This document shows, piece after piece, positions 1-64,000 of a DNA stretch of 64,000 bases. The DNA is from Geminocystis sp. NIES-3709. GTDB lineage: Bacteria > Cyanobacteriota > Cyanobacteriia > Cyanobacteriales > Cyanobacteriaceae. The translations under genes and the position numbers were made by a program. How positions within the stretch are numbered: the first letter of the stretch is position 1; every line of letters starts with the position of its first letter. A model generated the notes under the pieces. The model made no database searches. It saw only the letters and a list, made by a program, of their open reading frames with translations, and was not told the origin of the DNA. The stretch lies in assembly GCF_001548115.1 (NCBI RefSeq), contig NZ_AP014821.1:744001-808000 (forward strand), in the 5' to 3' direction.

Positions 1-104
1 CAGATGTTGCTCATATGTGCGGTTATGCTAGTTTACCTTCTTTTTCTAAGGCTTTTAAAAAATATTTTGGGGTTAATCCTAAGTTCGATCGAATCAAAAA
101 ATAG
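1..104 (+). CDS. AraC-family transcriptional regulator, C-terminal end (partial)
   Basis: The frame open from base 3 encodes the last 33 residues of a protein and stops at TAG 102-104. The peptide contains DVAHMCGYASLPSFSKAFKK and then YFGVNPKFDR, the second helix-turn-helix of AraC/XylS regulators (GY-S-FS-AFKK-FG-P). Only the DNA-binding tail is visible, so ligand and target genes cannot be inferred. The gene belongs to the host chromosome outside the integrated element. Family assignment is firm because this C-terminal signature is diagnostic. Confidence 0.85.
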   Translation, partial: DVAHMCGYASLPSFSKAFKKYFGVNPKFDRIKK

Positions 105-182
105 AATGCGATCGGACACCAAAAATCTAACTTAAATAGTTTAAATTTAACCTCATACCTAACACCTGAGATAACACTTTTT

Positions 183-875
183 TTAATCAAGATTTATACC
201 TTGTTGACGCAATTGTTCTTTTAATTCTTGTAATTCTTTTTCGGCTTTTTGTGCCGATTCATCACCTGTCAAAAGTAAATTACCATTTTCATCACACCAA
301 CGCAACCATACACCATTAAAATTTTCAAATTCTCCCTCCCATAAAGTTAACCCTAAATTAACTCCTTCTAACCAAGTTTCAGATATTTCTTGATAATTTA
401 TTCCTGTGAGTTTAAATATCCTTAAAACTTTTTCACCTAAATATTTTTGAGGATCATAAACAACATAATAAATCACTCTCATATTTTGATAAATTTTCAG
501 CTTTTCATCTAATTCTCCCCCTACTTTATTCGAGACAATTTCGATCGCAACTTCGGGAGTTTTGCCAAATTCCCAAACAAGATAACAACGATGATTTTTT
601 TCCCACAAATTAGGAGGAGTGGTGACATCTAAACTCAAGAAAAAATCTGGTACGATGGGCGGTTGACCAATATTATAATAAATACCAACATTGGCATCTG
701 CTAAAAAAACTTGTTCTTTTCTGGCATTGTAAAGAATATTCGTTAAAAATCTTTGTTGTTTTGGTGAACCAAAATTATCCACTGGTGTATCATCCTCTGT
801 GATTAAATTACTAACGTCAGGTTTGGGGATAAATTCTACTTCGTTGTTAGTGGGAATTTGTATTTGTGCTACCAT
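183..875 (-). CDS. Uma2 family (DUF820) putative endonuclease
   Basis: A 230-aa protein of the Uma2/DUF820 family, PD-(D/E)XK-fold proteins heavily expanded in cyanobacteria. Visible family features are the N-terminal PDVSNL and ED segment, VFLADANVGIYYN, the core PDFFLSLDV (an expected metal-ligand Asp) and the strand VAIEIVSNKVGGELDEKLKIYQNMRVIYYVVYDP split around it, where E-I-V-S matches the E-x-x-S motif and KL-Y the following helix. The C-terminal 20 residues (AQKAEKELQELKEQL) form a short coiled coil. Cellular role is unknown; family copies are often near mobile DNA. Start ATG 873-875. Confidence 0.8.
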   Translation of the reverse strand: MVAQIQIPTNNEVEFIPKPDVSNLITEDDTPVDNFGSPKQQRFLTNILYNARKEQVFLADANVGIYYNIGQPPIVPDFFLSLDVTTPPNLWEKNHRCYLVWEFGKTPEVAIEIVSNKVGGELDEKLKIYQNMRVIYYVVYDPQKYLGEKVLRIFKLTGINYQEISETWLEGVNLGLTLWEGEFENFNGVWLRWCDENGNLLLTGDESAQKAEKELQELKEQLRQQGINLD

Positions 876-902
876 TGTTATCTACTTCCTTAAACCTTTT
901 TT

Positions 903-1385
903 TCATTGTAACTTTTTCTGCCAAAATAACGCTCTACCCATATCAGGATTTAACTGATAACCTTCAAAACCAAAAGTCCGATAAGCCGATTTTGCGATCG
1001 AATTTCCCTCTAATACTTCTAAAGTGAGTTTACAACATCCCAACTCAAGGGCAATATCTTCAACTGTTTGTAATAATAATTTAGAGATACCCCGACGACG
1101 ATAATTAGGGGAGACGATTAAATCATGAATATTTAATAAAGGTTTACAGGCAAAAGTTGAGAAGCCTTCGATCGCAATTATTAACCCTGCTGGTTTATGA
1201 TCTATAAAGGCTAAAATTGTATGAATAGATTTTCTTTTCGCCAATTCGATGGTTAAATTGCTTTTAACATAATGTGATAATTCTTCCCCACCTCCCATAG
1301 AATCAAGGGCATAGGTATTCATTAAATCGACAACTGCCTCGCTATGGGCTGGTATATTAAAATCTGCTTTTATAACTTCTATCAT
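903..1385 (-). CDS. GNAT family N-acetyltransferase
   Basis: A 160-aa protein with the GNAT fold, which transfers an acetyl group from acetyl-CoA to an amine. The acetyl-CoA pyrophosphate loop is visible as SPNYRRRGISKLLL (R/Q-x-x-G-x-G/A motif A, about residues 94-107), preceded by the strand LNIHDLIV and followed by GCCKLTLEVLEGNSIAKSAYRTFGFEGY, the typical motif B with N and the A-Y-x-x-x-G-F ending. Substrate cannot be deduced. It lies 27 bp downstream of the Uma2 start on the same strand, so they may share a transcript. Confidence 0.85.
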   Translation of the reverse strand: MIEVIKADFNIPAHSEAVVDLMNTYALDSMGGGEELSHYVKSNLTIELAKRKSIHTILAFIDHKPAGLIIAIEGFSTFACKPLLNIHDLIVSPNYRRRGISKLLLQTVEDIALELGCCKLTLEVLEGNSIAKSAYRTFGFEGYQLNPDMGRALFWQKKLQ

Positions 1386-1460
1386 TGTTTTTTTCCATTT
1401 GTTCTGTTCTATATTCGTGTAATTCGATCATTTTATCGGCTTTCCATAAATTTTCACGGG

Positions 1461-1745
1461 AAGATTTTTCCCGAATCTCTTAGTAATCAATTGCAAGAAT
1501 ATTTTAGCGATAATCAAATAGAAGAAATGGTTTATCGTTTAGGAAATATGACTCTTTTAGAACCTAATTTAAACCGTCAAATAGGTAATAAAAACTATAC
1601 TTTAAAAAAAGAAATTTATCAACAAAGTAATTATCAATTAACTAAAAATATTCAAGCTGAAGAATGGAATCCTGAGAGTTTACATAGAAGACAAATACAG
1701 TTAACAAAAAAAGCAATACAGATACGGCGATCGAGTTTTTTGTAG
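1461..1745 (+). pseudogene. C-terminal remnant of a DUF262/DUF1524 (GmrSD-like) HNH nuclease
   Basis: The frame ending at 1745 encodes MVYRLGNMTLLEPNLNRQIG and then a KKEIYQQS segment and EEWNPESLHRRQIQLTKKA. This is the C-terminal end of DUF1524 HNH proteins (R-LGNLTLL-x-x-xN-xxGN-xF--K---Y--S---T). No DUF262 N-domain or HNH motif lies upstream, and the region before it overlaps the opposite-strand GNAT gene. It is therefore a decayed fragment of a GmrSD-type modification-dependent restriction enzyme, a host-side relic rather than part of the integrated element. Confidence 0.65.
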
Positions 1746-1771
1746 ATAAAAAATATTGTATTTTTGAAAAA

Positions 1772-2956
1772 TTAAAATAAAGGCTTTCTATCATTATTAA
1801 TCTTAAATTGGTTTTGAAGGTCATTTATTTTTTTCATATTTTCCTGATATTGTGATACTATATCTGATATTTGTCTATTACTATTAATTATTTTTTCGAT
1901 TGGAATAGGAGGAATAATTGGAATATCCACTGGTTTTATTATTTGTGCTATTGGAATAGGAGGAATAATTGAAATATTCATTGGTTTTATTATTTGTGCT
2001 ATTGGAATAGGAGGAATAATTGAAATATTCATTGGTTTTATTATTTGTGTTATTGGAATAGGAGGAATAATTTGGCTATTCATCTGTTTGATTAATTTGT
2101 CAATAATTGTTTTTGCATTCATATTAATATTTTCTTTTTCAGTATCAGATAATTTTGTTTTAGCTGAATTTATTATGTGTTTTAGTTTGTCTCGAAATTC
2201 TTTAATTTTATTTAATTCATAAAGTGCAATCAAACGATAGTGCATCACACGATTACGGGCAGGAATAATAAAATTTTGTAAAATTTTCTCAAGTTCTTTC
2301 CAAGAGTCTTGATCTTCAAAATAATAAGAAAATACATCATCCCAAAAAGAAATAGTTTTCTGACGGTTTTTAATTTCTTGTCGTAATTTTTTAATATCAT
2401 TACTTGTTGATAATAACTCATCTAAATCAGCAACTTTAATAGGTGAATCAGGTGTCCATTTCTGAATCTTGGTTGTAAAAATTCCGATTAAATCATCAAA
2501 AAAAGAAAAAGAGATAGGATGTTGTAAATTGACATAATCTTCTATCTCATTATTTTCAATATTTTGAATTTTTTTTTGAGTGTTATTTGGGATAAATAAA
2601 GACCACCAATCAAATCCGAACACATTAATCATTGCTTCATTGATAAAATGTCTCAAAGTTAATTCAATTTCAGCTAAGAGGGGATATGCTTCGAGTCTTA
2701 CAAAATCTGCTAACTCATCTTTAACAATAAAACAATATTGACGGTCAAAATTTAAGTTTGCACGACACTTTTCAATTATTGTATTTGTTGAATGTATTGA
2801 TAATACTAAGTAATTTTTATTCTTAGAAACGTTAAATATTAAGTTATTATCATCAATGTATTGTTTAAATTTACTTTGGTTTTTAAATTTATTTTCTAGT
2901 TCTGCCTTAGAATATTTGTTTGAGTCAATCCAATATTCGAGTAAATATTTTTTCAT
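1772..2956 (-). CDS. HEPN-like protein with a C-terminal 17-residue repeat array
   Basis: 394 aa, no confident family name. Around residues 95-115 EAYPLLAEIELTLRHFINEA resembles the first helix of large HEPN domains, and around residues 230-240 NFIIPARNRVMHYRL contains R-N-R-V-M-H, an R-x(4)-H motif typical of HEPN RNases. The C-terminal third carries four tandem copies of a 17-aa unit built on IIKPMNISIIPPIPIAQ, a proline/isoleucine-rich linker, followed by a short amphipathic tail. HEPN proteins commonly act as RNA-cleaving toxins or abortive-infection effectors, so that is the best guess. Start ATG 2954-2956. Confidence 0.5.
   Translation of the reverse strand: MKKYLLEYWIDSNKYSKAELENKFKNQSKFKQYIDDNNLIFNVSKNKNYLVLSIHSTNTIIEKCRANLNFDRQYCFIVKDELADFVRLEAYPLLAEIELTLRHFINEAMINVFGFDWWSLFIPNNTQKKIQNIENNEIEDYVNLQHPISFSFFDDLIGIFTTKIQKWTPDSPIKVADLDELLSTSNDIKKLRQEIKNRQKTISFWDDVFSYYFEDQDSWKELEKILQNFIIPARNRVMHYRLIALYELNKIKEFRDKLKHIINSAKTKLSDTEKENINMNAKTIIDKLIKQMNSQIIPPIPITQIIKPMNISIIPPIPIAQIIKPMNISIIPPIPIAQIIKPVDIPIIPPIPIEKIINSNRQISDIVSQYQENMKKINDLQNQFKINNDRKPLF
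1899..2086. repeat. 51-bp tandem coding repeat, about 3.7 copies
   Basis: Units begin with ATTGGAATAGGAGGAATAAT at 1899, 1950, 2001 and 2052, exactly 51 bp apart. They encode the 17-aa repeats of the HEPN-like protein. The two middle copies are nearly identical at DNA level, which implies recent slippage or unequal exchange. The period keeps the reading frame. Confidence 0.9.
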
Positions 2957-3351
2957 GTTGATTAATTATCTGTATTTTATCAAACTAATATGAGTAATAA
3001 TATACTAACAATTACTTTTACAAACTCTCGAATAAACAAGTACATATTTAGTACGGATTCCCGTACAAGGGAAATACTAGGTGAAATCCATTATTGATTA
3101 ATATTTAATTACTTTTTACTTTGTCACTCAAAATTAGCTAAATTCGATCGAACAAAATTGTTGACATCAATCTATTTACATTAAGTTATTTTTATTCTCA
3201 TTATATCTACAATATTTAATATTTAATTCGATCCTACTACTAGACACTAACAAAAAAAACTCCCTTTAGGATAAGAAAAAATTTTCAAGATTCTTTACAC
3301 TATAAAGTTAACTACAAAAAATATGCAATAGTGTGAAGGAATAAATTAAAA

Positions 3352-3477
3352 ATGAAATCATCTTGGTTATGGTGTAGAATAACTCTACAAAGTCTCTGGT
3401 TAATCTCTGCTATCAACGCTGAAACTACCATCAAACAACCTCAAAGAGTCACAGATTTAGAGCAGAAAAGAAGTTGA
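3352..3477 (+). CDS. Small ORF with signal-like N-terminus, possibly a truncated gene
   Basis: 41 codons starting MKSSWLWCRITLQSLWLISA, a plausible secretion signal, then INAETTIKQP and a stop. AGGAATAAATTAAAA precedes the ATG, giving a weak ribosome site. No family recognised; it may be the 5' stub of a decayed exported protein. The rest of the 2957-3500 spacer is AT-rich and shows nothing else I can support. Confidence 0.25.
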   Translation: MKSSWLWCRITLQSLWLISAINAETTIKQPQRVTDLEQKRS

Positions 3478-3500
3478 TCTTAACTCTATTCTCCCAAAGT

Positions 3501-4781
3501 TTAACCTGAAACGAGAGAAAGCTGATTAATCACCATAGAAGGAGTATAACAAGAACCACTCCAAACTCGATCGAAACCTAATAAATCAACATTTTGCAGG
3601 GCTTGATAAACATTTCCAGCTATCATGGTGTCTTTGATTCTACCGACAATTTCTCCTTGTGTAACTCGATAACCTAAGTCAATGTTAAAGGAAAAATCAC
3701 CAGAAATATCTGCACCACCGCCTAAAATTTGGTCAATAATTACTCCATTTTTCATGTTATTAATTAATTCCCCGAAGGAAAATTTACCCTCATCAATGAC
3801 AAGATTAATTAAGTCGGGAGTAGGATAACTGCCTAAACTGGGGCGAAAACCATTACCTGTATTAGAAAGACCTAATTTTTTGGCGGTTTTTTTATCAGTG
3901 TAAAAACTGGTTAAAATACCGTCTTGAATCAAGTTGAGAGATTGAGATATACTACCTTCATCATCAAACGGGCAATTGTAGGGTTGTAAGTCAGGTTGTT
4001 GACGAATATTAAGACAAGGAGAGATAACTTGTTTTTGGAAGGATTCACTCCAAGGTGATGATTTATCAAGGATTTTTTTCCCGTTTAAGGCTTCGGTGAT
4101 GGTTTCCCACAGAGTAACAACGGCATTAGGTGTAAATAAAACGGGCATTTTACCAGTATTTAAAACGGTGTTTTTTTCTGCCCATTGTAATCTCTGTAAA
4201 ATTGCATCAATCATAGGAGTCATATCAAGGAATTCATGACTATATTCTCCGTCGTAAATGCCTAAAAAGTCTTCATCTCTGACTAATTCTACTCCCAAAG
4301 AAGCACTATAACTGTTATCGGTTTGTTGACAGTATAACCCACGAGAGTTAACTAGGGTGGTAGTTTCTATTTCCCATTCCATGTCAAGGTTAACGATTAC
4401 TTCTGGATACTTATCTGTAATATGCTCGATCGAATTTTTGCCTTGACTAATAAGAGATTGAAGATCTGGTTCTTGGGTAAAATTAGGGTAAATTAACTTA
4501 TTATGATCATTTAAAAGAGGTTCTTCTGGTTCATTTAATTCAGAAATAGCCATGGCTTTTAGAATCAAATCATCGGCATTAAAATCTCCATAGGCAACTA
4601 CTAAGCCGGGGCAACCATTATGCCATAATCTCAACGCAACACCAGTAGTTTGTGCGCTTTCAATTTGTTTTAAACGGTTAGCTTCAAAAGAAAGAGGACG
4701 AGAATAGGATTTAACTTGATATACTTCTACATCAGTAATCCCTTTTTTTAGAGTTAACGCCAATAATTCTTCTGCCAACAT
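3501..4781 (-). CDS. pmbA: TldE/PmbA-family metalloprotease subunit
   Basis: A 426-aa full-length protein of the TldD/TldE (PmbA) family, which matures peptide substrates in heterodimeric TldD-TldE proteases. Seen here: N-terminal AEELLALTLKKGITDVEVYQ and SFEANRLKQIE with R-L-K-Q-I-E (the substrate-cleft region), VNSRGLYCQQTDNSYSASLGV, the mid-domain LNGKKILDKSSPW, the DDEG loop after YNCPFDDEG, and the C-terminal G-G-G-A-D-I-S-G-DFS-NI-LGYRV-GE-VGRIKDTMIAGN. No HEXXXH zinc motif is present, as expected for the TldE/PmbA rather than TldD subunit. Host gene. Confidence 0.85.
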   Translation of the reverse strand: MLAEELLALTLKKGITDVEVYQVKSYSRPLSFEANRLKQIESAQTTGVALRLWHNGCPGLVVAYGDFNADDLILKAMAISELNEPEEPLLNDHNKLIYPNFTQEPDLQSLISQGKNSIEHITDKYPEVIVNLDMEWEIETTTLVNSRGLYCQQTDNSYSASLGVELVRDEDFLGIYDGEYSHEFLDMTPMIDAILQRLQWAEKNTVLNTGKMPVLFTPNAVVTLWETITEALNGKKILDKSSPWSESFQKQVISPCLNIRQQPDLQPYNCPFDDEGSISQSLNLIQDGILTSFYTDKKTAKKLGLSNTGNGFRPSLGSYPTPDLINLVIDEGKFSFGELINNMKNGVIIDQILGGGADISGDFSFNIDLGYRVTQGEIVGRIKDTMIAGNVYQALQNVDLLGFDRVWSGSCYTPSMVINQLSLVSG

Positions 4782-4915
4782 AAATTCAAAATATCTTAAT
4801 AACCTTAATCATCATAATCGATCATCACTCTAGTTTTAGTTTATATAGCATCACTAAATCATTTGTGATAATTTTAAATACTTTTAATTATTAAATTTTA
4901 ATAGCTGATTCCTAA

Positions 4916-5725
4916 TTAAATTAATGGGTTTAACCATCGATAAATTTCTTTGTATAAATTAGATAAATCTTGAGAAAAATTATCTTTAAACCATTGTCCA
5001 ATACCATCGATAAACATATCTCCCACTTGCCAATCTATATCTTGTCCTAATGGGGTTAAATGATTTCCTTGTAAGGTTAACACCGAAACCATATCGGGAA
5101 ATAAATCTGTTAATATGGGTTTTAAAGTTGAAGTTTCATCGATCGAATCATTGTTAAATTGAACTAATAAATTACGACGAATTTGATAATTTTCTTTGAC
5201 AATAATTTTTGTTTCTTCTGGAGAAGGAGTAAATTCAAACTCTAAATTATTATCTATTTTCCAATAATTTTTTAAGTTATCTCTTAGGGAAGGAATAATA
5301 TTTTCTACAAAAGGAATTGCTTGTTTTAATGGATAATTATTAAAGGATATAAAAATATTTCCAGCTCTTTCAATCTCGAATAAACTGCCAATTAATAAAT
5401 GTAATTTACACCCCATACTATGACCTAATCCATAGACGGGTAAATAACTTAACTCAATACTTTCTCTATATTCTAGGCGATAAAGTATATTTTCCAAACG
5501 GTTTTGTACATTGAGTGCGATCGACTTGTGATCTAAAGTATTTAAAAAAGAAGTCGCAATAATAATATAACCTTTTTTTGCTAAATTTTCTAATAACCAA
5601 CGGTAGGTAATATGAGGAGCAGTTGCCACAAAAGCACCTCCTAAAAAATGAATAATACCAATAGGATTTTCAGGAATTAAAACCCAACTACCCGAAAATT
5701 CTTGCCATTCCATAGTCATATTCAA
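4916..5725 (-). CDS. DUF1350 alpha/beta-hydrolase-like protein
   Basis: 269 aa, the DUF1350 family of cyanobacteria and plastids. Signature stretches are EWQEFSGSWVLIPENPIGII, HFLGGAFVATAPHITYRWLL and YGLGHSMGCKLHLLIGSLF, where G-H-S-M-G is a nucleophile-elbow-like GxSxG, plus FISFNNYPLKQAIPFV. The fold is alpha/beta hydrolase; no substrate has been established to my knowledge. The start was taken as ATG 5723-5725 (MNMTMEW), though the second internal ATG before EWQEF is equally possible. Host gene next to comM. Confidence 0.8.
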   Translation of the reverse strand: MNMTMEWQEFSGSWVLIPENPIGIIHFLGGAFVATAPHITYRWLLENLAKKGYIIIATSFLNTLDHKSIALNVQNRLENILYRLEYRESIELSYLPVYGLGHSMGCKLHLLIGSLFEIERAGNIFISFNNYPLKQAIPFVENIIPSLRDNLKNYWKIDNNLEFEFTPSPEETKIIVKENYQIRRNLLVQFNNDSIDETSTLKPILTDLFPDMVSVLTLQGNHLTPLGQDIDWQVGDMFIDGIGQWFKDNFSQDLSNLYKEIYRWLNPLI

Positions 5726-5835
5726 TTAAATTAATCTAAGTAATATCAATTGTTAATAGTTTTTTGTCAATTATTTAACCTAATACTTTGCTCTTAATAA
5801 CTTGCATCGCACTGAGGTAATCTAAAATACATTTG

Positions 5836-6453
5836 CTATTGCATTCGATCGATGGTACGATATTGAATAGCTTCTGCTAAATGATTAGTTTTTAAATGCT
5901 CATCCCCTGCTAAATCAGCGATAGTGCGTGAGACTTTTAAAATACGATCCATTGCACGAGCAGATAAACCTAACTTGCGTATTGCACCCTCTAATAGATT
6001 GCGACTGGTTTCGTCTAAGTCACAAAACTTTCGTAAATGACGGGATTGCATATGTGCATTACAACTGATTCTATCTCCTTTGAAACGATTATGAGCTATT
6101 TCTCTCGCTTTTTTGACTCTTTCCCTCACTATTTCCGAGGTTTCTCCTGTTTTTTGGGTAGTCATTTCTTCTGGTTTAAGCCGACTTACTACTACTTGTA
6201 AGTCAATTCGATCGAGAAGAGGCCCTGATAATTTTGCCCAATATTGTTCTCGTTGCCGTGGCGAACAAGTACAAGGTTGGATAGAATCCCCAAAATACCC
6301 GCATGGGCATGGATTGGTACTTGCGATCAAGGTAAATTGAGCAGGAAAAAGTACTGATTGTCTAGCACGAGAGATGGTAATATGTCCGTCCTCTAGGGGT
6401 TGACGCAAAAATTCTAGTACACTACGTTTGAATTCTGTGAGTTCGTCAAGAAA
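5836..6453 (-). pseudogene. comM: comM 3' part (YifB/Mg-chelatase-like ATPase), cut by the element
   Basis: Encodes the C-terminal ~205 residues of ComM/YifB, an AAA+ branch-migration helicase used in natural transformation. Visible: LFLDELTEFKRSVLEFLRQP (Walker B D-E and following helix), ISRARQSVLFPAQF, STNPCPCGYFGD, SPRQREQYWAKLSGPLLDRID (arginine-finger region), and the C-terminal LSARAMDRILKVSRTIADLA. Upstream of LFLDE the frame reads into unrelated element DNA, beginning at the AGAAA core 6449-6453. The missing N-terminal part is at 62554-63473. Without excision this fragment has no comM promoter or start. Confidence 0.95.
6449..6453. other. Left attachment core (attL-type junction)
   Basis: AGAAA on the + strand, flanked on the left by comM sequence (GAGTTCGTCA) and on the right by element DNA (CAAATAGACAAT). 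The element-side arm AATAGACAAT is an inverted match to ATTGT...CTATT on the other end, so the reconstructed circle junction has arms ATTGT-n4-CTATT and AATAGACAAT around the core, as expected of a serine-recombinase attP. Confidence 0.85.
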
Positions 6454-6478
6454 CAAATAGACAATAAACATATAAAAA

Positions 6479-6820
6479 TTATACACATTCATTAAGAATC
6501 TTTTGAGCGACTTTAAGTTTCTCTTCTTTAGGGAGATTAATAAGATAAGGATAAGCTTCTTTTGCATTATCAGGTAATTCTTTCAAGAAATTATTATTCA
6601 AATTTTTATCTTTAATTATTGAGAACAATTCATTAAGTTCAATTCTCATATAATTAGAGATTTTCTCTAAATTTTGTGGTGTAGGAATATTTTTTTTATG
6701 TATCCAAGTTCTCAACGCATAATAAGAAGACCCTAACTCTTCCGCAAATTGACGAAGACTTTTATCACCTTTTAAATCCATTAATAATTTAGATAATCGA
6801 TCAAGTTCTTCATCATTCAT
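6479..6820 (-). CDS. XRE-type helix-turn-helix regulator
   Basis: 113 aa. Residues 15-60 read LKGDKSLRQFAEELGSSYYA then LRTWIHKKNIPTPQNLEKIS, the five-helix Cro/C1 fold (S-R-FAEELG-S-xx-LR-W-xx-K-IPTP-NLEKI). The C-terminal half is acidic with PDNAKEAYPYLINLPKEEKL, unlike classic repressors, and may be an oligomerisation or sensor segment. It is the first gene inside the left end of the element, transcribed outward toward comM, and diverges from the rep-like operon. Position suggests control of element maintenance or excision; that is inference. Confidence 0.75.
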   Translation of the reverse strand: MNDEELDRLSKLLMDLKGDKSLRQFAEELGSSYYALRTWIHKKNIPTPQNLEKISNYMRIELNELFSIIKDKNLNNNFLKELPDNAKEAYPYLINLPKEEKLKVAQKILNECV

Positions 6821-7098
6821 ATATTAATACCAACATTCCGCATATTCTTTTAAGTATTCAACGAATAAGACATACTGGATAGCTAAAGAAACTAATAATT
6901 ACTACATACTTTTGCGATTTTTATCGATTGAATTTTGATCATTTCCATTAATTTATATTTGTGATAATTTAGTCCCATTTTTTTAAATCTGAGTTGTCAT
7001 TTGTAAACAGCTTCTTTTCATATTACAAGCTATATCTCAAATTGACGTGTGGAAAGTGAAAGTGGATTAAAAAATCATAAGATTTTTACTACTTTATT

Positions 7099-7122
7099 GT
7101 ATCAAATTAAAAAAAATGATAC
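7099..7122. promoter_or_regulatory. Inverted repeat GTATCA-n12-TGATAC upstream of the 7160 operon
   Basis: Half-sites at 7099-7104 and 7117-7122 in the 339-bp spacer between the divergent XRE gene and the RHH gene, 37 bp before the RHH start. An AT-rich spacer and CGATATAAG immediately after could form part of a promoter. A dimeric regulator such as the XRE or RHH protein may bind here; this is inferred from symmetry and position only. Confidence 0.4.
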
Positions 7123-7159
7123 GATATAAGTATTCACCATACAGAATGAACTTTCACCA

Positions 7160-7345
7160 ATGACACCAAAAGAACAAAAAAGGATACAGAAAAATACTCA
7201 TTTACTCCCTTCTACCGTGGAGAAATTGAGAAGACTAAGCTATGAAAGCGGATTCAGTCACGGGCAAATAGTGGATATGGCGATAGCGAATTTATCAGAA
7301 TCTTATGTTTTTTCAAAAGCTAGAAATGTGGGAGCGTGTGAATGA
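7160..7345 (+). CDS. Small ribbon-helix-helix-like protein
   Basis: 61 aa: NTHLLPSTVEKLRRLSYESG followed by FSHGQIVDMAIANL. The pattern of an N-terminal strand, a helix with L-R-L-S-x-E-S-G, a turn and a second helix ending in AIxNL is that of CopG/Arc-type ribbon-helix-helix DNA-binding proteins, common plasmid copy-number or partition regulators. Its stop overlaps the next start (ATGA at 7342-7345), so the two are translationally coupled. Confidence 0.55.
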   Translation: MTPKEQKRIQKNTHLLPSTVEKLRRLSYESGFSHGQIVDMAIANLSESYVFSKARNVGACE

Positions 7346-7737
7346 ACAGAATAAAAACGGTAGTCGATGATTGGATAAAGGCTTATGAAAAGTTGCCTAA
7401 AAGTCCATGTTGTGAACTACCGGGAGAAGGAGAATGTTGTTTTAATTGTCCAAATTACAAAATCCGAATTAATCAAATCAGGAGGAATTTAATGAGCCAA
7501 AACCTACAAAAAATAGGATTACCAAATAAAGATTGGGATTATTACAAACTGTGGAATCAAGTAATTACAATCAGTGATTCTGCTGATGAATTAGGGTTAC
7601 TGGTATCTCAACAAGAACAATGGGATAACAGCAAAAACTTAATGATTATCAATTACTTACAAGCAATAATCAATAAAGGGAATGAAGCGATCGCAGAACT
7701 GAAAAGGATAGAAAGAATAGAAAAACTGGTGGCATAA
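7342..7737 (+). CDS. Small protein with a Cys-rich N-terminus, unknown function
   Basis: 131 aa. Residues 19-40 contain SPCCELPGEGECCFNCPNY, a cluster of six cysteines with C-x(7)-CC-x-x-C spacing that could bind zinc or an iron-sulfur cluster. The remainder is helical and charged (IISDSADELGLLVSQQEQ-like) with IAELKRIERIEKLVA at the end. I do not recognise a family. It overlaps the RHH gene by four bases and probably shares its transcript; another start at the internal ATG following the GGAGG near 7482 is possible. Confidence 0.55.
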   Translation: MNRIKTVVDDWIKAYEKLPKSPCCELPGEGECCFNCPNYKIRINQIRRNLMSQNLQKIGLPNKDWDYYKLWNQVITISDSADELGLLVSQQEQWDNSKNLMIINYLQAIINKGNEAIAELKRIERIEKLVA

Positions 7738-7743
7738 ATAAAT

Positions 7744-7780
7744 CCCCAGAAGAAACCATTAGCTTCTCCATGATTTGGGG
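7744..7780. other. Nested stem-loop downstream of the 7342 gene
   Basis: CCCC 7744-7747 pairs with GGGG 7777-7780, and inside it AGAAG 7748-7752 pairs with CTTCT 7763-7767. The hairpin starts 7 bp after the stop at 7737 and lies in the 179-bp spacer before the Rep-like gene. It has no clean T-tract, so it may be a processing or attenuation structure rather than a strong terminator. Confidence 0.4.
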
Positions 7781-7916
7781 GAAGCAAACAAACATAAAAA
7801 ATACTTATAACCTACCAAGGTTTCTAAAAAAAAGAGAAGCCAATCTCTGAATAAACCTTAGTAAATCATAAATAAACCACTGTCAATTAACGGTAAATTC
7901 AATTAACAGCAATACT

Positions 7917-8987
7917 ATGATAACAAAAAATAAAGGCAACGAGAAATTCTTTAAATTTACTGAAAAAACAGCAAAAATGTTAAGAACAGCAAATCTTAGT
8001 AAAAATGCAAGAAATTTATGGGATTATCTCGTTACTAAAAACCCCTTTGGAGACAGAGACGAAAATTTAGAATATGCAGAAATTCAATCAATCTTTAAAT
8101 GGGCAAAACATACATACTATCGAGCTAAAGCAGAATTAAGTAGTAAAGGATTAATAGATTTTAAAAACAATCAATGTCAGTACAGAAGCACTCTAAAAAC
8201 AAAGATAGCAGAAACTGTTGAGGCAGTGACAAAAACTGTAAAAGAGTTGCAAAATCTGTCACTCAGTGACAAAAACTGCAAAAGTCAAGACTCACAACCC
8301 TTATCAGTAAATGATTCTAAACTCTCTCAGACTATTCAGACTTATTCAGACTTATCAGATCAATCAGAAGAACTGAAAGACGACAGAAAGATAAAAGAAA
8401 GACAAAGTGAAATAGGTAAAGTTAAAAGGGAAGAAATACAAGAAGATGATGGATTGATAAATGAGGGAATTGAGAAAGAAGAACCTTTGACCTTTGATAA
8501 AAGATTAGAGAATGAGGAATTTATCAGATATGCTCAGGGCAAATTGCCGAAAGCCAGAGATATTAAACGATACCTTCTCACTAATGATAAAACTACAGGT
8601 GATAAAATCCTTGAAAGATTATGGTTAGAATATCAGCAATGGAAAACAGGGAAAAGTAACCCGAACTCTACAGGAAATGAATACTTTGATAATTTAATTG
8701 AAGAATATCGTAAGACAAAACCTTGGGAAGAATTTAACTGGGAAACTGTTAATTGGGAAAAATTACCTTGTTTTAATGTCTGGTTAGAAAAGGCGAAAAT
8801 TTGCCGTGATTATACATTTACTGATGATAATAGTTTAGGATATACCAGAAATTTAAGAGCAGTATTTTATCGATGGTATGAACAATTTTATTCTCAAAAA
8901 CAGGAGTCTATTCCAGTAAATTCCCAAGCAATGGGATTAATCAATACCTTCAAGCAAATCATGGGAGGGGTAAATTATGCCTACTAA
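7917..8987 (+). CDS. Rep-like winged-helix protein
   Basis: 356 aa. The N-terminal ~85 residues, containing KFTEKTAKMLRTANLSKNAR, NLWDYLVTKNPFGDRDE and FKWAKHTYYRAKAELSSKGL, form a winged-helix domain of the type found in plasmid replication initiators and cyanobacterial plasmid proteins. A long polar linker follows (about 90-190), then a second conserved part with DIKRYLLTND, WEEFNWETVNWEKLPCFNVW and RNLRAVFYRWYEQF. The gene overlaps parB-like 8977 by 11 bp, so the two are coupled. I infer a replication or replication-control role for the excised circle; this is not proven by motifs. Confidence 0.5.
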   Translation: MITKNKGNEKFFKFTEKTAKMLRTANLSKNARNLWDYLVTKNPFGDRDENLEYAEIQSIFKWAKHTYYRAKAELSSKGLIDFKNNQCQYRSTLKTKIAETVEAVTKTVKELQNLSLSDKNCKSQDSQPLSVNDSKLSQTIQTYSDLSDQSEELKDDRKIKERQSEIGKVKREEIQEDDGLINEGIEKEEPLTFDKRLENEEFIRYAQGKLPKARDIKRYLLTNDKTTGDKILERLWLEYQQWKTGKSNPNSTGNEYFDNLIEEYRKTKPWEEFNWETVNWEKLPCFNVWLEKAKICRDYTFTDDNSLGYTRNLRAVFYRWYEQFYSQKQESIPVNSQAMGLINTFKQIMGGVNYAY

Positions 8988-10173
8988 AAAAGAAAAAATT
9001 TATCCCGACCTTTCACTTAATCCTAATAATATTGCCGTGGGTGATACTGTTCTTAAAGATGGTCAAATCGGTTTAGTTACTGATATTGTCTCTAATAATG
9101 GTCATAAAGTTTTACAATTTTGGGTTAAATGGGCAGAGTCCACCGTCACTGTTCCCACTCCTGAAATTGCATCATCTTTACAGAAAATAGAGCCTATTCC
9201 CCATGATTTAGTTAATACTACTTTTCCTGATGGTTCTTTTGTTCAATCCTTCATTTATCGAGAAGAACAAGTTAAAGCAATCATTATTAAAGAATCTGGG
9301 TTTTTCTCTCTTTTTTCTCTTGATCAACTCCAATCTAAAATTAATCAATCCTCACAACCTACTGTAAATATTTACACTTTAACGATCGACCCTAATTTAC
9401 AACAACGGGTTAAACTAAATCAAGATACTATTTATGATTATTCGATCGCACTATCTGAGGGGGAAATTTTCCCACCGATTATTATTTGGCGATGTGATGA
9501 TGGGCAATTATATTTAGTGGATGGTTTTCACCGAGTTGAGGCTTCTAAATTAGCTAAGATTGAAGAATTGCCATTTATTGAAAAATCAGGGAGTTACCGA
9601 GACGCTATGCTCTTTACTATCTCTGTTAACGCTGACCACGGACTCCACCGAAGCAATGCCGATAAAAGAAAGGCTGTCATGACCCTTTTACAAGATCCTG
9701 AGTGGTCACAATTAAGTACCAGAGAATTAGCTAAACTTGCTAAAGTCTCTCACCAATTAGTTCATAAAATCCGCATTGAATTAGAAACTCTCGATCGTCG
9801 GCGACAAAATTGGCAAGATATTAAAGATTATGAAGAAGGGATCAGAGAACGGGAAACAGAAAATAGTATAAATAATGAGAGTAAGATTCAATATCCTGAA
9901 GATGTTATTAAATTCCTTGATGATGAAGGGAACGAGGAACAGTCAACAAAGAACAGTGAAAAGACTGTAAATATTTACACTAACAAAATAAAAGAAGAAA
10001 AATTTACAACCCCTGATATTATCCCCCTAAACCAAGATACTTATTCCCTTATCTGCGATCGTCATACTATCCAAGCATTAGAAAAATTTATGAAAGCTGA
10101 GGGCATCGAATCTTTTCCCAAAGCTCTCTGGAAACTTCTCCACCTTCACCATCTTTCCAAAAATTCACCTTAA
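8977..10173 (+). CDS. ParB-like DNA-binding protein with an extra N-terminal domain
   Basis: 398 aa. Residues 10-55 form a beta-rich SH3/KOW-like module (VGDTVLKDGQIGLVTDIV, LQFWVKWAES). A ParB/sulfiredoxin-like domain follows (about 130-215) with LSEGEIFPPIIIW, YLVDGFHRVEASKLA (G-x-H-R box) and DAMLFTISVNADHGLHRSNA. The helix-turn-helix is at about 250-275: LSTRELAKLAKVSHQLVHKI. ParB proteins bind palindromic parS and use CTP in partition. The GFHR box matches ParB GxHR. Two copies of the 14-bp palindrome lie inside this gene (9363, 9966). No ParA gene lies nearby, which is unusual. Confidence 0.75.
   Translation: MPTKKEKIYPDLSLNPNNIAVGDTVLKDGQIGLVTDIVSNNGHKVLQFWVKWAESTVTVPTPEIASSLQKIEPIPHDLVNTTFPDGSFVQSFIYREEQVKAIIIKESGFFSLFSLDQLQSKINQSSQPTVNIYTLTIDPNLQQRVKLNQDTIYDYSIALSEGEIFPPIIIWRCDDGQLYLVDGFHRVEASKLAKIEELPFIEKSGSYRDAMLFTISVNADHGLHRSNADKRKAVMTLLQDPEWSQLSTRELAKLAKVSHQLVHKIRIELETLDRRRQNWQDIKDYEEGIRERETENSINNESKIQYPEDVIKFLDDEGNEEQSTKNSEKTVNIYTNKIKEEKFTTPDIIPLNQDTYSLICDRHTIQALEKFMKAEGIESFPKALWKLLHLHHLSKNSP
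9363..9376. repeat. Palindrome TGTAAATATTTACA, copy 1
   Basis: Exact 14-mer inside the ParB-like gene, read in frame as GTA-AAT-ATT-TAC (VNIY) at the junction between its N-terminal module and the ParB domain. Confidence 0.9.
9966..9979. repeat. Palindrome TGTAAATATTTACA, copy 2
   Basis: Exact copy in the C-terminal linker of the ParB-like gene, again in the VNIY frame. Confidence 0.9.
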
Positions 10174-10317
10174 TAAATTTTATATTACTTTATTATTACC
10201 CTTTTCTTCCTTGTCCTATATTGATGATAGACTCTTGATAATTATTATTAATTACTGCTGTTAACCTTTATTTTTTACCCTGTATAATATGAATAAAATA
10301 TTTATTTTGTAAGCAAT

Positions 10318-10839
10318 ATGTTAACAGCAGAAAGTAAAGAAGAACTTTATTCTCTTTTAACCCATCGTTTAGATGTTTCCCGAACGTCAGTAATAAAAAG
10401 ACTTAACAAGTTAAATATTAAGGTCAAGAAAGATAATGAAAAATCATGGATTGAGGACAAGGAATTAGACTTACTAGATCAGCTAAACGACTTTGTTGCT
10501 AACGGTGGCACAATGGATCAATTCCTTGCTGAAAATAATATTGCGATCGCCACTGTAGAAAAAAAATCGAATGAAATAAAATTAGAAGAAGAACCTGTAA
10601 ATATTTACACCAGTGATGGAATCATTCCCCAGATTGCCCAATTAATGGGAATAGCACAGGAAAGGGCAGGAGGAATCTTAATCGCAGAAAGAGTAATGAC
10701 CACTCAATATTTAGCGAATCCTGAGTTACTCAATGATGAAATTAAAGCTAGAATCAGTCATTATGAAGAAAAATGTGTACCCGCCGCCATCGATGCCGAA
10801 GAATTTGCCCAAAAATTAATCTCAGAATTTACGGAGTAA
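10318..10839 (+). CDS. HTH protein of the maintenance operon, unknown function
   Basis: 173 aa. The N-terminal ~60 residues look DNA-binding: ELYSLLTHRLDVSRTSVIKR and LNKLNIKVKKDN give a helix-turn-helix with S-R-T-S-V recognition helix, similar to MerR/plasmid regulators. After a linker interrupted by VNIYT (palindrome copy 3), residues 95-170 contain IIPQIAQLMGIAQERAGGIL and EEKCVPAAIDAEEFAQ. No named family. It sits 9 bp before the AAA ATPase and likely acts with it; the pair resembles a DNA-binding subunit plus ATPase, possibly replacing ParA. Confidence 0.5.
   Translation: MLTAESKEELYSLLTHRLDVSRTSVIKRLNKLNIKVKKDNEKSWIEDKELDLLDQLNDFVANGGTMDQFLAENNIAIATVEKKSNEIKLEEEPVNIYTSDGIIPQIAQLMGIAQERAGGILIAERVMTTQYLANPELLNDEIKARISHYEEKCVPAAIDAEEFAQKLISEFTE
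10596..10609. repeat. Palindrome TGTAAATATTTACA, copy 3
   Basis: Exact copy in the 10318 gene, in the VNIY frame within the inter-domain linker. Confidence 0.9.
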
Positions 10840-10848
10840 TGGGCGGTA

Positions 10849-11670
10849 ATGTCGATCGAAAATTATAGAAAAGCTGAATTAAAAAAAGTTATATCTGCTC
10901 TTCTCGCTTGTGAATCATTGCTTATTATTGGTGAACCGGGTATCGGTAAATCTTTCTTTTTACAAGCATTGACGAATCAATTAGTTAAGGATGATTACCC
11001 TCATGTTGTTTTGCCGATGGGAACAGTAAAGCAAATCATGGATACTGTTGGTAAAAAATTGGCAATTGATCCTGAAACGATCGAAGGCAAAAAAAAATCT
11101 ATTTATATGATGATGGATGATGTCATTAACTTTTGTCGATCGCATCCAACTATATTTATTGTTGACGATGCTCAGCGCTACCCCCCAAGTATAAGATTAT
11201 GGTTAGAAAGATTAATGCTTGAGGTAAACTGTCCACTACTATTAACCGCTACTTATCCACCAGCTCGTGATATTTTCCTTAAACTTCCCAGAATCGAACT
11301 AGAACCGCTCAAAGATAAAGCTATTAGAGAGATTATGAAAGAGAAAGCGACCTTTCTTGAAATTACCTTAAATAATGCACAATTAGCTAAGTTACAAGCA
11401 TCAACAGGAGGAAATCCGATGTTAGCAGGTAGAGTCGTCAAAGAACATTATCTCGGTATTAAATCAGAGGGATTAGACCATACTCAATGGATTGATGGAA
11501 CTCCCTATTTAATGGCTTGTTTGATGCTTCTTGTTATTATTAGATTTGTAGGATTAGGACTTAATAACACGTCCCTTTATCTTCTTGGTGGTGTAATTAC
11601 GACTATTGTTGGTGTCACTCGTATTCTTATTTATTCATTGCCCAAAAAAGGTACTAGGTTAGGTCAGTAG
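10849..11670 (+). CDS. Membrane-anchored AAA+ ATPase
   Basis: 273 aa. Walker A is GEPGIGKS at residues 28-35 and Walker B FIVDDAQ at about 101-107, followed by LLLTATYPPARD (sensor 1 region) and a small C-terminal AAA lid (KLQASTGGNPMLAGRVVKEH). The layout resembles TniB/Cdc6-type ATPases. Two hydrophobic segments close the protein (about 223-241 and 245-265), so it is probably anchored in the membrane by its C-terminus, which is not usual for TniB-like proteins. Downstream of the HTH gene by 9 bp. A role in tethering or segregating the element is my inference. Confidence 0.65.
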   Translation: MSIENYRKAELKKVISALLACESLLIIGEPGIGKSFFLQALTNQLVKDDYPHVVLPMGTVKQIMDTVGKKLAIDPETIEGKKKSIYMMMDDVINFCRSHPTIFIVDDAQRYPPSIRLWLERLMLEVNCPLLLTATYPPARDIFLKLPRIELEPLKDKAIREIMKEKATFLEITLNNAQLAKLQASTGGNPMLAGRVVKEHYLGIKSEGLDHTQWIDGTPYLMACLMLLVIIRFVGLGLNNTSLYLLGGVITTIVGVTRILIYSLPKKGTRLGQ

Positions 11671-11691
11671 TTTTATTCTTTATAGTAGATT

Positions 11692-12240
11692 ATGCCGTTA
11701 ACAGCTATCCATAAAAGCAATGACTTTAATGTCATCGTATCAACACTAGATTACGAAAGTGCTGACAAAATAAGAGAGGCATTTGCCGTTGGCAGTTTGT
11801 TTTGTCCGTTCTGCGATTGCCCCATGTTTCCTCGTAGTAGCGTTTACAAAGTACCGCATTTTGTACATAAACGACAGAACTCTTGTTCCAGCAGTGGGGA
11901 GACTTACCAACATCTTTTTGCTAAACATAAACTAGCAGAACAATTAAGAGAAGCAAACCCAAATGACATTATTACTGTAGAACACCGTATCCCTACCTTA
12001 TTGTCGTATCGGATTATTGACGTTGCCCAGAACAAGAATGGCTATCTTATAGCACACGAGATACAGCTATCACCTATAACTGTTGAGGAGCTACAACAAC
12101 GTGTTAACGACTATACTCAGCAAGGGATAGAATCTATATGGTATTTTGGAGAGACTAATGCAAAGAACAAAGCTATTAAAGAATATTGTTATATCAAAGA
12201 TGTCAACGCCTTCATACTTGGATTTAAAACAGATTACTGA
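11692..12240 (+). CDS. CoiA-like competence/nuclease protein
   Basis: 182 aa. Residues 33-60 give FCPFCDCPMFPRSSVYKVPH then FVHK, the CoiA N-terminal pattern (C-P-x-C, then HF-H). This is followed by SGETYQHLFAKHKLAEQL and the nuclease core VEHRIPT--YRIIDVAQ-----AHEIQLSPITVEELQQR, where D-V and E-I-Q provide PD-(D/E)XK-like acidic residues, then a typical IWYFG. CoiA proteins are needed for transformation in Gram-positive bacteria; the biochemical role is not fully known. Its presence in an element that disrupts comM is notable. Confidence 0.7.
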   Translation: MPLTAIHKSNDFNVIVSTLDYESADKIREAFAVGSLFCPFCDCPMFPRSSVYKVPHFVHKRQNSCSSSGETYQHLFAKHKLAEQLREANPNDIITVEHRIPTLLSYRIIDVAQNKNGYLIAHEIQLSPITVEELQQRVNDYTQQGIESIWYFGETNAKNKAIKEYCYIKDVNAFILGFKTDY

Positions 12241-12430
12241 AATTCCTGTAAATATTGTTATAAACACCTCTCGTGACATACCAAACCTTATTGATATTAC
12301 AATAACTCGACTATGATTTACGTTGAGTTTTTTCCTTAGCTCAGCAACCTCGTTTCTTGTGTCAACTACCTTTATTGTAATAATTTTGAAATAAAATAAT
12401 TTGGTTTAAATTACAGTTTCACTGCCGAAC

Positions 12431-12444
12431 TGTAAATATTTACA
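12431..12444. repeat. Palindrome TGTAAATATTTACA, copy 4
   Basis: Exact intergenic copy 52 bp upstream of the 12496 gene. A degraded half (TGTAAATATTG) lies at 12247 in the same 255-bp spacer; nothing else is recognisable there. Confidence 0.9.
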
Positions 12445-12495
12445 CTCAGGAAATGCTAATCTATTTTTTAAATATGATTACAGGAGTGTTAAATA

Positions 12496-13143
12496 ATGGA
12501 TTTGGTTGTAAAGCCTAAAGCATATGATTATACCCTCACCGTCCAAACCAGTAAGTTAATGGACATCCTTATTGCACTCTTTAAAAATGGAGATAACAGT
12601 CAACGCACAAAAGTTAATAGTTGGCTTAATTCTCACACCCGTGATAAATTCTCCATTACTCTCAAGGATGATTTTTTCCTACAATATCTTGATCAACGGG
12701 ATGGTAGAAATACTCAACATTACTGGTCAATCTCTTTCAATCAATCTCATTCTGATAAAATTAACCAATTTATTGACTTCACCAATGAATGGCAGGGATT
12801 AACTCTACGTTCTCTTCCTGAACTTAAACTTGCTCAATTACTTTACGAACATCATATACCCTTTCTCTCCAATACTAAAGGGCTTGTTCTACCTCTCCCT
12901 AATACCCTCTCGGATACTCTCCTTTCTGGTAGGGTTGAATATGATTTTATTCTCCTTAAACCTTTGTTACGCATTGAACTTGATGGACAACATCACCTTA
13001 ATCCCCAACAACGACAATTAGATATTTCTGGCGATCGTCTTCTTCAATCCCTCAATATCCCTACCCTAAGATTTAATGCTACAGATATACTTAAAAATCC
13101 TCAGTTAGTAATAAATGAAATATTGTCTTTTTGTCATCTGTAA
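12496..13143 (+). CDS. PD-(D/E)XK-like nuclease (DUF559/DUF2726-like)
   Basis: 215 aa. The C-terminal ~110 residues match the Vsr/DUF559/DUF2726 style of restriction-endonuclease fold: RSLPELKLAQLLYEHHIPF (helix with E-x-K-L), VEYDFILLKPLLRIELDGQH (catalytic D in Y-D-F and E-x-D in IELDGQHH), then RQLDISGDRLLQSLNIPTLR, where R and D follow as usual. The N-terminal ~90 residues are unfamiliar. Probably a DNA nuclease or nickase. The stop codon TAA is formed by palindrome copy 5 (CTG TAA ATA). Confidence 0.55.
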   Translation: MDLVVKPKAYDYTLTVQTSKLMDILIALFKNGDNSQRTKVNSWLNSHTRDKFSITLKDDFFLQYLDQRDGRNTQHYWSISFNQSHSDKINQFIDFTNEWQGLTLRSLPELKLAQLLYEHHIPFLSNTKGLVLPLPNTLSDTLLSGRVEYDFILLKPLLRIELDGQHHLNPQQRQLDISGDRLLQSLNIPTLRFNATDILKNPQLVINEILSFCHL

Positions 13144-13152
13144 ATATTTACA
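13139..13152. repeat. Palindrome TGTAAATATTTACA, copy 5
   Basis: Exact copy with C and G flanks, making a perfect 16-bp palindrome. It supplies the stop codon of the 12496 gene and lies 49 bp before the 13202 gene. Confidence 0.9.
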
Positions 13153-13201
13153 GTCTAAGCTATGATAGCTTAATAATTTTTAACAATTTCTGTGTGAGGA
13201 A

Positions 13202-13447
13202 ATGCCAAACTTAATATTCATAAAAGCTCGTGGCGGATTAACTACGGGTGAACAATTGTTGCAGGTAATTAACCAAAATCCTAATGGTTGTACTATAAAA
13301 TATCTCAGTAACAGTATTAATCGTCCAGTATCCATGATTAATATTTGTCTTCGGCAATTAATCAGCAGTAAACAGATAACAGTACAGTTAAGGGGAATGC
13401 AGAGGTTAGTTTATCCGGGATCTTTATATACCAAAGAAATAAAATAA
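13202..13447 (+). CDS. Small winged-helix-like protein
   Basis: 81 aa: TTGEQLLQVINQNPNGCTIK then YLSNSINRPVSMINICLRQL and ISSKQITVQLRGMQRLVYPG. The order helix, helix, recognition helix with I-x-R-P-x-S, then two strands fits a minimal winged helix. No family name. The 323-bp spacer that follows (13448-13770) is very AT-rich and I see no gene or clear motif in it beyond possible promoter boxes for the ATPase. Confidence 0.5.
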   Translation: MPNLIFIKARGGLTTGEQLLQVINQNPNGCTIKYLSNSINRPVSMINICLRQLISSKQITVQLRGMQRLVYPGSLYTKEIK

Positions 13448-13770
13448 ATTATTGCATAAATTAGATGATTATAATGGATAAAGAGAAAAATATTTATTAT
13501 TTAATACTAAATTAAACCCACATTTAGTATTTGTTTTTATTTAGAATAAGGACAGAAATAACATTGATGAAAACAAAATTACTTACTAAAATTCTATAAC
13601 AAGTTTATTATTGTTCAGAATTAATATAATAGTACAAAATATCATCGAATAAAAATATTTGAAGATTTAGCTATTTTATAGTATGATATGATTTTAACAG
13701 AATTGTAAATTCAGTAAAAAAATATTCACAGTTGTTCAAAAGAAATAAAACAATTAGACTATTAAAATAA

Positions 13771-14814
13771 ATGGCACGAGGGGATACTTTAAGAAAATTA
13801 TTTAATAGTTTTTCTAATGAAAATAAGGAGGAATTATGTGCCATAGCAACGCAACTTATTGAAGAAGAAAAAGAGAAAAATCATCTTCTATTAGCTCATG
13901 ATTTAGAAAGAATTATGCAAAAAACAATTTCTAAACAATTAGCTTCAAATAATTTTTATCAAGAACAATATCCAGAAGTTCCTAAAGATAAGGAAACCGG
14001 ATTACCTTTGATAGAAATACAAACATATCAATTTAATTGGGATAGAGTCGTTTTATCTAAAAAAAATTTAGATATTTTAGAAAGAATAGTTATCGAAAAT
14101 AGGAAGGTTGAGTTACTTAATTCTTATAATTTAAAACCTACTTCAAAAATTTTGTTTTGTGGTTCTTCAGGTTGTGGAAAAACAATTACAGCAAAGGTCT
14201 TAGCTAGTGTTTTAGAAAAACCACTTATTTATGTTAATCTTCCTTCCGTTTTTTCCTCTTATTTAGGTGAAACAGCAGTTAATCTGAAAAAAATATTTGA
14301 TTATATAAAGATAGGTGAATGGGTTGTTTTATTTGATGAATTTGATGCAATTGCGAAAGATAGAAATTCAGATAATGAACATGGCGAAATCAAAAGACTT
14401 GTTAATAGTTTACTTCAGTTAATTGATAATTCTCAGGAAGATAAAAGTATATTTATAGCCGCTACTAATTATGAATCGTTACTTGATAAAGCTATTTGGA
14501 GAAGATTTGATGAAATTATTTTCTTTGATAAACCTGATTATAAGATGAGGCTTTCTTTATTAAGAAAAAACCTCTCAAGTATTAAACATTCAAGTTTAGA
14601 ATTTAATAAAATTGCTTCTCAACTAAAAGATGCTACTGGTTCAGAGATAGAAAAAATTTGTTTTGATGCAATAAAATTAGTTATACTGAATAATCAAGAT
14701 ATTTTAACCTCAAAAGATTTAGAAATCGCTGTTAAAAATCATTTTCAAAGAATGAATATTATCAATAAATCTCGACAAAACGAAAAATATTTAGACAATA
14801 TTGATGATGAGTAA
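13771..14814 (+). CDS. AAA+ ATPase partner of a subtilase
   Basis: 347 aa, classical ATPase core: Walker A GSSGCGKT at residues 131-138, Walker B VVLFDEFDAI near 188, sensor 1 FIAATNYESLLD, and the double arginine IWRRFDEIIFF (Arg finger), as in FtsH/Spastin-type AAA. The N-terminal ~110 residues are helical (EEEKEKNHLLLAHDLERIMQ) and may bind the partner. The gene overlaps the protease gene by a few bases (GATGATGAGTAA), so both are made together. AAA ATPase/subtilase pairs recur in mobile DNA and defence neighbourhoods; the ATPase probably unfolds or gates substrate. Confidence 0.85.
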   Translation: MARGDTLRKLFNSFSNENKEELCAIATQLIEEEKEKNHLLLAHDLERIMQKTISKQLASNNFYQEQYPEVPKDKETGLPLIEIQTYQFNWDRVVLSKKNLDILERIVIENRKVELLNSYNLKPTSKILFCGSSGCGKTITAKVLASVLEKPLIYVNLPSVFSSYLGETAVNLKKIFDYIKIGEWVVLFDEFDAIAKDRNSDNEHGEIKRLVNSLLQLIDNSQEDKSIFIAATNYESLLDKAIWRRFDEIIFFDKPDYKMRLSLLRKNLSSIKHSSLEFNKIASQLKDATGSEIEKICFDAIKLVILNNQDILTSKDLEIAVKNHFQRMNIINKSRQNEKYLDNIDDE

Positions 14815-17254
14815 ATTGGAACATTTAGAATTACCGAAAACCGAGATAGAATACACGAGAAAACTTAACGGAGGAGGGACATCCCATAAAAGAACGAATA
14901 GAAGTTCTCATGGTACTAAACTTTTAAATCAATTAGATTCTATTAGTAATCGTCCTGAAAAAGAGTATTCCCCTTTTGGGATTAATCCTAAACTTATTTT
15001 CAAAATTAAATTGAGAAAAGATTTTAATTTTTCAGATGAAAAAGTAATTAAATCAGGATTAAATTTAGTTGCCAAAGAAACAAAATTAAAACAAGCTATT
15101 ATTGTCTTTTCTTCAGACGATAATTTGAAGATTTTTAGAGAAAAATTACAGGCTTATAGTGGTTTGGTAAAAGATAGTTACGAATATGGATATTTAGATG
15201 ACATTGAAGATTTAGTTTCATTAGAAGCCCGGGATAAAATAGGACGCTTATTACAGTTAAAACCATTAGAAAAAGATGAATTAGTGCCTTTAGATTTGGA
15301 ATTATGGCATACAGGTAATAAAACAGAAATGAAAGATTATATTGAAAATCTTGATTCTTTTTTAAAAGATTTTAAAGAATATCCAAATATGAAAGTTACA
15401 GACAAATATATAGGAAATTATATTTGTGTAGCTAGAATTAAAATAAGGCAAGAAGTCTTAGAAATATTATTAGCAGAAGATGCCGTTAAAGAAATTGATC
15501 GTCGCTCCAAACCAGCTTTTGAATCTTATCAAGAAATAAATATTCCTTTATCTAAATTTCCAAATGTTATTTCTCCACCTGTAAATAATACGGGAGTTTT
15601 AGTAATTGATTCAGGTGTACAAAGAGGTCATCCATTAATTAAAAATACATTAGGTGATGCTGAAGTTTTTCGAGATCCAGAAGGAACATTAATTAATGGA
15701 AATGAAGATGATTGTGATCGAAAAACAGGTGGACATGGTACAGGTGTTTCAGGAATTGCTATTTATGGAGATATTAACAAGTGTATTAAAAATCAATCAT
15801 TTCAGCCTGAAGTTTGGCTTTTTTCTGCTCGTGTAACTAATGAAAATAATGAATATGATCCTGATTTATTGTTAGATAATCAATTAGAAAAAGCCGTTGA
15901 TTATTTTGTTGGAACTTACCCTAATTGTAAAGTTATTAATATTTCTCTTGGTGATAGTAATTTAATCTATCAAGATGGTCAAAAACAGTTTCGTTTAGCC
16001 GCAAAAATTGATGAACTTGCTTATCGTTGGCGGAATTATAATATACTATTTGTCATCTCGGCAGGTAATTTTCAATATCAACCTGAATCAAATGAATTAT
16101 TAAAAACACAATACCCTCAGTATTTATTAGATGAAAAGGCAAAAATTATAGAACCAGCTACGGCGGCGATTGCTCTAACGGTTGGTTCATTATCAATGGG
16201 AAAAGGAAGTATGACTTATTCTGAAGATGCTTGTCGAAATACCATCGCTCAAATAGAAGGTTATCCATCCCCATTTACGAGAATCGGTTTTGGAGTTGAT
16301 GGAATGATTAAACCAGAATTTGTTGATTTTGGTGGTGATTTAGTATTAGATAGAACGAACATAATTCCAAATGAGCCAGGTGCTTCAATCGTAACACTTA
16401 ATAAGGATTTTCAAGCAAATTTACTATTTAAAACATTTTGTGGAACTAGCTTTTCAGCACCTCGTGTTGCTAATTTAGCAGCCCAATTATTTACTAAATT
16501 TCCAGATGCGACATCTAATTTAATAAGAGCTTTAATTGCTGACTCTGCACAACTTCCCCAAGAAATCCCTAATGTTTTTCAAGGGACTACTTCTAAACAA
16601 GAACAAAATCGACTTCAAATCTATGGTTATGGACAACCAAATTTTGATAGATCTGCTTATTCTACAAAAAATCAAGTAGTTTTATTAGAAGATAATGGAA
16701 TTATACCCGTTGGCAAGTTTAGAATTTATGAAATTCCGGCCCTTCCTGACAATTTTCTCAAAATTAAAGGAAAAAGAAAAATATCGGTTACTTTGGCTTT
16801 TGATCCTCCTACTCGTCATACAAGAGGAGATTCTTATTTAGGAATAACAATGGAGTTTCGTCTTTTTAAAAATATAGATAAAGAAATTTTACAAACAGCT
16901 TTTCTAAAGGCAACTCAAGATGAAGGAACGGAAAATTTAACGGAAATATCAATTAAAAATTTAAAAGAAGAACACGGGAAGAATATTGATGTGAATTTAT
17001 CACCTACAAATAAACTTAGAAAAAAAGGAACTTTACAAAAAGGAGTAATTACTATATCTAAGAATAATTGGAAATATAACAAAAAACCTCTCTATATTGT
17101 TGTGATTTGTAATCGAAAATGGGCGAAAAAAGATGAAATTGACACTCAAAGATATGCTTTAGTCGCATCAGTTACTCATTCAAAAGAGGAAGTTGATCTT
17201 TATAATCAAATCAGACATCAAACTCGTATTTCTCAAAGAGTAAGAATCAAATAA
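14804..17254 (+). CDS. Subtilisin-like (S8) serine protease
   Basis: About 816 aa. Catalytic triad is intact: Asp in VLVIDSGVQ (residue ~269), His in GGHGTGVSG (~311) and Ser in GTSFSAPRVA (~549), with the oxyanion Asn region VISAGNFQ between. Residues 1-230 form a basic N-terminal domain (NGGGTSHKRTNRSSHG) lacking a signal peptide, so it acts inside the cell. The last ~170 residues form a beta-rich C-terminal domain (KRKISVTLAFDPPTRHTRGD). Start chosen at ATG 14804, overlapping the ATPase stop. With the ATPase it likely forms a regulated cytoplasmic protease, possibly an anti-phage effector. Confidence 0.85.
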   Translation: MMSKLEHLELPKTEIEYTRKLNGGGTSHKRTNRSSHGTKLLNQLDSISNRPEKEYSPFGINPKLIFKIKLRKDFNFSDEKVIKSGLNLVAKETKLKQAIIVFSSDDNLKIFREKLQAYSGLVKDSYEYGYLDDIEDLVSLEARDKIGRLLQLKPLEKDELVPLDLELWHTGNKTEMKDYIENLDSFLKDFKEYPNMKVTDKYIGNYICVARIKIRQEVLEILLAEDAVKEIDRRSKPAFESYQEINIPLSKFPNVISPPVNNTGVLVIDSGVQRGHPLIKNTLGDAEVFRDPEGTLINGNEDDCDRKTGGHGTGVSGIAIYGDINKCIKNQSFQPEVWLFSARVTNENNEYDPDLLLDNQLEKAVDYFVGTYPNCKVINISLGDSNLIYQDGQKQFRLAAKIDELAYRWRNYNILFVISAGNFQYQPESNELLKTQYPQYLLDEKAKIIEPATAAIALTVGSLSMGKGSMTYSEDACRNTIAQIEGYPSPFTRIGFGVDGMIKPEFVDFGGDLVLDRTNIIPNEPGASIVTLNKDFQANLLFKTFCGTSFSAPRVANLAAQLFTKFPDATSNLIRALIADSAQLPQEIPNVFQGTTSKQEQNRLQIYGYGQPNFDRSAYSTKNQVVLLEDNGIIPVGKFRIYEIPALPDNFLKIKGKRKISVTLAFDPPTRHTRGDSYLGITMEFRLFKNIDKEILQTAFLKATQDEGTENLTEISIKNLKEEHGKNIDVNLSPTNKLRKKGTLQKGVITISKNNWKYNKKPLYIVVICNRKWAKKDEIDTQRYALVASVTHSKEEVDLYNQIRHQTRISQRVRIK

Positions 17255-17260
17255 ATTTTC

Positions 17261-17350
17261 ATGAAGGCGATCTCTCACTCATTAACTGATGTAATTGCTA
17301 CATCCTTCTTAATCTCTACCAATCCTATTTACTTATCGATCGCTAAATAG
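17261..17350 (+). pseudogene. Truncated 5' copy of the DUF457 gene at 41493
   Basis: Encodes MKAISHSLTDVIATSFLIST NPIYLSIAK and stops, 29 residues. This matches the first 28 residues of the intact 41493-42512 gene with one change (G to D) and synonymous differences at DNA level. The similarity ends abruptly. It is a relic of an internal duplication. The remainder up to 17833 (about 480 bp) is AT-rich and no gene is supported there. Confidence 0.8.
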
Positions 17351-17833
17351 AAACACGTACACAGAATGTTTGGGAGTTCGATCGATAATATAGCAATCCT
17401 AAACGATTGGTGTATTATGTTTTAGATGTATTGCACGAACCTTTTATCTAGTCCATTTAGTCCCTTTAAAAGGAAAAATCCAGTGGTAAGATTGATTAAA
17501 AAGATTTATTCTAAAGGGATTAAATTAGCAAGTTCAGGGATGAAATTGGAACTTATATTAGTCGCCTTCCTCATATCAAAAAATGGTTTGTAGAAATTTT
17601 CCCTCAATCATCATAACGATAGGATCATCTTTTTTATAGTGTTCTCTAAAGTGATATTCATTAGTTTCATAAGTCTTTAGTTTAATTAGGAGCGATGGCA
17701 GATAAATTTATTGTTTATCTTGTATTTGCATAATTAGTATAAAAATTATCTCTTTTCATTCTTTTTTACAGTGTTTATTCTACATTTCTTGTAAATTATT
17801 GATTATCCATTTTATCCACAAATTTTAAAAAAA

Positions 17834-19795
17834 TTAAATATTTTGTTCTAATTTATCTATAATTTCTTTTAATTCTTTTTCTGATTTAGATTTTAATATA
17901 AAGCTACTAATTTTTTTAGGATTTTTAATCACATAACCATCAATAATTATTTTTAAATCTTTGATAAAGTCCAATTCAGATGATAAATTACTTTCTGTAT
18001 TGTATGATTTATAGCGATTTTTTAAAGACCATAAGCATCTTTGCTTATCAATATTGGTTTTCTTTATAAAAATGTCAAAATACTCTTGAGGTTTAATATA
18101 TTTAAAAATAGGAATATCAAGATAATTTTTATGATCATTATTAGTTATATTTTTAGAACATATAGCTTGTATATATGCACAAAAATTTTCCTCCATTAGT
18201 TTTAATAAATTATTAGCTTCATCAGGTAAATTTTGTTTTTTTGCAGAGTTTATACTTTTATTAACATACTTACTAAACTCCTTAAATTCTTGACTATCAC
18301 GACTTTGATACCATAAATTATTGTATATTTGTAGTTGATAGGTAAAATTTGCATCAAGTAAATTATTTTTGTATAAATGATCAAGATATTTTTTACCATA
18401 ATTGATAATATTTTTCTTAGATATTTTACAAAACCCATTTTCTGAAAGACATAAAAATATTCCAATAATATGTTTAATTACTCCTAAATCTTTATAATGT
18501 TTTTTCTTTAAATTTTCAATAACACTCTTAAAAGAATCGGTAAAATCTTCATCTTCTAAATTACTCCAATGATATAATTTTATCCATTCAGGTATATTTT
18601 GATTATTATATTTACTGTTATTCCACAATATTTCTAATCCTTCCTGATCTATTAAACCTTTATGAAAAAATTTTTGCCACCAAATAATATTTTGCAAATG
18701 CTCATTTTCTGAGTCTAGAATCTCAAGATCAAAAAAAGATAAAAATAATCTTATAGATTTTTCATCAATAATATTATTCATATTGGTTTTTATATTATTA
18801 TCGTTCTTTCTATTGTGATAATCTTTAGCTATAGTTTTATATATTGCATCTGGTACTAAACGAATATTTTTAGTTTCTAATCTACCATAATTTATTTCTA
18901 ACGAAAAAATTATAATAACTTTTAATATCTGATGTATAAATTCTGACGATTTTTGAGCTTCTTCAGGTAGTTTTTCAAAAACTCTTTTAAAATTTAATAT
19001 TATTTGCTTTAATATTCTCAAATTATGAGAGTCTGATTCTATATAAATATCTTCTATAGTATTTATATTCTTTTTTAGATAAACTTTAACTTCTTCTTGT
19101 ATTAATTCTTCAATAAAAAAATTTAAGGCACTATCTATATCGGAAATCATTTCTAAGGTTTGACCTATTATTTTTTCTTTAGTATTTTTATATTTATCAT
19201 GATTATTTTCTTCAATTTTATTTTCATTAAGAATAATCACTACTTTTAAATATTCTGAATCTACAAAATTATTAATATATCCGAATAATTCTTCAATAGG
19301 TATTTTACACCGTTCTAAATCATCAAATATTATTAAATTATATTTACTATCTTCCTCTAAGGATTGATTAAAAAAATCTTTAATATTTATTTTTTCCAAA
19401 GAAGGTTGTACATTACCATCTGGTTTTGAATCTTGATTCCAGTTTGTATTAATAACCCACTTGGATAATAGACCTCTTACTATTTTTCCAGCTATTTTTG
19501 CTGTTTTTGATGATAGTATTGGATGAACAGCTGCAAAAATAAGATCATCTATTTGAGAGACATTATTAATTCCATAAAGATTGATATATAAATTTTGCTT
19601 ATTACTTGAATTGCTTTTGAGTTTGTTTATATACTGATTAATAAACCAAGATTTCCCACTCCCCCATTCTCCTTTTATTAAAAGTGCAAAACCAGTCGAT
19701 TTTTCTTGAGATGAAAAATAGTCTAAATATTGTTCAATATGTTTATTTTTTTCTGAAATATATTCCGGCTGATTAGAGATGTTATTTATTTCCAT
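17834..19795 (-). CDS. KAP-family P-loop NTPase
   Basis: 653 aa. Walker A LIKGEWGSGKSWFINQY at about residues 41-57, preceded by EQYLDYFSSQEKSTGFALLI, and Walker B NLIIFDDLERCKIPIEELFG near 165, typical of KAP NTPases (E-G-x-W-G-x-GKS; DDLER). VVIILNENKI is the sensor strand. Most bacterial KAP proteins have membrane helices inserted in the domain; AAVHPILSSKTAKIAGKIVR may be amphipathic, but no clear TM is seen. KAP NTPases are frequent in defence islands. Downstream of the helicase by 145 bp on the same strand, it could be the last gene of that operon or independent. Confidence 0.75.
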   Translation of the reverse strand: MEINNISNQPEYISEKNKHIEQYLDYFSSQEKSTGFALLIKGEWGSGKSWFINQYINKLKSNSSNKQNLYINLYGINNVSQIDDLIFAAVHPILSSKTAKIAGKIVRGLLSKWVINTNWNQDSKPDGNVQPSLEKINIKDFFNQSLEEDSKYNLIIFDDLERCKIPIEELFGYINNFVDSEYLKVVIILNENKIEENNHDKYKNTKEKIIGQTLEMISDIDSALNFFIEELIQEEVKVYLKKNINTIEDIYIESDSHNLRILKQIILNFKRVFEKLPEEAQKSSEFIHQILKVIIIFSLEINYGRLETKNIRLVPDAIYKTIAKDYHNRKNDNNIKTNMNNIIDEKSIRLFLSFFDLEILDSENEHLQNIIWWQKFFHKGLIDQEGLEILWNNSKYNNQNIPEWIKLYHWSNLEDEDFTDSFKSVIENLKKKHYKDLGVIKHIIGIFLCLSENGFCKISKKNIINYGKKYLDHLYKNNLLDANFTYQLQIYNNLWYQSRDSQEFKEFSKYVNKSINSAKKQNLPDEANNLLKLMEENFCAYIQAICSKNITNNDHKNYLDIPIFKYIKPQEYFDIFIKKTNIDKQRCLWSLKNRYKSYNTESNLSSELDFIKDLKIIIDGYVIKNPKKISSFILKSKSEKELKEIIDKLEQNI

Positions 19796-19940
19796 TTTTT
19801 AGATGATTTTATTTTATTAATATTAATTTTTTTGAGCTATTGTTTTTATTATGTAAAAATTAATTAATTTTCCCTCAACTATGTTAATTTCCTCCTCAGT
19901 AAGCCCGTAAAGTTCATAAACCAGTAAGTCTATCTCCTCA

Positions 19941-22900
19941 TTAAATTAACATCAATAAAGCAGATAAAGATAACTTTAATTTACTAGCTTTAATTACTTC
20001 CATATCAATCAGACTTAATCTATTCGTTTCATCCACCAATTGATTAATAAAATCATCATTTCCTAACTTACTTTTATCACCATCAGTAAATTGTTTTAAT
20101 AGTTTTTGCACCTGTTTATTCTGTTTATGTTGATTTAATTTATTTAAGATTTCTTTTACTATTTTTCGATTAACTCCTTCGGGAAAACTATCCATTTCTC
20201 GGATTCTTTTTTGTATCCTTGATACTCTCTCTGAACTAATATTAATATTCTCTGTACTATCTTCTCTCTCTAAATTTTGCTCATAATCTCTTTTTATTCC
20301 CATCAGTTTTTCATATAAACTATTTGCTCTTTCAATAATTACTGATGCTGATACTACTTCGTGATATTCTGGGGTTTGAAAACTGAGAGCGATCGACTTT
20401 CCATAAGCATCTTCTTCTCCTGTTAAATTATTCCAGTAAATCACTTCTTTTTTATCAGGGAGTGGTTCATTATTTGGACCGAAATAATTAATTGTTAATG
20501 CAAGTAAATTATGGGCGGAATCTGAATTATTTAGTTTGCCTAAACTGATGGGATTGGGGATATAATCATCCCCCAGACGTTGGACTAATTTCTTCAATTC
20601 TTCTGATTGTAAAATCTCATTTTCTGTATATAAATCTTTAGCAGTTTCCTGTTTATTATAGGTTTTTTCTTGAATATTATCCTGTTCCATTTTCCTGACT
20701 TTAACTAAACTTTGAATAAAGTCTATATAACCGGGTAAAATTTCATCATCAAAAGAAGTATCACCATAAACCGAAGCACCTAACTCTGTTAAATCATTAA
20801 TTTCTGGTATTTTTTGCCCATCTTCTGCTAAATCCCCCACCAGCTTCTTATGGAGATTATTTAATCTACTTGCCTGTCTGAGTAATTGACTTTCACTATT
20901 AGCATAATAGATATAGATGTAATCTGATTTATGTTGTTTAGGTCGATCGATTCTACCGATACGTTGTTCAAGAGTCATGGGATTCCAAGGTAAATCAATA
21001 TTTATTAGGTAATCAGCATCTTGGAGGTTTTGCCCTACGGAGAGAGTTTCAGAACCGATTAAAACAGCTATTTCTTCATCAAGAGATGGTTTATTACCTT
21101 TAGCGTTAGCGGAGGGGGCAAATAACCTAAATAACTCTAATCTTGTTATTCCTTTCTTCTCCCGTTGATTCTTGACTAGATTATGCTTATTTACCTTAAC
21201 TATATGATTATCGGTAAAATACCTTTTATTTCCTCCCATTGCCATACCAATACCTTTAGAAATAATGACAGTATCTTGTGCCATGTAGCGGTAGTAATCA
21301 ATGACAGTATCAGCAAAAGTAGAAATTAATAATACTTTATACCCTGATTTGACTAATTCTTTAACTTTAGCGGTAACAATCTGTCTTTTATGGTCAGTAA
21401 TAAATTCATCCTTTAATAAACTCTCAATCTCTATTAATTGCTCTTTGTCACTTTCACAATCCGTTAAAATTCTCTGGTAAATATCGATCGCTCTTTCATC
21501 TGTTAAATTATCGGTAGCTAAATTAATACTGGTTCTTAACTGTTGTCTTCTTTCCTCTTGGTTATTATCGATTTCCACCTCATCATCTTCATCTTCCCAA
21601 AAATCGTCGTTATCAAAATCAAGTAAATTATCCTCTAATTCATCTTGGTTAAACTCATTTTCAGTAATAAAATCATAGTGTAATAGCAAAAACTGCTTTA
21701 ATCCCTCACCATTTGCTGTTACACTCTCTAATCTTCTCTGTAATAATACGATACGATCGCTAAAGTTCTTAATTGTTCTTCTTAGTGCATACATACTAGA
21801 TTCTGCTCTTTGCAAAAACATTCTTCTTTGGTTGCGCAGGAGCGATCGTTGTTCAACAGTATCAGTAAAGTAGCGGATAGGGTCAGCAAAGGGGATAAAT
21901 AAGCTATTCTCAAATTGAGTAAAAATCTGTTCTAAGGCAGTTTCTGTTTTCGCTTCAAACTGTACAGGCAACCATTCAGCTATCCTTTTAGCATAGAGGT
22001 TTAAATCAGGAGTAGCATCCCTCAACATTTTACGGGTACGTTGCAAAAATAACTCTCGGTAAACGTTACGAAAAATAGGAGTATTATCAGTAAAGTTTTC
22101 CACTCCTATCTCCCTATTACTAAACCAATGAGCTAATTCGGGCGGAAAACCTAAATCCGTGAATCCTTCTGGACGAGTGAGAAAAGGGGATAATATATTG
22201 TAAATATCCTCTCGGCGGTTATTCCAAGGGGTAGCAGTTAATAGTAAATAATATCTTTGTCTGTTATCAACTATATCCTGTTGTCTAATGCGTAAACAGG
22301 TTTTATGGATGTGATTATTATAGTTTCTGATACCCTCATGGACTTCATCAATGATTACTAAGTCAGCACCACCATAACGGTTGAAATCATCAAGAAAATT
22401 ACTGTTTTTGCGACTCATTAGGTTTTTATTGTAGAGTTCGTAGTCACCTTTTCTAAAACCTAACTCCCTCATTTCTCTTTCCCAGTTAGAATGTAATTTT
22501 TTCGAGGCGATAATTGCTATTCTTACTTGTCCTTGATTATGTTGGTAAAGTTTAGCTACGGCGGAAGCTAATCTAGTTTTACCTAATCCCACTGCATCGG
22601 CACACACAGCAACCCCAAAATCCTGCATAATCCGATAACAGTGTTGCGAACCTGATTTTTGATGTTCAAATAGGATACCATCATTCACAAATTCTACTAA
22701 TAAATCACTATCTTCTACTCGTAATAAATGGGGTTTTTGTTGGGCTAACCAATAAATAAAATCCTCTGGTTGTCCGTGTCTTCCCTGTAAAATAAGTTCA
22801 ACAGCTTCTTTGAATCCTTCAATATCTGGAAAGTCAGGTATTACTATTCTCTGGATAATCTCAATCCCTTGACTTAATTCTAATAAATATGGTTTATCTG

Positions 22901-24164
22901 TACTAAGTATTATTTCTGTTAATTGTTGATGAGGGTGTTCTGCTAATACCTGAAATTCTGTTATTATCTTTGTCTTATCCTGTTGTTTAATAGTAACTAT
23001 AATTAATTCATTATCAGGAAATACGATCGAGTTCACATTTTCTAAATTATTACCAGTGATAGTAACGGTGATAGTTTCTCCTGCTGTTAATTGGTGAGGA
23101 GTAATAGCATCAATAACTGGTTTTTTAGCTTGTAATCGTTTACTTTTCTCTCTGATAATCTGGTCTAAAAACTCTTGGGAGAACTCAAGGATATAATCGG
23201 AATCTTCCCACTCCTCATCAAACTGCTCAATGGTATCTGTGATCGCTTCTAAGTCGATCGAGTCAGAATAATAAAGAAAAGTTACACTCTCTGCATTTCT
23301 GGTATGCGCCGCCTTCGTGAAGTTATCAGAACCTTCGTGCATTATGTGATTACCAAGATAATCTGTTAATATCCCTGTTTTCTTGTGGTAAATAGCTCTC
23401 CTTCCCGTGTCCATCTTCACCATCTTAATCTTCAGAACTTCTAATCTTACTAATTCTGCTAATATCTCTGTACTAGTGAGAGAACTATCATCAAGACTAT
23501 CAAGGAATTGTTGCAGGGTTTGGCGGACAAAGGGTAAACGATACTCAGGATTTTGTAGTTTCTTTAGTTCCTTTACATCCCTAACATTACAAAATCCCAT
23601 CCAGTCCATTAATAACCTTATTTCTCCCTCATTCTTTACAAGATGCTGTAACGGTTCTTCATATAGTTTTAATACACCACTCTCAAAATAGGCAGTCGAT
23701 CGACGGTATAGTTTTGTTCTTTCTAAATAAGCGGTAATAAAATCATTATATTTATCTTTATCATCAGGTAAATTAAACTTTCTTCTCCTTCTTATTTTGC
23801 TCTCTAATTCTAGGAAACTACCGGCTAATAAACTATCTTCTTTCTTTATATTTTCTAACTCTAAAAACTTCTCTATTATCTCTACTTTACTGGTTCTTAA
23901 TAAGGTATTATTTGGCAAATTATTCTCATTCTTTAATGTGTAGTAATACACATGGGCAGTATTTAAGTCTATTCTCACTAATTTATAGTTACTGTGCTTA
24001 CCAAATATTCCTAAAAAACTAACAATATTATTTAATAAATTATCTGCGTCTCGGCGTTTAAATATTAACCAGTATTGGTTATCAATTCCCTTAATAGTAT
24101 TACCTTGTTGATGATAATAAGGGCGTTGATTTTTGGTTATTTCTAAGATTACTTGATTTAGCAT
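19941..24164 (-). CDS. SNF2-type helicase with N-terminal PLD and IPT/TIG domains
   Basis: 1407 aa. Order: residues ~130-310 phospholipase-D-like nuclease (AYLERTKLYRRSTAYFESGV; the H-K-K-T-G-I-L-T-D stretch resembling HxKx4D; HEGSDNFTKAA); ~345-440 an IPT/TIG beta domain (ITPHQLTAGETITVTITGNN); ~500-1120 a SNF2/HepA helicase with Walker A-type ADAVGLGKTRLASAV, VIIDEVHEG, LTATPWNNR, and motifs V-VI LSVGQNLQDADYLINID, LPWNPMTLEQRIGRIDRP. The C-terminus is charged. Starts one base after the stop of the 24166 gene. Probably the DNA-translocating arm of a restriction-like system with the methylase and SIR2 upstream. Confidence 0.85.
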   Translation of the reverse strand: MLNQVILEITKNQRPYYHQQGNTIKGIDNQYWLIFKRRDADNLLNNIVSFLGIFGKHSNYKLVRIDLNTAHVYYYTLKNENNLPNNTLLRTSKVEIIEKFLELENIKKEDSLLAGSFLELESKIRRRRKFNLPDDKDKYNDFITAYLERTKLYRRSTAYFESGVLKLYEEPLQHLVKNEGEIRLLMDWMGFCNVRDVKELKKLQNPEYRLPFVRQTLQQFLDSLDDSSLTSTEILAELVRLEVLKIKMVKMDTGRRAIYHKKTGILTDYLGNHIMHEGSDNFTKAAHTRNAESVTFLYYSDSIDLEAITDTIEQFDEEWEDSDYILEFSQEFLDQIIREKSKRLQAKKPVIDAITPHQLTAGETITVTITGNNLENVNSIVFPDNELIIVTIKQQDKTKIITEFQVLAEHPHQQLTEIILSTDKPYLLELSQGIEIIQRIVIPDFPDIEGFKEAVELILQGRHGQPEDFIYWLAQQKPHLLRVEDSDLLVEFVNDGILFEHQKSGSQHCYRIMQDFGVAVCADAVGLGKTRLASAVAKLYQHNQGQVRIAIIASKKLHSNWEREMRELGFRKGDYELYNKNLMSRKNSNFLDDFNRYGGADLVIIDEVHEGIRNYNNHIHKTCLRIRQQDIVDNRQRYYLLLTATPWNNRREDIYNILSPFLTRPEGFTDLGFPPELAHWFSNREIGVENFTDNTPIFRNVYRELFLQRTRKMLRDATPDLNLYAKRIAEWLPVQFEAKTETALEQIFTQFENSLFIPFADPIRYFTDTVEQRSLLRNQRRMFLQRAESSMYALRRTIKNFSDRIVLLQRRLESVTANGEGLKQFLLLHYDFITENEFNQDELEDNLLDFDNDDFWEDEDDEVEIDNNQEERRQQLRTSINLATDNLTDERAIDIYQRILTDCESDKEQLIEIESLLKDEFITDHKRQIVTAKVKELVKSGYKVLLISTFADTVIDYYRYMAQDTVIISKGIGMAMGGNKRYFTDNHIVKVNKHNLVKNQREKKGITRLELFRLFAPSANAKGNKPSLDEEIAVLIGSETLSVGQNLQDADYLINIDLPWNPMTLEQRIGRIDRPKQHKSDYIYIYYANSESQLLRQASRLNNLHKKLVGDLAEDGQKIPEINDLTELGASVYGDTSFDDEILPGYIDFIQSLVKVRKMEQDNIQEKTYNKQETAKDLYTENEILQSEELKKLVQRLGDDYIPNPISLGKLNNSDSAHNLLALTINYFGPNNEPLPDKKEVIYWNNLTGEEDAYGKSIALSFQTPEYHEVVSASVIIERANSLYEKLMGIKRDYEQNLEREDSTENINISSERVSRIQKRIREMDSFPEGVNRKIVKEILNKLNQHKQNKQVQKLLKQFTDGDKSKLGNDDFINQLVDETNRLSLIDMEVIKASKLKLSLSALLMLI

Positions 24165-24165
24165 A

Positions 24166-27100
24166 TTAATTTTTCCATATTTTTCTTACTCTAGGAAATA
24201 CACTATTTAAGGAGTTATCTTTCCATTTATTTAAAATTTCAGGAATAAATTCTTCTTTTTTTATCTCTTGATAGTATTTATATAAACAGTTGGCTAAATA
24301 TGAACAATACTCCATGTATTGAGGAATATCTTTAACATCAATTTTACGGTTTATATCATAATTAAATATTTTCCACCAAGTCCAGTTATCAGGTAATTGC
24401 GTTTCTTCTAATAAATATTCTAATCCGATTAATATTGATTCTAATTGGCTTTGAGTTAAGATATTTGGCAACATTGAAATCATATTTCCTAAAGTATAAA
24501 CAGCAAGACTAAATTTTGCTTCTCGATAATAAATAACTTTACTAATTAACTCATTTAAAAGGTTTTCTGGTGGATGTTTAATTTGTTCTTGATGACTAAA
24601 CATTAACCAAATTTCTATTGCGTTAACTGCACTATTTATTTCATTTTTATCTAATGAAGATAAAGCAAATATTAATTTTCTCGCAATCTCATTTACATCA
24701 AGATTTTCATCAATAAATAACATTATGGGAAAAACTGATAACATAGAAATTTTGTTATTTTTACAATCATCAATTAGTTCTTTTATTTGTATTTTTAAAT
24801 TATCCTCAGAATTTTTTAATCTTGGTAAAATTACTCTTGATAAGCAATTATCTATTTGAGTAATTACATCTAACAAAAGATTCCTAAATAAATGATTTTT
24901 TTGAGAATATATCTTTATAAAAACACTTTTATTATCTGTCCAAAGATCATTAATTATTGTGAAAAAATATTGTATATTATCTTCTGTCCAATTTATATAT
25001 TTATTGTTATCTTCAAGTTTTTGGTTTAAAGGAAGACTAGCATAAAAAAGATTCCTTAAAGACTCATTTAATTGGTCAAAATCAGCGTTTGAATTAAATC
25101 GGAAGTTTTTTATATTTTCTAAGTTTTTGATGATAGATTGAGAGATGACATCTTTTGCTATTCCTTGTTGTTCTTCGGGTAGTGAAAGTATAATATATGG
25201 ACGATAAATTTTATCAATATCTTTTGGTAGATTATTCTCTCGTTGTGAATACAGAGCTTTGGCAAATAGATTCTCTTGCTCAAAAGTTAATCCTTTGATT
25301 ATATATAATTGTATTAACCTAGAAATAGCTCTTTTTCTAGCTTCACCATTATCATTTTGAATAACATTAATTAATCTTTCAATAGCTTCATTCCACTGTG
25401 TTCGATCAAAATTATCATCCAGAGTAAAATCTTGAGGGAATTCAATATAGTAGAATGGTTCTTTAAAAATATTTGGATGTGAACAGACAAAGCCAGTTTC
25501 TCCTACCATTGGCAAAGATAAAAGAGTATTGAGCTTATTGATAATGTCAGATGAAAGCAAAACATAAAATAAGTGTTTAAAAAGTAAACATGGCAAATTA
25601 TGTACAGCATAAATTTGTCTAAATGACTCTATGTTGTACATTTTTACCGCTAAGTTAAACACTTTTTTTAATTGCTCATTATTTAAACGAATACACAAAC
25701 AAGACAATACCTCAGTAAATACAGGTAGTCTTGAATATAAATATTCGTTTGTGAAAATAGCATTTTTTCTTAAATTGGATAACTGTTCAATTACTTTGTA
25801 GAAAAATCCATAAAGTAACTCAAAAAGATTATCGATATATTCTTGCGGTAAAAGAGCAATATCAACAAAACTTAACCAATCTTTGATCTTTTTTTGATCA
25901 TCTAATTGAATTAAAGTTAAAAGAGAAAATTCTGGTAAATAGGTAAGTGTCCATTTTGAAGCATTTATGATATGTTTTTGATGCCCTTTTATATTATTCA
26001 AAGAAAAAGGAATACCACCTTCTTGCAAAATTCTGATTGATTCAAATGCCGGGCGAAGATCGGATAATAATGATGAATTATCGTCACCATAACGAATAGT
26101 TGTAAATTTTTCATAAGGTAAAAATCCTCTTGTTTCTTCTATTTGTTGTCTAATTTGAGGTGGAGGACGATCAACTATTTGTGCTAAAGTTTCTATTTCT
26201 ATATGTGGGTTACAATAATATTGATTTAAGGTTTCCCACCTGTCTCTATTCTCATCAGGTTCAAAAATATCTTCCCATTTTCCTTGACTGAATAGAATTT
26301 GTTGTTTTATTTCTAAATTTAAAAGCATTGTCCAACCTTCTTGAGATAAAAGGGAATAATTGATTTCATAAGGCTGAATAGAAAAACGTATTTTTGTCAA
26401 TATTTTTTCCGTTATTTTTTTAGCTTCTTTTAATTCCCCTATTTGAGCTAGTATCGATGCTCTTTTTACTTCCCAAAAATCAGGTATTAAATTTAAGTTT
26501 GATTCCCATTCCTCGACTAAATTGGCAACTAAATCATATTCCAAACGGGATAAATGATATAAACACTGTTCATAAATCCAACGTGAATGCCAGACAGAAT
26601 CCATACTAACTATTTGTTTAAGCCTATTTCTCCATAATTCAAAATCATCTTTATTCTGAATTTCTCTGGCATTTTTTAACAATCCAAAAGCTAAATCTAC
26701 CCAAGCGTTAGTAATCTTATTCCAATCCCAATCTTTTCCTTGATATTTTTCGTTATCTGGAGTAATAATTTCTTGATTATTCTTGTTATCTTTCTCTTGA
26801 TTTTGAGTTGAGTTATCGAAATTAATTAACTCAGGATAAGGGTTAAATTTTTCAACAATTGAGGTTAGTTTTTCTTCAATAGATGAATTAACAACAAGAA
26901 TAAGAGGGGTTAGAGGGATTAATATTTTTTCTAATCGCCAATTTAACTCGTAAATCAAATATAAGTTACTTGGAGCGTCTAAATCGTTAAATTGTTCAAA
27001 AATTAATCCAATCCATTCTTTTGTATAATTCCAAAGTCTATCTCTATATTTTTTCGGTAAAATAACCCAACCGTTATACTTCTCATAATCTTCTCTATTT

Positions 27101-27336
27101 TTTTGCCATGTATCCAGAAAATATTTTAGTCCATCAACAGACAACCATTTACCGTAAATATATTTTTGTGCTTTTTCATCATATTTTCTATGACTTAATA
27201 ACTTAGAATTGTTTTCTAATTCAATTTGTGTCATTGAACTATAACCATGACTAGATAATGATTCTAATGCTGGTGGAATTGTAGGTAAATCTTGACTCGG
27301 TGTTAAATCTTTTTTCATCATCTTCACTTTAACCAA
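24166..27336 (-). CDS. Large unknown protein coupled to SIR2
   Basis: 1056 aa, unrecognised. Predominantly helical with many leucines and repeated short helices (for example LKEAKKITEKILTKIRFSIQ, IAQIGELKEAKK), suggesting a TPR/HEAT-like superhelical scaffold in the middle, and no obvious catalytic motif. W-rich N-terminal piece contains YIYGKWLSVDGLKYFLDTW. Its start overlaps the end of the SIR2 gene by 13 bp and its stop is one base from the helicase start, so it is a stoichiometric partner. A sensor or adaptor that switches SIR2 on is a reasonable inference. An alternative start MKKDLTP is a few codons downstream. Confidence 0.6.
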   Translation of the reverse strand: MVKVKMMKKDLTPSQDLPTIPPALESLSSHGYSSMTQIELENNSKLLSHRKYDEKAQKYIYGKWLSVDGLKYFLDTWQKNREDYEKYNGWVILPKKYRDRLWNYTKEWIGLIFEQFNDLDAPSNLYLIYELNWRLEKILIPLTPLILVVNSSIEEKLTSIVEKFNPYPELINFDNSTQNQEKDNKNNQEIITPDNEKYQGKDWDWNKITNAWVDLAFGLLKNAREIQNKDDFELWRNRLKQIVSMDSVWHSRWIYEQCLYHLSRLEYDLVANLVEEWESNLNLIPDFWEVKRASILAQIGELKEAKKITEKILTKIRFSIQPYEINYSLLSQEGWTMLLNLEIKQQILFSQGKWEDIFEPDENRDRWETLNQYYCNPHIEIETLAQIVDRPPPQIRQQIEETRGFLPYEKFTTIRYGDDNSSLLSDLRPAFESIRILQEGGIPFSLNNIKGHQKHIINASKWTLTYLPEFSLLTLIQLDDQKKIKDWLSFVDIALLPQEYIDNLFELLYGFFYKVIEQLSNLRKNAIFTNEYLYSRLPVFTEVLSCLCIRLNNEQLKKVFNLAVKMYNIESFRQIYAVHNLPCLLFKHLFYVLLSSDIINKLNTLLSLPMVGETGFVCSHPNIFKEPFYYIEFPQDFTLDDNFDRTQWNEAIERLINVIQNDNGEARKRAISRLIQLYIIKGLTFEQENLFAKALYSQRENNLPKDIDKIYRPYIILSLPEEQQGIAKDVISQSIIKNLENIKNFRFNSNADFDQLNESLRNLFYASLPLNQKLEDNNKYINWTEDNIQYFFTIINDLWTDNKSVFIKIYSQKNHLFRNLLLDVITQIDNCLSRVILPRLKNSEDNLKIQIKELIDDCKNNKISMLSVFPIMLFIDENLDVNEIARKLIFALSSLDKNEINSAVNAIEIWLMFSHQEQIKHPPENLLNELISKVIYYREAKFSLAVYTLGNMISMLPNILTQSQLESILIGLEYLLEETQLPDNWTWWKIFNYDINRKIDVKDIPQYMEYCSYLANCLYKYYQEIKKEEFIPEILNKWKDNSLNSVFPRVRKIWKN

Positions 27337-28226
27337 TCTTTTAAATTAGGTGATTTTCCGTACTTTAAATTCCATAAAAACCATTCTATGGCTTTAGAAT
27401 GTCTAATATTTGAGTCGTGGTACTTATCTTTAGGAAATAAGGACGATAAATCTATTGTAGTTATTTTTCTTTGTTTTAATACTCCTTTTTGATAGTCAGA
27501 AATATTTAAAATTCCACAAAGATAAATAGGAGGGCTGTATTCACCCAGATTACTTCTTACCCATTCTATCCAGTTTAAAAAATTAGGATCTTCTCCTGAA
27601 AAACCGATTAAACAGAAAGCATTTTCCATAATCGATTGTTGTACTAAGTTAACAAAAGGAGCAAATTTTCGGGGATATTCTTGATAATCTTTCTTAGTGA
27701 AAATAAATGGACGATAAGATTCAAAACTACCATGTAATTTGACAATTCTGGGCTTCATTCGCCCTGGAATATCAGAGGGATTATAAATGATCTCAAATTT
27801 TTTGTTAGGGACAAAAGTTCTTTCCAACAACGTGTCATAATTTGTAGTGAAAATATCAGACCAAGGTAATGATAATAATAACTTGTGTAGTTTACTAGGA
27901 TCGTATTGTTTGTCTGGAATAGAATCAATTAAAAATTGTTCTAATTGTTGTCTGCCAAAAACATTCTCATATTGACTGGCTAATTCCAAAGCATCAAAAT
28001 TATCTAAAACACTATCAGGTAAATGAGTTAAATTATCACGCATTTGTTTTTCTAAATCCCACCATGAAGGGAATTTAGTACTGACAGATGATGAAATCGG
28101 ATCTGCATTGCGACTAAAACCTGCCCCCACCATAACGGAGGCTTGTCCAAATTCTCTACCACACCAAAGCCTTCTACGAATTTGTTCTACATGATGTTGA
28201 TCTGAAAAAGTGATTTCTTTTGACAT
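27324..28226 (-). CDS. SIR2-family NADase-like effector
   Basis: 300 aa, SIR2_2 type. NAD-binding GAGFSRNAD at residues 34-42, TTNYDTLLE at 127-135, catalytic His in KLHGSF (H165) and GFSGEDPNF at 208-216, all in the expected order. No zinc finger, so it is not a classical deacetylase. Related SIR2 proteins in Thoeris, DSR and Sir2/HerA systems deplete NAD to abort infection. Here it follows the methylase by 7 bp and overlaps the 1056-aa gene, indicating a toxic effector arm of this operon (inference from family and context). Confidence 0.85.
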   Translation of the reverse strand: MSKEITFSDQHHVEQIRRRLWCGREFGQASVMVGAGFSRNADPISSSVSTKFPSWWDLEKQMRDNLTHLPDSVLDNFDALELASQYENVFGRQQLEQFLIDSIPDKQYDPSKLHKLLLSLPWSDIFTTNYDTLLERTFVPNKKFEIIYNPSDIPGRMKPRIVKLHGSFESYRPFIFTKKDYQEYPRKFAPFVNLVQQSIMENAFCLIGFSGEDPNFLNWIEWVRSNLGEYSPPIYLCGILNISDYQKGVLKQRKITTIDLSSLFPKDKYHDSNIRHSKAIEWFLWNLKYGKSPNLKDWLK

Positions 28227-28233
28227 ACTTTAA

Positions 28234-31200
28234 TTACTCAATGGGAAAACTAGGGATTGTTTCATCAATCATCGTCATTAATTTAATAGTTTCTGAGAGG
28301 ACAATTATAATCTTCTGATAATGAAGAATATCATCATCAGAAAGTGTCCTTCCTTTCCTATCTTTCAGCCATTTATGACATACTTGATAACCGCCAATAT
28401 AAAAATTCCATACTTTCTCATTAATTCCTTCAAAACCTTCTTTTTTATTAATCATCACTACCCCATCAATATATTTAGGATAACCAGAAGCTACCGTTCG
28501 ATCGCCCTTATCAATAAAAGTAGTGATTAACTTATCTAATTTAGGAGAAGTCATTAAGTGTAATTGTACTAACTGCTCTCCTAATGCTGATAATTCAGTG
28601 AATAATTGCTTATTACTGGTTAATGGCACTCTGGGAAAGTCTATCTTGAGAAACTCTGCATAACGACGGCGATAAGTAGGAGAATGAAAAACTGCATAAA
28701 TGTAATAAAATATCGCTTCTGATGTCGGTAAATAACCTAGTTTTGATTTTATTTTATTAAGAAATTCTGGTGAGAAATTAGCCCTTTTTTCTTGTTGTAA
28801 TTCTTGAGGTTTTTCTGTGTCTGGATAAAGATAAAGAGGAAATGTATAACCACGTTCTTTACTTTTATTAGAAATACAACTATCGTCAATTACATTATCA
28901 AAAACTAAAATATGTTTCCATTCATCGCTTATTATTTGTCGGCATAAATGAAATGCTATATTATTTCCAAATAACATATTTTTCATTGTTTCAAAACGCC
29001 AACGCCATAACAATTTATTACTAAAAATAGTAAATTTTATATCAAAAGGACGATAACTTATTTTGATAAAACTTTCAAAAAGTTTATTATGTTGTTCTAT
29101 CAATTTTTTATTTTCAATTATCCACTTAGCATAATTTTTTCCTAAATTATATTTATTTTTTAATTCTATTTCTTTATAATTTTTTTGTAAAAAATCTATT
29201 AATCTATCTTCCAATATTTCTTTTTTTTCAGCGATAATAAAAGAATCTCCCATTGTTACAATTCCATTTGAGTATACTAGAAATATTTGATTAATCAATA
29301 ACATTTTTTCATATTCTTCTCGTCCTGTTTCATCTCTGTCTATGAAAAAATAATATGGGTTAGAAAAACTTATTGATTTTAACATTGATGTTTTTAAACT
29401 TTGCTTTAGTAAAATGTTATATTTTAAGTCTCTTTCACCCCATAAATCACTATATTTTACTTGTCCTAATTCTGTTTTGTCTATATGATTTTTTATGAAT
29501 AAATTTATTGATACTCCTTGTCTAATATCAAAAACATTTTTATCAGGAGTACCGTCGGGACAAATCTCTTGTCTGTTTGAATTTCCATGTAAATTTAAAA
29601 CATTAATATCGTTAAATGTACTTAATAAATTCCAACGCATTCCTCTAAAAGTAGGATTATCTAAAAAAGTATGAGGATTAATAAAAGCTAAAATACCTTG
29701 TCCAGATTTATCAATTCGCCATTGAGAAAATCGAATAAATTTAACATAATCATCTTGTAACCAGTGTTTTCGTTCTCGAAAATGTTCACCATTAATATAC
29801 TTATAATCTTCTATTAAATTAGTAATCCATTCATTATTGTTTTCTGAAATACCAGAGTAGGGAGGATTACCAATTATCACCATAATTGGCTCTTGTTTCT
29901 TAATCTTTGAACCAGCTTTTGCTTCCTCTGCAATTAATTCTTCCATATGGGGAATAGCAAGAGTTAATTGTTCCTTTTCTTCCCTTAATTTAATATCTTC
30001 TAAGGTGTTAATTAAATAAACTCCTAACCGTTTTCCACTGTTAAACTCATAGCCTGTTTCTTCTAAGAAAAGCCCTAATTTTAGATGACAAATTGAATAA
30101 GGAGCAACCAATAATTCAAAGCCAAATATTCTCGGTAATAATCTCTCAGTAACATAACCTGACCATGATTTATCTTCTAATCCTTCCGTCAATGCTTCTG
30201 GATTTTCTTGATACCTTTGATGAATTAACTGAAATATCCATAATAAAAATGTACCAGTACCACAAGCCGGGTCTAAAATCATTATTTCGGGATCAGCAAT
30301 GCCCAATGGTTTATTAAACTTATCCTTAATCAATTCATCAACTGATCGAACCATGTAACTTACTACAGGCTCAGGGGTGTAATAAACACCTCGTCTTTCC
30401 CTCATTCTTGGTTTATAGGCTTTAAGGAAGTCTTCATAAAATCTGATGACAATATCCTCACGATTCATTTTGTTACGAAAATCAGCAAGGATAGCATCCA
30501 TTTTCGCCGCCCTTAAAATAGCAAAGGCTTCGGTGATACAGTCGATTAATTCATCTCCTAATTCTTCAGGTTTTCGCTCTGAAATATCTTTAAATAACTG
30601 TCTCAGGAAAGGATTAGTTTCTGGTAGTTTATCCCATGCGCCTTGACGGTAAAAATCTAATTTAGGGTTTTTCACATAACTAAATACCCTTGCTGTAAAT
30701 AAACCGTAGGCGATCGTTTGAGCGTAAATATCAGCAAAACTGTACTCTTTCTCATCATCAGAATTTAACTTGAGGTTAGGCAATAATTCCTTTTGAAAGC
30801 TCTTGAGTAATTTATGTAAATAACCGTCTTCTGTTTCTGAATGATAAACCGAGGGTATAACCTGTTCAATGCGTTGGGTAACGATCGCCAATTCTTCAGC
30901 TAATTCTTTAGCAGTAACAGCAGGTTTATAGAATATCCAATCTACTTGGGGAACAAAAGCAATAGGTTTTTCTATAATTTTATTAGCTATTACTAATTGT
31001 TCTAAATGTAGTCTTCCTAATCTAGCTAATAAATCAGCATCATCATAACTAAAAGATTGAATGCTACGTTGTCTTAATTTACTCTCAGTCGGTAAAATAA
31101 AAGCTGTCCTTCCGTTATCTGTTGAAGGAAATAAAAGGTACATTACAGGCTGATTTTCTGCGGTACTCTTGATATAATGCCCTCTAATTACTTTATCTTG

Positions 31201-31452
31201 TTCATCACTACTAAAAAACTGTTTTACCTCATTATCACTGGTTAACTCATTTAATTCTGGGTAAAAGGATACTGCAATGGGACAAGTATCTTCGGCATCG
31301 TTTTCAGCGTTGGCAGGACGTAAATACCAGAATCTACTTCCTTGAGGGTCTTTTTGATGGACAGGATAATTCAGTAACTGACACAGAGATTCTACTCTTT
31401 CTTGCTGAGTACCAGTAATAATCGATCGTAATTGAGTCTTTGTAATAGTCAT
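28234..31452 (-). CDS. N6-adenine DNA methyltransferase, type ISP/IIG-like
   Basis: 1072 aa. SAM motif I is ILDPACGTGTFLLW (about residues 394-407) and the catalytic motif IV is IGNPPYSG (about 528-535), the gamma-class N6-adenine order. The preceding block YKPRMRERRGVYYTPEPVVS is characteristic of type ISP enzymes. The C-terminal ~350 residues (FPLYLYPDTE, FHSPTYRRRYAEFLKIDFPR) form the target-recognition region. The N-terminal ~300 residues lack the nuclease and DEAD helicase found in full ISP enzymes; a separate helicase is encoded three genes later. Probably marks self DNA for the operon. Confidence 0.85.
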   Translation of the reverse strand: MTITKTQLRSIITGTQQERVESLCQLLNYPVHQKDPQGSRFWYLRPANAENDAEDTCPIAVSFYPELNELTSDNEVKQFFSSDEQDKVIRGHYIKSTAENQPVMYLLFPSTDNGRTAFILPTESKLRQRSIQSFSYDDADLLARLGRLHLEQLVIANKIIEKPIAFVPQVDWIFYKPAVTAKELAEELAIVTQRIEQVIPSVYHSETEDGYLHKLLKSFQKELLPNLKLNSDDEKEYSFADIYAQTIAYGLFTARVFSYVKNPKLDFYRQGAWDKLPETNPFLRQLFKDISERKPEELGDELIDCITEAFAILRAAKMDAILADFRNKMNREDIVIRFYEDFLKAYKPRMRERRGVYYTPEPVVSYMVRSVDELIKDKFNKPLGIADPEIMILDPACGTGTFLLWIFQLIHQRYQENPEALTEGLEDKSWSGYVTERLLPRIFGFELLVAPYSICHLKLGLFLEETGYEFNSGKRLGVYLINTLEDIKLREEKEQLTLAIPHMEELIAEEAKAGSKIKKQEPIMVIIGNPPYSGISENNNEWITNLIEDYKYINGEHFRERKHWLQDDYVKFIRFSQWRIDKSGQGILAFINPHTFLDNPTFRGMRWNLLSTFNDINVLNLHGNSNRQEICPDGTPDKNVFDIRQGVSINLFIKNHIDKTELGQVKYSDLWGERDLKYNILLKQSLKTSMLKSISFSNPYYFFIDRDETGREEYEKMLLINQIFLVYSNGIVTMGDSFIIAEKKEILEDRLIDFLQKNYKEIELKNKYNLGKNYAKWIIENKKLIEQHNKLFESFIKISYRPFDIKFTIFSNKLLWRWRFETMKNMLFGNNIAFHLCRQIISDEWKHILVFDNVIDDSCISNKSKERGYTFPLYLYPDTEKPQELQQEKRANFSPEFLNKIKSKLGYLPTSEAIFYYIYAVFHSPTYRRRYAEFLKIDFPRVPLTSNKQLFTELSALGEQLVQLHLMTSPKLDKLITTFIDKGDRTVASGYPKYIDGVVMINKKEGFEGINEKVWNFYIGGYQVCHKWLKDRKGRTLSDDDILHYQKIIIVLSETIKLMTMIDETIPSFPIE

Positions 31453-31462
31453 TTTTTACCCC

Positions 31463-31942
31463 TTATTTTTTACGAATCATAATGCACTCATAACTAGCAG
31501 AAGAACTAAAAGAACTGGTGGCTCTACGACAATCGGTTGCTTTCCATCCTAATTGACCATATTTATTCATTTCTTCATCGAAGACATAATCAGAAGGAGA
31601 TACTACTTGATATTCGTATTTTTCTGGGCTATTGATTTGACTGTTTAATTTATTTAATTCACTTAATTCACTTAATTGTTGAGAATTATTAGAGTTTAAT
31701 ATTTGTAATAAACTATATTGTTTATTGGCGTAAAATATATTAAATGCAATTCCTAAAATAAATAAACCAATAACAATAATTAAACTATTTTGTGTTCTGC
31801 TTATTTGTTTTTGTAATTCGTTGATATTGTTAGTGGAATTATCTTTCTGAATTTCTGTGAGTTTTTGATTAACTTTCTTGAGTTCATTTACTATTAGTAA
31901 ATTATCCTGAGTACTATTAGAATTAGAGTCTTGTATATTCAT
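31463..31942 (-). CDS. Coiled-coil membrane protein with DUF4177-like C-terminus
   Basis: 159 aa. Residues 15-50 form a coiled coil (NELKKVNQKLTEIQKDNS), 52-72 a single membrane helix (SLIIVIGLFILGIAFNIFYA), and the last ~55 residues (KYEYQVVSPSDYVFDEEMNK, YGQLGWKA, YECIMIRKK) match the DUF4177 fold (Y-E-Y-x-V ... N-G-W). Its stop is 11 bp before the methylase start on the same strand, so it heads the methylase/SIR2 operon or is its near neighbour. Role unknown; a membrane sensor is possible. Confidence 0.6.
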   Translation of the reverse strand: MNIQDSNSNSTQDNLLIVNELKKVNQKLTEIQKDNSTNNINELQKQISRTQNSLIIVIGLFILGIAFNIFYANKQYSLLQILNSNNSQQLSELSELNKLNSQINSPEKYEYQVVSPSDYVFDEEMNKYGQLGWKATDCRRATSSFSSSASYECIMIRKK

Positions 31943-32061
31943 ATAATTAATTACATTCTTTATAAATCCTTCTATCTAGTTATCAGTGGGAAATCTCTTA
32001 TTTATGCAGTAGCCTACAAAATTCTTTCTATACTTTATTTTGATGTGGAGGATCGAATAAA

Positions 32062-32202
32062 TCATGTTTTCTGTAATGACTCAATGCCTTTTTCTACCAA
32101 ATAGGCGGCAAGATTAGCAGTCGATCGCCCCTGAGACTTAGCCTGTTGTTGGAGGATTTCATGGACTTTATCAGTGAGGGTGAGATAAACTCGTTTGCTC
32201 AT
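32062..32202 (-). CDS. Small ribbon-helix-helix protein (46 aa)
   Basis: Encodes MSKRVYLTLTDKVHEILQQQ AKSQGRSTANLAAYLVEKGI plus six residues. The N-terminal strand (RVYLTLT), helix A and the G-R-S turn before helix B are the CopG/MetJ ribbon-helix-helix pattern. Likely an autoregulated transcription factor or antitoxin. It lies upstream of the 31463 gene on the same strand and could control the defence operon. Confidence 0.6.
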   Translation of the reverse strand: MSKRVYLTLTDKVHEILQQQAKSQGRSTANLAAYLVEKGIESLQKT

Positions 32203-32284
32203 AAATACATAAATCTTAATTTAGTTCAGCATATGCTAATTAGCTTCAGTCTGTTACTATTAAGCTCTAAATAGTTACTTTTTG

Positions 32285-32473
32285 TTACAATCCATTAATC
32301 ATAATATCGTAGCATTCAGACATAGTAGTAATTTCATTGTCGATAATGCAGATTTCTGTCAAGTTAGGGAAGTTAGGGGAGTCAGTGACGAGATAACGAT
32401 CGACAATCAGTAAGCTAGAGATAATCAGGAAGTAACCCAACAATAGTTTGTAGAAATTGTGCCATTTATTCAT
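32285..32473 (-). CDS. Small membrane protein
   Basis: 62 aa starting MNKWHNFYKLLLGYFLIISS, one membrane helix (residues 9-28) followed by a short acidic tail (ICIIDNEITTMSECYD). I chose ATG 32471-32473 because it overlaps the stop of the upstream Cys-rich gene (ATGAATAA), indicating coupling. A longer frame upstream would run through that gene. Function unknown. Confidence 0.45.
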   Translation of the reverse strand: MNKWHNFYKLLLGYFLIISSLLIVDRYLVTDSPNFPNLTEICIIDNEITTMSECYDIMINGL

Positions 32474-32813
32474 AAACTGTACCGCACTGAGGACAATCCC
32501 ATGATGTAGAATGTGAGGGGTAATGATAACCACAGTTTCCACACACACCAGTAAAAACAGGGTGATTATCCAATAACCATAACTGTCTCTCTATGCTTGG
32601 TTTATCTGGTAATTTAATCAACTCATCATCATAGTAAACATAACCTTCTGGACACCATTGTTCCTCATAGATATAGCTAGGGTCTAACCGATAATCAAGA
32701 CAATCATCCTCCACTCCAGAAGGATGGACTACACACACTAGATGAGGACTATTACTATAAAACTGACAGCGATGCCAACGGCACACTGCGCACACACACT
32801 TATCTATTTTCAT
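32466..32813 (-). CDS. Cysteine-rich zinc-ribbon-like protein
   Basis: 115 aa with two CxxC-type clusters: CVCAVCRWHRCQFYSN at residues 6-21 and, at the C-terminus, GVCGNCGYHYPSHSTSWDCP followed by QCGTVYE, a clear zinc ribbon (C-x-x-C ... C-x-x-C). Between them CPEGYVYYDDE. Similar small proteins recur on cyanobacterial mobile DNA. Function unknown; nucleic-acid or protein binding is likely. Palindrome copy 6 lies 38 bp upstream of its start, between it and the divergent 32907 gene. Confidence 0.55.
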   Translation of the reverse strand: MKIDKCVCAVCRWHRCQFYSNSPHLVCVVHPSGVEDDCLDYRLDPSYIYEEQWCPEGYVYYDDELIKLPDKPSIERQLWLLDNHPVFTGVCGNCGYHYPSHSTSWDCPQCGTVYE

Positions 32814-32851
32814 AGTGGTTGATGATGATAAGAATGATTCTAGTTTAGCAT

Positions 32852-32865
32852 TGTAAATATTTACA
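32852..32865. repeat. Palindrome TGTAAATATTTACA, copy 6
   Basis: Exact copy in the spacer between the divergent 32466 and 32907 genes, 41 bp before the latter's ATG, where it could act as an operator for either. Confidence 0.9.
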
Positions 32866-32906
32866 GTAAAATCATTGATGGTAAAATATTCTATCTCTAC
32901 TGATTG

Positions 32907-33149
32907 ATGCCCATAATTAAACTATTTATTACTATCCTATTACTACTGAGTTTATTTATTCTTCCTGTGTCTGCCGAAGAAAGCAAAAAACCAGAAACAG
33001 AACCATTACCCACCTGTGTAAAAACTGACTGTGACTGCAAAGACTTTAAAACTCAGGAAGAAGTCCCGAGAGTTCTCGATACCTTCCATGATGATTGTTT
33101 TAAGATCGAGATAAAGATGGTATTGCTTATGAAAGCTTACTTTAAATAA
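32907..33149 (+). pseudogene. Exported excalibur-domain protein, C-terminus frameshifted
   Basis: 80 aa as read, with a signal peptide (PIIKLFITILLLLSLFILPV SA). Then CDCKDFKTQEEVPRVLDTF, the start of an excalibur calcium-binding domain. The annotated frame then becomes nonsense (CFKIEIKMVLLMKAYFK), but the shifted frame of the same bases reads DRDKDGIAYESLL and stops at 33144-33146, which is the expected D-x-D-x-DG-x-A ending. A single indel near 33105 therefore splits the domain. It is either a recent loss or a sequencing slip. Start at ATG 32907 rather than the TTG before it. Confidence 0.6.
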
Positions 33150-33212
33150 TTTTATATCACTCTTTATAAAGTTTGTGATAATCTGTTATCAATACATTTA
33201 GAGGAGTCGGTA

Positions 33213-36059
33213 ATGTTAGAAATTAGTCCTAATTTTAGTTTTCTTACTGTGATAGACTTAGCGGAATTAGCTACTTTAGCAGAAAAATATTATCAGTCTG
33301 ACGACCCCAATACATCCCTAATAAAATCTCGTCAATTTATCGAAGTTTGTGCTAAATATGTATCAGCTAAAATCGGTATTTATGAAGAGATAAAAAAAGA
33401 AAAATTAATTTATATTATTAATACACTTCATAAGGAAAAAGCTATTTATGATCGTATTTATTATTTATTTAATGATGTTAGAAAATTAGCTAATTCCGAG
33501 GTTCATATATCTCCTAAAAATTCTACTACGATTGAGAACAATAATAGTAATAAAGCTAATTCTAGTACGGCTTTAAGGTGTATTAAAAAGATTCATAAAA
33601 TAGCGATTTGGTTTCATAAAGTATATTGTTTGGACCCAAAAAAACCTTTTCAAGAACCCACTTATATAGTTCCACCAGATCCAAATGATTTAATGAAACA
33701 ATTACAGGAAAAAATAGAAGAATTAGATAGACAAAATGAAGAAATGAAGACTAAACAGGTTGAAGTTGAAATTAAACAACGTAAACTGGAACTGGAGAAA
33801 GAACAAGAAAATTTAGCTCACGAAAAAGAAGAAATTAATAACCGTATCGAGTCTAATAATTTAGACAAGGAATTAACCCGTATTTCTCAGGAAACTATTT
33901 TAAAACCAGAGGTTATACGATCAAATATAAAAAAAGCTGGGGAAATTGACTCACAGACAATTTTAGGTACAGGGGAAAATATAGAATCAGAAGAATCGAA
34001 CAAATTAACAGAAGGACAAATATTACGTCATCATTACTTAATTGCTACTGAATTAAGCTCTGGTAGTTTCGGTACAACTTATATAGCTCATGATTTGGAT
34101 CAACCCAATCAACCAATATGTGTCGTCAAACAATTTACCCCTCAACAATCCAGTGATGGTACATTCAGTAAAGCTCTTACCTTATTTAATCAAGAAGCTG
34201 AAACCTTACAAAAACTAGGTAATCATCTTGAAATACCTCGACTCTATGCTTTTTTTGAAGAAAATAATAATCTATTCCTAGTCCAAGAATACATAGAAGG
34301 AAATACATTAAGAGATGAATTAGATACTCCCTGGGAAGAAAAAGAGGTTATTCAATTACTCAAGGATATATTGACTCCTTTAGTTTTTATCCACCAGAAC
34401 GAAATCATCCATAGAGACATTAAACCAGAAAATCTTATCCGTCGTGTAGTTGATAATAAAATAGGCGTAATTGATTTTGGAGCTGTTAAACAAGTTTTAT
34501 TAGAAGAAAAGAATAAACAAGCGACAGTTATCGGGACAAAAAGTTATATGTCTCCTGAACAATATATGGGAACTATCAGCTATAGTTGTGATATTTATGC
34601 AGTAGGAGTAATTGCGATCGAGGCAATAACAGGAAGAAAAATACCAGAAGGATTATCCTCAAAACAATACTTAGAAGAAATTACCTTTATTAGTGATGGA
34701 CTTAAACAAATTCTGTTGAAGATGACAGCATTTAGTCCAGAAAACCGTTACAGTTCTGCCCAAGAAGTATTAGATGCGATCGACATTTGGGAAAAACAAG
34801 ATGATAAAACTCCCACAATCATTAATCCCCCGACTCCTATAATAGAAACTCCACCAGTAGATAAACCAAAGCCTGAACCACCTACCGTAACTCCACCAAC
34901 ACCAGTTCACTCTTGGTGGCAAACAATACCCAAATTATGGTTAATTGGAGGAGGAGTTGCTTCTGTTCTCCTTCTTGGCTTATTCATCAAATCATTACCT
35001 TACCTTACCAAAACTAAATTAGTTCAAATAGAATTGACGCTCGGTACTCTCTGGAAACCAGAAAACTTACAAGGTTTAATTGAACATGTTGAGGATAATT
35101 CTGTACCAGCTAATTATTTTGATTTCCTCAAAGGGGATAAAGTAAAAGTGTTAGCCAATGGAGACATAAGTATTCCTTACACTGAAGCCGAGAAAAGAAT
35201 TGAAACCAAAGAGTGGGATATAGCTTTTGCGACTTCTCCTATCCTATCTATTTTTGCTAAAGACCAAGGCTATACCCATTTAGCAGGAATGTTCCCCGGT
35301 TCTACCCATTATCAAAGTGGATTTTTCGTTAGGGCTAATAGTCCAATTCAATCACTTAATAATATCAATTCCAATACTAGAGTTGCTTTAGGCGGATTTA
35401 ACTCTGCTTCTAGCTTCTACTTACCTGTTTATGACCTCTATGGTAAAACTATTACTGCTGATACAGGGAATCGTAGTCAAACTATTATCGAATTGGTTAA
35501 AGAAGGAAAAGCTGATGTTGGAGTGGCGGCGATCGGTGATTCCATTAAGAAAGATGATTCTGATTTTAGGATTATTCATGTTAGTCGGGACATCCCTGGT
35601 TCGGCTGTTTATGCTTCTCCTAGTCTCTCCCAAAAAGATCGTGATAATATCCAAAAACTAATGCTGAGTGCATCTCCTGAAGTGCAGGAAAAAGCTAACT
35701 ATGGTGAAAAACCAGAAGCTGATTATACTGAGTTCAGAAAAATAATTACTAGAGTACAAGAAATATTAGTTTGTAGTGACTTCACTCAAAATCCTGTCAC
35801 CCTTGCTTGTACTGGAAATATTCAAACTATTCAAGGCAAAATTAATGGCGTGTCCATCGAAGGGGATAACTTTATTCTCAAAGTATCTGGTGACGGACAA
35901 ATCCATAATATATTAATTCCTGTCAAGATGACTACAGAACTTTTTGGTAGTGATAAATTGACTGATATACAAGGGAAGTCAGTCATAGTTAAGAGTAATC
36001 AAATTAGTGGTAATAGTCTGAAAATAAATCAAAGTGAACAAGTTAAAGTATCTGAATAG
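33213..36059 (+). CDS. DUF4145-like / Ser-Thr kinase / PhnD-like sensor fusion
   Basis: 948 aa. Residues 1-140 resemble the DUF4145 or HsdR N-terminal helical domain (LAELATLAEKYYQSDDPNTS, SRQFIE). A coiled coil spans ~160-210. A protein kinase domain covers ~270-530: GSFGTTYIA glycine loop, VVKQF Lys, HRDIKPENLI, VIDFGAVKQ, GTKSYMSPEQY. One membrane helix lies at ~574-592. The remainder (~605-860) is a PhnD/TAXI-type periplasmic binding domain (LGTLWKPENLQGLIEHVED, WDIAFATSP, ALGGFNSASSFYLPVYDLYG, DVGVAAIGDS). So an outside solute sensor faces an inside kinase. First gene of a three-gene operon, two bases from the next. Confidence 0.85.
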   Translation: MLEISPNFSFLTVIDLAELATLAEKYYQSDDPNTSLIKSRQFIEVCAKYVSAKIGIYEEIKKEKLIYIINTLHKEKAIYDRIYYLFNDVRKLANSEVHISPKNSTTIENNNSNKANSSTALRCIKKIHKIAIWFHKVYCLDPKKPFQEPTYIVPPDPNDLMKQLQEKIEELDRQNEEMKTKQVEVEIKQRKLELEKEQENLAHEKEEINNRIESNNLDKELTRISQETILKPEVIRSNIKKAGEIDSQTILGTGENIESEESNKLTEGQILRHHYLIATELSSGSFGTTYIAHDLDQPNQPICVVKQFTPQQSSDGTFSKALTLFNQEAETLQKLGNHLEIPRLYAFFEENNNLFLVQEYIEGNTLRDELDTPWEEKEVIQLLKDILTPLVFIHQNEIIHRDIKPENLIRRVVDNKIGVIDFGAVKQVLLEEKNKQATVIGTKSYMSPEQYMGTISYSCDIYAVGVIAIEAITGRKIPEGLSSKQYLEEITFISDGLKQILLKMTAFSPENRYSSAQEVLDAIDIWEKQDDKTPTIINPPTPIIETPPVDKPKPEPPTVTPPTPVHSWWQTIPKLWLIGGGVASVLLLGLFIKSLPYLTKTKLVQIELTLGTLWKPENLQGLIEHVEDNSVPANYFDFLKGDKVKVLANGDISIPYTEAEKRIETKEWDIAFATSPILSIFAKDQGYTHLAGMFPGSTHYQSGFFVRANSPIQSLNNINSNTRVALGGFNSASSFYLPVYDLYGKTITADTGNRSQTIIELVKEGKADVGVAAIGDSIKKDDSDFRIIHVSRDIPGSAVYASPSLSQKDRDNIQKLMLSASPEVQEKANYGEKPEADYTEFRKIITRVQEILVCSDFTQNPVTLACTGNIQTIQGKINGVSIEGDNFILKVSGDGQIHNILIPVKMTTELFGSDKLTDIQGKSVIVKSNQISGNSLKINQSEQVKVSE

Positions 36060-36061
36060 TT

Positions 36062-37576
36062 ATGGAATTAACAATTAACAAAATTAAGAGAATATCATTA
36101 ATAACTATTACTGTAATCGTATCTACTCTTTTATTAAATTATTCTAATTATAAGAGATATTATATTAGTATTTTTGCTATTCAAACAGTAGATTTTAATA
36201 TCTTATCTCATATTTTACCGGCCAAATTATCTTTATTATTAATTAATAATAATCAACAAGAAATAGATAAAATTATTAACAGTAATTATGGATTATTTGG
36301 CATGGTTATTACTGATTGTAAAACAGATAAATTAGATTGTCCAGAACAAACAGTTTTATTTAGTACAAAATCATGGTATCAACAATATCATTTACAGGAT
36401 TTGAATAATAGGCATTTTGATTTTTTAAGAAATCCACCACCATTATTAACAGAACAATTTTATCGACGAATTTCTTCTAAAGAAACCGAATTAACTGGAC
36501 AAAATAATCAAGGAGAAATAATAGGCAGAGTTTATTATGTTCGCCGTCAATTTCCTAGTTTTTGGACGACTCAATTAGCATGGATAAAAAAACCTTTTTC
36601 TTTTCAAGATGTTAAACTTTTATATACTCTAACTTTTACAGTTATTACATTAATTGGTATTTTAGTCTATTTTATTTTAGACAGAATAGAAATTAATAAT
36701 TTTCTTAAAGAAGAAAAATACAAGAGCAAATTATTAGAGACAGAAAATGAGTTATTAAGATATAGAAATTTTAATAATGCTTTTGAACAGATTATTGAAC
36801 AGGATTTTTCTTCAGTTATTGCTAATAAGTTACAAGAACTTGATAGTTTATTAAAAAATATTTTACTTCGGATTAATTCTGATGCTAATAATATTATTCA
36901 TGATATTTATAAAGCACCATTATTATTTAATGCTGATTCAATTCCTAAATATATTAAAGAAATAGAAAATAATAGAGAACAATTTAATATTTCTGATGAA
37001 TTAATAGACTTATTAAAAAACCTAAATAATACTATCAAAACCTTGAAATGGGTAGTAGAAGAATTAAGAGGAATTAGCAGAATCCAAAGTGAAGCAACTC
37101 TTATACAAGAACAAATAAAATATTTTCAAAAAAATTTACCCCCTAGCATCCAAGATTGGCAAATAGAATTTATTTATCCTGATACTGATTTATGGATTGA
37201 CTGTAATCCTTGGCATCTAAGAAGCATTATTAAAAATGCCCTTTATAATTCTAGTTCGGCAATGAAAAAGTATAGACGTCAATTAAAAAAAGAAAAAGTT
37301 AACTTCAGCGGAAAAATTAAAGTGGAATGTAAACAAGAAAATAATTTAGCGATCGTGCAGATAGAAGATAATGGTTCAGGCATTCCCGAAGATATTATTA
37401 CTCGCCTCTATGAAACGCCAGAAAGACTGAATCAAACAGCAGGTAATTTGAGCGGGAATGGTAGCATTATTGTTTCCGCCTACTTATCACTACATAACGG
37501 TAAAGTAAAAAAGCAAAATCTTAACCAAGGTGCGAGGGTTAGTTTCATTTTTCCATTAATAAAACAGGAGGCATAA
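36062..37576 (+). CDS. Membrane histidine kinase
   Basis: 504 aa. N-terminal membrane helix (~12-28), an extracytoplasmic domain (~30-185), a second helix (~190-212: YTLTFTVITLIGILVYFILD), then a coiled coil and the kinase part. A poorly conserved H-box is seen at H280 (NIIHDIYKAP), then the N-box IIKNALYNSSSAM, G1 EDNGSGIPED and G2 SGNGSIIVSAYLSLHNGKV. It lies between the kinase/sensor fusion and the response regulator, with a one-codon gap and contiguous coding, so all three should act in one pathway. Phosphotransfer to Asp56 of the next gene is expected from family knowledge. Confidence 0.85.
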   Translation: MELTINKIKRISLITITVIVSTLLLNYSNYKRYYISIFAIQTVDFNILSHILPAKLSLLLINNNQQEIDKIINSNYGLFGMVITDCKTDKLDCPEQTVLFSTKSWYQQYHLQDLNNRHFDFLRNPPPLLTEQFYRRISSKETELTGQNNQGEIIGRVYYVRRQFPSFWTTQLAWIKKPFSFQDVKLLYTLTFTVITLIGILVYFILDRIEINNFLKEEKYKSKLLETENELLRYRNFNNAFEQIIEQDFSSVIANKLQELDSLLKNILLRINSDANNIIHDIYKAPLLFNADSIPKYIKEIENNREQFNISDELIDLLKNLNNTIKTLKWVVEELRGISRIQSEATLIQEQIKYFQKNLPPSIQDWQIEFIYPDTDLWIDCNPWHLRSIIKNALYNSSSAMKKYRRQLKKEKVNFSGKIKVECKQENNLAIVQIEDNGSGIPEDIITRLYETPERLNQTAGNLSGNGSIIVSAYLSLHNGKVKKQNLNQGARVSFIFPLIKQEA

Positions 37577-38536
37577 ATGGCACATATACTAATAGTTGAT
37601 GATGAAGCTCATATTAGATCAGAGTGGCGAACTCGACTAATACAAGAAAATCATACTTTTCAGGAAGCTGATGGTATTGATGAAGCTGTAGAAGCGATCA
37701 ATAATAGCCAAGAACAAGAACCATTTGATTTAATCCTTTTAGACCATAGTTTAGGAGAAGAACTAGGTTTAGATTTACTTGATGAAGTAGGCAAAGATTA
37801 TCTTCAGTATAGGGTATTAGTAATTACTGGACATGGCACAACATCATTAGCCAGAGAGTATGCTTCTATTGGTGCTATTGGACATTTAATAAAACCAGTC
37901 TCCGAAGCACAATTTAACACAGCAATCGCATCGGCATTAGAGAGAAGAAAGATTCAAGTAGAGGAAAAAGAAGATTGGGAGTCAGCTTATGCCGTCTTAG
38001 AAAATCTTGGTATTTTTGAGTCGATCGAAGTATTAAAATCCGATAGTACAAAAGCTCAGGAACAATATGAGATTTTAAAATCAACTTATGACCAACTATT
38101 AGATGATTTAAAGTTGGCGGGTGGTCAAGAGTATGCGATAGCGAATGCTTATGAAAAAGCTACTCAAACTCTTAATGATTCTGATGGTAGTGTTGAGGGT
38201 ATTATCCCGTTTTTAACCAAGTTTAAGGTTACTAAATCTTTTTGGTCAGATGTCAAAACTATATTTAAGAAAAGCCGTCTTTATTTCTTTGTTTTACAAA
38301 GTTATTTACTAAGAATTGCAGAAAATCCTTTAGCTTACCGTATTAAACATTTAGCTGGAGGAGCTGATGGTCATTATGAATATCGTATTGGTAGTGAATT
38401 TCGTTTATATTTTAGAAAGGAAGCTGATGATATTATTTTAGAAAGATTTGCCAATAAAAATATACAACCTGAGATTATTAAATTCTTAAATAATACTCAC
38501 GAAACTGCTTTCAATTCAGAACAATTAATCAATTAA
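37577..38536 (+). CDS. Response regulator fused to a RelE/ParE-like domain
   Basis: 319 aa. Receiver domain 1-125: acidic pair D8/D9, phosphoacceptor D56 in LILLDHSLG, T84 in VITGHG, K106 in LIKPV. A helical linker follows (about 130-205). The C-terminal ~100 residues read KSFWSDVKTIFKK, IAENPLAYRIKHLAGGADGH, YEYRIGSEFRLYFRKEADDI and ILERFANK, matching the RelE/ParE/HigB toxin fold (basic strands, R-I-G-x-E-F-R-L-x-F). No antitoxin is adjacent. So phosphorylation may switch a toxin-like RNase or a structural relative. Unusual output domain; most regulators use HTH or cyclase outputs. Confidence 0.75.
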   Translation: MAHILIVDDEAHIRSEWRTRLIQENHTFQEADGIDEAVEAINNSQEQEPFDLILLDHSLGEELGLDLLDEVGKDYLQYRVLVITGHGTTSLAREYASIGAIGHLIKPVSEAQFNTAIASALERRKIQVEEKEDWESAYAVLENLGIFESIEVLKSDSTKAQEQYEILKSTYDQLLDDLKLAGGQEYAIANAYEKATQTLNDSDGSVEGIIPFLTKFKVTKSFWSDVKTIFKKSRLYFFVLQSYLLRIAENPLAYRIKHLAGGADGHYEYRIGSEFRLYFRKEADDIILERFANKNIQPEIIKFLNNTHETAFNSEQLIN

Positions 38537-38546
38537 TTAACCTATT

Positions 38547-39482
38547 ATGAAAAAAATATTTTATCCTTTACTAGCCCTTTCTTTTCTCTCTGGCACGATC
38601 GTCCATCGTTTACCTTCGATCGCTTTCAATGAACAATCAAATGTTAGCCAAGAGCAATTAAATGATCAAGCATTATTAGGACTTAATTGGGTACAACAAT
38701 CAGGGGAATACAGGGCATTAGCGTATCAAGCCTTTAACATAGCTAAAATGGCTTTTGATTCTGCTAAAAAAGAGCGAATAGAGAATCCTACAGTAATAGT
38801 TGATTTAGACGAGACAATCCTTGATAACAGTCCTTACCAAGCTAGTTTAATTGATACTAATGAGGGATTCAGCAGTAAATCATGGAATCAATGGATATTA
38901 GCAGAAGAAACATTGGCAGTACCAGGAGCAGTAGAATTTATCAATTATGTTAATACTAATGGTGGTAAAGTATTTTTCGTTTCTAACCGTAATGAAAGTA
39001 CTACTAAAGATTCTGCTAACAATGACCTTGAATTAGCTACCATGAGGAATATGGAGAAATTAGGTTTTCAAGGGGTGACAGAAGAAACCCTGTTACTGAA
39101 AGGAGAATTTACTAATGATGGTAATACGGCGAAACAATGGCGCATGGAAGCCGTCACCAATAAAGAAGCTGATGGAGTTAAACGTAATATAGTTATCTTC
39201 ATGGGCGATAACCTTAATGATTTCTCAGAAATTGATAAAAATAGTAACCAAGTCAGAAAGGAATTTGTCGATCGAACTCAATTACAATACGGTTTATTTA
39301 CTGTGAATTCTGAGGGATTTAAACCAGCTTATATTGTGTTACCTAATCCTATGTATGGTGATTGGGAAAATGGATTATATGATGCTAAAAGATTTGGGAA
39401 AAATAGCATTTGGGATTTAAACCCAGAACAAAAAACGATCTTGAGGAAAGAATCGTTAATAAAATGGGATAATAATAAATAA
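38547..39482 (+). CDS. Acid phosphatase, HAD superfamily (e(P4)/class B-like)
   Basis: 311 aa with an N-terminal signal (KIFYPLLALSFLSGTI). The HAD motif I is IVDLDETILDNS (D-x-D-x-T/I), preceded by QQSGEYRALAYQAFNIAKMA, a hallmark of the 5'-nucleotidase lipoprotein e(P4) family, with VFFVSNRNE (motif II S) and GDNLNDFS (motif III/IV D-D). It is a periplasmic or surface phosphatase that frees phosphate from nucleotides or other organophosphates. Begins 10 bp after the response regulator, so it may belong to the same operon; a PhnD-like phosphonate sensor upstream would suit phosphate-related sensing. Confidence 0.85.
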   Translation: MKKIFYPLLALSFLSGTIVHRLPSIAFNEQSNVSQEQLNDQALLGLNWVQQSGEYRALAYQAFNIAKMAFDSAKKERIENPTVIVDLDETILDNSPYQASLIDTNEGFSSKSWNQWILAEETLAVPGAVEFINYVNTNGGKVFFVSNRNESTTKDSANNDLELATMRNMEKLGFQGVTEETLLLKGEFTNDGNTAKQWRMEAVTNKEADGVKRNIVIFMGDNLNDFSEIDKNSNQVRKEFVDRTQLQYGLFTVNSEGFKPAYIVLPNPMYGDWENGLYDAKRFGKNSIWDLNPEQKTILRKESLIKWDNNK

Positions 39483-39484
39483 TT

Positions 39485-39727
39485 ATGGATATAACGCAAT
39501 TAAAACAACCAGTAATAGGAGATGTAATTAAAGCCTTGAGACTAGAATTAAAACTATCTCAAGAAAAATTTGCTAGTCTTTTGGGAATTTCTTTTGTTTC
39601 CCTTAATCGTTGGGAAAATCATAAAACTATGCCCTCTTATTTAGCCCTACAAATAATTAATTTACATTTAGAAAAATTAGATGATAAAAGTTCACAATTA
39701 ATTAAAAAAACATTATCTATTTTGTAA
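39485..39727 (+). CDS. XRE-family HTH regulator, 80 aa
   Basis: A single Cro/C1 domain: DVIKALRLELKLSQEKFASL, LGISFVSLNRWENHKTMPSY then a short tail. L-S-Q-E-x-F-A-S-L-L-G-I-S and L-N-R-W-E-N are textbook. Downstream of the phosphatase with a one-codon gap, so probably co-transcribed; may autoregulate the preceding operon. Confidence 0.85.
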   Translation: MDITQLKQPVIGDVIKALRLELKLSQEKFASLLGISFVSLNRWENHKTMPSYLALQIINLHLEKLDDKSSQLIKKTLSIL

Positions 39728-39746
39728 TTAATTACCATAATATCTT

Positions 39747-39923
39747 ATGGGAAAATCAATAAAATCTAAACATTGTTATTATTGTAATAATTTAGTATTA
39801 ATTCGTTATCGTATTCAATATGATGATAGTAAAAAATGGGTAATGGTTTGTCCAAATTGTTGGGAATTATTAGCTAGAGATAACAAATTTTATCGATATG
39901 GTGGTACTTGGAAAGCTAAATAA
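39747..39923 (+). CDS. Small zinc-ribbon protein, 58 aa
   Basis: Starts MGKSIKSKHCYYCNN and continues to KWVMVCPNCWELLARDNKFY before TWKAK and stop. The two pairs C-Y-Y-C and C-P-N-C form a treble-clef or ribbon zinc site. 19 bp after the XRE gene on the same strand. Function unknown; too short for most automatic length cut-offs. Confidence 0.65.
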   Translation: MGKSIKSKHCYYCNNLVLIRYRIQYDDSKKWVMVCPNCWELLARDNKFYRYGGTWKAK

Positions 39924-39944
39924 ATTATTGCATAAACAAACATT

Positions 39945-40613
39945 ATGTATAAAACTATAGTTATAACAGGAGTCAGCAAAGGTTTAGGACGTGCTTTAAC
40001 AGAGAAGTTTATCAGTTTAGGTCATACTATCATCGGTTGTTCTCGTTCTCAAGATTCGATCGAGTATTTACAGCAAAAATATCCTCAACATTATTTTAGT
40101 GTTCTCGATGTATCCGATGATGAACAAGTAAAAACATGGGTTGAATCTTTTGTTAATGTTCCTAATTTGGTTATTAATAATGCGGCGCTAATAAACAATC
40201 CAGCCCCGTTATGGAAGATTAGTGCTGAAGATTTCTCCTATCTCATCGATGTCAATATCAAAGGTACTGCTAATGTTATTCGTCATGTTGTACCCTTAAT
40301 GATAAAACAAAAACAAGGAATTATTGTTAACCTTAGTTCTGGTTGGGGGAGATCGACTTCTCCTGAAGTAGCTCCTTATTGTGCTTCTAAATGGGCAATA
40401 GAAGGATTAACTAAAGCATTAGCTCAGGAATTACCGTCTGGCATGGCAACAGTTGCTGTTAACCCTGGTATCATTCATACTGATATGTTAAATATTTGTT
40501 TTGGAGAAGAAGCATCTTTTTATACTCCGATTAATGAGTGGGTAAAACAAGCTCTACCATTCTTACTGAAATTGTCCACAAAAAATAATGGACAGTCATT
40601 AACTGTTAGCTAA
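39945..40613 (+). CDS. Short-chain dehydrogenase/reductase
   Basis: 222 aa SDR. Cofactor motif TGVSKGLGRAL (T-G-x3-G-x-G, residues 7-17), NNAALI (N-N-A-G variant), Ser in VNLSSGWG and catalytic Tyr/Lys pair YCASKWA (Y-x3-K) all present, plus VNPGIIHTDM. R/S after the first strand suggests NADP preference, uncertain. Substrate unknown. Complete but at the short end of the family. Confidence 0.9.
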   Translation: MYKTIVITGVSKGLGRALTEKFISLGHTIIGCSRSQDSIEYLQQKYPQHYFSVLDVSDDEQVKTWVESFVNVPNLVINNAALINNPAPLWKISAEDFSYLIDVNIKGTANVIRHVVPLMIKQKQGIIVNLSSGWGRSTSPEVAPYCASKWAIEGLTKALAQELPSGMATVAVNPGIIHTDMLNICFGEEASFYTPINEWVKQALPFLLKLSTKNNGQSLTVS

Positions 40614-40632
40614 CTAAAATTATTGAACTAAT

Positions 40633-40980
40633 ATGAGTCGTATTCCAGAAGATTCAACGAGAGAAGAACGTATTGACTTTCAGATTGTAGTTGATGCTTA
40701 TGATGACGAAGAAAGGAGGATGGGATGGTATTACTATCTACAAGATAATCTCAATTTTCCTTTCTCTGCTAAGTGGTTAAACGGAAAAGATAGAGATGTT
40801 ACAGTGGTTGACTTATCACCAGAAGATGATTGTTTAGATAATATGTTTGTAGAAGTAGAATATGATGATGACCAATTTTCTGTACAACTAGAGGATATTG
40901 AACCAATTGATGTCGATGAGGTTACTCAAACTGCTATTGATGATTGGAAATATTGGGTAGAAAGAGGTTATGAATTTTAA
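40633..40980 (+). CDS. CcbP-type cyanobacterial calcium-binding protein
   Basis: 115 aa, very acidic. PEDSTREERIDFQIVVDAYD and DEERRMGWYYYLQDNLNFPF then VVDLSPEDDCLDNMFVEVEY, QLEDIEPI and DDWKYWVERGYEF follow the CcbP pattern seen in Anabaena (R-E-E-R-I ... GWYYYL-D-L-FPF ... DW-YW---GY-F). CcbP sequesters calcium; in heterocyst formers it affects differentiation, but this organism is not shown to differentiate. Ends four bases into the opposite-strand 40977 gene. Confidence 0.8.
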   Translation: MSRIPEDSTREERIDFQIVVDAYDDEERRMGWYYYLQDNLNFPFSAKWLNGKDRDVTVVDLSPEDDCLDNMFVEVEYDDDQFSVQLEDIEPIDVDEVTQTAIDDWKYWVERGYEF

Positions 40981-41294
40981 CTAGATGTTTTATTAACAAG
41001 AATCTGGTAAACCTGTTCGGGGTCATCAGGAGTGATAACAGGTTTTGTTAATTCTCCCTCATCAATAATGATTAATTTATCTTTCCATGGACGTTTAATA
41101 TCCAAGTTTAACCAATACTCAAACGAACCACCCCATATTCTGGTTTTACCGCTCCACCATGTCATTTGTTGTGTGCTGACCCGACTTATCTTTTTGTAAG
41201 GGATACGCTTATCTCCAAACGGAAAATAGTAATAAAGAATAGTTAAAGCATCATCGTCACAAATAATATATTCATCTTCATATAAAATAGTCAT
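40977..41294 (-). CDS. PH-domain-like small protein
   Basis: 105 aa, mostly strands: ILYEDEYIICDDDALTILYY, YFPFGDKRIPYKKISRVST, WSGKTRIWGGSFEYWLNLDI, IIDEGELTKPVITPDDPEQV. The alternation and I-P-Y-K-x-I segment resemble bacterial PH-domain proteins, and the P-E-Q-V-Y-Q-I-L ending suits the closing helix. No function known. Convergent with and overlapping the end of the ccbP-like gene by 4 bp. Confidence 0.55.
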   Translation of the reverse strand: MTILYEDEYIICDDDALTILYYYFPFGDKRIPYKKISRVSTQQMTWWSGKTRIWGGSFEYWLNLDIKRPWKDKLIIIDEGELTKPVITPDDPEQVYQILVNKTSS

Positions 41295-41370
41295 GGGTTA
41301 CTCTATGTTTAAAGTGACATTAAAGATAGCTTTTCTTCTCCTGTTAGCTTTAATTTACCATTACTGATAC

Positions 41371-41384
41371 TGTAAATATTTACA
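41371..41384. repeat. Palindrome TGTAAATATTTACA, copy 7
   Basis: Exact intergenic copy between the divergent 40977 and 41493 genes, about 110 bp before the latter. Confidence 0.9.
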
Positions 41385-41492
41385 TTCAACATATAGGTCA
41401 CAAATTAATAAATATAAAAAACCAGAATATTAATAGCTAAATATAATTAATTAATAGTAACATTAATTCAGTATTGTTGATTTACTTTAATA

Positions 41493-42512
41493 ATGAAAGC
41501 TATATCTCACTCATTAACTGGTGTAATTGCTACCTCTTTCCTTATTTCTACTAATCCTATTTACCTCTCCATTGCATCCATTGTTGCCTTATTGCCTGAT
41601 TGTGATACTTCTACCAGTACTTTGGGAAGAGTTTATCCCTTTAAGTTTCTGGCGAAATGGATAGAGAAAAGGTATCCTCATCGATCGATTACTCACAGCT
41701 TCCTTATTACAGGATTAATTATTTTATTGTCATCTCCATTAATTTTGATTAATCCAATTTTATGGAAAACTATATGCTTATCCTATTTCGTGGGATGGTT
41801 TGGAGATGTTTTCACTAAATCTGGTGTTTGTGCCTTTTATCCTTCTCAAGCAAGATTAATTATCCCCGGTAATCCCCGTCTCAGATTATCTACTAATTCA
41901 CCTGCAGAATATTGGTTAATTTCCCTTTTTGTTATTATCCTTATAATTTCTTTTTATCTTAATAATTTTGGGTCAATTACCAATGCTTTTAATAATTTTC
42001 TTAGGTTACCATCAGGTGCAATCGAACAAATTAGAAAAGATATTTCTGATAGTTTAATAACGATTAATATTAAAGGTTATCACACAATTACTAAGGAAAA
42101 AATTAATGATGATTTTGAGGTTATAGAGTTACTTACTTCTACTGATTTTTTAGGAAAAAAAGATAATGTTTTTTATAGAATTGGTACATCAGCAAATGTT
42201 AATATAAATGTATCATCAATGAAAATTATTAACCAAAAACCTATTAATATTAGAAGTACAGAGATTACTATAGATGATGATTACATTACAGAATATTTGG
42301 AAGAATTTAGTGATAGTGCTTTTATTACTGGTAACTTATTTACAGAAGATTGGGAAGATTTAATAATACCGAATAGAGCAGATATTTTTAATCCAATAGT
42401 TTTAAATATTGGTGGTAATTTATTCTTACAATCAGCACAAGTAAAGGAAGTTAAACAGTATCTTGATGATGCTTTTGTAACTGGTACAATAATTGTTAGA
42501 GAACTGGAATAA
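41493..42512 (+). CDS. DUF457/YdjM-like membrane protein with unique C-terminal domain
   Basis: 339 aa. The N-terminal ~165 residues are a membrane-bound metal-dependent hydrolase-like domain: KAISHSLTGVIATSF (H-S), LPDCDTSTSTLG (D-x-D), YPHRSITHSFLITGLIILLS (H-R-S-x-T-H-S), GWFGDVFTKSGVCAFYPSQ. These His/Asp positions are family ligands. Two or three TM segments lie around 15-35, 68-105 and 140-160. The C-terminal ~170 residues (YHTITKEKINDDFEVIELLT, DDAFVTGTIIVRELE) are unknown and resemble the tail of the 44896 protein. First gene of the envelope cluster. A truncated duplicate of its 5' end is at 17261. Confidence 0.75.
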   Translation: MKAISHSLTGVIATSFLISTNPIYLSIASIVALLPDCDTSTSTLGRVYPFKFLAKWIEKRYPHRSITHSFLITGLIILLSSPLILINPILWKTICLSYFVGWFGDVFTKSGVCAFYPSQARLIIPGNPRLRLSTNSPAEYWLISLFVIILIISFYLNNFGSITNAFNNFLRLPSGAIEQIRKDISDSLITINIKGYHTITKEKINDDFEVIELLTSTDFLGKKDNVFYRIGTSANVNINVSSMKIINQKPINIRSTEITIDDDYITEYLEEFSDSAFITGNLFTEDWEDLIIPNRADIFNPIVLNIGGNLFLQSAQVKEVKQYLDDAFVTGTIIVRELE

Positions 42513-42693
42513 TTTACTATAAGTTAATATTAATATCTATGGAAAATTATAAATAATATTGATAGTAAAAAAGGGGTATGACTAAAAAAAATTAACTATT
42601 TAAAACATCGAATAATTATCTTTGGTTAGTTGTACATACTTATTGAATTTTTCATTGATATATAATAATTGAGAGAATTAATTACTCTCAAAC

Positions 42694-43233
42694 ATGAAAA
42701 TCTTTAAAATCCTGTTAATTATAAGTTCCCTAATTCTCTTTTCTTGTGGTCAATCAGAAGTAAAGAATACGATAGTATCTAATAATCTGACAACTATTAA
42801 ATATCCTTTATACAAAGTAAAGCAAGGTAGTATATATGACGGTGATACACTCCGAGTCATTAGTAATAATCAAGAGTTAAAAATTCGTTTTGCGTGTATT
42901 GATACTAGAGAAATAAAACAAGATGGTGGTATTGAAGATCGAGATTTTCTTCGTTCTCTTTTAGCTAAAAATAATAATCAAGTAATGGTTCATATTACTG
43001 ACGAAGATAAATATGGTCGAAGTGTTGCGGAACTATTTTTACCTAATGGTAAATTAGTACAAGAGATTCAGGCAAGAGCTGGACAAGCATTTCCTTATCC
43101 TCTTTATAAACAAGATTGTCCTAATTGGTCTAAAGTGGAACAAGCTGGATTAAGCGCTAAGAAAGAAAGATTAGGAGTTTGGAGTACGAATAATCCTGAG
43201 TATCCTTGGAATTGGCGAAGAAAAAATCAATGA
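42694..43233 (+). CDS. Thermonuclease-family (SNase) lipoprotein
   Basis: 179 aa. Lipoprotein signal: KILLIISSLILFSCGQS with lipobox L-F-S-C (Cys18). SNase domain: VKQGSIYDGDTLRVI (D-G-D-T calcium-binding), IRFACIDTREI (R and D), DEDKYGRSVAELFLPNGKLV (Y-G-R with catalytic Arg/Glu) and WRRKNQ at the end. All key residues are retained. An outer-face nuclease anchored to the membrane; may process incoming DNA or scavenge nucleotides. A frameshifted paralogue lies at 46841-47277. Confidence 0.85.
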   Translation: MKIFKILLIISSLILFSCGQSEVKNTIVSNNLTTIKYPLYKVKQGSIYDGDTLRVISNNQELKIRFACIDTREIKQDGGIEDRDFLRSLLAKNNNQVMVHITDEDKYGRSVAELFLPNGKLVQEIQARAGQAFPYPLYKQDCPNWSKVEQAGLSAKKERLGVWSTNNPEYPWNWRRKNQ

Positions 43234-43550
43234 GAATTGATAGTATTTTCTTGAATACCAAATTTAACAGCTGATAATTCTTCCCTTAATTCATTTTGTT
43301 TTTGCTGTAATTTGTAAACAGGAGAAAAATAAAACAATATCGACTGTAATTTATTGATTAATGGATTAGATGAATAATTCAATGGAGGATACTCTTTTAT
43401 CTTATTTTCGATCGCTTCTATTTTTTTTTCCAATAATTGCACTTCTGGACTGTTGATAACGGCATTTTCTACTATCTCATCTAATTCCTGTGATAATACT
43501 CTTAAAGGGATTAAATTTATGATCATCAATAAAATGATTACTTTTTTCAT
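43227..43550 (-). CDS. Small exported helical protein
   Basis: 107 aa with a signal peptide (KKVIILLMIINLIPLRVLSQ). The mature part is helical: LDEIVENAVINSPEVQLLEK, AIENKIKEYPPLNYSSNPLI, VYKLQQKQNELREELSAVKF. It recalls the first helices of TolC-type outer-membrane proteins and of the 51503 protein, but is too short for a barrel. Convergent with the SNase gene, overlapping its stop by 7 bp. Confidence 0.55.
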   Translation of the reverse strand: MKKVIILLMIINLIPLRVLSQELDEIVENAVINSPEVQLLEKKIEAIENKIKEYPPLNYSSNPLINKLQSILFYFSPVYKLQQKQNELREELSAVKFGIQENTINSH

Positions 43551-43651
43551 TGTTTAAGATTATAAACCTATCTTTTTCTATAATAACTATAAAGGTGTTT
43601 TTACTCTTTCCTCAGCACAAAAACAATTAAGGAAAAAATTATTATCTTTCA

Positions 43652-44758
43652 ATGCAATCACCGCCAATTAAATTAAGAACAAATAATGATTTAATTTCTG
43701 TTAATTCTTTAATATCTTCTGGTATCAAGTTGGGTCATAATTGCTACTGGAATCCCGAAAGTTTACCTAATCAACATATTGTAACTATCGGCAGTAGTGG
43801 CAGTGGCAAAACTCAAACCTTAAAGGCGATCGCCCACTCCACCCATCAATATTATCCTACTGTAAATATTTACATCATTGATTTTCACGGAGACCAAGAA
43901 ATAGAAGGAGAAACTTATGTACCATTACACATGAGTAGTAAGTATGGAATAAATCCGTTAATCATTAACCCAGATCCTGAAGGTGGGGGAAGTAATATAC
44001 AATCATTGATAGTTACCACAACCATTAAACAGACATTACAGTTAGGTTCAGTACAGGAAGGTAAATTATTATTATTGCTGAAAGAACTGTATCAATTACA
44101 TGGTATTTATCAAAATGATTTAACAACATGGAGTAAAGAACCGCCCAATTTCCTAGATTTAGAGGAATTGATTCGGAAGTTAGCAGAAAGTGGCGATAAA
44201 GATGCCCAAAAATTAGAATTAAAATTAGAGGCAACTTTTCAGTATGGAATCTTTAGCCGTCCTCAATTACCGTTACTCTCTGGTGGTGGACTACTCAGAA
44301 TTGACCTCTCTAAATTACCATCATATATTGGAGCTATAGCTGGTGAATCATTTGCTAATCAGTTATTAGTAAATCATAAGTTAATGGGTGAAGCTGAAGG
44401 ATTAAGAACATTTATTATTATTGATGAAGCGAAAGAAATGCCAAAGAAAGATTATTCTGCTTTATCAAGAATTATGGCAGATGGTAGAAAATTTGGACTT
44501 GGTTTAATCGTTGCCAGTCAGTCGGAAAGACATTTATCTGCTGATGTTATCGGTAATAGTGCCACCAAGATTGTGTTACCAGTTGATCAAACTGAGGTAA
44601 AGAAAGTTAGCAATAAATTTAGGTTTGCCGAGGCTAAAGTTTCTAACCTTCAACCCTTACACGCATTAATTAGAATGGGTAAAGATGCGATCGAATCTCC
44701 GATTATTCCTTATTATCAAAGAATAAACGATGAAAATACTCCATCTAATATCTGTTAA
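43652..44758 (+). CDS. HerA/VirB4-like DNA-translocase ATPase
   Basis: 368 aa. Walker A IGSSGSGKTQTLKAIA near residues 47-62, followed by VNIYIIDFHGDQEI (D-x-H-G-D-x is the HerA/FtsK/DUF87 signature) and Walker B FIIIDEAKEMPKK near 255, then SRIMADGRKFGLGLIVASQS (sensor/arginine region R-K-x-G-x-G). It lacks a transmembrane part. Similar to the conjugative-coupling and HerA helicase families; probably pumps DNA or displaces proteins. Palindrome copy 8 encodes VNIY within the core beta-strand. Likely the motor of the 41-52 kb secretion-like cluster. Confidence 0.8.
   Translation: MQSPPIKLRTNNDLISVNSLISSGIKLGHNCYWNPESLPNQHIVTIGSSGSGKTQTLKAIAHSTHQYYPTVNIYIIDFHGDQEIEGETYVPLHMSSKYGINPLIINPDPEGGGSNIQSLIVTTTIKQTLQLGSVQEGKLLLLLKELYQLHGIYQNDLTTWSKEPPNFLDLEELIRKLAESGDKDAQKLELKLEATFQYGIFSRPQLPLLSGGGLLRIDLSKLPSYIGAIAGESFANQLLVNHKLMGEAEGLRTFIIIDEAKEMPKKDYSALSRIMADGRKFGLGLIVASQSERHLSADVIGNSATKIVLPVDQTEVKKVSNKFRFAEAKVSNLQPLHALIRMGKDAIESPIIPYYQRINDENTPSNIC
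43861..43874. repeat. Palindrome TGTAAATATTTACA, copy 8
   Basis: Exact copy within the HerA-like ATPase gene, in the VNIY frame, in the conserved strand preceding the D-F-H-G-D motif. Confidence 0.9.
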
Positions 44759-44861
44759 AGAAATTTATAAATTATGCCCTAATCAATGGGTTAATGTTTA
44801 TTTATTAGATAGTAATACAGCAGAATATATGATACTTGTCAAATTAAATATCTTGATTTAG
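44730..44861 (+). pseudogene. Small, probably frameshifted ORF
   Basis: 43 codons (MKILHLISVKEIYKLCPNQW ...) overlapping the end of the ATPase gene by 29 bp. The natural continuation appears in another frame (KYLDLDDDDEFYGLELL, stop at the ATGA of the next gene), so one indel near 44840 may have split a ~60-aa protein. Function unknown. Confidence 0.35.
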
Positions 44862-44895
44862 ATGATGATGATGAATTTTATGGATTAGAACTATT

Positions 44896-45636
44896 ATGAA
44901 TACTACTACGGCTAATATTCCAGCACCAGAAATCAAAAGAAAAGATAAAAACCAAGAACAAATAGAAAGAGTAAAAGAAGTTTACGAATTACTTTGGTAT
45001 GCAGAAGAACAACACGGATTAATTACTTATATTGATTTAGCTAATTATGTGTATGAAAAAACTGGTAAAAAAATCAGTAATCGTGTTATTCAACGATATA
45101 AAATAGATCGTAGTGCTCAATTAAAAGCCTGTGGTATCCTCATTGCGGAAAAAAAATTAATCATTAAATATCTTGATAATCCTAAACTATTATATCCTGA
45201 ATTATTAATTAAGATTAAGGCATTAAAACCTAATAAAGTAACTAAAAGATATATTAATATATTATCATGGATTGTTTCAATTATTATCGTTACTATTGGT
45301 TATTTTAGTTATAATTATTATATTAATTTATCTACTCAAAAAGATAAAATGGCTGTTTATAATGAGACTAAAATATCTTTAAATAATGATTATACTATAT
45401 CTATTCTAAATGATATTAATAAGCCTTACTCTATTATTTCTGGTTATTTATTTATTGATGATTTAGAAGATATAAAAAACATTAATTTAATGCCAAAAGG
45501 TATTATAATAGATACAGAAAAACAGTTAATAAATATTGATGATGTACCGATGAATCAATTAATTTCTTTCCTAAATGGTACTTATAGTAAAGGTCAATTA
45601 GTTATAAAAGAAATAGAAAATGAAAATGAAATTTAA
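44896..45636 (+). CDS. Winged-helix protein with one membrane helix
   Basis: 246 aa. Residues 20-85 form an HTH/winged helix of the kind found in mobile-element regulators: VKEVYELLWYAEEQHGLITY, IDLANYVYEKTGKKISNRVI, QRYKIDRS. A single membrane helix (about 118-136: YINILSWIVSIIIVTIGYFS) follows, then ~110 residues outside the membrane ending TYSKGQLVIKEIENENE, similar to the tail of the 41493 protein. A cytoplasmic DNA-binding head on a membrane anchor suggests a signalling or DNA-tethering role. Overlaps the next gene by 17 bp. Confidence 0.6.
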   Translation: MNTTTANIPAPEIKRKDKNQEQIERVKEVYELLWYAEEQHGLITYIDLANYVYEKTGKKISNRVIQRYKIDRSAQLKACGILIAEKKLIIKYLDNPKLLYPELLIKIKALKPNKVTKRYINILSWIVSIIIVTIGYFSYNYYINLSTQKDKMAVYNETKISLNNDYTISILNDINKPYSIISGYLFIDDLEDIKNINLMPKGIIIDTEKQLINIDDVPMNQLISFLNGTYSKGQLVIKEIENENEI

Positions 45637-46720
45637 CCCTTTTATATCTTCTGTTTTTCAGAAAATAATTATACTTTCTAGTATTTTAATAACATCATCT
45701 ACAGTAATAGCAATTGCTCAGGATAATTCACCATCAATTATTGTGGAAGAGGACGAAAATCAACCAAAACGATTAAAAATAGATATTTCAGTCAGTGACC
45801 CTTTAGATATAAAAGTAAGAGAAGGACAAGTTATCAAAAAAGGAGAAGTAATAAGTGATAAAACACAACAACGTAAACAATTAGAACTACAATTAAAAAA
45901 TACTAAATTAGCCTTAGCAAATATAAAAAATTCCATTATTTTACAACCGATTGAACCGCAACCAGTACCACCGCAACAGAATTTACCATCAGCGAATTTT
46001 GTTGAAGAAGAAACGACAGTACAATCAGCAGAATTGGAATATCAACAAGCTCAAAGAACCCTGTCGATCGCATTAGAGAATGATCCGTTGATAGCAGTAA
46101 AGGGAAAAATTCAAAGAAATCAAAGTAAGGTAGAACAAGGTAAGAGAGAATTAAGCAACCAAATAGAAAAAACAGGAATAATCGGTAATTTGAAGAATTT
46201 ACCACCCGAAGTCTTGACCCATGAGCAACAAAAAATTAAACAGAAAGAATCAGAGTTAACCCAACAACAAGCAGAATATGATCTAGTACAAGCCGAACTT
46301 AATCAACTAAAAGAAAATCGTAAATTAGAATTGCAATCACTACAAGATAAAGTTTCGACCGCCAGAGCAAAATTAGAATTATCCCAAGCTAAATTACAGA
46401 AAGCTAAAAACGATCGAGCCTTATTAGAATATAATCACAGTATAACGGTAACAAGAAGAATAGAAGAAGCGAATCAAGCCCAGATAGCATACAATCGACA
46501 AATGCAAGAATACCAACAACAGGTAAGAGATAAAGAATTTAAGGTAACACAATTAACGGATAGTATAGGTAATATAGAGGATAAACTGAAACAAATAGCC
46601 GTAGTTACTTCCCCTTATTCAGGAACAATTAGAAAAATTAAATATGAAAAACAAGTCGATAATTCTATTAGGGTTACTATTACTCTTTCTACCGTTAACA
46701 ACTCAGGCACAGGAAATTAA
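45620..46720 (+). CDS. HlyD-like membrane-fusion/coiled-coil exported protein
   Basis: 366 aa. Signal peptide or N-terminal anchor (FQKIIILSSILITSSTVIAI), then a lipoyl-like half (DISVSDPLDIKVREGQVIKK GEVISD), the V-x-x-G-x-x-I-x-K-G-E-x-I biotinyl-lipoyl motif of HlyD/MFP adaptors. Long helical hairpin at ~85-310 (QQAEYDLVQAELNQLKENRK, ARAKLELSQAKLQKAKNDRA) and the returning strand AVVTSPYSGTIRKIKYEKQV. It would bridge an inner-membrane transporter and a TolC-like channel, here perhaps the 51503 protein. No ABC transporter is present in the cluster. Confidence 0.75.
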   Translation: MKMKFNPFISSVFQKIIILSSILITSSTVIAIAQDNSPSIIVEEDENQPKRLKIDISVSDPLDIKVREGQVIKKGEVISDKTQQRKQLELQLKNTKLALANIKNSIILQPIEPQPVPPQQNLPSANFVEEETTVQSAELEYQQAQRTLSIALENDPLIAVKGKIQRNQSKVEQGKRELSNQIEKTGIIGNLKNLPPEVLTHEQQKIKQKESELTQQQAEYDLVQAELNQLKENRKLELQSLQDKVSTARAKLELSQAKLQKAKNDRALLEYNHSITVTRRIEEANQAQIAYNRQMQEYQQQVRDKEFKVTQLTDSIGNIEDKLKQIAVVTSPYSGTIRKIKYEKQVDNSIRVTITLSTVNNSGTGN

Positions 46721-46844
46721 TCTAACAGAGGATAAAGAGAAAGCTGTTGAGGAAATAACTGAGAAAGAGGAAATAACTGAAAAAATAACAGAGGAATCAA
46801 TGGACGAAGAAATTGAAGAATCTCAGGAAATTGAATCAGATTAA
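46644..46844 (+). CDS. Small exported glutamate-rich protein
   Basis: 66 aa starting KNKSIILLGLLLLFLPLTTQ A, a strong signal peptide, then a Glu-rich repeat (EEITEKEEITEKITEESMDE). It overlaps the 3' end of the HlyD-like gene by 77 bp in another frame. The coding sense is supported by the signal peptide; the mature part is low complexity and may bind cations. Ends four bases into the opposite-strand pseudogene. Confidence 0.5.
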   Translation: MKNKSIILLGLLLLFLPLTTQAQEINLTEDKEKAVEEITEKEEITEKITEESMDEEIEESQEIESD

Positions 46845-47277
46845 TTTTTTCTCTTTCTATATTCCCAAGGTTTTTCTATTCCTTTACTGTAAATATTTAC
46901 ACCCCTATCAATAGCGATCGATTCGGCAGACATTATTTTATCCCACACCGGACAATCTTGAGAATACGGGTAATAAGGAAACGCCCATCCTTCCTTTACC
47001 TGTTTTTCCTGCACAATTTCACCATTCGGTAAATAAACTACTGATACTTTTCTACTATATTTATCTGTAGTAATAATATCTAACTTTACCTCATTATTAT
47101 TTTCTGGTAATAACGATGCCAAAGGCACAGGGAAGCTGCACGCAGATAATCTCTTGATTCAATTCCTAACAATTGATCTCGTTCTAAAGCATCTATACAG
47201 GCAAATCTTACTTTTAGTTCTTCACCATTACTATCTATTACTCTCATTGTATTGCCATCATATACACTCCCTTGTCT
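46841..47277 (-). pseudogene. Frameshifted, N-truncated thermonuclease paralogue
   Basis: Two consecutive frames make up an SNase. The 5' part reads QGSVYDGNTMRVI, EELKVRFACIDALERDQLLG and IESRDYLRAA; the 3' part continues in another frame with LLPENNNEVKLDIITTDKYS RKVSVVYLPNGEIVQEKQ and ends KPWEYRKRKN. The switch is near 47120 and an in-frame stop precedes QGSVYDG, so signal peptide and start are lost. D-G-D-T has become D-G-N-T. It is a decayed copy of the 42694 lipoprotein nuclease. Palindrome copy 9 lies inside it (VNIY frame). Confidence 0.7.
46888..46901. repeat. Palindrome TGTAAATATTTACA, copy 9
   Basis: Exact copy inside the SNase pseudogene; on the minus strand it reads VNIY in frame. 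Confidence 0.9.
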
Positions 47278-47280
47278 TAT

Positions 47281-47562
47281 TTAATAAATTTCTTTGATAT
47301 TGCTTATATTTTCTTTGATATTGATTATATTTTTATTATCTTTATTTAATTCTTTAAAATTGCTTATATTTTCTTTACTTTTTTCTATATTTTCTTTAGT
47401 ATTGATTGCATAGAAGTCTTGTTTATTATAGTTTTGAGTAATATTATAAATCAAAGATATTATTAAGATAATTAAATAAAAAGATTGTAAAAAATGAAGA
47501 TTATTTATTATTATATATAAGAAAATAATGTGATATTTTATTCTAACATCATGAAAAAACAA
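47281..47562 (-). CDS. Doubtful small ORF with KENISNI repeats
   Basis: 93 aa, with a hydrophobic N-terminal half (FLYIIINNLHFLQSFYLIIL) and C-terminal repeats KENIEKSKENISNFKE, IKENISNIKEIY. The DNA is extremely AT-rich with short imperfect repeats (TATTTTCTTTGATATTG), so the frame may be open by chance. It also overlaps the start of the opposite gene. Could instead be a repetitive spacer. Confidence 0.25.
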   Translation of the reverse strand: MFFHDVRIKYHIIFLYIIINNLHFLQSFYLIILIISLIYNITQNYNKQDFYAINTKENIEKSKENISNFKELNKDNKNIINIKENISNIKEIY

Positions 47563-48195
47563 GGTATTTTAGCTCTCCTTTCTCTCCTTGCTTTTACCCC
47601 CGCAGTTTTTGCCAATGAAATCGCAGTAAAAGAGGATAATGGCGATATTTATTTAAGCGGTTTACCTAGTTATCAATCTATTCAAGCCGTCTATAACGGT
47701 ATTCCTAAAGTACAGAAGAAAACATCTAATGAATGTGGATTCATCAAGTTAACAAGTAGTACTTCCACCCCCATTAATTTATCCTCAGACTCTATTACCT
47801 TTAACAGTAATAGCTACGCACTAGGTTCAGTTCCTGTTTCCAGTGCTTTAACTTGTTCTAATGGAGTTCTTGGTGGTACAGTTAGCGGTATTGTTCAAAA
47901 AGATGGTAATGCAGTTTATATTACTGGTTTATCTCCCTATACTGATTATCAAGTAGGATTTAACAATATCCCTGTAACTCGTTCTATCAAAGCTAATACT
48001 TGCGGTATTGCCAAATTATCGAACACTGATACCTACAATAATTCAGCAGGTACGATCGTAATAAAAAATAGAGAGACAGGAGTAACTATCGGAACATTAC
48101 CAGCATTTGCAAGTATTCCAGAAGCTGGTGGTCCGGTCTGCCGCCGAGGAACAGGATTTTTCCCTGTCGGTTTCCCTACTAGCAGTAATTTTTAG
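47551..48195 (+). CDS. Secreted protein with two tandem repeat domains
   Basis: 214 aa from ATG 47551 (MKKQGILALLSLLAFTPAVF A), a signal peptide. Two repeated domains of ~90 residues: DIYLSGLPSYQSIQAVYNGI with NECGFIKL, then NAVYITGLSPYTDYQVGFNN with ANTCGIAKL; each has a Y-x-x-G-L-x-x-Y start and C-G-I/F-x-K-L end. The same domain pair appears in the 48341 protein, so a family of secreted repeat proteins is encoded here. Function unknown; possibly pilus or surface components of the cluster. Confidence 0.65.
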   Translation: MKKQGILALLSLLAFTPAVFANEIAVKEDNGDIYLSGLPSYQSIQAVYNGIPKVQKKTSNECGFIKLTSSTSTPINLSSDSITFNSNSYALGSVPVSSALTCSNGVLGGTVSGIVQKDGNAVYITGLSPYTDYQVGFNNIPVTRSIKANTCGIAKLSNTDTYNNSAGTIVIKNRETGVTIGTLPAFASIPEAGGPVCRRGTGFFPVGFPTSSNF

Positions 48196-48207
48196 AAGGT
48201 ATCAGAA

Positions 48208-48360
48208 ATGATCAATAAGCTAAGTTTTACCCTATTATTTTTAGCTCTTAACTTATTTTGTGTTTCTGTTAATGGACAAACTGTAATAGAAGCAGATACC
48301 TCAACAGTAAATAATCCACCATCACAAACAGGAGGAAGCAGTGGGAAACCTTCGAGATAA
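48208..48360 (+). CDS. Small exported peptide, 50 aa
   Basis: MINKLSFTLLFLALNLFCVS is a signal peptide, then VNGQTVIEADTSTVNNPP and a GGSSGKPSR end. It follows the 47551 gene by 12 bp with GAAGG upstream, and overlaps the 48341 gene start by 20 bp. Unknown function, but gene spacing supports it as part of the operon. Confidence 0.5.
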   Translation: MINKLSFTLLFLALNLFCVSVNGQTVIEADTSTVNNPPSQTGGSSGKPSR

Positions 48361-49078
48361 GGGATTAAATTTGTTAATTTTAGCGATTAATTTTTTGTTT
48401 CCTAATATTGTAATGGCTTTTCCTGAAGTAATTGGAGTAAAAGATGATGTGGTTTATTTTAAAGGATTAAACCCTTCATCAAACTATGAAGCTGTGCAAC
48501 CAAAATTTGTCGCAGAAAGAAAAGTAACAGCTGATGACTGCGGAATTATTAGCCTTAATCGTACCGATCGTTACCCTATTTTTGCCAGAGGAAACTACAA
48601 TGATGTTTACCTTAAAGAAATAGATTATTGGTATTGGTGGACAAATTACAATAATTCTTCGGATTATCCGATGCTTAAGTGTTCCAAGTCAGGGGAAAAT
48701 TTTATTGTCATAGGGAACATATGGGAATCGATAGATGGTACGGGGAATATGAGTATGACAGTGCATGAGGATAAGGTAAAAATTTATCATCCTCAATTAA
48801 TTCGACCGAATCAACGGGTTACAGTGCAATGGTTTGGGGAATGGGATGGTACAAATTACTCAGGTACTAATAAAATTAACAAAATCAAAGCAGATGCTTG
48901 TGGATTAGCCAAATTATCTATTAAAGATTTTAAAGCTAGAGCGACTGCATGGATTCCTAATCAATTTAATTTTTCTTTACAACAAAATAACAATAATATC
49001 CTTAGTTTTGACCCTGTAACCACAGAAATCTCTACCGTTCCTTTTTGTAAGAATGGTGTTTTATTTGAACCCCGATAA
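48341..49078 (+). CDS. Secreted repeat protein, paralogue of 47551
   Basis: 245 aa from GTG 48341, with a hydrophobic leader (LNLLILAINFLFPNIVMA). Domain 1: DDVVYFKGLNPSSNYEAVQP and TADDCGIISL; domain 2: KVKIYHPQLIRPNQRVTVQW and KADACGLAKLSI. These match the C-G-I-x-K-L repeat of the 47551 protein but have extra loops rich in Trp (YWYWWTNYNN). Ends right before palindrome copy 10 (stop at 49076-49078, site from 49080). Function unknown. Confidence 0.6.
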   Translation: MGNLRDKGLNLLILAINFLFPNIVMAFPEVIGVKDDVVYFKGLNPSSNYEAVQPKFVAERKVTADDCGIISLNRTDRYPIFARGNYNDVYLKEIDYWYWWTNYNNSSDYPMLKCSKSGENFIVIGNIWESIDGTGNMSMTVHEDKVKIYHPQLIRPNQRVTVQWFGEWDGTNYSGTNKINKIKADACGLAKLSIKDFKARATAWIPNQFNFSLQQNNNNILSFDPVTTEISTVPFCKNGVLFEPR

Positions 49079-49079
49079 C

Positions 49080-49093
49080 TGTAAATATTTACA
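49080..49093. repeat. Palindrome TGTAAATATTTACA, copy 10
   Basis: Exact copy placed one base after the stop of the 48341 gene and 12 bp before the start of the 49106 gene. Confidence 0.9.
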
Positions 49094-49105
49094 ACGAGAA
49101 AATTA

Positions 49106-50980
49106 ATGACTATTCGCCCCCCTCGTACTCCTACTGCTACCAATGACCAAGATAGAACTTTAGGTAATTTATTAGCTTATCAACCTATCAATAATATTCT
49201 TGGTAGTGTTAATAATAATGATAAAGATACCTATACTTTTACTCTAACTGAATCCGTTGCCCTAGACCTCAATTATACTGGTGCAAATGTTACCTATACT
49301 ATTTATCGTATTAATCAAACAGGGGCAGGAAGTAGTGGTGGAAGTCAGGGTAAAATTCTCGTAAAAACAGGATTAACTGCGGATGATTGGCAAAATCTAA
49401 ATTTATCCTCTGGCAATTATGAGATAGTTTTTTCAACAGCTTCTACATCATTTATTAATTTCTCCTTTAATCTTAGTGCATTACCTTATTCAACCTGGAT
49501 GGATGATAACGATAATCAATCTTTTCAAGTTGATCAGATATGGTCAGGGTGGCGAGAATTTATTGGTCAGGGCGATTTATCTGATATTCACACGATTAAT
49601 TTTAATGAAGGTTATCGTCTCCAAATAGTTAATTCTACTGCTAACCTTAACCTTACCCTCAAAAATAATGATGGTTCAATTTTTGCTCAAATCAACAATA
49701 TTGAGGGTGATTATGAATGGATTTTACCTTCTAATTCTACTGCTAAAACTTTGGAAATTACCTCTAACTCCGATGGCTATTATTCGATGGCACTATTTGA
49801 AGATTATAATTATAGTCCTAATCCTACTACGGGTTTATCCCTAGACTGGGATAATTCTAACCTTGATGTAAATGAGTCTACCCAATCGATCGAATTAACT
49901 AATTCATGGGGATGGATATATGACGCTGTAAATGAATGGGACGAAATCGATACTTATAGAATAACTCCTGACAGTACAGGATATTATATTATTAGTACAA
50001 TTCAAAGAGAAAGCGACGCAATATTTTCGATCGTAGATCCGGTAACGAATGAGCAGATATGGCAAACGGATAAAACATCTTATTATTATGAAAGTTCCAG
50101 CGAGTTTGAACGAATCGAATTAAGTAGTCTGTTAGAGGGTGGAAAAGAGTATATTTTTAAGGTAACAGATAAAAGTAATAGTTATCACGATGATTATTAT
50201 GAGGTATTATTTCACAAAGATATTTGGAGAGATAATTATTTCAATATATCCCCTGAATATGCTTTCGACCTAACTAATTATGAAGGAATGGAATTAAGAG
50301 ATATAAATGGTTGGGGTAATGTTAGTAGAAATTATAATGGAGTTTATTACACAGAATACTATATAGATTATTTTACGATCGATTTTGAAGGTGGATTATT
50401 AGAATTAAATTTACAACAAATCAATTCATTTAATAACCATATTGCTTTAAATATTCTTGATGAAAATAATAACTATATAGGCAGTACGGCAGATTCAAAA
50501 ATCTTTAAATTATCGACAGGAACTTATCAAATATTAATTAGTCCGGGGGGAACAACCATAGGAGATGTTGGCATAAACTACAATTTATCATGGAATAATT
50601 TAGGGGAAGCACCCCAACAATTACCTGATATTTATGAGACCAACGATTGGGATAATCCTTATGATTTAACTGATTTATTAACCGGAGGGCAATTTACTGT
50701 TAATGCCAACTTAAATAATGATGATGATGATTTTTATAAAATTACTAATACAAATTATACACAACTAAATCTTGATTTATTATTCAATGTTCCCGATGGT
50801 GATTATTTTATCGAAATCTATGATACTAATTTAGATTATATTACTGGTTATTATGATAATAATTATAGTAATAATATCAATTTATCGATCGAACAAGGAG
50901 ATTATTATATCGGGGTTTATTATAATGAACAAACTTTTTTTGAAGATAATAATTATCAATTATCTATCGATTTATCTTAA
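49106..50980 (+). CDS. Large protein of bacterial pre-peptidase C-terminal (PPC)-like domains
   Basis: 624 aa. Repeated beta-sandwich units of the PPC type: RTLGNLLAYQPINNILGSV, NNNDKDTYTFTLTESVALDL and AWNNLGEA-like QQLPDIYETNDWDNPYDLTD, LNNDDDDFYKI then GDYFIEIYDTNLDYI. The D-x-D-x-Y/F pattern after N-D recurs at least four times. There is no catalytic domain or clear signal peptide, so it may be secreted by a type I-like route, perhaps with the HlyD/TolC-like proteins nearby. Such proteins are surface or adhesive in cyanobacteria. Convergent with the pilin-like gene, overlapping by 4 bp. Confidence 0.65.
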   Translation: MTIRPPRTPTATNDQDRTLGNLLAYQPINNILGSVNNNDKDTYTFTLTESVALDLNYTGANVTYTIYRINQTGAGSSGGSQGKILVKTGLTADDWQNLNLSSGNYEIVFSTASTSFINFSFNLSALPYSTWMDDNDNQSFQVDQIWSGWREFIGQGDLSDIHTINFNEGYRLQIVNSTANLNLTLKNNDGSIFAQINNIEGDYEWILPSNSTAKTLEITSNSDGYYSMALFEDYNYSPNPTTGLSLDWDNSNLDVNESTQSIELTNSWGWIYDAVNEWDEIDTYRITPDSTGYYIISTIQRESDAIFSIVDPVTNEQIWQTDKTSYYYESSSEFERIELSSLLEGGKEYIFKVTDKSNSYHDDYYEVLFHKDIWRDNYFNISPEYAFDLTNYEGMELRDINGWGNVSRNYNGVYYTEYYIDYFTIDFEGGLLELNLQQINSFNNHIALNILDENNNYIGSTADSKIFKLSTGTYQILISPGGTTIGDVGINYNLSWNNLGEAPQQLPDIYETNDWDNPYDLTDLLTGGQFTVNANLNNDDDDFYKITNTNYTQLNLDLLFNVPDGDYFIEIYDTNLDYITGYYDNNYSNNINLSIEQGDYYIGVYYNEQTFFEDNNYQLSIDLS

Positions 50981-51438
50981 TAGCTATTATTATCGTATTT
51001 TAAATTTTCTGTATTGATACATTCTCCATTTTCTATTATTCCTGTCCTCATAATTCCCAATGTTCCCCACATTGCACAATATTTTGTATTATTTTTTGTA
51101 CTTTCTACTATCAATATCTCGCTATCTTCGGGCAATATTCCTTCAAAATTAAAGTCTAAAGTAATATTATTTACCACCACATGATCTCTAATTTCTGGAA
51201 ATTCAATATAGCAGTTTCCACCGTCTGGTTGTATAGCAGTAAATGGATTTGTTGTTACTCTACAGCCCTGTGATCGTTTATTTCCTAATTCTTGAGCTAA
51301 TCTAATTTGAGAGATTAAAGTGTTGAAATCTTCTTTTAATTCTCTTTCTGATCTATTTAAGGAAGCGACCCCGACCGATACTAAAATTCCTACAATAACG
51401 ATTGAAATTACTACTTCAAATAAAGTAAATCCTTTCAT
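50977..51438 (-). CDS. Type IV pilin-like/GspH-type protein
   Basis: 153 aa. Prepilin signature MKGFTLFEVVISIVIVGILV at the N-terminus: G before F, then T-L-x-E and a hydrophobic helix; cleavage would be between G3 and F4. Then LNRSERELKEDFNTLISQIR LAQELGNKRSQGCRV, the alpha spine, and a Cys-containing pseudopilin globular part with CYIEF and CAMWGTLGIM. Pilins of this kind serve DNA uptake or secretion and need host PilD/PilB. It may be a minor pilin that recruits the element to DNA or to cells. Confidence 0.8.
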   Translation of the reverse strand: MKGFTLFEVVISIVIVGILVSVGVASLNRSERELKEDFNTLISQIRLAQELGNKRSQGCRVTTNPFTAIQPDGGNCYIEFPEIRDHVVVNNITLDFNFEGILPEDSEILIVESTKNNTKYCAMWGTLGIMRTGIIENGECINTENLKYDNNSY

Positions 51439-51502
51439 AATTAGAAAACTAAATACTCATAATATTATATCATTTTTATTATTAATATTTATCCTATTTT
51501 TA

Positions 51503-52465
51503 TTAGATTTCTTCTTGATCAAAGACCAATTGATTTAACTTAACTATTTGTGATCTAAGTTTTGCCCAATTACGATAAATAGTCGCTTTAGTACGATCGA
51601 AAGAACTTAGTTGAGATAAGTAGGATTCACTATTACCTTCACCGAAACGATAAGCAATAGTAAGGATTTCTAATCTTTGTTTATCTCTTTTTCCGATTTC
51701 TTGGGAAACCTGAAATTCTCGGCTTATGTCATCTAATGCTAATAACTCTATGGCTACTTTATCCCTTATTGCTTGTTTTAATTCTGTTTGATTTCTCTGC
51801 AATTCTGCTACTTTTATTTGTAAATCACCGATAGCTATTTGTCTTTGTTGGACTTCTGCACTGCCACCAAAAGAATTGGTAAAAAAGGGTACTCCCACCA
51901 GACTCAAAATATTATTAAGTAATCGTAGTGGAGATGATAAATCACCTAATAATCTCTCGATCGGTCCTGGTGGTGTTGGTTGTCCTTTAGCAATATCGAC
52001 ATTAGAAATTGCTCGATCGCTATTAAGATAATATTGAATAAATGGAGATAATTGACTCCATAAAATTGATTGTTGATTATTACTTCTAGCGGATTCAATT
52101 CTTTCGTTTACTTCTGCTATTTTTTCTTCTAAAGTTTTGACTGAATAATTATTATTTACTGCTAAATTCTGTAATTGATTAATACAGCTATTATCTGCTA
52201 TTACACATGGTAACTCACCTTTTAATGATTCCCAAATATCATCATTTATTTTTGCATCAATAATTTTATCTAATCCATCAGGAGAGTTAAGTACATTTTC
52301 ATTAATTTTGATTTCCTCCACTGATTCCATGTTTTCATCGTCTATTTCTTCTTCTTCTGCATTTACCCACAGTTGAAAATTTAGAGGGAAAAGGAGTATT
52401 AAAACTATAAATATTTTAGATAAATATCTACTTCTTTTATTTCCTTTACCCCATTGATTAGACAT
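51503..52465 (-). CDS. TolC-like truncated outer-membrane efflux-type protein
   Basis: 320 aa. A signal-like region (SKIFIVLILLFPLNFQLWVN) then acidic residues, and repeated long helices: LAVNNNYSVKTLEEKIAEVN, IAIGDLQIKVAELQRNQTEL KQAIRDKVAIELL, YRFGEGNSESYLSQLSSFDR. The G-E-x-x-S-E-S-Y-L-x-x-L motif is typical of the OEP/TolC hairpins. At 320 aa it is shorter than TolC (about 450) and may be a half-size form. Likely partner of the HlyD-like protein; the 43227 product shares the helical style. Confidence 0.6.
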   Translation of the reverse strand: MSNQWGKGNKRSRYLSKIFIVLILLFPLNFQLWVNAEEEEIDDENMESVEEIKINENVLNSPDGLDKIIDAKINDDIWESLKGELPCVIADNSCINQLQNLAVNNNYSVKTLEEKIAEVNERIESARSNNQQSILWSQLSPFIQYYLNSDRAISNVDIAKGQPTPPGPIERLLGDLSSPLRLLNNILSLVGVPFFTNSFGGSAEVQQRQIAIGDLQIKVAELQRNQTELKQAIRDKVAIELLALDDISREFQVSQEIGKRDKQRLEILTIAYRFGEGNSESYLSQLSSFDRTKATIYRNWAKLRSQIVKLNQLVFDQEEI

Positions 52466-52559
52466 AATACTAGGCTTTTTTATTCTACATTATTATCGTT
52501 ATTTACTAATTTTAATTATAAACTATTTTATTATCTTTACAGTATCGATCGATAAGTAT

Positions 52560-52800
52560 CATAACCCGTCCAGCTACGCTCGACTATAGAATCGCTACGT
52601 TCCACTTTAAAGATATTATGTCACACTTAAAAAGGCGGTCACTCCTTCTTTGTTATAGGTCATAGTTCTTCGGTGAGGATACCGCCTAAAAACAAGTTTA
52701 CTGTTATATGTCTATGGGTGTGACTTATTATAAGTCTTGGGTGTCACTACGCTCTAATGTGTCCGGCTATAGGTGTTAAATCAAGACTTCTCCCACTTAG
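52560..52800. ncRNA. Candidate structured RNA, nested stems
   Basis: The 429-bp spacer 52466-52894 has no gene but is far richer in GC than its surroundings. GTCACAC 52620-52626 pairs with GTGTGAC 52718-52724, enclosing GGCGGT 52634-52639 with ACCGCC 52681-52686; a further perfect 15-nt hairpin GACTTAT-T-ATAAGTC covers 52722-52736. Nested perfect arms of this kind are unlikely by chance in AT-rich DNA. Strand is not determined. Related-looking segments occur at 58984 and 60250. Confidence 0.45.
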
Positions 52801-52894
52801 TGATTACCCGCCCGACAGGAAGAAAGAGAAGAAGAAAAGAAAAGGAGAGAAAGGGTAAAATTGTAATCTCTGCATAAGTTCTGCTACTGCGTAG

Positions 52895-53110
52895 CTAAGA
52901 ATAAAAATGAGGAAGAATGAGATAAAAGAAAGCCTTTTTTCGAGGAATAATACAATAGGGCAATTTTAGAGAAAGAAGAAGGCGAGAAAGTTGCTTATCT
53001 CTACCAGTCTTATCCGATTCCCAGAAACGAATAATAATTTTTTGATTTTGTTCGGGATAATAGCCGAATTGTAAATCAGGGTTGTTTTTTAAAAATTGAT
53101 TAAGTGTCAT
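52895..53110 (-). CDS. Small unknown protein, 71 aa
   Basis: TLNQFLKNNPDLQFGYYPEQ NQKIIIRFW, then RDKQLSRLLLSLKLPYCIIP and a basic end. It lies 40 bp after the 53150 gene with an intercistronic hairpin (53129-53143) between. No family. Probably a real accessory gene from codon use and spacing. Confidence 0.45.
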   Translation of the reverse strand: MTLNQFLKNNPDLQFGYYPEQNQKIIIRFWESDKTGRDKQLSRLLLSLKLPYCIIPRKKAFFYLILPHFYS

Positions 53111-53128
53111 AGTTTTTCTGTTGTGGGT

Positions 53129-53143
53129 GGGGGCGTTGCCCCC
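53129..53143. other. Intercistronic hairpin GGGGGC-n3-GCCCCC
   Basis: Perfect 6-bp G/C stem between the 53150 gene and the next gene on the minus strand, ending 19 bp before the 53110 start. Similar G4/C4 hairpins occur at 54850, 55949 and 57598. Confidence 0.6.
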
Positions 53144-53149
53144 TATAAA

Positions 53150-53386
53150 TTAAGAAATCAAACGAATATTTTGAGCTTCAAACTTTTCTTGAGCCTTATT
53201 TTCTGCTATTTCATTCTCGATTCCGCTATGTAAATCAATCATTCTCGAATAAATGGAGGAAAATTCATCAGGCGTTTTTTTAAAATTATTAATTGCAATC
53301 ATCATAAATTCGATCGCCGTTTCAAGTTTTACCAACGAATCTTCTAAATTACAGCCTTCTTTTAAAAGCCTTTCATAATAATACAT
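53150..53386 (-). CDS. Small helical protein, 78 aa
   Basis: YYYERLLKEGCNLEDSLVKL ETAIEFM and FSSIYSRMIDLHSGIENEIA. All-helical, no family recognised. Its promoter faces the operator-like inverted repeat at 53433-53450, shared with the divergent DnaJ-domain gene, and its leader contains TCAACTAAA like those of neighbouring genes. Confidence 0.5.
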   Translation of the reverse strand: MYYYERLLKEGCNLEDSLVKLETAIEFMMIAINNFKKTPDEFSSIYSRMIDLHSGIENEIAENKAQEKFEAQNIRLIS

Positions 53387-53432
53387 ATTTGTTTTTCCTT
53401 ATTTTAGTTGATACATATATTATAACTAATTT

Positions 53433-53450
53433 TCTTTAATTAATCAAAGA
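53433..53450. promoter_or_regulatory. Operator-like inverted repeat TCTTTAATTAATCAAAGA
   Basis: 18-bp near-perfect inverted repeat between the divergent 53150 and 53523 genes. Its right end is 29 bp before an extended -10 (TGTTATAAT, 53476-53484). The site at 56671-56688 has the same form and the same 29-bp spacing, so a common regulator is likely. Confidence 0.6.
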
Positions 53451-53475
53451 TTTTATAACATTATTCAAAGATTTT

Positions 53476-53484
53476 TGTTATAAT
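53476..53484 (+). promoter_or_regulatory. Extended -10 promoter TGTTATAAT for the DnaJ-domain gene
   Basis: TG-n-TATAAT preceded by TTATTCAAAGA 7 bp upstream, a half-copy of the operator motif. Followed by a leader AAATTCAACTAAA that is repeated upstream of the 56827 gene. Sigma-70 type promoter, assigned by motif. Confidence 0.5.
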
Positions 53485-53522
53485 AGAGATATAAAAATTC
53501 AACTAAACCTGAAAAAAACATT

Positions 53523-54029
53523 ATGATACATTTGTATTTCGATAAGTGTGAAACAGTCGCACAAGCGAAGAAATTATACAAAGAACTTGCTTTAAAACAT
53601 CACCCTGATCTAGGTGGTAATACCGCAACCATGCAAGAGATTAATCGCCAGTATGAAGAAATTTTAAGAAGATTAGACGGCGAGATAACCACCGACAGCG
53701 AAGGAAAAACCCATACTTATAAATATGATTACGAAACCGAGTCAAAGTTAATGAAACTCATTGATCAATTATTAACCCTTCAAATGAGCAACGTTGATAT
53801 TTATTTAGTGGGATTATGGGTGTGGATTGATGGAGAAACCAAGCCCTACAAAGAAGAATTAAAAACTCTTAATTGTAAATGGCATAACACCCGTAAATGT
53901 TGGTATTTTGCTAGTACCCCTAGCCGATACCGTAAATCTTCAAACAAAGGGATCGAAGACATCGCAGAAACTTATGGTGCAACCAAGATCCGCAACAAAG
54001 CAACAACCCCATACAAAGTAATTGCTTAG
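53523..54029 (+). CDS. DnaJ-domain protein with a unique C-terminus
   Basis: 168 aa. Residues 1-55 are a J-domain: TVAQAKKLYKELALKHHPDL with the H-P-D tripeptide, and GGNTATMQEINRQYEEILRR. The C-terminal ~75 residues (VGLWVWIDGETKPYKEELKT, WHNTRKCWYFA, YRKSSNKGIEDIAETYGA) recall a DNA-polymerase-associated or DUF family seen in phage proteins. Likely recruits the host Hsp70 to an element process, typical of phages and plasmids in cyanobacteria. Confidence 0.75.
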   Translation: MIHLYFDKCETVAQAKKLYKELALKHHPDLGGNTATMQEINRQYEEILRRLDGEITTDSEGKTHTYKYDYETESKLMKLIDQLLTLQMSNVDIYLVGLWVWIDGETKPYKEELKTLNCKWHNTRKCWYFASTPSRYRKSSNKGIEDIAETYGATKIRNKATTPYKVIA

Positions 54030-54056
54030 TAACTTTTAAACAATGGAGCAAAGCAA

Positions 54057-54275
54057 ATGTACTTATATGAATCATGGTATGTAGGCGATCGATTAATTCT
54101 CGATATGAGAGAGGAAGAAAATACAGAATACTTTGACTATCTAAACGAGTTAGATGATTGGAATTTTGGCATAAATCCCGACAATCTCGATTATGTAGCC
54201 CCCGATATAGTCGAAGAAAATACTGTTATCTGGAATGACAAATACAAAAGATCACCAAACCAGCCTGATTATTAA
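54057..54275 (+). CDS. Small acidic protein, 72 aa
   Basis: YLYESWYVGDRLILDMREEE, then EYFDYLNELDDWNFGINPDN. Very acidic with many Tyr/Trp, as in phage-type accessory proteins; could mimic DNA. Gene begins 27 bp after the DnaJ-domain gene. No family. Confidence 0.45.
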   Translation: MYLYESWYVGDRLILDMREEENTEYFDYLNELDDWNFGINPDNLDYVAPDIVEENTVIWNDKYKRSPNQPDY

Positions 54276-54298
54276 TTTTTGAATCATTGTCTAACCCC

Positions 54299-54838
54299 AT
54301 GAAGACATTAAAAGCATGGGGAAACATTCAACTAAACATAAAAAACAATATGAGACACATTTTATTCAACTTTTGTAATGTCTGCAATGTTACATGGCTT
54401 GATCGAAAAGATATTAAGATGATCACAATTAAATCGAATGATCATTGTTTAGTTACTTTAAAAACGGGAGAAACCTTAAAAGTTACAGCAAATGAAGTTA
54501 AGGAAAGCCTAGAACAAACAAGAAAAAAACGATCGAGCAATATTGAAATTATCGACAATCCTGATTACACTTACACCGCTCGAAATCCTATCAAAGAGAC
54601 TCAATATACCTTAATAACAAAAGATTCTTATATTTACTGCACCTGCCCCGATTATAACAATCAATCGATCGCCCTTAAATCTGATCAAGTCTGCTGTAAA
54701 CATATTTGGTCATTGTTGGAATACTTAGGGTTTAACAGTTTACTCGAATACAAAGAATATATAGAAACGGAACAAATCGAAGCCGAATATCAAAAATACC
54801 TTGATCGAGAATTTTATGACAGCTACGGAAACTATTAA
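54299..54838 (+). CDS. SWIM zinc-finger protein
   Basis: About 179 aa from ATG 54299. The zinc finger is at ~110-145: YIYCTCPDYNNQ, then QVCCKHIWSLLEYLGF, i.e. C-x-C-x(n)-C-x-H of SWIM domains, which bind DNA or proteins. The N-terminal part has FNFCNVCNVTWLD (another C-x-x-C) and a KTGETLKVTANEV segment. A start at ATG 54350 is also possible. A second, smaller SWIM-like protein follows at 54876. Confidence 0.6.
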   Translation: MKTLKAWGNIQLNIKNNMRHILFNFCNVCNVTWLDRKDIKMITIKSNDHCLVTLKTGETLKVTANEVKESLEQTRKKRSSNIEIIDNPDYTYTARNPIKETQYTLITKDSYIYCTCPDYNNQSIALKSDQVCCKHIWSLLEYLGFNSLLEYKEYIETEQIEAEYQKYLDREFYDSYGNY

Positions 54839-54849
54839 TTATTCTTCTT

Positions 54850-54866
54850 AGGGGATATTTTCCCCT
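54850..54866. other. Intercistronic hairpin AGGGGA-n5-TCCCCT
   Basis: 6-bp stem 9 bp before the 54876 start and 11 bp after the preceding stop. No T-tract, so it is more likely a translational or processing element than a terminator. Confidence 0.55.
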
Positions 54867-54875
54867 GACTAACTT

Positions 54876-55283
54876 ATGAAAATATCAAATCAAATCATAT
54901 CGCAACACTTCACCCCGTATCTTATCCATAGAGCTTTATACTACTTAGAGCGCAATCATTATAATTATCGTTACCAAGATCTTAAAAGTGAACTATGGTT
55001 TACGGGATTGTGGACTAATTCATCAGGTATTATTAGTTATCAAGATTATGCTAAATTTCTCTTACTTTATACCCAAGCCAAATCTTATCAACTATCTTAT
55101 AAAAAAGTGGGAGAAAACATATATATAGTAGAAGGAAATCATTTACCTTATTATACTGTTACTCCGAACTCCTGCAATTGTCCTTTATTTTTGTTAAGGA
55201 AGAAACGATCTAAAGAATTACCTCAATTTTTCAAATATTTTCCTATTACTTGTCACCACCATCAATTAATTAAATCACTGTAA
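54876..55283 (+). CDS. Second SWIM-like zinc-finger protein
   Basis: 135 aa. YYTVTPNSCNCPLFLLRKKR and FPITCHHHQLIKSL contain C-x-C-x(n)-C-x-H, the SWIM ligand set (the second pair is C-H-H). N-terminal region: FTPYLIHRALYYLERNHYNY. Adjacent to the 54299 SWIM gene, suggesting duplication or functional pair. The stop codon TAA lies within the variant palindrome at 55279. Confidence 0.55.
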   Translation: MKISNQIISQHFTPYLIHRALYYLERNHYNYRYQDLKSELWFTGLWTNSSGIISYQDYAKFLLLYTQAKSYQLSYKKVGENIYIVEGNHLPYYTVTPNSCNCPLFLLRKKRSKELPQFFKYFPITCHHHQLIKSL

Positions 55284-55292
55284 ATAATTACA
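55279..55292. repeat. Palindrome variant TGTAAATAATTACA
   Basis: One base different from the 14-mer and no longer a perfect palindrome at the centre; flanked by C and G. Supplies the stop codon of the 54876 gene (CTG TAA ATA). Confidence 0.7.
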
Positions 55293-55405
55293 GCCCACTA
55301 ATGGGGTTTTCTTTTAAAACCATCTTTGACTCATTTTACGTTTCAACAATAATCTTTTTCTTCGTTCGAGTAGGACGGGATGGAGTAAAAATTTAGGATT
55401 TTCTC

Positions 55406-55419
55406 TGTAAATATTGACA
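55406..55419. repeat. Palindrome variant TGTAAATATTGACA
   Basis: One mismatch from the 14-mer, in the spacer between the 54876 and 55463 genes. Confidence 0.55.
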
Positions 55420-55462
55420 TCCATTAGTGCCTTACATTTCCTATTCCCTGATTTAATATCAA

Positions 55463-55825
55463 TTACTTTGTTAACTTGCTTGGTTTCCATAATTTTAATA
55501 AATATCCTTCTAAGGCTTGGGCAATAAATTCACTACAAGACAACCCACTATCTTGGAGAGCTTCCAGAAAAAGAGGTTCTAAATCTTGGTAAAAGTAAAC
55601 CCCCATTGCTTTTTTCATACGAGGACGATCACGAGGAACAACCCAACCATCCTCTCTTTTTGCCTCATGAATATACGTTTTTCTTAAAGGTGGAGTAGAG
55701 ACAGCTTTATCTAAATCCCATTGTCTATCTAACCTAGAATAAACAGTTTGCAAAGATATATTATTAGCTATAGCAATTTCTCGATACTCCTCTGGTATAA
55801 CTTTACTGGTTTTACGTTTCATCAT
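55463..55825 (-). CDS. Putative DNA-binding plasmid-type protein
   Basis: 120 aa. N-terminal helix-turn-helix-like segment EEYREIAIANNISLQTVYSR LDRQWDLDKAV and basic centre HEAKREDGWVVPRDRPRMKK AMGVYF, then DSGLSCSEFIAQALEGYLLK. The C-terminal part looks like a ribbon-helix-helix dimer helix pair. No named family. Upstream on the minus strand lies TTTGTTATAAT, similar to the extended -10 promoters of the neighbouring genes. Confidence 0.5.
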   Translation of the reverse strand: MMKRKTSKVIPEEYREIAIANNISLQTVYSRLDRQWDLDKAVSTPPLRKTYIHEAKREDGWVVPRDRPRMKKAMGVYFYQDLEPLFLEALQDSGLSCSEFIAQALEGYLLKLWKPSKLTK

Positions 55826-55948
55826 TCTATTTTCTTTTTATTTCAGATAAATTATAACAAATATCAAAGATTTTTCTGTTGTTTAATATGATATTATACC
55901 AATAATATTACAAAAAATGTTTTTTTTGTTTTAGTTGAATTTGATGAA

Positions 55949-55964
55949 GGGGGATAATTCCCCC
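55949..55964 (+). terminator. Hairpin GGGGGA-n4-TCCCCC with T-tract
   Basis: Perfect stem GGGGGATAATTCCCCC followed by G and TTTTTTT on the + strand, 6 bp beyond the end of the minus-strand 55971 gene. By sequence it works best as a terminator of + strand transcription. Its style matches the intercistronic hairpins at 53129, 54850 and 57598. Confidence 0.5.
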
Positions 55965-55970
55965 GTTTTT

Positions 55971-56615
55971 TTAATCCTCTAAATCTTGGGTAAAGTATTC
56001 AGAAGCACCACAGACAATAAGAACCGCACCTACTAAAGCCCTTTTTTGTGCCATTTTACAGAGTGTATTAATAGAATTGTAATTAAACGTTTCGTTTCCC
56101 ATATCTAATGTAGAAGACAAAATATTTTCGCCACAACCACCTTTATTTTTATTACACCAGTGATAACCATCTTTATACTTAGATTTCATCAAGGTATCTT
56201 CTTTACCACAACTAGAACAAATTAATAATGCTCTAGCAAATTTACTTTCTTTAGATGATGCAATACCATCACACATTCCCACTAATTCACCAAAACGATA
56301 AAGATTACAACGATAATGATAATGAAATAAGTTTTCTTTATAATCTACAATTCTATCAATTATTTCAAAGGTAGGACGAAGTTTAAATAATCTGCATAAT
56401 TTCTCCGCCCCAGCTTTAAATAAAACAGGCTTATTACCACAATTGGGAATTAAACCATAGTCAATTTTTTCTTGTAAATTACGATTAACATATTCACGAA
56501 TTGCAGAAAAGATAAATTCAGCCTGTTCAATATCCTCATCTTCTAATAAATTAAATTTTACAGGCACATTTTTTACACTATCACTAAATATCTGAATCTC
56601 TGATTTATTTTCCAT
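55971..56615 (-). CDS. Rad52/Sak-like phage recombination protein with zinc cysteines
   Basis: 214 aa. QEKIDYGLIPNCGNKPVLFK AGAEKLCRLF is the diagnostic D-Y-G-x-I-P-G-x-x-K-P-x-L-x-K-x-G-A-E-K-L start of a widespread phage family. Toward the end come MAQKRALVGAVLIVCGASEY FTQDLED, as in Sak3/Rad52-like single-strand annealing proteins. In between ICSSCGKEDTL and WCNKNKGGCG could bind zinc, a less usual addition. Probably anneals ssDNA for recombination. Divergent from the 56827 operon with the operator between. Confidence 0.6.
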   Translation of the reverse strand: MENKSEIQIFSDSVKNVPVKFNLLEDEDIEQAEFIFSAIREYVNRNLQEKIDYGLIPNCGNKPVLFKAGAEKLCRLFKLRPTFEIIDRIVDYKENLFHYHYRCNLYRFGELVGMCDGIASSKESKFARALLICSSCGKEDTLMKSKYKDGYHWCNKNKGGCGENILSSTLDMGNETFNYNSINTLCKMAQKRALVGAVLIVCGASEYFTQDLED

Positions 56616-56670
56616 AAACTAAATTTTTTCTAACTTATTTTTTTATTATATCATATAAATGATAAAATAT

Positions 56671-56688
56671 TCTTTGAATAATTAAAGA
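56671..56688. promoter_or_regulatory. Operator-like inverted repeat TCTTTGAATAATTAAAGA
   Basis: 18-bp inverted repeat with the same form as 53433-53450. It lies 29 bp before TATAAT (56717-56722) of the forward promoter, and 21 bp from a TATAAT reading leftward (56645-56650), between the divergent Rad52-like gene and the 56827/Gp157 operon. Confidence 0.6.
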
Positions 56689-56713
56689 AAATATAGTATT
56701 AATTAAAGAATTA

Positions 56714-56722
56714 TGCTATAAT
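56714..56722 (+). promoter_or_regulatory. Extended -10 promoter TGCTATAAT
   Basis: TG-n-TATAAT preceded by TTAATTAAAGA, a half operator. Drives the 56827-58891 gene set. A leader with AAATTCAACTAAAA follows, shared with 53495. Confidence 0.5.
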
Positions 56723-56826
56723 GTGGGTATGACAGAGGATAAAATCAAGAGAGAGAAAAAAGCCTTGATAATAAACTAAAGTCATATAAAATTCAACTAA
56801 AAACTAGAAAAAACAATGATAGCAAA

Positions 56827-57048
56827 ATGATAAAAAGTAAATGGTTACAACACAGGCTAAAAAGAGAAAAACAGCAAAGATTACAAAAATTTCTCAATGG
56901 TTTTAAACACAATTACCTACTAAAAATTGTTAATTACTATAACCTTAATTGTGCAGATAGCAGACAGTTACGGTGTATCTACAAATCAATTAAACAAGCA
57001 AAACTAAACTATCAAGATATTTGGAGAGCATTAATCAATGGAAACTAA
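56827..57048 (+). CDS. Small basic protein, 73 aa
   Basis: KSKWLQHRLKREKQQRLQKF, LNGFKHNYLLKIVNYYNLNC, then QLRCIYKSIKQAKLNYQDIW. Strongly basic and helical; plausibly nucleic-acid binding. Overlaps the Gp157 gene by 11 bp. Its C-terminal half resembles the tail of the 57632 protein (N-C-x-D-x-R-x-V/L-x-x-x-I-K-x-I), suggesting a shared small domain. Confidence 0.5.
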   Translation: MIKSKWLQHRLKREKQQRLQKFLNGFKHNYLLKIVNYYNLNCADSRQLRCIYKSIKQAKLNYQDIWRALINGN

Positions 57049-57583
57049 ATCAACTTACAAACTCTATGAATTGAGCGATCGAATTGAAGAATTAGAATCA
57101 ATTATCGATAGTTTTGAGGAAGTACAACTACCAGAGGAAGCGAGAAAAATATATGAAGAATTATTGAAAGATGCTGATCAAACTAAAGCTGATTTTACAG
57201 ACAAAGTTGATAGTATTCTATCATTAATTCAATCTCGTAAAAGATGGTTAGAAGTAAGAAAAGCAGAAGTTGAAAGACTGCAAAAACTAATTAAAAAAGA
57301 TGAGAATACTATTAATTTTTTAACAGAGTATCTATTAAAACATCTTGAGAAATTAGAGATTACTAAACTTCGTACTAATAATTTTAATCTCTCAGTCAAA
57401 ACAGCATCGATCGCTCCCTTTAAATTATTGATAGAAGATGCTAAAAAATATCCTCAACAATACCAAAGAGTAACAGTAGAAGTAGATAAAAAAGCACTGA
57501 AAGAAGCGGTAAAAAATGGAGATACTGAAGCTCTTAAATATGCAGAGTTCGGGGAAAAATCTACCTACTTATCGATTAAATAA
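57038..57583 (+). CDS. Siphovirus Gp157-family protein
   Basis: 181 aa. LYELSDRIEELESIIDSFEE, ADFTDKVDSILSLIQSRKRW, LEVRKAEVERLQKLIKKDEN, LTEYLLKHLEKLEITKLRTN FNLSVKTA, KKYPQQYQRVTVEVDKKALK EA and GEKSTYLSIK follow the Gp157 layout from end to end: coiled coil then a beta strand with the D-K-x-x-L-K-E-A motif. Family members protect hosts from phage in Streptococcus or act in ssDNA recombination modules. Next to Rad52-like and exonuclease genes here. Confidence 0.85.
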   Translation: METKSTYKLYELSDRIEELESIIDSFEEVQLPEEARKIYEELLKDADQTKADFTDKVDSILSLIQSRKRWLEVRKAEVERLQKLIKKDENTINFLTEYLLKHLEKLEITKLRTNNFNLSVKTASIAPFKLLIEDAKKYPQQYQRVTVEVDKKALKEAVKNGDTEALKYAEFGEKSTYLSIK

Positions 57584-57597
57584 TTATAAATAATTAT

Positions 57598-57614
57598 AAG
57601 GGGTTTGACCCCTT
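57598..57614. other. Intercistronic hairpin AAGGGG-n5-CCCCTT
   Basis: Perfect 6-bp stem between the Gp157 stop (57583) and the ASCH start (57632), ending 17 bp before the start and 8 bp before its GGAGG. One of four similar hairpins in this module. Confidence 0.6.
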
Positions 57615-57631
57615 AAACTTTGGAGGAAATG

Positions 57632-58237
57632 ATGAAAGTAATTACAATACATCAACCTTGGGCATGGGCAATTGCCGAAGGATTTAAAACAGTAGAAAAC
57701 AGAACATGGCAAACTAATTACAGAGGATTATTAGCTATCCATGCAGGAAAATCAAAAAAATCTTTAAAATATTTAGATACGGTAAAAGAATTAACTGGTG
57801 TTGAAAATCCTAAATTAAGATTCGGTGAAATTATCGCAGTAGTTAATTTGACAAATATTACTATTTTTACTCATACTGAATGGGAAAAATGGGCAGTAAA
57901 AGGACAGTATCACTGGTTATTAAGAAATCCAGTAAAAGTAGAACCAATTAAAATTAATGGACAGATGGGGTTATGGGAATTAAATAACAAATTAATAAGA
58001 ATTAAACAATCCAAACAGTTTGAATTTCTCTCTAAATTTCGGATAGATGAATTAAGATTTATTTTACAAAAATACAATATTGATTGTGAAGATGCGAGAG
58101 TGGTAAATAATGTCATCAAAGCAATTGAATCATCAGGATTAAGTAATGAAGAAATTTGGGAAATGGTAGGGAAATATAGAGGAACTTATCGAAAAAAATT
58201 AAACATTGAGAATTTACCATTATTTAATAAATTTTAG
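57632..58237 (+). CDS. ASCH-domain protein with an extra C-terminal module
   Basis: 201 aa from ATG 57632 (GGAGG 5 bp upstream decides this start over TTG 57620). ASCH fold at residues 1-115: VITIHQPWAWAIAEGFKTVE NRTWQTNYRGLLAIHAG, FGEIIAVVNLTN and GQMGLWEL. ASCH domains resemble PUA and bind RNA. The last ~80 residues (IDELRFILQKYNIDCEDARV, VNNVIKAIESSGLSNEEIWE) are an additional helical module also seen in the 56827 protein. Function unknown; RNA-modifying or coactivator-like binding is possible. Confidence 0.75.
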   Translation: MKVITIHQPWAWAIAEGFKTVENRTWQTNYRGLLAIHAGKSKKSLKYLDTVKELTGVENPKLRFGEIIAVVNLTNITIFTHTEWEKWAVKGQYHWLLRNPVKVEPIKINGQMGLWELNNKLIRIKQSKQFEFLSKFRIDELRFILQKYNIDCEDARVVNNVIKAIESSGLSNEEIWEMVGKYRGTYRKKLNIENLPLFNKF

Positions 58238-58249
58238 AAGGAATTAACG

Positions 58250-58891
58250 ATGGAAAAACTATTAATTTATGACTGTGAAATAATCAGATTAATCCCTAAT
58301 ATTAAAGAACCGATGAACCCCAATTATTCCTACTGTAGCCACTGGTCAGATTTTAATAATATGGGGATTGCGGTAATAGGAACTTGGAGAAATTTTGATT
58401 TAATTACAGTGTTAGATAAAAACTATATTATCCCTTTACCTTGGGGAAAATACGAACCCTTTGTTAATTACAATAACTGTATAAAAAAGGAAGACTTTAG
58501 ACATCCCAGTCCATTCCGTAAATTCTATCAATTATATTGTTTATGCGATCGACTAATCGGATTTAATAGTCTTAATTTTGATGATAAGTTAATGAAAGCT
58601 AATGGATTAATTGTTGATACTGATTTTGATTTATTGGCAGAAATAAGAGAAGCGTCAGGACAACCGAGGCATGAAGTTACTAAAGGTGGTTATAACCTAC
58701 AAAATTTAGCGATAACTAATTTAGGTAAAGGGAAAACAGGAAACGGTGAACTTGCCCCGAAACTATGGCAGGAGGGGAAACATCAGAAAGTAATTAATTA
58801 TTGCTTAAATGATGTTAAGTTATTACGATCGCTCTATTTCAGGTTCATTAATGGATTATTAAGAGATCCTTATTCCCAAAAACTACTGTAA
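58250..58891 (+). CDS. DEDDy-type 3'-5' exonuclease/RNase H-like protein
   Basis: 213 aa. Exo I: LIYDCEIIRL (D-x-E) at residues 5-10. Exo II: DRLIGFNSLNFDDKLMKA (N and D), about 104-120. Exo III: VINYCLNDVKLLRSLYFRF with Y-x(3)-D, about 180-195. That is the DnaQ-like DEDDy set seen in phage-type exonucleases and polymerases' proofreading domains, standing alone. Likely the nuclease partner of the Rad52-like protein. It ends with TAA inside palindrome copy 11 and follows the ASCH gene by 12 bp. Confidence 0.7.
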   Translation: MEKLLIYDCEIIRLIPNIKEPMNPNYSYCSHWSDFNNMGIAVIGTWRNFDLITVLDKNYIIPLPWGKYEPFVNYNNCIKKEDFRHPSPFRKFYQLYCLCDRLIGFNSLNFDDKLMKANGLIVDTDFDLLAEIREASGQPRHEVTKGGYNLQNLAITNLGKGKTGNGELAPKLWQEGKHQKVINYCLNDVKLLRSLYFRFINGLLRDPYSQKLL

Positions 58892-58900
58892 ATATTTACA
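58887..58900. repeat. Palindrome TGTAAATATTTACA, copy 11
   Basis: Exact copy; supplies the stop codon of the exonuclease gene (CTG TAA ATA). Confidence 0.9.
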
Positions 58901-58947
58901 CTCTTAGGGATTGAGACATAGTTTTTTATGGAAACAAACAATTAATG

Positions 58948-58980
58948 TTCGGTGAGAAATGATAGTTTACTCTTACCGAA
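58948..58980. other. 10-bp stem-loop TTCGGTGAGA / TCTTACCGAA
   Basis: Arms 58948-58957 and 58971-58980 pair over 10 bp (one G-U) with a 13-nt loop, 57 bp after the exonuclease stop. Followed by GTTTTCTT. Terminator or the first element of the candidate RNA region. Confidence 0.5.
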
Positions 58981-58983
58981 GTT

Positions 58984-59200
58984 TTCTTATGAGGGCGGTC
59001 GCTGCGCTTCCCTTGCATAGTTCTCCGAAATATGGACTAAAGGTTTTATTTATTGGTGTTACGCACATTGTAATTAAAGATTTTGATGAAGGTATTATCT
59101 TCAGCCCTTTATAGTATAGCTACGGTGTAAAGGGTGCAAGAATTTCTAAGTGTACCGTATTTACTAAGGGCTTCTAACGCTCTAAATTTGTTTGTTTTTT
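58984..59200. ncRNA. Candidate structured RNA, second nested-stem region
   Basis: The 582-bp spacer 58892-59473 has no gene. Outer arms AGCCCTT 59103-59109 and AAGGGCT 59166-59172 enclose TACGGT 59121-59126 with ACCGTA 59154-59159; alternative pairing CCCTTTA 59105-59111 with TAAAGGG 59128-59134 would compete. The sequence GGCGGTC-CT-CTTC-ATAGTTCT-CG at 58984 onward resembles 52634 onward in the first RNA candidate. The rest of the spacer to 59473 is unassigned. Confidence 0.4.
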
Positions 59201-59473
59201 AGATCGATCAAAATTATTTAACTATCAGCAAAAATTACTGATTCGATTTAAGGAAAATTTCTCACTAAGAAGATCTAATTAAATAGGCTACGACTAAGAA
59301 TAGCTAAGCATCATGAGTACATGATTAACATTTTCTACGGCTCGACTTGGTTGGAAGATATTGAATAAATACTTATTTTGTTTTTTTTCTTCCAACAGTC
59401 TCACTCTCGAAAAGTAACACCCTTGACTTACCTACGCTTTTGAGGGCAAAACTTAGATAATACCGAGAAAACA

Positions 59474-59836
59474 ATGAGCAAGTTAATTAAAGAAAGATTA
59501 AATGTACCTTATGCAATGATAGCTGTAATAGCTGATCAATTAGGTGCGATCGAAGTTTATTGGCGAGAAAGCGATCGAAGTTACACAGGGTATGTCGCAG
59601 AGGTTTGGTTTGATAAATTACCTAGTGAATTTAGTTATTTATGGAGTCAAACAGTAAATACAAGCATATTAGTAAGGAAAATAGAGGAGTTAGGGTTCAG
59701 TATATCAATTCCTTGCACCGTGCCAGAAGGAGAAATTAAATTATTTCAAGGTCAAAGAAACAATAAACGATCGAAACTGAAATTGACAGGAGATAGTGAA
59801 TTAATAAAATCCTATTATCCAAAATTAAACCAATAA
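59474..59836 (+). CDS. Unknown element protein, 120 aa
   Basis: KLIKERLNVPYAMIAVIADQ LGAIEVYWRESDRSYTGYVA, then WSQTVNTSILVRKIEELGFS ISIPCTVPEGEIKLFQGQRN. Looks like a small alpha/beta protein with an R-x-x-R basic tail (NNKRSKLKL). No family recognised. Confidence 0.5.
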   Translation: MSKLIKERLNVPYAMIAVIADQLGAIEVYWRESDRSYTGYVAEVWFDKLPSEFSYLWSQTVNTSILVRKIEELGFSISIPCTVPEGEIKLFQGQRNNKRSKLKLTGDSELIKSYYPKLNQ

Positions 59837-59900
59837 ATAAAGTGTCCCAAGCAAGACTTTAAACTGCTTTTTTTTTAATTATCAAAATAGGAGAAATATC

Positions 59901-60143
59901 ATGGAAAACATAGAAATCAGTTACGACCGAATAGTTTATATGAACACAAAATATTCTCGAATTATCAAGTTACTAAAAGAAGTACACGGATTTTATTATC
60001 GAGAATGTCATGTAATTTTACACATTGCTTTATGGAATCCAGTCGTAGATTATGAAGGAATATTAGAGGAATATAAAATGGATAATTGGATCGATTTTAT
60101 CCGATTTAGCAGAACTCTAGGAAGAAAGCAAAGTAGTCAATAA
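59901..60143 (+). CDS. Unknown small protein, 80 aa
   Basis: NIEISYDRIVYMNTKYSRII KLLKEVHGFYYRECHVILHI ALWNPVVDYEGILEEYKMDN. GGAGA 7 bp before the ATG supports translation. No family known. Confidence 0.45.
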   Translation: MENIEISYDRIVYMNTKYSRIIKLLKEVHGFYYRECHVILHIALWNPVVDYEGILEEYKMDNWIDFIRFSRTLGRKQSSQ

Positions 60144-60199
60144 TTAATATTAGTATAGGGTTTCCTCTATATTTTTTTGAAGATAAATGAAAGATTTAC

Positions 60200-60213
60200 T
60201 GTAAATATTTACA
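60200..60213. repeat. Palindrome TGTAAATATTTACA, copy 12
   Basis: Exact copy, the right-most in the element. A decayed half (CTGTAAATATTAATG) at 60478-60491 overlaps the start codon of the adenine-poor gene. Confidence 0.9.
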
Positions 60214-60254
60214 TTTTTTTGCTGTTCTGTTTTTTTGTTGGTGAAATATCATAG

Positions 60255-60475
60255 TTGGTGTCGCTCTGCGCCGCTAGGCACTGGCTCGTTGCACTCGCTC
60301 GAACGGGTGGAGATAATCGACGACAGCTTTTCTAGTATGCCCTCTCTGACAGGGCGACTAGGGTAGATTATATTGTGTCACTACGCGCGCATAAAGTTTT
60401 AGATGATGAATCGATCGTATAGTAACGCGCTTCGTTCCTTTTTATTTATTGCCCTTGCGCCCAAGCACAAAGTTC
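60255..60475. other. GC-richer spacer with hairpin, no gene
   Basis: The 345-bp gap 60144-60488 contains a GC-rich stretch with GCCCT-n7-AGGGC (60339-60355 region) and several GCGC/TACGC motifs (CTCTGCGCCGCTAGG, ACGCGCGC, GCGCTTCG) resembling the two candidate RNA spacers at 52.6 and 59.0 kb. No open frame is supported. Confidence 0.3.
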
Positions 60476-60488
60476 ACTGTAAATATTA

Positions 60489-61046
60489 ATGTCGGGCGAA
60501 AAGAAGCTGTTCTTTCGTCGGTCTTTCGGGGCTGTTTTTCGTGTGGTTTCTTCCTTTCCTTGTTTTGTGTCTGCTTTTCTCGGTTCTTCGGTGGTGGGTT
60601 TTTCTGGGTCGCGCTTGGTTGTGCCGTCCTTTTTGCCTTCGTTGTTGTCTCGTCTTTCTCCCTCTTCGTCGGTTTTTGTTGGCTGTGCTTCGGGGGTTGA
60701 CTCCGTTGTGCGTGGGTCTTGTGCTTCGGTTCGTGTTTTTCGTGTGGTGGGTTCTGGTCGGTCGGCGTTTGTTGCTCGGTCGGTTGCCTTCGTTTCTGCG
60801 GTGTCGGCTTCGGGTGGTGTTCTTTTCTCTTTTCCGTCTGGTGTCTGTCCTTCTGGGGTCGTTCCTGCTCGTTCTTGGCGTTCTGGTTCTTTCCCTTCTG
60901 GTTCGTGGTCTTCCTTGGCTTTGGCTGTGGGGTTGGATATGCCTTGTCTTGTCTGGTTGCCTTCTGGGGTTGTTGCTCCTTCTTGGTTGTGTCCTGTTGG
61001 GTTGTCTTTTGGCGGTGGTCGTTGGTTTGCTTCGTTGCCGTTTTAG
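60489..61046 (+). CDS. Adenine-depleted gene; putative SLOG/DprA-like Rossmann protein
   Basis: 185 aa. GFSGSRLVVPSFLPSLLSRL (first strand, G-S-R-x-x-x-P), FVGCASGVDSVVRG (G-x-G-x-D), VFRVVGSGRSAFVARSVAFV, GGVLFSFPSGVCPSGVVPAR and SGSWSSLALAVGLDMPCLVW resemble the nucleotide-binding SLOG/DprA fold (V-G-C-A-x-G-V-D, then G-x-W-x-S-L-A-L-A). DNA from 60507 to the stop holds only three adenines in ~538 bases, though the region otherwise is AT-rich, so codon choice is extreme. ATG 60489 overlaps a palindrome half. Alternative frames are also open because stop codons need A, so the product rests on the Rossmann-like pattern and the codon bias. Function unproven. Confidence 0.6.
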   Translation: MSGEKKLFFRRSFGAVFRVVSSFPCFVSAFLGSSVVGFSGSRLVVPSFLPSLLSRLSPSSSVFVGCASGVDSVVRGSCASVRVFRVVGSGRSAFVARSVAFVSAVSASGGVLFSFPSGVCPSGVVPARSWRSGSFPSGSWSSLALAVGLDMPCLVWLPSGVVAPSWLCPVGLSFGGGRWFASLPF

Positions 61047-61052
61047 TCCGTT

Positions 61053-61082
61053 GGGGGCGGTTGCCTCCGCTTCTTTTTTTTT
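61053..61082 (+). terminator. Rho-independent terminator after the adenine-depleted gene
   Basis: GGGGGC 61053-61058 pairs with GCCTCC 61063-61068 (one G-U), loop GGTT, then CGCTTC and a run of nine T. It begins 7 bp after the stop at 61046 and marks the end of that transcript. Confidence 0.6.
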
Positions 61083-61086
61083 GTCA

Positions 61087-62496
61087 TCAAATTTTTAAAA
61101 TAATATCCACAATTTCAGCATCTTTAACAAATATTTTACTAACTAATTTACGGTAAATATCCCGTCTATCTTCTGGTAATAAAGAATCCCAAAAACCGAC
61201 AGAAGAAAAAATAGATTTAAAATATTCCTGATTTTCTTTCATACTTAAATCTTGATTATTTTGATTAAAGTCTAATTCTTTTATTTGTAACTCTAATTTA
61301 TCGATCGCCTCAGTAATAGCAGGGTTTTTCGGTAAAGATTGAAGGGTAAAAATTTGGTGTTGCAGTTCTGTAATTTGAGGATCAATTACTTGAGTCTTAG
61401 TTATAAGAGTTAATGCCGTTAATTCTTCATATTTTTGTTTTAAATAATTAATAAGAGAAGATTCTAAATAATCCATACGAATCATTTTTTTATTAGAACA
61501 ACCTTTAACCAGCCAATTTTTACACTGGTAATAATAATTTTTACCAGGAGTTTTACCACGATTACCAGTAACAGAATAACAGGCACAACGACACTCAGCA
61601 CAGAAAACAAGACCAGAAAGAGGATAAACAGGAGCTGTCGCACCATAACCCCGACGCTCACGATTGAATGATAATATTTGAATAATCTCTTGATACTGAG
61701 ATTCAGTTATAACGGGAGAATGTTGATTGGGGATTATAATAGTATCTTTTTGCTTACTCTTTTTAAGATAACAAAGATGACCACGAAGAACAGGATTAAT
61801 AAGATAATTATGTAAACCAGAAGGAGAGAATCGTAATTGATAACGAACTCGATAACCGTTTTCTTGAGAACTATTAAATAAACCAAAATACTGATTTAAC
61901 TTTCTTACTGTAGCTCTCAGACCCTTTACCTCAAAAAAAGTATTAATAATCCATTGTGCGATCGTATATTTACTATATTCCTTTTGATCATGAATAGTAC
62001 AAAGAAAAGGAGTCATATCAAACTCAAATTTATCGTTAACCTTACAATAACCAAAAGGAGGATTCATGGCTACTTTTCTATCTCTTAAATGATTCCAGCC
62101 GTGTGATACTCTTTCTGATAATCGATCAACCTCCATTTCTGCAAGAGAACCGAGCATATTAATTTGAAATCTACCAACAGCAGAGGAAGTATCTACATGA
62201 TCATCTAATGCAATTAACTTGACATTATTATTTTCGACTATCTTAATAAACTCCTTTAGCTTAACTAAACTACGAGTTAGACGATCGAGTCTAGTACAAA
62301 TAACTTCAGAAATTATATTATTTTCAATATCATTAATTAACTGTAAAAAGTTAAATCTTTTATCCTTACTGCCTGAATCTATATCACAGTAAATATATTC
62401 TGCACCTTGTTCTCTCACTCTCTTTTCTTGTTGTTCTAAAGCGTGTGAGTTTTCAGCTTGTTCTCTTTTGCTTACTCTACAATACCCTACTTTCAT
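61087..62496 (-). CDS. Large serine recombinase (XisF-like), probable integrase
   Basis: 469 aa from ATG 62494-62496. N-terminal resolvase domain with catalytic Ser9 in KVGYCRVSKREQ, then VICTRLDRLTRSLVKLKEFI (R-x-D-R-L-x-R-S) and GRFQINMLGSLAEMEVDRLSER. Recombinase domain ~170-300 (NPPFGYCKV, LRGHLCYLKK) and a zinc ribbon (LVFCAECRCACYSVTG with YYYQCKNWLVKGCSNK), then a coiled coil (ITELQHQIFTLQSLPKNPAI) as in large serine integrases. Closest in design to cyanobacterial XisF, which excises the fdxN element in heterocyst formers. Lies 58 bp inside the right junction, so it almost certainly catalyses integration into comM. Confidence 0.9.
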   Translation of the reverse strand: MKVGYCRVSKREQAENSHALEQQEKRVREQGAEYIYCDIDSGSKDKRFNFLQLINDIENNIISEVICTRLDRLTRSLVKLKEFIKIVENNNVKLIALDDHVDTSSAVGRFQINMLGSLAEMEVDRLSERVSHGWNHLRDRKVAMNPPFGYCKVNDKFEFDMTPFLCTIHDQKEYSKYTIAQWIINTFFEVKGLRATVRKLNQYFGLFNSSQENGYRVRYQLRFSPSGLHNYLINPVLRGHLCYLKKSKQKDTIIIPNQHSPVITESQYQEIIQILSFNRERRGYGATAPVYPLSGLVFCAECRCACYSVTGNRGKTPGKNYYYQCKNWLVKGCSNKKMIRMDYLESSLINYLKQKYEELTALTLITKTQVIDPQITELQHQIFTLQSLPKNPAITEAIDKLELQIKELDFNQNNQDLSMKENQEYFKSIFSSVGFWDSLLPEDRRDIYRKLVSKIFVKDAEIVDIILKI

Positions 62497-62553
62497 GTTA
62501 CCTAGTGGCAAATATTTAAAGTTCTATTATATACTGACATTGTACACCTATTC

Positions 62554-62558
62554 AGAAA
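62554..62558. other. Right attachment core (attR-type junction)
   Basis: AGAAA followed by comM sequence (AAGCACTCC). Element-side flank ATTGTACACCTATTC (62539-62553) has arms ATTGT and CTATT that mirror AATAG and ACAAT at 6456-6465. Replacing the left flank here restores comM. Confidence 0.85.
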
Positions 62559-63473
62559 AAGCACTCCATTATGTGATAGAGATATTTCTCCGGGTTGAGG
62601 AAAAGAGCCACCTCCCACAAGGGCAACACCACTGGCAGAATGGTGAGGACTACGAAAAGGACGCTCTCGTATTAATGAGCCTTTGTTTTTAAGTAATCCT
62701 GCCACTGAATAAATTTGCGATACTTGCAAGGCTTCCTGAAAATTCAAAGGAGGTAAAATTGTGGGTAATCTCCTTGCTAACATGGTTTTTCCAGCCCCTG
62801 GAGGCCCTACAAATATTAAATTATGTCCCCCTGCAGCGGCTATTTCTAAAGCTCTACGTCCGTGATTTTGTCCTTTTACATCTTTTAAATTATAAGCTCG
62901 ATCGAGCAAATTATGACGATCGTTTTCCTCCTGAAAAACAGTCCGTTGAAAGCTAGATGGATTTTGTAAAAATTCTGCAACTTCGTTAATATGATTCAAC
63001 CCATAAACTTTTATTCCTGCTACCACCGCCGCTTCTTGGGCGTTATCTTTTGGCACGATTATCCCACTCAAACCCAATTTTTCTGCCGTAACCGCTATAG
63101 GTAAAACTCCAGCAATCGATCGTAATCCACCATCAAGAGAAACCTCTCCCAAAAACAAATAATCATTTAAGTAAGTCGGATCAATTTGCTCTGAAGCGGC
63201 CAAAATACCAATACTAATAGGCAAATCAAAACTAGGCCCTTGTTTTTTTTAATCGGCGGGAGATAAATTAATCGTTATCTGACGTACTGGAAAAGCAAAA
63301 CCTGAATTTTTTAAGGCCGCTTTTACTCTTTCCCTTGACTCTTGTACTGCGGTATCAGGTAAACCTACCACAATAACTTTAGGCAATCCCCCCGACACAT
63401 CGACCTCAACTCCTACTTTTACCGCATCAATACCGACAATAGTGGCACTCCAAACTCTAGCTAACATAAGCAA
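62554..63473 (-). pseudogene. comM: comM 5' part, with an in-frame stop, cut by the element
   Basis: Encodes ComM residues 1 to about 306: [54 protein letters not shown], then after a stop [20 protein letters not shown], Walker [17 protein letters not shown] near 211-226, [20 protein letters not shown] and the seam SHNGVLFL. An in-frame TAA at 63249-63251 replaces the Leu/Ile codon normally found after SPAD; one base (TTA to TAA) explains it. So besides the insertion, comM has a nonsense codon, unless it is a sequencing error. Translation could restart at ATG 63222-63224. Confidence 0.9.
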
Positions 63474-63675
63474 TTAAAAATTAGCAACTTATAACTAATT
63501 ATGCTACCAAATCGATCATTATGAAAGATTTTTTATTTAGCTAAAGATTTTTTTGATACGATCGTAATAATGCTATTAATTTAACTAAGGTGATTTCTGA
63601 AAAAGGATCTACCCAAAAAATCAAAATTTTGCGATAATCATAGCTGTACAATAAAGATAATTGGCGTTACGTTTA

Positions 63676-63915
63676 ATGGATCAAGCTATTGAATTAACAC
63701 AATCTCAGATTGAAGATATACGAATGGCTGCAAGTAAAATGTATGGTGCTTTTCGCCGCTCATTTCAAGCAGAAAGAATTTGGGGATGGGGGCGAGATAA
63801 TGTTCAACTTGGTTTGGAAGAAGAACGTACTGGTATTATTTGTTGGGAGCAGGTCAAATTTGCCGAACAAAAAAACTACTTGACAAAAGAACTAAAATGG
63901 TTTTTGGTTAACTAA
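63676..63915 (+). pseudogene. ISAzo13-like transposase N-terminal fragment
   Basis: 79 aa from ATG 63676: MDQAIELTQSQIEDIRMAAS KMYGAFRRSFQAERIWGWGR, then DNVQLGLEEERTGIICWEQV KFAEQKN and a stop. The segment R-R-S-F-Q-A-E ... F/W-G-W-x-R-x-x-V-x-L-G-L-x-E-x-R-T-G-I-I-C matches the N-terminal DNA-binding region of ISAzo13/related transposases. The catalytic part is absent, so this is a remnant in host DNA beside comM. Confidence 0.6.
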
Positions 63916-63946
63916 ATTAATCTTAATTCTCTTATTTTCTTTAAAA

Positions 63947-64000
63947 ATGATCCCTGAACAACAAGCACAACTGAATCTACATATTCGAGCTATTGCCAAT
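63947..64000 (+). CDS. Start of a gene running off the window
   Basis: MIPEQQAQLNLHIRAIAN, 18 codons from ATG 63947 to the end. It follows the transposase fragment by 31 bp. Could be a separate transposase or a short host gene; family cannot be named from this much. Confidence 0.35.
   Translation, partial: MIPEQQAQLNLHIRAIAN

Follow-up and report, generated by a model that had tools for sequence, protein, structure and literature searches.

A DNA element that sits in a cyanobacterial gene appears to keep its own recombination genes under double control, by a repressor site at the promoter and by a predicted small RNA. Judged from the sequence, an element-encoded repressor acting at two operators and an antisense RNA acting on four leaders probably form two layers of control. 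The operators would be bound by a repressor of the element, most likely the product of the gene at 55463 (the 55463 product), in both divergent promoter regions of its recombination module. Because the operon of the Rad52-like and 55463 genes begins at one of these operators, the repressor would also control itself. The antisense RNA, about 68 nt long and read rightward between the Rad52-like and 55463 genes, would complement leaders that precede four genes or operons. Its pairing with them, in one block at AUUCAACUAAA and a second, A-rich one by the AUG, would mask the ribosome-binding region and stop translation. Related elements retain this plan and have exchanged operator and leader jointly, as immunity-type specificity would predict. 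The features are listed in Table 1, with positions counted in the window, that is, the whole 64-kb stretch of DNA that was analyzed.

Table 1. Genes, operator-promoter sites, leader copies and predicted RNA of the module (duplex, predicted pairing of a leader with the antisense RNA)
Feature	Position	Strand	Basis or remark
78-aa gene, diverging at operator 1	53150..53386	-	open reading frame
Leader copy before divergent 78-aa gene (TCAACTAAAATAAGGAAAAACA)	53390..53411	-	duplex -20.7 kcal/mol, 0/200 shuffles as low
Operator 1, 18-bp inverted repeat TCTTTAATTAATCAAAGA	53433..53450	.	sequence reading and mismatch counts
Half-repeat ATTCAAAGA, 21 bp past right arm of operator 1	53463..53471	+	sequence reading
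Extended -10 TGTTATAAT at operator 1	53476..53484	+	transcription start predicted near 53491
Leader copy before DnaJ-like gene, AAATTCAACTAAA ... AAAAAAACA	53495..53520	+	duplex -23.0 kcal/mol, 0/200 shuffles as low
DnaJ-like gene	53523..54029	+	Pfam 20.3 of 27.8 bits (below cut-off); PHROG 15863
Leader copy within operon, before SWIM-type gene	54327..54347	+	duplex -25.2 kcal/mol, 0/200 shuffles as low
Gene with weak SWIM zinc-finger similarity	54350..54838	+	Pfam below cut-off; homologues in G008, G001, G237, G155
Candidate repressor (55463 product), 120 aa	55463..55825	-	N-terminal helix-turn-helix-like and C-terminal ribbon-helix-helix-like parts
Half-site TCTTTGAT with extended -10 TGTTATAAT, upstream of 55463 gene	55851..55869	-	sequence reading
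Possible extended -10 (TGATATTAT) of predicted antisense RNA	55889..55897	+	weak; by reading, missed by promoter scan
Predicted small antisense RNA, ~68 nt, with 5' hairpin, single-stranded anti-leader and terminator	about 55904..55972	+	start inferred
Gene-less fifth leader copy; opposite strand is the anti-leader	55918..55938	-	genome motif scan and detector
Terminator stem-loop GGGGGATAATTCCCCC-GTTTTTTT	55949..55964	+	terminator prediction
So-called Rad52-like gene, diverging at operator 2; lies upstream of 55463, same strand	55971..56615	-	PHROG 10048
Operator 2, 18-bp inverted repeat TCTTTGAATAATTAAAGA	56671..56688	.	sequence reading and mismatch counts
Half-repeat AATTAAAGA at operator 2	56701..56709	+	sequence reading
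Extended -10 TGCTATAAT at operator 2	56714..56722	+	sequence reading
Leader copy before 73-aa gene/Gp157/ASCH/exonuclease operon	56789..56815	+	duplex -22.2 kcal/mol, 0/200 shuffles as low
Operon: 73-aa gene, Gp157, ASCH, exonuclease-like genes	56827..58891	+	exonuclease below Pfam cut-off

The preliminary description had placed 18-bp inverted repeats at 53433-53450 and 56671-56688, and direct reading confirmed them together with their -10 spacing and half-repeats, their location between divergent genes and the leader string AAATTCAACTAAA in both forward genes; the units are alike and not, as it had put it, identical. The arms carry 1 and 2 mismatches per 9 (TCTTTAATTAATCAAAGA and TCTTTGAATAATTAAAGA), the TATAAT of the extended -10 starts 29 nt past the inverted repeat at both operators, and the half-repeats ATTCAAAGA (ending at 53471) and AATTAAAGA (ending at 56709) stop 7 nt short of that TATAAT. 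Among the gene names given earlier, Gp157 and ASCH score above their Pfam cut-offs, and DnaJ, exonuclease and SWIM score below; for the Rad52-like gene no Pfam match above the cut-off was found, its only assignment being PHROG 10048 (function unknown).

Across the 4.43-Mb genome, the only two matches of the pattern YAAAGA-N4-TGNTATAAT are at the two operator sites, which are also the only two exact genome matches of YAAAGANNNNTGNTATAAT. With up to 2 mismatches, YAAAGANNNNTGNTATAAT is no commoner than its backwards control (294 genome matches versus 323). The operator 18-mer is not rare by itself, with 81 genome matches at up to 2 mismatches versus 78 for its control, and with up to 3 mismatches it gives 20 matches in the window versus 13.4 expected. 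The suggested motif scan thus supported two real units, and a regulon extending to further inverted repeats was ruled out because counts in the window and genome equal those of controls. The regulon consists of the two operator sites, perhaps with the half-site at the promoter of the 55463 gene (55862-55869).

The small common operator-promoter unit, as distinct from any sites beyond these two, is upheld by the sibling elements G008 and G001, in which the layout is kept, the operator and leader sequences are different, and each element has an inverted repeat of its own at both places corresponding to the operators. The promoter unit of the window's element (G000) was not found in the 1.5-kb flanks of the relatives of the Rad52-like gene, because the siblings use different sequences. 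At the comM junctions of the element, direct repeats are at most 8 bp long.

The leader, previously taken as an incidental common string, is indeed shared, and exists in five copies, of which the gene-less one in antisense orientation predicts a small RNA; three copies (53402-53411 minus, 54327-54336 plus and 55930-55939 minus) had been overlooked. All five genome matches of the pattern TCAACTAAA-N-AAAAACA fall inside a 3.4-kb stretch; its backwards control has three matches. Start codons follow four of the five copies, and the fifth is gene-less. The core lies 13-15 nt before the ATG in three sense copies, with the A-rich second block nearer. Clustering recurs in the siblings, where 7 of 10 genome matches of the G008 leader fall inside 4.9 kb and 4 of 13 of the G001 leader inside 2.8 kb. 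A CCCCATG-N13-CATGGGG hairpin directly precedes the copy at 54327..54347 (+); hairpins before internal sense leaders were ruled out as opposite-strand terminators, none of the 22 sense copies being followed by one.

The opposite strand of the fifth copy leads into the best intrinsic terminator of the region, and we therefore predict an RNA of about 68 nt complementary to the other four leaders. We searched for this arrangement with a detector, designed after the pattern had been seen, that required a repeat at the starts of at least two genes and a further copy, without a gene, that has a terminator on the opposite strand. It gave one match in the window, the predicted antisense RNA locus, and at 21 other loci it returned the true G008 copy, one wrong G008 match and chance matches in L043 and L071. 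Opposite-strand terminators accompany 5 of 8 gene-less copies and none of the 22 sense ones (p 0.0004 by Fisher's test, with relatedness ignored); they are absent at the gene-less copies of G237 and G243, and weak and below threshold at G001. The predicted RNA has a weak candidate promoter in the window, and none was found in the scan at L043. In window positions 53000-60600 no Rfam family, including C4, matched at E 1 or below, and at L041, L060, L062, L064, L065 and L066 a tRNA was the only match at gathering scores.

Predicted duplexes extend to within a few nucleotides of the AUG. Matched leader-RNA pairs have mean energies of -22.8 to -33.4 kcal/mol and swaps between unrelated systems -6.0 to -17.4 kcal/mol, in a matrix that is partly circular, as each RNA was chosen as the copy without a gene. 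Of 22 leaders, 20 beat all 200 shuffles, and the remaining two were reached by 3 and 4 of 200. Transitions between leaders and gene-less copies, counted at distinct positions, are G-U-compatible in 19 cases versus 5 A-C (p 0.007). This excess is almost wholly G-to-A (the T/C versus C/T part is 3 to 2) and could stem from Shine-Dalgarno-like Gs in true leaders.

The same observations may be read without an antisense RNA, if the leaders are start-associated translation signals or the RNA target of a protein, a role suggested for those of cluster K mycobacteriophages, and the gene-less copy is a relic. The 13-15 nt between core and ATG in three sense copies, the suitability of A-rich leaders for translation and the absence of terminators at some gene-less copies fit this reading, which we nevertheless consider unlikely, as it leaves unexplained why three elements retain a gene-less copy at one and the same position, each with an updated sequence, and why opposite-strand terminators occur, the one in the window being flanked by two genes read in the other direction. 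Still less likely is that the leaders are DNA sites at which the repressor, or another protein of the element, halts polymerase, as at the stoperators of cluster A mycobacteriophages, where one motif is a promoter operator and a stop site elsewhere. The leaders do lie in one orientation to transcription near gene starts, and their element-specific sequence changes jointly. However, operator and leader sequences differ here instead of sharing a single motif (in G000, G008 and G237/G155, with a weak likeness by eye only in G001 and G353), and stoperators need neither an opposite-strand terminator nor G-U-compatible changes. Spread of the copies by duplication or gene conversion inside each element, without joint function, would account for short blocks common to intergenic regions within an element; it is most improbable, given that these blocks end at about 10-25 nt amid unrelated sequence, at gene starts, at eight loci of several families.

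The predicted antisense RNA resembles known systems in part. According to passages of PMC5320573, the C4 antisense RNA of phages P1 and P7 is a small RNA encoded by a mobile element; it is matured by RNase P, has three stem-loops and pairs with its target mRNA in two blocks, one masking the ribosome-binding site. Here, in contrast, we predict a single-stranded anti-leader with an intrinsic terminator (G000), several near-identical targets and no match to the C4 covariance model. The CI RNA of the satellite phage P4, as described in PMC4825925, is likewise an antisense RNA against two complementary leader sequences that silences the element's own replication genes. It arises by processing and acts via transcription termination, whereas the present RNA would face at least four separate gene starts, and we propose a translational block.

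Similar in layout are the start-associated sequences (SAS) of cluster K mycobacteriophages, short asymmetric repeats a few bases from the start codons of many non-structural genes, with one opposite-orientation copy without a gene in four K1 phages (passages of PMC3203893). Our leaders are also short non-palindromic repeats just before several start codons. They differ in that the core, counted alone, lies 13-15 nt from the ATG, exceeding the 3-7 bp of cluster K, and in that each element has its own leader sequence, unrelated to the consensus GGGATAGGAGCCC, which is nearly constant between phages, carries a Shine-Dalgarno core and, in those passages of PMC3203893, is reported with no antisense RNA. 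Of 177 matching records, 13 cluster K phages were aligned; five of them (Anaya, Biglebops, Guanica15, Niklas and CrimD) have the exact anti-SAS loop, Ekdilam has a near form and seven have none, which is mixed support. We put forward, as a doubtful generalization, that start-associated sequences of mobile elements are in general targets of one cognate antisense RNA, an RNA-based immunity code drifting with repressor operators. Cluster K SAS would be a second example, since the single opposite-orientation SAS of Anaya makes up a strong hairpin's loop, inside ~385 bp of non-coding sequence. If the control proposed for the window's element holds, one antisense RNA would silence at least four genes via a common leader in a cyanobacterial mobile element, operator and leader codes replaced jointly between related elements would be a natural experiment on the co-evolution of RNA and protein specificity, and there would be a direct test for the mycobacteriophage start-associated sequences, without known function since 2011.

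Regarding the regulator, the preliminary description had named the 55463 and 6479 products, and our comparisons point to the former as the better candidate, because several of its homologues have tandem inverted repeats in their own promoters. Homologues of 55463 accompany the module; the family occurs in 4 of 149 genomes, its own included, and three of these are the genomes with the module. At L065 and L066, and likewise at L064, tandem TATCA-N8-TGATA repeats lie in the promoters of the 55463-family member and the SWIM gene. Tandem-operator geometry beats shuffles at 6 of 10 distant loci (reached by 0 to 11 of 300) and not at the remaining four or at the window sites, where, for two 5-8-5 repeats with period 21, 51 and 73 of 300 shuffles score as high (not significant). 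In the window the operator precedes the upstream gene of the likely 55463 operon, and the 55463 start itself has a half-site only. Binding by the 6479 product (Cro/C1-type HTH) instead is quite unlikely. It is the other clear DNA-binding protein of the element, with HTH_3 above the cut-off, but its gene lies 47 kb from the operators, the promoter of its G008 counterpart contains, by eye, another palindrome (TTAGTAGCTACTAA), and the tandem repeats at distant loci accompany the 55463 family.

Of 13 loci that encode 55463 homologues, 8 have leader copies plus one gene-less copy; no leader copies were found at the other five (L044, L061, L063, L067 and L068). The detector found no system at the DnaJ-like viral loci L045 and L046 or the Rad52-like loci L069 to L072 (the L071 match being due to chance). 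Plasmid DNA searches gave ASCH fragments and one short match only, plasmid protein searches one weak Nostoc plasmid match whose region yielded no system, and neither the 55463 product nor the Rad52-like alignment had a match in scans of viral contigs; weak matches L077-L080 and G538 lie outside the analyzed loci.

Arc/CopG-type ribbon-helix-helix repressors are small and have tandem inverted repeats in their own promoters, a description that several members of the 55463 family may share, although the family differs in an extra N-terminal helix-turn-helix-like part. With an E limit of 0.05, the Pfam model RHH_1 recognizes 4 of the 13 family members (best E 0.0011) and misses the window protein. 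Its predicted fold had no significant Foldseek match in the PDB; the AlphaFold model (pTM 0.37, pLDDT below 50 at residues 70-74) places helices at 83-93 and 97-113.

Direct reading confirmed the two operator-promoter units of the preliminary description, each built from an inverted repeat of 18 bp, followed 21 bp on by a half-repeat and then by an extended -10 whose spacing is the same in the two units. The half-repeat together with the -10 (YAAAGANNNNTGNTATAAT) has only two exact matches in the 4.43-Mb genome, both at these units. The 18-mer alone occurred at background frequency in searches of the window and the whole genome. What is left of the proposed regulon is therefore a pair of divergent promoter regions.

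The leader string reported before the forward genes belongs to a two-block motif, TCAACTAAA-N{2,12}-AAAAACA, which has five matches genome-wide, all within window positions 53390-56815; a backwards control gave three. Four of the five copies, located by motif search, lie directly 5' of start codons. By eye, two of these sense leaders start at or near the predicted transcription start, and two come after hairpins within longer transcripts. The fifth copy has no gene behind it.

Coordinates of features (window positions unless a locus is named; L041 and L043 are the sibling-element loci of genomes G008 and G001)
Feature	Location	Sequence	Remark
Inverted repeats of the two units	53433-53450; 56671-56688
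Leader copy	before 78-aa gene at 53386		minus strand
Leader copy	before DnaJ-like gene
Leader copy	before SWIM-type gene
Leader copy	before 73-aa/Gp157/ASCH/exonuclease operon
Fifth leader copy	55918-55938
Candidate promoter of predicted antisense RNA	55889-55897	TGATATTAT
G008 operator	L041 1512 and 5207	CTAATATTTTATTA	inverted repeat unlike that of G000, two corresponding places
G001 operator	L043 4740 and 7394	TAGCAAGTAAAATATATGCTA	inverted repeat unlike that of G000, two corresponding places
G008 leader		ACCAAAAAAAGAAATAAGG	6 sense copies; differs from G000 leader
G001 leader		ATCAAGTTAAAAGAAATACC	3 sense copies; differs from G000 leader
Hairpin before SSB/73-aa leader	56745-56770; L041 5262-5290; L043 4665-4690 (minus)	loop AGAGAGAAAAAAGC
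Block before internal leaders	54288-54325; L041 1863-1900 and 2443-2480	TGTCYAANCCC..GACATTAAAAGC..GGG
SSB-like gene of G008	L041 5343-5702
Remnant before 73-aa gene	56816-56830
SGSR...SFPS-pattern protein	60489-61046; L043 7664-8224; L060 1908-2438; L065 281-865
Large serine recombinase	61087-62511
comM-like gene, two parts	5836-6567; 62502-63224

The hairpin that precedes the SSB/73-aa operon's leader is kept in all three elements, and its stems (ATCAAG/CTTGAT, CTAAG/CTTAG, ATTAAG/CTTAAT) show compensatory changes by eye. The conserved block preceding internal leaders could, again by eye, fold into either a hairpin or a pseudoknot of the H type. An SSB-like gene lies directly 3' of the leader in G008 and G001 and is absent from the window, where a short remnant occupies its place.

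On the strand opposite the fifth copy, the anti-leader is followed by GGGGGATAATTCCCCC-GTTTTTTT, which heads the list of terminators predicted in 53000-57200 and has six pairs, five of them G-C. The flanking genes, for the Rad52-like protein and the 55463 product (the candidate element repressor), both read leftwards, so a terminator facing rightwards between them would need a transcript running the same way. In the predicted fold of 55905-55975 (z -3.4), a hairpin at the 5' end is accompanied by a single-stranded stretch resembling UUUUAGUUGAAUUUGAUGAA and by the terminator. On the basis of the anti-leader, the rightward terminator and this fold, an antisense RNA some 68 nt long is predicted. 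Its candidate promoter was found by eye only and is the weakest part of the prediction.

Homologues of the 55463 product were found in 4 of the 149 genomes searched, our own (G000) included: G000, G008, G001 and, more distantly, G028. The module is the same in G008 and G001, each of which carries, between its Rad52-like gene and its 55463 homologue, one extra leader copy oriented as in G000. A listing of repeated 10-mers ranks the leader strings among the commonest, with other simple or chance repeats equal or higher in G008 and G001. With a profile built from the three closest of these proteins (G000, G008 and G001), family members turned up in 12 of the 388 genomes searched in the order and in 3 of the 388 in the class, our genome counted in both. 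Among 13 loci examined, two of them from G226, leader copies and one gene-less copy occur at eight (G000, G008, G001, G353, G315, G237, G155 and G243), and no leader copies were found at the other five. G353 has the same leader as G315, and G237 the same leader and operator as G155, so these loci represent about six independent sequence types. A protein of strongly biased sequence with an SGSR...GCA(R/S)GVD...SFPS pattern, presumably DprA/SLOG-like, accompanies the family in four loci.

In a test that is partly circular, because each RNA is defined as the gene-less copy, predicted duplex means were -22.8 to -33.4 kcal/mol for matched pairs versus -6.0 to -17.4 for swaps among unrelated systems; for 20 of the 22 leaders none of 200 shuffles reached the value, and for the remaining two 3 and 4 did. 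An opposite-strand terminator was found at five of eight gene-less copies (G000, G008, G353, G315, G155) versus none of 22 sense copies (Fisher p 0.0004, shared ancestry ignored); the one at G001 is weak and falls under the threshold, and G237 and G243 have none. Between leaders and gene-less copies, 19 distinct positions show G-U-compatible differences and 5 show A-C ones (p 0.007), an excess, nearly all G-to-A, that could also be explained by a Shine-Dalgarno role of those Gs. The anti-leader hairpin is stabler on the antisense strand at G155 (-22.8 versus -17.1) and G237 (-21.4 versus -16.2), and by a small margin at G243, G000 and G008; the sense strand folds better for G353, G315 and G001. 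A pattern detector, designed after the pattern was known, gave one hit on the 64-kb window, the true copy. In 21 other loci it picked up the true copy of G008, together with one wrong hit in G008 and chance hits at two of the loci. Smaller systems escaped it, since it called for a pair of sense copies upstream of 40-aa open frames.

As for the regulator, the distant loci L065 and L066 carry two 18-bp repeats of the TATCA-N8-TGATA type, with a 20-bp period, in each of two promoters, those of the 55463 homologue and the SWIM-type gene. Such tandem repeats occur at both genes in L064 (21-bp period) and in the homologue's own promoter in L044, L061 and L068. In comparison with shuffles, one or both of two tandem geometries scored above chance at 6 of 10 distant loci (L044, L061, L065, L066, L068, L060), and geometry alone was not above chance at the remaining four or at the window's sites. 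Putative DNA-contacting ribbon residues are MGVYFY in G000, YSTNIP in G008, SITFAI in G001 and ARFFSL in both G155 and G237; their differences and identity run parallel to those of the operators. We tentatively assign the family a ribbon-helix-helix-like fold. RHH_1 matched 4 of 13 members, the window's not among them, and the AlphaFold model of the 55463 product is of middling confidence, with no significant match in the PDB.

In the mechanism we consider most probable, the 55463 protein would repress the divergent promoters, including that of its own operon, and leaky mRNA of leader-bearing genes would meet the antisense RNA and pair with it over the ribosome-binding region. More speculatively, read-through mRNA of the Rad52-like/55463 operon, carrying a sense leader copy, might soak up the antisense RNA and act as a natural switch.

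According to excerpts of the cited papers, the phage C4 RNA of P1/P7 hides ribosome-binding sites by two-block pairing (PMC5320573), and the P4 CI RNA, which pairs with two leader sites, causes termination of transcription (PMC4825925). As predicted from sequence, the G000 system would resemble both in mode of action; the predicted RNA region matched no RNA family described in Rfam. The nearest description of repeated leaders is that of the start-associated sequences (SAS) of cluster K mycobacteriophages, whose function is given as unknown in the parts consulted (PMC3203893, PMC11373665, PMC12699233); the 2011 paper mentions a single opposite-orientation SAS without a gene in four K1 phages (PMC3203893). 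In Mycobacterium phage Anaya (25000-60800), we found 16 sense SAS sites and one opposite site (L081 34871, about 59870). The opposite site is in a non-coding gap that separates annotated genes, where a strong hairpin holds it in its loop, and the sequence around it matches 177 records. Among 13 aligned phages, only five have the exact anti-SAS loop; relatives conserve the stem region, and the loop is not always anti-SAS. No such antisense RNA was found in a literature search whose coverage left out most subscription journals.

The palindrome TGTAAATATTTACA has 12 copies genome-wide, all inside the G000 element (9363-60213). All 15 copies in G008 are confined to a 64-kb stretch around its element (3999402-4063573); G001 and G011 have two each, and five other relatives none. 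Some copies lie within coding sequence and are read as VNIYT, as in the ParB-like gene. The palindrome may serve in partition or as a mark. The element, of about 56 kb and with a large serine recombinase, interrupts a gene of the Mg-chelatase type that we take to be comM. The G008 element also lies within comM, at another point (L041 12836), and comM looks like a favoured target.

Follow-up and report, generated by a model that had tools for sequence, protein, structure and literature searches.

Why should a gene keep adenine almost entirely off its coding strand? The question is raised by one gene, here called S, in a 64,000-nucleotide stretch of the Geminocystis sp. NIES-3709 genome (the window). 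Avoidance of short motifs, such as restriction sites or ACA, is familiar; to our knowledge, no gene family drops a whole base from its transcript and so cuts its protein to about ten amino acids. A literature search turned up no such family, and nothing on this trait in the literature on adenine-free genes.

Base composition of the S gene

The DNA of the window is about 35% A. Between positions 60507 and 61044 there are 250 T, 169 G, 116 C and 3 A (538 nt), which confirms a preliminary description of the gene as nearly without A from 60507 to its stop codon; at the A fraction of the window (0.3455), the probability of three or fewer A in 538 nt is about 10^-92. Three A-free runs lie in the gene (60506-60699, 194 nt; 60701-60936, 236 nt; 60940-61044, 105 nt) and a further one lies 3' of the stop codon (61046-61085, 40 nt). 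Over both strands of the 4.43 Mb genome, no A-free run of at least 100 nt falls outside S. At fourfold-degenerate sites, A occupies 0 of 122 positions in the S core versus 1641 of 5105 (32%) in the other long open reading frames of the window, and the synonymous sites of the core alone give a probability of about 10^-20.

Two details of the preliminary description need amending. The depletion was described as far as the stop codon; it continues through the terminator (Table 1). All three forward frames were said to be open, which is nearly the case because every stop codon contains A, but one alternative frame is closed by a TGA ending at 60700 and built with the A of an Asp codon.

Table 1. 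Features of the S gene and its surroundings (positions in the window unless another locus is named)
Feature	Position	Strand	Remark
Gene S: 185-aa predicted DprA-like/SLOG Rossmann protein, ATG start, TAG stop	60489-61046	+	
Low-A stretch: nearly the entire coding sequence and the 3' UTR/terminator	60506-61085	+	4 A in 580 nt
Codon GAC, Asp71 of the GCAxGVD motif	60699-60701	+	A kept in 21 of 21 homologues with <2% A
A-free intrinsic terminator, GGGGGC-GGTT-GCCTCC then T run	61053-61083	+	Direct sequence reading
Repeat TTCACTGTAAATATT directly 5' of the S start codon	60473-60487	+	Second copy at 60195-60209; possible promoter/operator
Gene F2, of ordinary base composition in the window; homologue of the low-A F2 family	59474-59836	+	E about 1e-4, moderate
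Large serine recombinase, right edge of the inserted element	61087-62511	-	
Interrupted comM (Mg-chelatase-like), N-terminal part	62502-63473	-	
Interrupted comM, C-terminal part	5836-6567	-	PF13335 at genome 749857-750147, window 5857-6147
AlkB-like gene in other loci	L175: 2179-2682; L189: 4860-5640		Also L094, L148 and others

Relatives of S and a second low-A family

A search seeded with the window protein found homologues on a Microcystis plasmid, in an IMG/VR contig and in other cyanobacterial genomes; the loci are given L numbers where they need to be told apart. By profile search, 48 carriers of S homologues were found among 391 genomes of the same order, and 17 loci in a viral collection. 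Named plasmids carry them too, among them pSYSX of Synechocystis PCC 6803, where the gene is SGL_RS01470 (pSYSX 23270-23833) and has a further copy. Within the homologous part, the A content of these relatives runs from 0.2% to about 33%, with many low-A members at 0.4-2%. The preliminary description had allowed that the case might be isolated among homologues of normal composition, or lack a conserved protein; comparison of the homologues at the DNA level finds instead a conserved protein and a conserved low-A state.

In a tree of 70 rows, 50 have less than 10% A, 10 are intermediate and 10 are normal, counts that lean to low-A members because the first query was itself one. Most normal-A members form a separate group. 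Among the low-A relatives stand L097 (27% A), L138 and L140 (15-16%), L141 (18%) and L172, L175 and L176 (18-20%), which on sequence read as cases where the A constraint was probably lost; their exact placement is uncertain, with some long branches and a composition that differs among rows. The tree as a whole requires at least 6-8 changes of A state, some of which lead back towards normal A on long branches, and the low-A state is therefore one that is maintained and can be relaxed. The trait is no artefact and not confined to one gene; dozens of relatives have kept it over a long period.

A second small protein family, F2, is unrelated to S but linked or fused to it and has the same trait. 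Low-A F2 genes are found in L083, L084, L085, L087, L089, L093, L094, L096, L138, L144, L152, L153, L154, L171 and L172, and the two proteins are fused in L083, L154 and L172. The predicted F2 model (pLDDT 64; best structural Z 3.7) is too weak for a fold call. Because two unrelated families share the low-A state, the evidence argues for a property of how the S and F2 genes are used, not of one protein. At positions 276-1905 of L172, an F2-S fusion at 3% A is followed on the same contig by a second S copy at 19% A.

Predicted fold of the S protein

The alignments show conserved motifs GFSGSR, VGCAxGVD, FxxRS, CP and SGSW, and GCAxGxD is kept in 21 of 21 low-A members. The AlphaFold model of S, built from 17 sequences, has a pLDDT of 85, with the core above 90. 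When the model was ranked against known structures with VIA-align, the best matches were HpDprA (5mll, Z 9.7), ShosA (8zva, 8.7) and the SLOG domain of ThsA (8.2); CARF domains ranked after these SLOG matches, at Z about 7 and lower, a level at which chance is possible. The DprA profile PF02481 matched 2 of 16 members weakly (best E 2.5e-4) and the window protein not at all at E 1. On the model, S is a predicted Rossmann/SLOG protein of the DprA-like kind, which bears out the earlier reading of a Rossmann-like pattern in the frame starting at 60489. It resembles the DprA/SLOG superfamily in its fold, in its GxSGxR and GxAxGxD motifs and in the weak profile match, and differs in being a minimal single domain with a C-terminal QLSLF tail and a gene without adenine. 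Publications on ShosTA and on the slr60xx genes make no mention of the low-A trait.

Most homologues end in QLSLF or QLTLI, while the window copy ends in ASLPF. The QL[SD]LF-type tail resembles the bacterial beta-clamp motif and may serve in clamp binding; its Gln is kept in 14 of 21 low-A genes and accounts for the second most frequent retained A. In genes with less than 2% A, 98% of residues are F, L, S, C, W, P, R, V, A or G, which means that a functional Rossmann protein can apparently be built from these ten amino acids and one Asp.

Selection against A at the nucleotide level

Across 34 S and F2 genes with less than 2% A, A fills 0.7% of fourfold-degenerate sites, versus 31% in normal members. 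Stop codons in members below 3.5% A are TAG (28) or TGA (4) and never TAA, and those of normal members are TAA (9) or TAG (4). The lowest-A members mostly start with GTG or TTG; the window gene starts with ATG. The sole A present in all 21 members below 2% A is that of the Asp codon in GCAxGxD. Some synonymous A is retained, more often in a C-A-G context; this could reflect CpG mutation, and we claim no enzyme specificity from it.

Substitutions between close relatives tell the same story. In close pairs with less than 2% A (among L145, L148, L154 and L156), A is involved in 17 of 371 changes (4.6%) in the gene versus 361 of 655 (55%) downstream; the gene matches the flanking DNA in its frequency of C-T differences, but A-G differences nearly vanish. 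Selection to avoid adenine, one of the readings offered at the outset, is supported by this near absence of A changes in close pairs and by the persistence of the low-A state in many lineages, and we conclude from the sequence comparisons that the S transcript is probably under purifying selection against A.

Several simpler causes were considered. Chance or low complexity is ruled out by the fourfold sites, the conservation and the fold. Protein composition is rejected as the driver because the lack of A extends to synonymous sites, to the UTRs and to the start and stop codons. Avoidance of restriction-modification sites is implausible: it would leave the rest of the element open to cleavage. 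An anticodon nuclease or ribosome-dependent codon cleavage, by itself, leaves the depletion in the UTRs and of third-position A unexplained. A search for RNA structure in S gave no Rfam match, and the transcript folds no better than shuffled sequences (z 0.41).

Extent of the low-A region

Transcription starts were inferred from sequence, as putative promoters. Downstream of an extended -10 box (TGnTATAAT), the leader and the N-terminal coding part contain 0 A in 68 nt (L145), 0 in 69 (L148), 0 in 65 (L156) and 1 in 91 (L084). At the other end, the low A content of homologous loci persists to about 40 nt beyond the S stop codon. Upstream of the box, average A is higher, yet still below background over 65-270 nt in several loci. 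Neighbouring ordinary genes are unaffected in base composition.

Neighbourhood

In the window, comM is split by an element of about 56 kb, and S lies beside the serine recombinase at the edge of the element. The cargo of this element includes a type ISP restriction-modification enzyme, a KAP NTPase, a subtilase/AAA pair and a T4SS coupling-like ATPase.

In other loci, the neighbours of S include ArdA, a 2OG-Fe(II)/AlkB-like oxygenase, Gp157, Rad52- or ERF-type annealing proteins and a plasmid replication gene; both S and F2 are found beside ArdA, AlkB-like, Gp157 and Rad52-type genes. On pSYSX, S is about 4 kb from slr6031, which has been shown to be the replication protein CyRepX1 (PMC10899382). 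ArdA is a known leading-region anti-defence gene, and ArdA-type genes mark such islands (PMC11541004). By gene content, the S/F2 neighbourhood thus looks like an establishment or anti-defence region. With the anti-defence genes in the leading regions of conjugative plasmids (ArdA, PsiB; Samuel et al. 2024, PMC11541004), S shares a neighbourhood of ArdA, ssDNA-annealing genes and Gp157, and on pSYSX it lies upstream of CyRepX; unlike S, those genes are not described there as restricted in base composition, and any mobilization of the S elements is putative. PLSDB classes all of its listed S plasmids as non-mobilizable.

Possible causes of the constraint

The constraint itself is shown by the conservation of the low-A state, the second family, the synonymous, start and stop codons, the few substitutions involving A, the restriction of A to functional codons and the neighbourhood. 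What has been seen suggests that the S message must work where A-containing RNA cannot. The explanation we favour, at close to an even chance, is that S serves cyanobacterial plasmids and integrated elements in early establishment or against defence, and that its mRNA must work during an adenine-directed RNA insult. Between roughly the start of transcription and the terminator, the S transcript would be kept free of adenosine save where the protein needs A; an insult on adenine in RNA, whether from a ribonuclease specific for A or from a toxin that, like CmdT, modifies mRNA adenine, would disable ordinary messages; and the A-free S mRNA would keep working, its product helping the element to survive. 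The wider claim, that cyanobacterial mobile elements carry genes whose mRNA dispenses with one base to escape an adenine-targeting RNA defence, is put forward tentatively, as a real possibility that falls short of even. If true, there is an adenine-directed pressure on mobile elements that has so far gone unrecognized, as has the defence behind it; the pSYSX gene provides a test case in a model organism.

In nature, the S message would play the part that ACA-less mRNAs, which survive MazF, play in engineered single-protein production (PMC4775720). In both, an mRNA without the target letters would survive while others are cut, but that system is engineered and concerns only the ACA triplet, whereas S is natural and a whole base is missing. 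Defences acting on RNA adenine are known: Csx1/Csm6 of some species are adenosine-specific (PMC7192623, PMC9676260), and CmdT of the mRNA ADP-ribosyltransferase system CmdTAC modifies N6 of A in GA of mRNA (PMC11618068). CmdT targets GA dinucleotides, not every A, and the Csx1 of Synechocystis, the one characterized there, is C-specific (PMC9676260). No adenine-targeting enzyme was identified in the hosts. Cas10 is present in 24 of 48 carrier genomes versus 221 of 391 overall, and absent from the window's own genome; type III CRISPR of the host is not associated with S carriage and is therefore unsupported as the selecting agent, although the S element may come from hosts other than its present carriers. 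The Csx1_HEPN profile (PF09455) matched none of the 48 carriers, and matched control genomes only in two archaea, so that it is uninformative. Against an adenine insult stands the normal or intermediate A content of some S members. In several loci, moreover, low A reaches beyond the putative promoter on its 5' side, which a purely transcript-level cause would explain only if there is a further promoter upstream.

The coextension of low A with the transcript, UTRs included, and its indifference to reading frame would also fit a gene that lets RNA polymerase finish when ATP is nearly exhausted, through defence-induced nucleotide depletion or in a dying cell, with GTP, CTP and UTP sufficing for elongation; SLOG relatives do act in nucleotide-signal defence systems (ThsA). 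We consider this unlikely: translation would still need ATP for tRNA charging, and a simple ATP need does not predict that retained synonymous A depends on context. It is rather unlikely that the protection operates on DNA, with a template strand without T ensuring that T lesions or marks in incoming ssDNA (DarT-type ADP-ribosylation, UV photoproducts) cannot block an early gene. The S module does look like an establishment region, and low-A DNA runs upstream of the promoter in several loci, but isolated template T with purine neighbours, which would not form dimers, is avoided too, ordinary neighbouring genes are unaffected and the depletion is strongest within the putative transcript.

S or F2, or both, might instead belong to an adenine-attacking enzyme that their own mRNA must escape. 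That both families share the trait and are sometimes fused would agree with this, and nucleotide chemistry would suit both the invariant Asp and the SLOG fold; given homologues with the same motif and normal A, and no nuclease or transferase signature found in S or F2, we regard it as quite unlikely. Unusual mutation on one strand, the other reading offered in the preliminary description, is disfavoured. An A-specific mutator, whether a one-strand deaminase or reverse transcription of the transcript as in diversity-generating retroelements, which resemble S in adenine-specific change of an RNA-templated copy, would also leave an A-free region coextensive with the transcript, with A only where its loss is lethal. 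It is, however, unlikely to be the cause. The near-identical template repeat of such retroelements was not found (the genome has no other S match at E 1), and a search for RVT_1 reverse transcriptase in 17 host genomes came up empty in 4, among them the one with the longest low-A cluster. Passage through A should strongly raise G/T and G/C changes, which are only mildly raised, and several lineages have regained A.

Other features of the loci

Low-A genes are often missed in public annotation, or an antisense open reading frame is called in their place. Going by the PLSDB gene table, which is incomplete, the low-A S gene is omitted in L188 (4009-4134, minus strand) and L190 (4329-4760, minus strand) and an opposite-strand frame is called; in Microcystis NZ_CP025929 (L002) and NZ_AP024566 (L189), no gene is called over the S match.

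An AlkB/2OG-Fe(II)-oxygenase-like gene lies directly 5' of S in several of about nine loci, nearly all of them low-A; AlkB acts on alkylated adenine and cytosine. A small gene on the opposite strand often converges on the 3' end of S (L154 5781-6020, similar in 19 loci); it was judged by eye to be ribbon-helix-helix-like, and a Pfam search with it gave no match.

In L083 (7354-7575), L138, L156, L146 and L189, a purine tract, GAGAGAGGGG, lies 5' of the S promoter, and the low-A region after it contains a GC-rich hairpin. Together these make a possible candidate origin or ssDNA promoter. Upstream of S in L097 is an array of direct repeats of about 40 bp (AGGTTACCAATAGTGGTTAGGTTAGTC...), which resemble iterons.
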